Assembly: GCA_026415985.1 (NCBI GenBank)
Contig: JAOAGA010000061.1
Span: 1-9,841 of the forward strand
Direction: 5' to 3'
DNA from: Pseudomonadota bacterium
GTDB taxonomy: Bacteria > CALINM01
Length of the DNA stretch: 9,841 nucleotides
Below, piece by piece: positions 1 through 9,841 of this stretch. Under the pieces are notes generated by a model. That model saw only the letters and a program-made list of their open reading frames with translations. It was not told the origin of the DNA and made no database searches. Positions within the stretch are counted from its first letter, which is position 1. Every line of letters begins with the position of its first letter. A program made the translations under genes and the position numbers.

Positions 1-250
1 GCATGGCAAAGGGGTTACCTCTATTGGTAGTTCCCAAGATTGTTCCGCCAGTGCTTGATATATTTCTTACCTTTTCTGGTGTGAGCCTGATTATTTCATC
101 GGTGTCTAAAAGCCCCTGATATCCGTTCTTGATACCAAATACCTCCCAGCCTCTGTGATAGGCTGACATGGTAACCGCTTCAATAACCGCATTAAGTCCT
201 GGAGCATCTCCACCACCGGTGTTTATAGCAATTCTTAATCCCTTTGGCAT
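1..250 (-). CDS. pfkA: 6-phosphofructokinase, N-terminal part (gene runs off left edge)
   Basis: First 83 codons of a 6-phosphofructokinase, which phosphorylates fructose 6-phosphate to fructose 1,6-bisphosphate in cytosolic glycolysis. The start at 250 begins MPKGLRIAINTGGGDAPGLN; the GGGDAPG nucleotide/phosphate-donor loop near residues 12-18 is diagnostic of the PfkA fold. Around residues 68-82 there is GGTILGTTNRGNPF, a conserved segment of the same family. An AGAGGGG ribosome binding site lies just upstream of the ATG on the minus strand, which supports this start. The residues that separate ATP-dependent from pyrophosphate-dependent enzymes (the GGDGS versus GGDDT loop near residue 100) lie beyond the window, so the phosphate donor cannot be stated. 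The radical SAM gene ends 43 bases upstream on the same strand, so the two are probably co-transcribed. The family call is firm; the subtype is open. Confidence 0.9.
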   Translation of the reverse strand, partial: MPKGLRIAINTGGGDAPGLNAVIEAVTMSAYHRGWEVFGIKNGYQGLLDTDEIIRLTPEKVRNISSTGGTILGTTNRGNPFAM

Positions 251-293
251 ATTCCCCTCTGATTAACTTTTATAAATAATTATTTCTAATAAT

Positions 294-1601
294 TTAAGAA
301 ATGTCAAAATGTTTGTTTTGAATATACTTTCTCATCACTTCTTGGTTTGGATTGAAGTAGCCGTAGTAGAGATGGGGAAACTCTTTTTTAAGTAGGGCCA
401 TTACATTTTTAATGCCCATACAGTTACCACTGCGGTCCGCTTTTATTGTTTCTAAATACCAGTCTGGATCGATATTAAAGTTTCTCCACTGGATCATACT
501 TACTTTTACATTTTTCAAAACCTCTCTTAATGCCTCATATTCATCCCTATCATCAGTAAGCCCCGGAAAAACAAAATAGTTAATAGAAACCCATTTTTTA
601 TATCCCTTACCTAATTTAAGGGTTTCAATGACATCGTCAAATCTATAGTTAACAGGCTCGTAATACCTGTTATAAATATCCTTCCTGAAACTATTTACGC
701 TAACCCTTATACTATCCAATCCTATCTTAAAGAGCCTTTCCACCCTTTCAGGTAAACTACCATTGGTATTCAAATTTATGATGCCCTTGTCAGTTTTCCT
801 TCTTATTAACTTGATTGCTTCTACCAATACATCTGCCACTAACAAAGGCTCGCCTTCACAGCCCTGACCAAAACTAACCACCGGATTTTTAACCCTTTCT
901 ATATGGAAAAGTGCCGTTTGAGCTATCTCTTCGGGAGAAGGAGTAAAGGTAATCCTTGGTTGAGTGCAAGATATGGGCGACTCTCCCTTTTTCTGAAAGG
1001 ATATACAGCCAAGACATCGGGAGTTACAGGATGGAGATGTGGGCAGGGGGGCTTCATACCTTCCTAAGCAAAAATTCCTTGCAGCAGGGCAAAGATAAGT
1101 AAAAGCACAGTTTTTAACAATATGGGATATGAGCCTGTTTTTCGGAAACTTTTTTAAAATTTCTCTGCCAGACTTAATTATTTTTTTCTGATCAAAAAGA
1201 TAGGGCTCCTGCCTCTTATCGGGATCAATTCTTAAAGCGGGGACGTAAAACCTCCCCTCATACCAGCCAATGGCAGTATAAGCAAAAAGCGGAAGTACCG
1301 GCGCAGAATCTTCCTTTTTGTAGGCGGAGAGTAATAACTGGGTATGGGCGGGTGCTAAAAAGGCTGAAACAGCAAAAACGTCATCGAGTAAGGTAACTAC
1401 TCCTGTTTTTCTGTTTATCCCTAAGGGGTACCTTCCCTGCAAAACAAAAAGATCACTTCCCTTTGGTAGCTCTATTAAATTCTCTTCAAAGAGGGGTTTA
1501 AAACTATTACCAAACCTACCTAAAGCAAAGTAGTCAGTGTCTTCAAATATATTGCCCCTTTCATCGCTATAGACAAGATAGGGTTTGGGGTTTCTTATCA
1601 T
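294..1601 (-). CDS. Uncharacterised radical SAM protein with extra N-terminal cysteine set
   Basis: A 435-residue soluble protein with a radical SAM core. The cluster-binding triad is CNSRCLGC (C192, C196, C199, CX3CX2C), which would bind a [4Fe-4S] cluster and S-adenosylmethionine. It is followed by GCEGEPLL near 247-254 (the SAM-contacting 'GGEP' region) and by LNTNGS and a DSIRVSVNSF strand (277-305), typical of the TIM-barrel half. Residues 1-160 form an N-terminal region that I do not recognise. Just before the triad are three more cysteines, C165, C171 and C178, and C212 follows it; these could hold a second iron-sulfur cluster (inference). No signal peptide or membrane segment is seen. 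The substrate is unknown and the pfkA neighbour does not reveal it. The ATG at 1601 has no Shine-Dalgarno sequence on its own strand and sits inside an inverted repeat, so initiation may be unusual. No other enzyme subfamily could be assigned. Confidence 0.88.
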   Translation of the reverse strand: MIRNPKPYLVYSDERGNIFEDTDYFALGRFGNSFKPLFEENLIELPKGSDLFVLQGRYPLGINRKTGVVTLLDDVFAVSAFLAPAHTQLLLSAYKKEDSAPVLPLFAYTAIGWYEGRFYVPALRIDPDKRQEPYLFDQKKIIKSGREILKKFPKNRLISHIVKNCAFTYLCPAARNFCLGRYEAPLPTSPSCNSRCLGCISFQKKGESPISCTQPRITFTPSPEEIAQTALFHIERVKNPVVSFGQGCEGEPLLVADVLVEAIKLIRRKTDKGIINLNTNGSLPERVERLFKIGLDSIRVSVNSFRKDIYNRYYEPVNYRFDDVIETLKLGKGYKKWVSINYFVFPGLTDDRDEYEALREVLKNVKVSMIQWRNFNIDPDWYLETIKADRSGNCMGIKNVMALLKKEFPHLYYGYFNPNQEVMRKYIQNKHFDIS

Positions 1602-1640
1602 AAAGATTAAGATAACAAAAAAGGAGGTAAATATCTTTAT
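1600..1640. promoter_or_regulatory. Inverted repeat enclosing an orphan AAGGAGGT in the divergent spacer
   Basis: An 8-base inverted repeat, ATAAAGAT at 1600-1607 and ATCTTTAT at 1633-1640, brackets a perfect Shine-Dalgarno sequence AAGGAGGT on the plus strand (1621-1628). No ATG, GTG or TTG lies at usable spacing after it. Read on the minus strand, which is the leader of the radical SAM gene, the same bases give ACCTCCTT, identical to the 16S rRNA 3' tail. The right-to-left hairpin would include the first bases of the radical SAM start codon. The arms are AT-rich, so chance is possible; the regulatory role is inference. Confidence 0.35.
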
Positions 1641-1655
1641 AAAAATTACTTACAA

Positions 1656-1684
1656 TTGGCTTTTTTAAGATTTTTATCTTTATT
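1656..1684 (+). promoter_or_regulatory. Possible sigma-70-type promoter for the DUF2889-led operon
   Basis: TTGGCT (1656-1661), a 17-base spacer and TTTATT (1679-1684) resemble -35 and -10 boxes, each matching 4 of 6 consensus bases. Transcription would start around 1690, leaving a leader of only about a dozen bases before the ATG at 1703, which has no Shine-Dalgarno sequence. This is the only place upstream of the plus-strand run where a promoter is required by the divergent gene order. The region is so AT-rich that box-like matches are expected by chance, so confidence is low. Confidence 0.25.
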
Positions 1685-1702
1685 TTTCTTTAATTATCTG
1701 AT

Positions 1703-2164
1703 ATGAAGTTATCTATGGACTTTATTTTCAGGACTATTAACTCAAATGTGCAGGAGATAAACAAAGAAACAATTGTTATAATGTCACAACTAACTGATTT
1801 TGCTCATATTTTTGAGGTGATGCTTGCGGTTGATATAAAAACAAGGAAGATTGTCGAAGCAAAGGGGAACTATTATAAGACACCCTATAAAATCTGCCAG
1901 CAAACACAGAAGCTGATACCTAAGCTAAAGGGACTTACTGTTAATAAAGGTATATTAAAGGAGATTCAGAATATTCTTTCCGGTAAGAACGGATGTGTTC
2001 ACCTTTATGAGCTTGTTGAAAATGCCATAAAACTTGCAAGCACAATTCTTATTGGCAAACATATTAATTATTTCTCCGAGGATTTTAAAAAACTTCCTGA
2101 CGATGAAAAGATAAAATTATCTAAACAGTATCTTAAAAATACTTGTTATGCCTATAAAGAATAG
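1703..2164 (+). CDS. DUF2889 family protein
   Basis: A 153-residue soluble protein. It matches from memory the DUF2889 pattern: an N-terminal strand region ending in L-x-D (residues 30-32), a histidine (H35) and the LAVD strand (41-44), a P-x3-C element (P61, C65), the signature GCVHLYEL (97-104) and a C-terminal NTCYAY ending (146-151). H35, C65, C98 and H100 are candidate functional or metal-binding residues (inference). No function is established for the family to my knowledge. The ATG at 1703 has an in-frame stop 12 bases upstream, so it cannot be extended. No clear ribosome binding site precedes it; an alternative start is ATG 1715. It leads a plus-strand gene run and is followed after 56 bases by a V4R protein, so a shared small-molecule signalling role is possible. 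Confidence 0.8.
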   Translation: MKLSMDFIFRTINSNVQEINKETIVIMSQLTDFAHIFEVMLAVDIKTRKIVEAKGNYYKTPYKICQQTQKLIPKLKGLTVNKGILKEIQNILSGKNGCVHLYELVENAIKLASTILIGKHINYFSEDFKKLPDDEKIKLSKQYLKNTCYAYKE

Positions 2165-2207
2165 CTTGAGAAGTTTTATGGGGTAAGTTGTGCTTAATTC
2201 TCTTTAC

Positions 2208-2213
2208 AGGAGA
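2208..2213 (+). promoter_or_regulatory. Ribosome binding site fixing the V4R protein start at ATG 2221
   Basis: AGGAGA lies 7 bases before ATG 2221. The longer reading frame from TTG 2188 would place this site inside the coding region and would add 11 residues with no family support, so ATG 2221 is preferred. Part of the site pairs with TCTCT at 2199-2203 in a short 5-base hairpin, which may be incidental. Confidence 0.75.
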
Positions 2214-2220
2214 GATAAAA

Positions 2221-2673
2221 ATGATTGATAAATATAACTTTGAAGCTTTTACATCATCTGTCAGGCCAACTCTGAAGTCTTTTCTGCCGTTGGAAACATA
2301 CAGGCTTTTGAGGGTCTCGGGGATGAAAGAGTTATTCGGAGAAAGCACAGGGCCGGTTCTTTACAGATTAGGAAAGATACTTACATCTCAATTTACAATA
2401 AATACCGAAAGTGATCTATTAAATCTTATCGAAAAGCTTGGGATAGGGATACCTAAGGTTTTTAAAAAGACCGATGACATTGTGGTTATTCATCTTTTTG
2501 AATGTATGACCTGTGCGGGACTTCCTATTACCGGAGAGCTTATCTGTGATTTAGAATGCGGGTTCATTGCGGGTGGATATGAGAAGATAACAAATACAAA
2601 AGCTAAGGGTACTCAAACAAAGAGCTGGACAATGGGTGATGGCTTTTGTGAGTTTGTCATTGAGTTGTTTTAA
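2221..2673 (+). CDS. Stand-alone V4R (4-vinyl reductase/XylR_N-type) domain protein
   Basis: A 150-residue cytosolic protein that is essentially one V4R domain, the small-molecule-binding fold found in bacteriochlorophyll BchJ and in the sensor half of XylR/DmpR activators. The features seen are LFECMTCAGLP (92-102), ICDLECGFIAGG (108-119) and WTMGDGFCEF (136-145), in family order. Cysteines are C95, C98, C109, C113 and C143. Aligned by eye to the zinc site of the phenol sensor MopR, C109 and C143 are retained, but the E and C of the E-x-x-C element are replaced by Q132 and S135. Metal binding is therefore altered or uses C95/C98 instead (inference). The kinase gene starts 1 base after its stop, so translation is probably coupled. 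No DNA-binding or output domain is present, so it would have to act through a partner. The ligand is unknown. Confidence 0.85.
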   Translation: MIDKYNFEAFTSSVRPTLKSFLPLETYRLLRVSGMKELFGESTGPVLYRLGKILTSQFTINTESDLLNLIEKLGIGIPKVFKKTDDIVVIHLFECMTCAGLPITGELICDLECGFIAGGYEKITNTKAKGTQTKSWTMGDGFCEFVIELF

Positions 2674-2674
2674 T

Positions 2675-3547
2675 ATGGATGAAAAAAAGGAACTACTTGA
2701 GATTAAAGACCTTTACGAGCACTTACTTACCGTAGCTAACGCTAAGGAAAAAATACTATTGTCTTACCTGAAAGAAGAAAAGGAGTTATACGAGGAGCTA
2801 AGAAAAAAAATTTTGGAGATAAGACAGAAGGACAGGGCAATAGAAGAGACAAGGACTATTATGTCTCAAAATGAAAGATTATTTACCCTTGGAATAATGG
2901 CAGCATCGCTTGCCCACGAGATTAAAAACCCTCTCATAGTAATATTTGGTATGATGGAAAGAATGGAACCGTTAATCACTGATAGCAAGGCTCAGGGGTA
3001 TTTTCAGATAATAAAGACGGAACTTAACAGAATTCAGGGTATTATGGAAAGGCTCAGGGAGTATTATAAACCCAAGGAGACAGAGAAACAACTTAATGAC
3101 CTTAACTTGCTTATTAAAGAGACCGTTAACCTTACCGAACATTACTTATCAAGATTTAAAAATGTATCAATCAGTTATGAGCTTTCTGATGGAATCAGGC
3201 CATTCTATTTTAACAGAGGTCAGATTCAGCAAGTCCTTGTTAATCTTATTATAAACTCAGCACAGGCAATGCCGGAAAGGGGCGGGAAGATTTATGTAAG
3301 AACCTTTTTAATGGACGAAGAGGCAATCATAGAGATTGAAGATACGGGTAAAGGAATAAAAGAAGAAAATTTAGATAAAATCTTTTCACCATTCTTTACC
3401 ACGAAACCACCGGGGGAGGGAACGGGTATAGGCTTGTCTATCTCAAAGGAGATCGTTGAAAGACATAGCGGTAAGATAACCGTTGAAAGTAAAGAAGGTG
3501 TGGGGACAAAGTTTACTATCCATCTGCCCTATATTCACCATAATTAA
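2675..3547 (+). CDS. Soluble sensor histidine kinase (HisKA/HATPase, NtrB-like core)
   Basis: A 290-residue cytosolic kinase. Residues 1-72 are charged and helical, likely a coiled coil. The HisKA H-box is SLAHEIKNP with phosphoacceptor H81. The HATPase domain has an N-box (QVLVNLIINSAQAMP, 186-200; N190 and N194), a G1 box DTGKG (223-227), an F-box FSPFFTTK (237-244) and a G2 box GEGTGIGL (247-254), then SGKITVES and GVGTKF. All catalytic boxes are intact. There is no transmembrane segment, PAS, GAF or receiver domain, so the kinase lacks its own recognisable sensor. The ATG at 2675 overlaps nothing but follows the V4R stop by 1 base without a Shine-Dalgarno sequence, which suggests translational re-initiation. 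GTG 2636/ATG 2639 would add 13-14 residues overlapping the V4R gene, but they look like a frame shadow. No response regulator is in the window. Confidence 0.93.
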   Translation: MDEKKELLEIKDLYEHLLTVANAKEKILLSYLKEEKELYEELRKKILEIRQKDRAIEETRTIMSQNERLFTLGIMAASLAHEIKNPLIVIFGMMERMEPLITDSKAQGYFQIIKTELNRIQGIMERLREYYKPKETEKQLNDLNLLIKETVNLTEHYLSRFKNVSISYELSDGIRPFYFNRGQIQQVLVNLIINSAQAMPERGGKIYVRTFLMDEEAIIEIEDTGKGIKEENLDKIFSPFFTTKPPGEGTGIGLSISKEIVERHSGKITVESKEGVGTKFTIHLPYIHHN

Positions 3548-3572
3548 CTTTATTTTTTCTTATTAAGTATTT

Positions 3573-3590
3573 ATCATAATTTATTATGAT
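3573..3590. promoter_or_regulatory. Perfect inverted repeat over the surE start codon
   Basis: ATCATAA (3573-3579), loop TTTA, TTATGAT (3584-3590). The right arm contains the surE ATG (3586-3588), so in mRNA the hairpin would hide the start codon; as DNA it could be an operator. No Shine-Dalgarno sequence precedes this ATG. The stem is AT-rich and weak. The symmetry is directly visible; a role is inference. Confidence 0.4.
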
Positions 3591-4323
3591 TTTGGTTACC
3601 AATGATGACGGAATTCATTCAGAAGGGCTCATTACACTTTACGAAAAGTTATCAAAGGAGTATAAGGTCGTTGTTGTTGCACCAGACAGGGAAAGAAGCG
3701 CCATAAGCAGAGCCCTCACCCTGTTCAGACCCCTTAGAGTTAATGAGATCAAAGAAAATTTCTTCAGTATCGATGGAACACCAACAGATTGTGTTAATTT
3801 AGCCATTAACGGCCTCTTTAAAGGAAAGATCGGCATGGTGGTCTCTGGCATCAACAGAGGCGGTAATTTGGCAGAAGACATTACTTACTCCGGCACTGTA
3901 TCAGCAGCGATGGAGGGGTTGCTTCTCGGTGTGCCTTCAATTGCAGTTTCAGTTGTTGCGAGAGAGGATTTTATTTTTGATACCGCAGGAGAGGTGGCAT
4001 TACAGATTGTAAGGAAGGTTTTTAAAAGGGGGCTTCCCTTTGATACGCTACTAAATATCAATGTGCCCAATATCCCGTTGAATGAGCTTAATGGTGTGAA
4101 AATAACAAGAATGGGTAAAAAGAGATATAGCGATAATATAATGGAAAAGACGGATCCAAGAGGAAAAAAATATTACTGGTTGGCAGCAGAAGAGACGGGT
4201 TATGAAAAATTTGGAAACAGTGATATTGAAGCAATCAAAGATGGTTATGCCTCTATAACCCCTATTCATCTTGACCTTACAAACTACTCTGCTATGGAGA
4301 TCCTTGAAAGAGATTTTGTTTAA
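3586..4323 (+). CDS. surE: 5'/3'-nucleotidase SurE
   Basis: A 245-residue metal-dependent phosphatase that dephosphorylates nucleoside monophosphates (and, in some family members, short polyphosphate); cytosolic, linked to stationary-phase survival in other bacteria. The N terminus MILVTNDDGI carries the metal-binding D7 and D8. S38 (RERSAISRA) and N94 (SGINRGGN) complete the site known from Thermotoga SurE, where the numbers are one higher. The YSGTVSAAMEG helix (101-111), GVPSIAVS and the NINVPN segment are also family hallmarks. The length is normal (about 245-260). The start is fixed by the conserved N terminus although no ribosome binding site is visible; the ATG lies in an inverted repeat. 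It is followed by selB after 15 bases, indicating an operon. Confidence 0.96.
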   Translation: MILVTNDDGIHSEGLITLYEKLSKEYKVVVVAPDRERSAISRALTLFRPLRVNEIKENFFSIDGTPTDCVNLAINGLFKGKIGMVVSGINRGGNLAEDITYSGTVSAAMEGLLLGVPSIAVSVVAREDFIFDTAGEVALQIVRKVFKRGLPFDTLLNINVPNIPLNELNGVKITRMGKKRYSDNIMEKTDPRGKKYYWLAAEETGYEKFGNSDIEAIKDGYASITPIHLDLTNYSAMEILERDFV

Positions 4324-4338
4324 AAAAATGGAGATAGT

Positions 4339-6234
4339 ATGAAAAGGGTTATCTTAGGAACAGCGGGTCATATAGATCACGGAAAGACTACCTTTATAAA
4401 GGCCATAACAGGCATAGATTGTGACAGATTAAAGGAGGAAAAGGAAAGAGGGATAACCATAGAGCTTGGCTATGCCCATCTTACCCTTCCTACCGGTATT
4501 AAGATTGGTATTGTAGATGTGCCGGGACATGAAAAATTTGTCAGCAAGATGGTTGCCGGTGCATCTGGTATTGATATAGTTGCCTTTATCATCTCTGCAG
4601 AAGAAGGTATTAAACCACAGACAAGGGAGCATTTATATATCTGTGAGCTTTTAGGGGTAAAAAAAGGCATCGTTGTGGTTACTAAAAAGGATCTCGTAGA
4701 TGATGATTTTTTGAGTTTACAGCTGGAAGATATAAAAAATTTTATAGAGGGAACTTTTCTTGAAAACTCAAAAATAATACCGGTATCTTCAATTACCGGT
4801 GATGGTTTGGATGATTTTTTGAAAGAGCTCGAAAGACTATCTTCAGAGATAACAGAAAAGCCTTCAGACAAGCCTTTCAGATTACCCATCGATGATATTG
4901 TTACAATAAAAGGTTTTGGAACGGTAGTAAGAGGAACAATTATATCAGGTACTGTTTCTGTCAAAGATGAGGTTGTTCTTCTTCCCACAGGTTATAAATC
5001 AAGAATCAGAAGTATTCAAAGTCATAACCAGAATATAACCACAGGATATGCAGGTGAAAGGGTTGCTCTTAACTTACCGGAGATTGGGAAGGAAGAGATA
5101 GAAAGGGGGATGCTGGTTGCTAAAGAAGGTTATTTTGAAGTAACTGATAAGCTATTGGTTGAGTTTTTTTATCTCCCCTATAATCAGAAACCGCTTAAGT
5201 CAAGATTTGTAAGTCAGTTCCACATATATACGAATAGAGTTGAGGGTGAGTTTTTTCTGATTAACAGGGAGAAGCTCAATCCCGGTGAGAGATCCTTCGC
5301 TGTTATAAGGCTTAAAAAGCCGGTTTATGCCTCCTATGGGGATCCGTTTATTGTAAGAGGTTTTGGTGTTTATACCACTATGGGGGGTGGAAAGATAATT
5401 AACCCCGCATTAGCGACCATTAATAGAAATATTTCAGAGGAATATCTGAAAAAATTGGCTACCGCCGGTACCAATGAGCTTATTGAGCTTTTCCTGAGGG
5501 AAAAGAAAAAAGAAGGTATTACAATAAGGAAATTAAGCGGTATTATTAATATGGCAGAAAAGGATATAGAAACTTGTGTCGCAGGCTTATTAAGCAGTGA
5601 GATTGTTTTTAAGGACAGCAGGGAAAGATTGTATCATTCGGCAGGTATTGATGATATAAAAAGGCAGATTATTGATAATATTGAGGATTTTCACAAAAAA
5701 AATCCACTGAAAATTGGTATGAACAAAGGTGAGCTATTTGAAAAGATTTCTGTCAATGAAGGTTTGTTTGAGACCGCATTATCAATACTTATTAAAGATA
5801 AAAAGTTAGAGATTGACGGGAACTTCATTAAAACCAGAGGGATAAATAAAAGTGATTCAGCCATAGACCCACTTTTTGTAAAAATAGAGAGCTATTACAG
5901 GAACTCGGGTTTACAGCCCGATGACAATATTCCTGAACTCACAAAGAAGCTTGGGGTTACCGAGAGGGTGTTAAAAGATATTCTTGTAACTTTGATTAAA
6001 AAGGGGACTTTAATCAGGATTAAGGATAACTATTATATACACGAAAAGGTTTTTGAAGATTTAAAACAGAAGATATTAAATCATTTTGGTAAAAAGGATC
6101 TTTTGACCCCACAGGATATGAAGGAAATATTTAATCTGTCGAGAAAATATACAATACCAATACTGGAGTATTTAGATAGCATTAAGTTTACCATAAGGTT
6201 ACAGGAAGGCAGAAAACTTAGAAATAAGGTTTAA
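4339..6234 (+). CDS. selB: Selenocysteine-specific elongation factor SelB
   Basis: A 631-residue translation GTPase that brings Sec-tRNA(Sec) to UGA codons marked by a SECIS hairpin. The GTPase motifs are G1 GHIDHGKT (10-17), switch I ending RGITIELGY (38-45), G3 DVPGH (60-64) and G4 TKKD (115-118). EF-Tu-like barrel domains follow to about residue 350, ending in GDPFIVRGFG...GGG. The rest (about 370-631) is the winged-helix array that binds SECIS RNA; the full length is normal for bacterial SelB. GGAG at 4330-4333, 5 bases before the ATG, supports the start. The IELGY signature and the C-terminal extension exclude EF-Tu. Its presence means that the organism makes selenoproteins, yet selA, selC and selD are not in the window. 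polX begins 3 bases after its stop. Confidence 0.97.
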   Translation: MKRVILGTAGHIDHGKTTFIKAITGIDCDRLKEEKERGITIELGYAHLTLPTGIKIGIVDVPGHEKFVSKMVAGASGIDIVAFIISAEEGIKPQTREHLYICELLGVKKGIVVVTKKDLVDDDFLSLQLEDIKNFIEGTFLENSKIIPVSSITGDGLDDFLKELERLSSEITEKPSDKPFRLPIDDIVTIKGFGTVVRGTIISGTVSVKDEVVLLPTGYKSRIRSIQSHNQNITTGYAGERVALNLPEIGKEEIERGMLVAKEGYFEVTDKLLVEFFYLPYNQKPLKSRFVSQFHIYTNRVEGEFFLINREKLNPGERSFAVIRLKKPVYASYGDPFIVRGFGVYTTMGGGKIINPALATINRNISEEYLKKLATAGTNELIELFLREKKKEGITIRKLSGIINMAEKDIETCVAGLLSSEIVFKDSRERLYHSAGIDDIKRQIIDNIEDFHKKNPLKIGMNKGELFEKISVNEGLFETALSILIKDKKLEIDGNFIKTRGINKSDSAIDPLFVKIESYYRNSGLQPDDNIPELTKKLGVTERVLKDILVTLIKKGTLIRIKDNYYIHEKVFEDLKQKILNHFGKKDLLTPQDMKEIFNLSRKYTIPILEYLDSIKFTIRLQEGRKLRNKV

Positions 6235-6237
6235 TTA

Positions 6238-7983
6238 ATGAAAAACTATGAGTTGGCAAAGATTTTTGATGAGATGGGAGACATTCTGGATTTTCTCGGA
6301 GAAAATCCCTTCAGGGTCAGAACCTATAAAAGAGCCAGTCAGATAATTTATGGCTTATCCGATGACATAGAGATATTGTTTAAATCAGGGAAATTGGCAG
6401 AGATAAAAGGGATTGGTGAGAGTATTCTTTCTAAGGTTGAAGAGTTTTTAAAGACCGGCAAGATACATAATTACGAAGAACTTAAGGCAAAGGTGCCTCA
6501 AGGCATACTGGAACTGCTTAACATCCCCGGCATAGGTCCTAAAGGACTTAAGGCACTTTATGATAATCTCCATATTACGAACTTTGATGAGCTCATAAAG
6601 GCATGCGAGGATAAATTAGTTCAGAAACTACCGGGGTTTGGGCCAAAGAAAGAAGAGAATATACTAAAAGGTTTACTAAGAACTAAAGAGGCTGTTTTTA
6701 GATTCCCCATAGGTCTTGTATATGAAGATGTTTTAAACCTTCTTGAGAGAGTCAGAGAGATTAAGGGAGTAAAGAGGGCAGAAGTTGCGGGGAGTTTCAG
6801 AAGAATGAAAGAAACCATAGGCGATGCTGACATAGAAGTTTCCGGAGAGGATGGAGCAGGAATAATTAAGAATTTTACTCAACTTGACGGTATTAAAGAA
6901 ATAATATCTGAGGGCGATACGAAAGGCTCAGTGATTTTGCATAATGGTTTGCAGGTAGACATAAGGGTTGTTGAGAGTGGATCCTTTGGTGCCTGCCTTC
7001 AGTATTTTACAGGTTCAAAGGAACATAATGTAAAGTTAAGGGGGATAGCAAAAGAGAAAGGTTTTAAAATAAATGAGTATGGTATCTTTAAAGGGGACAA
7101 GTTTATAGCGGGTGAGAATGAGGAAGATATATACAAAACCCTCGGGCTTATCTGGATTCCTCCGGAGTTGAGGGAAGATAAGGGCGAGATTGAGCTTGCC
7201 CAGGCGGGAGAGTTAGAGGATATCCTTAAAGAGTTAATTGACTATGATGATATAAAAGGCGATGTTCATTGCCATTCCAGTTATAGTGATGGCGGAGAAA
7301 CTATAATTGCCATGGCAATTTCTGCAAAAAGATTAGGGTATGAATATATAGTGATTACAGACCATTCTCAGAGCCTCAAAATTGCTAAAGGACTTGAGAT
7401 TGAAAGGCTTTATAAACAGTGGGAAGAGATAGATAAGATAAATAAAAGTGGGGAGCTTGGTAATTTTAAAATTTTCAAAGGCACAGAAGTGGATATAAAA
7501 AGTGACGGTGCCCTTGACTATCCCGATGATGTATTAAAAAACATTGATTTTGTTATTGCGTCAATCCACTCCGGTTTCAGGGAAAGCGAACAAGTTATTA
7601 CAAAAAGGATAATCAGGGCTATGGAAAACCCCTACGTAACCGCAATAGGTCATCCGACAGGTAGAATTTTAAATACCAGAGATCCTTACAATGTTAATCT
7701 CATAGAGATTTTTAAAAAGGCCAAAGAGACAAATACATTTCTTGAAATTAATGCATATTTTGATAGACTTGATTTGAACGATGTTAACGTAAGAATTGCA
7801 AAGGAGTATGGAGTTAAATTTGTTATCGGGACAGATTCGCATAACACCAGTCAGTTAAAAAATATCAGATTTGGTATCGGTCAGGCAAGAAGGGCAATGC
7901 TTATCAAAGGTGATGTGGTTAATACCCACCCGTTGGCAGAGTTTGAGAGAGAGATAAAGAATAAAAGGGGGGCAATATGTTGA
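6238..7983 (+). CDS. polX: Family X DNA polymerase with C-terminal PHP domain (PolX)
   Basis: A 581-residue bacterial PolX, a gap-filling polymerase for base-excision repair with a PHP-type 3'-5' exonuclease/phosphatase half. Residues 1-70 form the helical 8-kDa-like domain with IKGIGE (56-61). Helix-hairpin-helix elements follow at IPGIGPKG (96-103) and LPGFGPKK (131-138). The polymerase palm shows GSFRR (185-189), the metal-binding pair D196 and D198 (IGDADIEV), and D241 (QVDIRV). The PHP domain starts at GDVHCHSSYSDG (341-352), and all nine expected ligands are seen: H344, H346, D351, H376, E417, H444, H472, D533 and H535. Both halves therefore look active. The gene follows selB by 3 bases and overlaps aroF by 7. 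It ends TGT TGA TAG, a tandem stop. Confidence 0.95.
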   Translation: MKNYELAKIFDEMGDILDFLGENPFRVRTYKRASQIIYGLSDDIEILFKSGKLAEIKGIGESILSKVEEFLKTGKIHNYEELKAKVPQGILELLNIPGIGPKGLKALYDNLHITNFDELIKACEDKLVQKLPGFGPKKEENILKGLLRTKEAVFRFPIGLVYEDVLNLLERVREIKGVKRAEVAGSFRRMKETIGDADIEVSGEDGAGIIKNFTQLDGIKEIISEGDTKGSVILHNGLQVDIRVVESGSFGACLQYFTGSKEHNVKLRGIAKEKGFKINEYGIFKGDKFIAGENEEDIYKTLGLIWIPPELREDKGEIELAQAGELEDILKELIDYDDIKGDVHCHSSYSDGGETIIAMAISAKRLGYEYIVITDHSQSLKIAKGLEIERLYKQWEEIDKINKSGELGNFKIFKGTEVDIKSDGALDYPDDVLKNIDFVIASIHSGFRESEQVITKRIIRAMENPYVTAIGHPTGRILNTRDPYNVNLIEIFKKAKETNTFLEINAYFDRLDLNDVNVRIAKEYGVKFVIGTDSHNTSQLKNIRFGIGQARRAMLIKGDVVNTHPLAEFEREIKNKRGAIC

Positions 7984-9002
7984 TAGTTATGCATCATTCT
8001 GCAACAGACAGAGATATTGAGGCGGTTAAAAAGACTATTGAGAAGATGGGTTACAAGCCCGTTGCCATACCCGGTGCAGAGAGAACTGCCATTGGTGTGA
8101 TCGGTAATCAGGGCTGGGTAGATGATGCCCCCTTCAGAGGTCTTAAGGGTATTCTTGAGATAATTCACGTAACAAAACCATACAAGTTAGTAAGTAGAGA
8201 CTTTCATCCCCACGATACGGTGATAAAGATATCGAATGATCTTAAAATAGGTGGTAAAAACCCATTTTTGATAATCGCAGGCCCCTGTGCTGTTGAAAGT
8301 AGCGAACAGATATATAAAACAGCAAAGTTTCTTAAAGATTTGGGCGTTAAGGTTTTAAGGGCGGGTGCCTATAAGCCAAGGACAAGCCCCCACAGTTTTC
8401 AGGGATTAAGAGAGAAGGGGCTTGAGATATTGCAAGATGTAAAGAGAGATCTTGGAATCTATACGATAACGGAGGTTATGAGTCCGGAACATCTTGGTTT
8501 GGTGGCAGAAAAGGTCGATATTATTCAGGTCGGCGCAAGAAATATGCAAAACTTTGATTTACTGAAAGAAGTGGGGAAGATAAAAAAGCCGGTTGTCTTA
8601 AAGAGAGGTTTGTCTGCCACAGTAGAAGAGTGGCTCGCCTCGGCGGAATATATACTTTTAGAAGGTAATCCGAATGTTATTCTTTGTGAGAGAGGTATAA
8701 GAACCTTTGAGACCGCAACGAGAAATACTTCTGACCTTTCTGTTATACCTTTAATCAAAGGTAATTCTCATCTGCCGGTAATATATGATCCAAGCCATGC
8801 TACAGGAAAGAGTAAACTTGTTCCTCCGATGGCCCTTGCTTCAATAATTGCAGGTGCTCAGGGGGTTATGGTAGAGGTTCATCCTGAGCCGGAGAAAGCA
8901 CTGTCTGACGGACCTCAGTCACTAAATTTTAAAGAGTTTGAAAGGCTTTATCTTAAGATACAAAAGCTTATATCTTTTGTTGAGGACGAGCTAAAACCAT
9001 AA
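7977..9002 (+). CDS. aroF: 3-deoxy-7-phosphoheptulonate synthase (DAHP synthase, type I-beta)
   Basis: A 341-residue enzyme joining phosphoenolpyruvate and erythrose 4-phosphate, the entry step of the shikimate pathway. Residues 1-70 form the ferredoxin-like regulatory domain seen in Thermotoga-type enzymes, which confers feedback control by aromatic amino acids in that family. The barrel follows: AGPCAVES (101-108), RAGAYKPRTSPHSFQG (128-143), VGARNMQNF (185-193), LKRG (208-211) and DPSHATGK (271-278). The metal ligands C104, H274, E300 and D311 are all present, each two positions above the Thermotoga numbering. The ATG overlaps the end of polX by 7 bases, with a GGGGGG-rich ribosome binding site in polX, so it is translated from the same mRNA. 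No terminator hairpin follows the TAA. Confidence 0.97.
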   Translation: MLIVMHHSATDRDIEAVKKTIEKMGYKPVAIPGAERTAIGVIGNQGWVDDAPFRGLKGILEIIHVTKPYKLVSRDFHPHDTVIKISNDLKIGGKNPFLIIAGPCAVESSEQIYKTAKFLKDLGVKVLRAGAYKPRTSPHSFQGLREKGLEILQDVKRDLGIYTITEVMSPEHLGLVAEKVDIIQVGARNMQNFDLLKEVGKIKKPVVLKRGLSATVEEWLASAEYILLEGNPNVILCERGIRTFETATRNTSDLSVIPLIKGNSHLPVIYDPSHATGKSKLVPPMALASIIAGAQGVMVEVHPEPEKALSDGPQSLNFKEFERLYLKIQKLISFVEDELKP

Positions 9003-9040
9003 TTTTTGTTAACTGTGTTTTTAATTATGGTTGACAAAAA
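9003..9040. promoter_or_regulatory. BirA-type biotin operator upstream of bioB
   Basis: TTTTTGTTAAC (9003-9013) and GTTGACAAAAA (9030-9040) are inverted copies matching at 10 of 11 positions, separated by 16 bases. This is the known BirA layout, TTGTTAACY with N14-16 and RGTTAACAA. Bacterial BirA with an N-terminal helix-turn-helix binds such sites when loaded with biotinyl-AMP and represses biotin genes. The right half covers the TTGACA -35 box of the candidate bioB promoter. Position, sequence and target gene agree; BirA itself is not in the window. Confidence 0.8.
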
Positions 9041-9059
9041 GGCAATTTAAATTTAATCT
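9031..9059 (+). promoter_or_regulatory. bioB: Candidate bioB promoter
   Basis: A perfect -35 hexamer TTGACA (9031-9036), a 17-base spacer and TAATCT (9054-9059), which keeps the first two T-A bases and the last T of TATAAT. Transcription would start near 9066, leaving a leader of about 58 bases. The -35 lies within the right half of the biotin operator, so repressor binding would block it. Confidence 0.55.
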
Positions 9060-9123
9060 ATTCTACAATTAACAATAACTTTCGTCACAAATCCAAAGGT
9101 AATAATTTGTTAAAGGGGTTAAA

Positions 9124-9841
9124 ATGGATATTATAAGTTTTTTAAACTCTTTAAAAGAAAGGTCTATACAGGAAAAAACAATTGGATCAGAAGAGGCCTT
9201 TGAGTTATACAAGATGGGAATGGAAAAACCATTCCTGCTGATGGCCTTTGCCAATGAGATAAAAGAGTTCTACAAAGGAAAAAAAATCAGTCTTTGTAGT
9301 ATCGTTAATGCAAAGTCTGGAAAATGTCCGGAAAACTGTAAGTTCTGTGCCCAATCATCCCATTACAATACCGGTGTAGAGCAGTACCCTTTGCTAAGTG
9401 CCGAAGAGATTGCAAATAAGGCAAGCTCTGCAAAGGATGATGGTGCACCTATGTTTGGTATCGTTACCAGCGGAACAAAAATCAGAACAGAAAATGAATG
9501 GAAAGAAATTTATAAAGCAATAGAAAGGATAAACAAACTTGGAATTAAAGCATGTGCATCATTGGGAATACTTACTAAAGAAGAGGCAAAAAATCTTAAA
9601 GAGGCAGGGCTTTTCAGGTATCATCATAACTTAGAAACATCGAGAAGCTTTTTTTCAAATATCTGCACGACTCACGATTATCAGGAGGATGTAAATACAA
9701 TTATTTATGCTAAATCTGTCGGGTTATCTACCTGTTGTGGCGGAATAATTGGTTTAGGAGAAAAAATAGAACATCGTATAGAGCTTGCCATTACATTGAA
9801 GGAGCTTGATGTAGATTCTGTGCCTGTAAATATCCTAAACC
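9124..9841 (+). CDS. bioB: Biotin synthase BioB, N-terminal 239 codons (runs off right edge)
   Basis: A radical SAM enzyme inserting sulfur into dethiobiotin, the last step of biotin synthesis. The cluster triad is CPENCKFC (C68, C72, C75), followed by AQSSHYNTGV, YHHNLETS (166-173) and GGIIGLGE (206-213), all BioB signatures. The auxiliary-cluster positions are unusual: the residue matching E. coli C97 is G112 (MFGIVTSG), while C144 and C204 match C128 and C188, and two further cysteines, C181 (NICTTH) and C205, are present. This fits the alternative auxiliary cluster reported for BioB enzymes of anaerobes (recalled, not checked). The start ATG has AAAGGGG upstream. About 70-100 C-terminal residues, including the E. 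coli R260 equivalent, lie outside the window. Confidence 0.95.
   Translation, partial: MDIISFLNSLKERSIQEKTIGSEEAFELYKMGMEKPFLLMAFANEIKEFYKGKKISLCSIVNAKSGKCPENCKFCAQSSHYNTGVEQYPLLSAEEIANKASSAKDDGAPMFGIVTSGTKIRTENEWKEIYKAIERINKLGIKACASLGILTKEEAKNLKEAGLFRYHHNLETSRSFFSNICTTHDYQEDVNTIIYAKSVGLSTCCGGIIGLGEKIEHRIELAITLKELDVDSVPVNILN

Follow-up and report, generated by a model that had tools for sequence, protein, structure and literature searches.

A DUF2889, V4R and histidine kinase gene trio as a probable three-part intracellular sensor

V4R is known mainly as a fused input domain, and in MopR and PoxR its pocket senses phenols. The zinc ligands of MopR are C155, E178, C181 and C189. MsvR, a V4R redox regulator of methanogens, has the conserved cysteines C206, C232 and C240, at least the first of which takes part in the redox switch; one MsvR carries the motif CX2CX3H, and in others proline replaces the histidine (PMC3729527). 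Stand-alone proteins of the H-NOX family control kinases from their own operon (PMC6759604). A search of the literature for stand-alone V4R-kinase pairs found none, and one paper that mentions DUF2889 reports a distant link to a SCOP superfamily, which is not named there.

In this study, we report a locus in which a free V4R protein lies between a DUF2889 protein and a histidine kinase. The window, that is, the whole stretch of DNA analysed (9,841 nucleotides), coincides with one entire contig (C119); the draft genome to which it belongs measures about 1.57 Mb. Its relevant features, with the evidence used for each, are the following:

1703-2164, + strand: DUF2889 (PF11136) protein of 153 amino acids (Pfam, 57.6 bits; structural model; alignment)
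2221-2673, + strand: stand-alone V4R protein of 150 amino acids (Pfam V4R and DUF2507; structural model; alignment)
2671-2677, + strand: junction of V4R stop and kinase start, TAA-T-ATG (sequence)
2675-3547, + strand: soluble histidine kinase of 290 amino acids (Pfam; alignment; hydropathy and heptad pattern)

The row of a DUF2889 protein, a stand-alone V4R domain and a complete soluble kinase had been proposed in the initial annotation of this DNA, and it was confirmed by the ORFs, their frames and Pfam. The best start of the V4R gene is ATG 2221 and its TAA stop lies at 2671-2673; the kinase begins at ATG 2675 and its stop is at 3545-3547. The single base said to separate the V4R stop from the kinase start is thus exact. 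The kinase had also been described as devoid of a sensor domain, and indeed Pfam identified nothing N-terminal to HisKA and hydropathy revealed no membrane-like stretch (maximum over 19 residues, 1.26). To the left of the trio there is a divergent radical SAM gene, and to the right, on the same strand as the trio, SurE (after a 38-base gap) and then SelB. Further downstream, the window holds the SelB, PolX-PHP and DAHP synthase genes (4339-8999), the last two overlapping by 7 bases, and a partial biotin synthase-like ORF (9125-9841), truncated by the contig end, in which a CxxxCxxC motif was read by eye.

The home phylum was represented by three genomes, namely that of the window, L037 (isolate SKW176) and L038. 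The V4R-kinase pair was present in all three, and DUF2889 was found 5' of it in both genomes whose contig extends that far; the L038 contig begins within V4R and is therefore uninformative with respect to DUF2889. In L037 the trio occupies positions 5533-5991 (DUF2889), 5995-6447 (V4R) and 6449-7336 (kinase) and is flanked on both sides by opposite-strand genes. Its right-hand neighbours are etf and methylmalonyl-CoA mutase genes, as opposed to SurE and SelB in the window, and the L038 contig continues from V4R into the kinase and then into the same neighbours as L037. The L037 and L038 orthologues were 65-73% (V4R) and 57-58% (kinase) identical to the window proteins, and the DUF2889 of L037 was 64% identical. 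Hence, in a second genus the order and strand of the trio are kept amid unrelated flanks (methylmalonyl-CoA mutase and etf versus radical SAM, SurE and SelB). Since the trio is bounded there by opposite-strand genes, it forms a unit, and its recurrence at 57-73% identity in a changed context is more than chance. As far as it can be tested, the cassette is real and conserved.

A survey of 386 genomes spread over families was carried out with profiles of the home V4R (A1-type V4R) and of DUF2889, which matched 17 and 24 genomes, respectively. The conserved adjacency expected by the initial annotation held in the home phylum, for the V4R-kinase pair (3/3) and for DUF2889 (2/2), but the full trio was not found elsewhere among the 386 genomes. 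Apart from the home phylum, only one of them (G287) had both DUF2889 and V4R, on different contigs, and DUF2889 never adjoined V4R in the genomes examined outside the home phylum. The proposal that DUF2889 is a third member therefore stands as likely for the home phylum and does not extend to the other genomes. The only point to correct is that V4R is not confined to XylR/DmpR-type fusions, given that stand-alone V4R proteins were common across the genomes surveyed.

In six further genomes, neighbourhood ORFs and Pfam revealed a stand-alone V4R (approximately 150-200 residues) adjoining a separate soluble output protein, which was a kinase in two, an HD-GYP protein in two, a SpoIIE-type phosphatase in one and a HAMP protein in one. 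In G287 (L090) there is a 14-base overlap between V4R and the gene of a HAMP-HisKA-HATPase kinase. V4R lies about 60-70 bases 5' of HAMP-HD-GYP in G148 and G285, and it shares an ATGA overlap with a HAMP-SpoIIE gene in G121 and with a HAMP protein, whose HAMP score is under the Pfam cut-off, in G403; in G054 the kinase is just upstream of V4R. The G403 pair was the one extra V4R-HAMP pair yielded by a V4R search in the phyla of G287, G148 and G121. Besides these, Pfam identified a V4R-GGDEF fusion in G228, a V4R frame of about equal length was present in G088, and five loci (L087, L088, L091, L094 and L096) carried stand-alone V4R genes without such an output neighbour. A search of plasmids for V4R gave four weak hits with no useful context.

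Some additional observations were made at these loci. V4R accompanied soluble HAMP outputs at L092 (5573-7137), L093 (2543-4096), L095 (5594-7212), L144 (4221-5386, - strand) and L090 (1979-3719, - strand), the partners comprising HD-GYP, SpoIIE phosphatase, kinase and a HAMP protein with a CxxC ribbon. A cysteine desulfurase-like gene, recognized by eye, comes right after the V4R/HAMP-CxxC pair of G403 (L144, 3073-4224, - strand). At L089 (126-1221), V4R is followed 17 bases on by a small roadblock-like protein, likewise recognized by eye; a PAS kinase and a response regulator are encoded beyond it. V4R lies within frames of approximately 410 amino acids at L084 (5414-6652, - strand) and L085 (4993-6225, - strand); in the former it is fused, according to Pfam, to a GGDEF diguanylate cyclase within a run of lysine-biosynthesis genes.

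The gap between the V4R and kinase genes was 1 nt in the window, 1 nt in L037 and 6 nt in L038. No Shine-Dalgarno sequence preceded the kinase start in any of these three genomes, whereas one was present at the V4R start in both genomes showing it (window and L037), the ATG at 2221 of the window being preceded by the ribosome-binding site AGGAG. The nearly abutting junction and the missing kinase ribosome-binding site fit the coupled translation of V4R and kinase suggested previously, which would proceed by termination and reinitiation. It must be noted that a clear Shine-Dalgarno sequence was also missing at several other window genes, including SurE, and therefore this argument is weakened and supportive only. 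A separate promoter for the kinase, which would have spoken against the unit, was also sought. No promoter-like site was found on the + strand of the window 5' of the kinase start; the sole match on this strand (2871) falls within the kinase coding sequence, and overall there were no more matches than in shuffled sequences.

In this regard, it may be asked whether the trio is simply an operon of convenience, whose products are co-expressed although V4R acts on another partner, e.g., a transcription factor, and the kinase relies on its own N-terminal segment for sensing. The 72 N-terminal residues of the kinase are conserved and could sense alone, but this explanation is unlikely: V4R and kinase keep a strict order in changed contexts, their genes nearly overlap at the junctions, and in other lineages stand-alone V4R is repeatedly found paired with a kinase, an HD-GYP protein or a SpoIIE-type output.

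The window V4R protein exceeded the Pfam cut-offs both for V4R (PF02830; 44.9 bits versus 31) and for DUF2507/YslB (49.5 bits versus 35), a family of the same fold. Its AlphaFold model (pLDDT 71) matched the folds of YslB, MJ1460, Bet3, H-NOX and MopR. Cysteines C95, C98, C109, C113 and C143 were invariant in an alignment comprising three orthologues only; the first two form a CX2CX3P motif in the window protein, and C113 was missing from the other aligned V4R sequences, L096 having a cysteine one position earlier. The alignment showed no histidine conserved across the three orthologues, so that an H-NOX-type heme site is unlikely, and the proximal heme histidine of H-NOX (HNOB) proteins has no conserved counterpart. 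The best NCBIfam match was MsvR (E 6e-9), at 35.9 bits versus a cut-off of 220; the protein, with 150 amino acids, contains V4R/DUF2507 only and no helix-turn-helix, and it was not assigned to MsvR.

The V4R pocket might instead bind an aromatic or hydrophobic small molecule in the manner of MopR, PoxR and DmpR, still within a split sensor and with DUF2889 as an unrelated helper. The Pfam score, the presence of MopR among the fold matches and the phenol sensing by the MopR and PoxR pockets agree with this possibility. However, when the window protein was compared with MopR through V4R relatives aligned to it, C155, E178, C181 and C189 corresponded to C109, Q132, S135 and C143, and the replacements Q132 and S135 occur in all three orthologues, which do not conform to the phenol-sensor type of MopR and XylR. 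In addition, there are the extra cysteines C95 and C113, and no aromatic-degradation genes surround the trio in the window, L037 or L038. An aromatic ligand is consequently doubtful. With only two of the four zinc ligands of MopR retained and a cysteine pattern that suggests thiol or metal chemistry as in MsvR, a hydrocarbon chemosensor becomes less likely. From these sequences, we infer that the V4R relies more probably on thiol redox chemistry, a metal or a cluster than on phenol binding.

The DUF2889 protein was well above the Pfam cut-off (57.6 bits versus 25). Residues D32, H35, C65, C98 and C148 were invariant, and H100 nearly so, in an alignment of 17 DUF2889 sequences; among 25 family members, R10, D32, C65, G77 and C98 were invariant, and H35, H100 and C148 were kept in 80-92%. 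The window protein and its relatives in L098-L118, with invariant D, C and C, may be metal or cluster proteins. The structural model (of medium confidence, pLDDT 71.8, from a two-sequence alignment) consisted of a four-stranded sheet followed by helices, and its top three Foldseek matches were IscU (best E 0.044, probability 0.91). The leading VIA-align rows were almost all ISCU/IscU/SufU (Z 8.5, 2.9 Å, 95 residues; model pLDDT 72), a score only slightly over the level of unrelated models. In this comparison residues 15-118 align to 53-158 of ISCU2, D32 and C98 falling near D71 and C138, and a non-significant hhalign alignment set C65 on the second IscU cysteine. At the sequence level, homology to IscU/NifU_N was not significant in the hhalign profile comparison (probability 0.25%) and hmmscan found no PF01592 match in 17 DUF2889 members, so that sequence does not support placing DUF2889 in that family; nor was any relation between DUF2889 and V4R found. 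From the model, a fold in common with IscU is plausible. It is rather improbable that an IscU-like DUF2889 builds a metal or Fe-S centre and hands it to V4R, the state of the cluster setting the activity of the soluble kinase; if true, the trio would represent a cluster-loaded split sensor and the first functional role for DUF2889.

Both kinase domains exceeded their Pfam cut-offs, with 38.4 bits for HisKA (residues 74-133) and 97 bits for HATPase_c (183-286). The H, N, D and G boxes were all present (SLAHEIKNPL, NLIINSAQAM, DTGKGI and GTGIGL), with their core residues kept in the three orthologues, and residues 1 to approximately 72 form a conserved N-terminal segment, helical by alignment and heptad pattern. 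The kinase is an orphan: none of the receiver domains lies on the window contig, and in G002 the nearest one is found some 10 kb from the trio. Across the genome there were 28 HATPase hits and 42 hits to receiver domains, many of the latter on NtrC-sized proteins. The closest NCBIfam entries being AtoS/ZraS-type kinases, an NtrC-type response regulator is a fair guess only as its partner.

In attention to the above, the trio is probably a three-part intracellular sensor, responding most likely to redox state, to a metal or to a small ligand. We give a probability of roughly 60% to a split V4R-kinase sensor similar to the H-NOX/kinase pairs, responding to a thiol-redox or metal signal, with DUF2889 loading or modulating it. 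The suggestion of a split sensor and kinase is supported because the order is kept in a changed context, the junction is close-coupled and V4R-output pairs exist in other lineages. The three genes would constitute one transcription unit for a cytoplasmic sensor made as separate chains, kinase translation being coupled to that of V4R. V4R would sense the intracellular signal and bind the kinase, most likely at the conserved N-terminal helical segment, altering its autophosphorylation, and the phosphate would pass to a response regulator encoded elsewhere in the genome. The signal would most likely be a chemical change at the V4R cysteine cluster, where thiols may be oxidised or a metal or Fe-S centre may be lost or acquired. 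As a putative IscU-like metal- or cluster-binding protein, DUF2889 may load or modulate this site.

The coupling of free V4R to kinase, HD-GYP and SpoIIE-type outputs in several lineages would point to a family of trans-acting sensors parallel to H-NOX, and the adjoining output gene provides stand-alone V4R proteins with a directly testable partner. Additionally, DUF2889 has no known function, and the IscU-like fold predicted for it, in which the invariant D, C and C are suitably placed, suggests a concrete hypothesis for this family.

With respect to known systems, the best fold match of the window V4R was YslB/DUF2507 of Bacillus (3njc), which is also stand-alone and for which the Pfam score was above that for V4R itself, but the CX2C cysteines are absent from the aligned YslB stretch. 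MopR, PoxR and DmpR have the V4R fold in common with it, and the equivalents of C155 and C189 are kept, whereas the E178 and C181 zinc ligands and the fusion to an AAA+ activator are lacking. For DUF2889, the best fold matches were IscU/SufU, the invariant D32, C65 and C98 lying near the IscU ligands D39, C63 and C106; it differs in having no match to the first cysteine (C37), no significant sequence match, an extra strand and a C-terminal region with C148. By spacing, C206 and C240 of MaMsvR correspond to C109 and C143 of the window protein, whose CX2CX3P motif is as in some MsvR; unlike MsvR, it has no DNA-binding domain, S135 takes the place of C232 and the output is a separate kinase. Finally, the H-NOX/kinase pairs (e.g., HqsK of Vibrio parahaemolyticus) differ in that the window V4R probably has no heme site, is cysteine-rich and is accompanied by DUF2889 as a third gene; the V4R model nevertheless falls within the H-NOX fold group, and the split arrangement, in which the sensor has a gene of its own, coupled to that of the kinase and kept across contexts, is found here as well.
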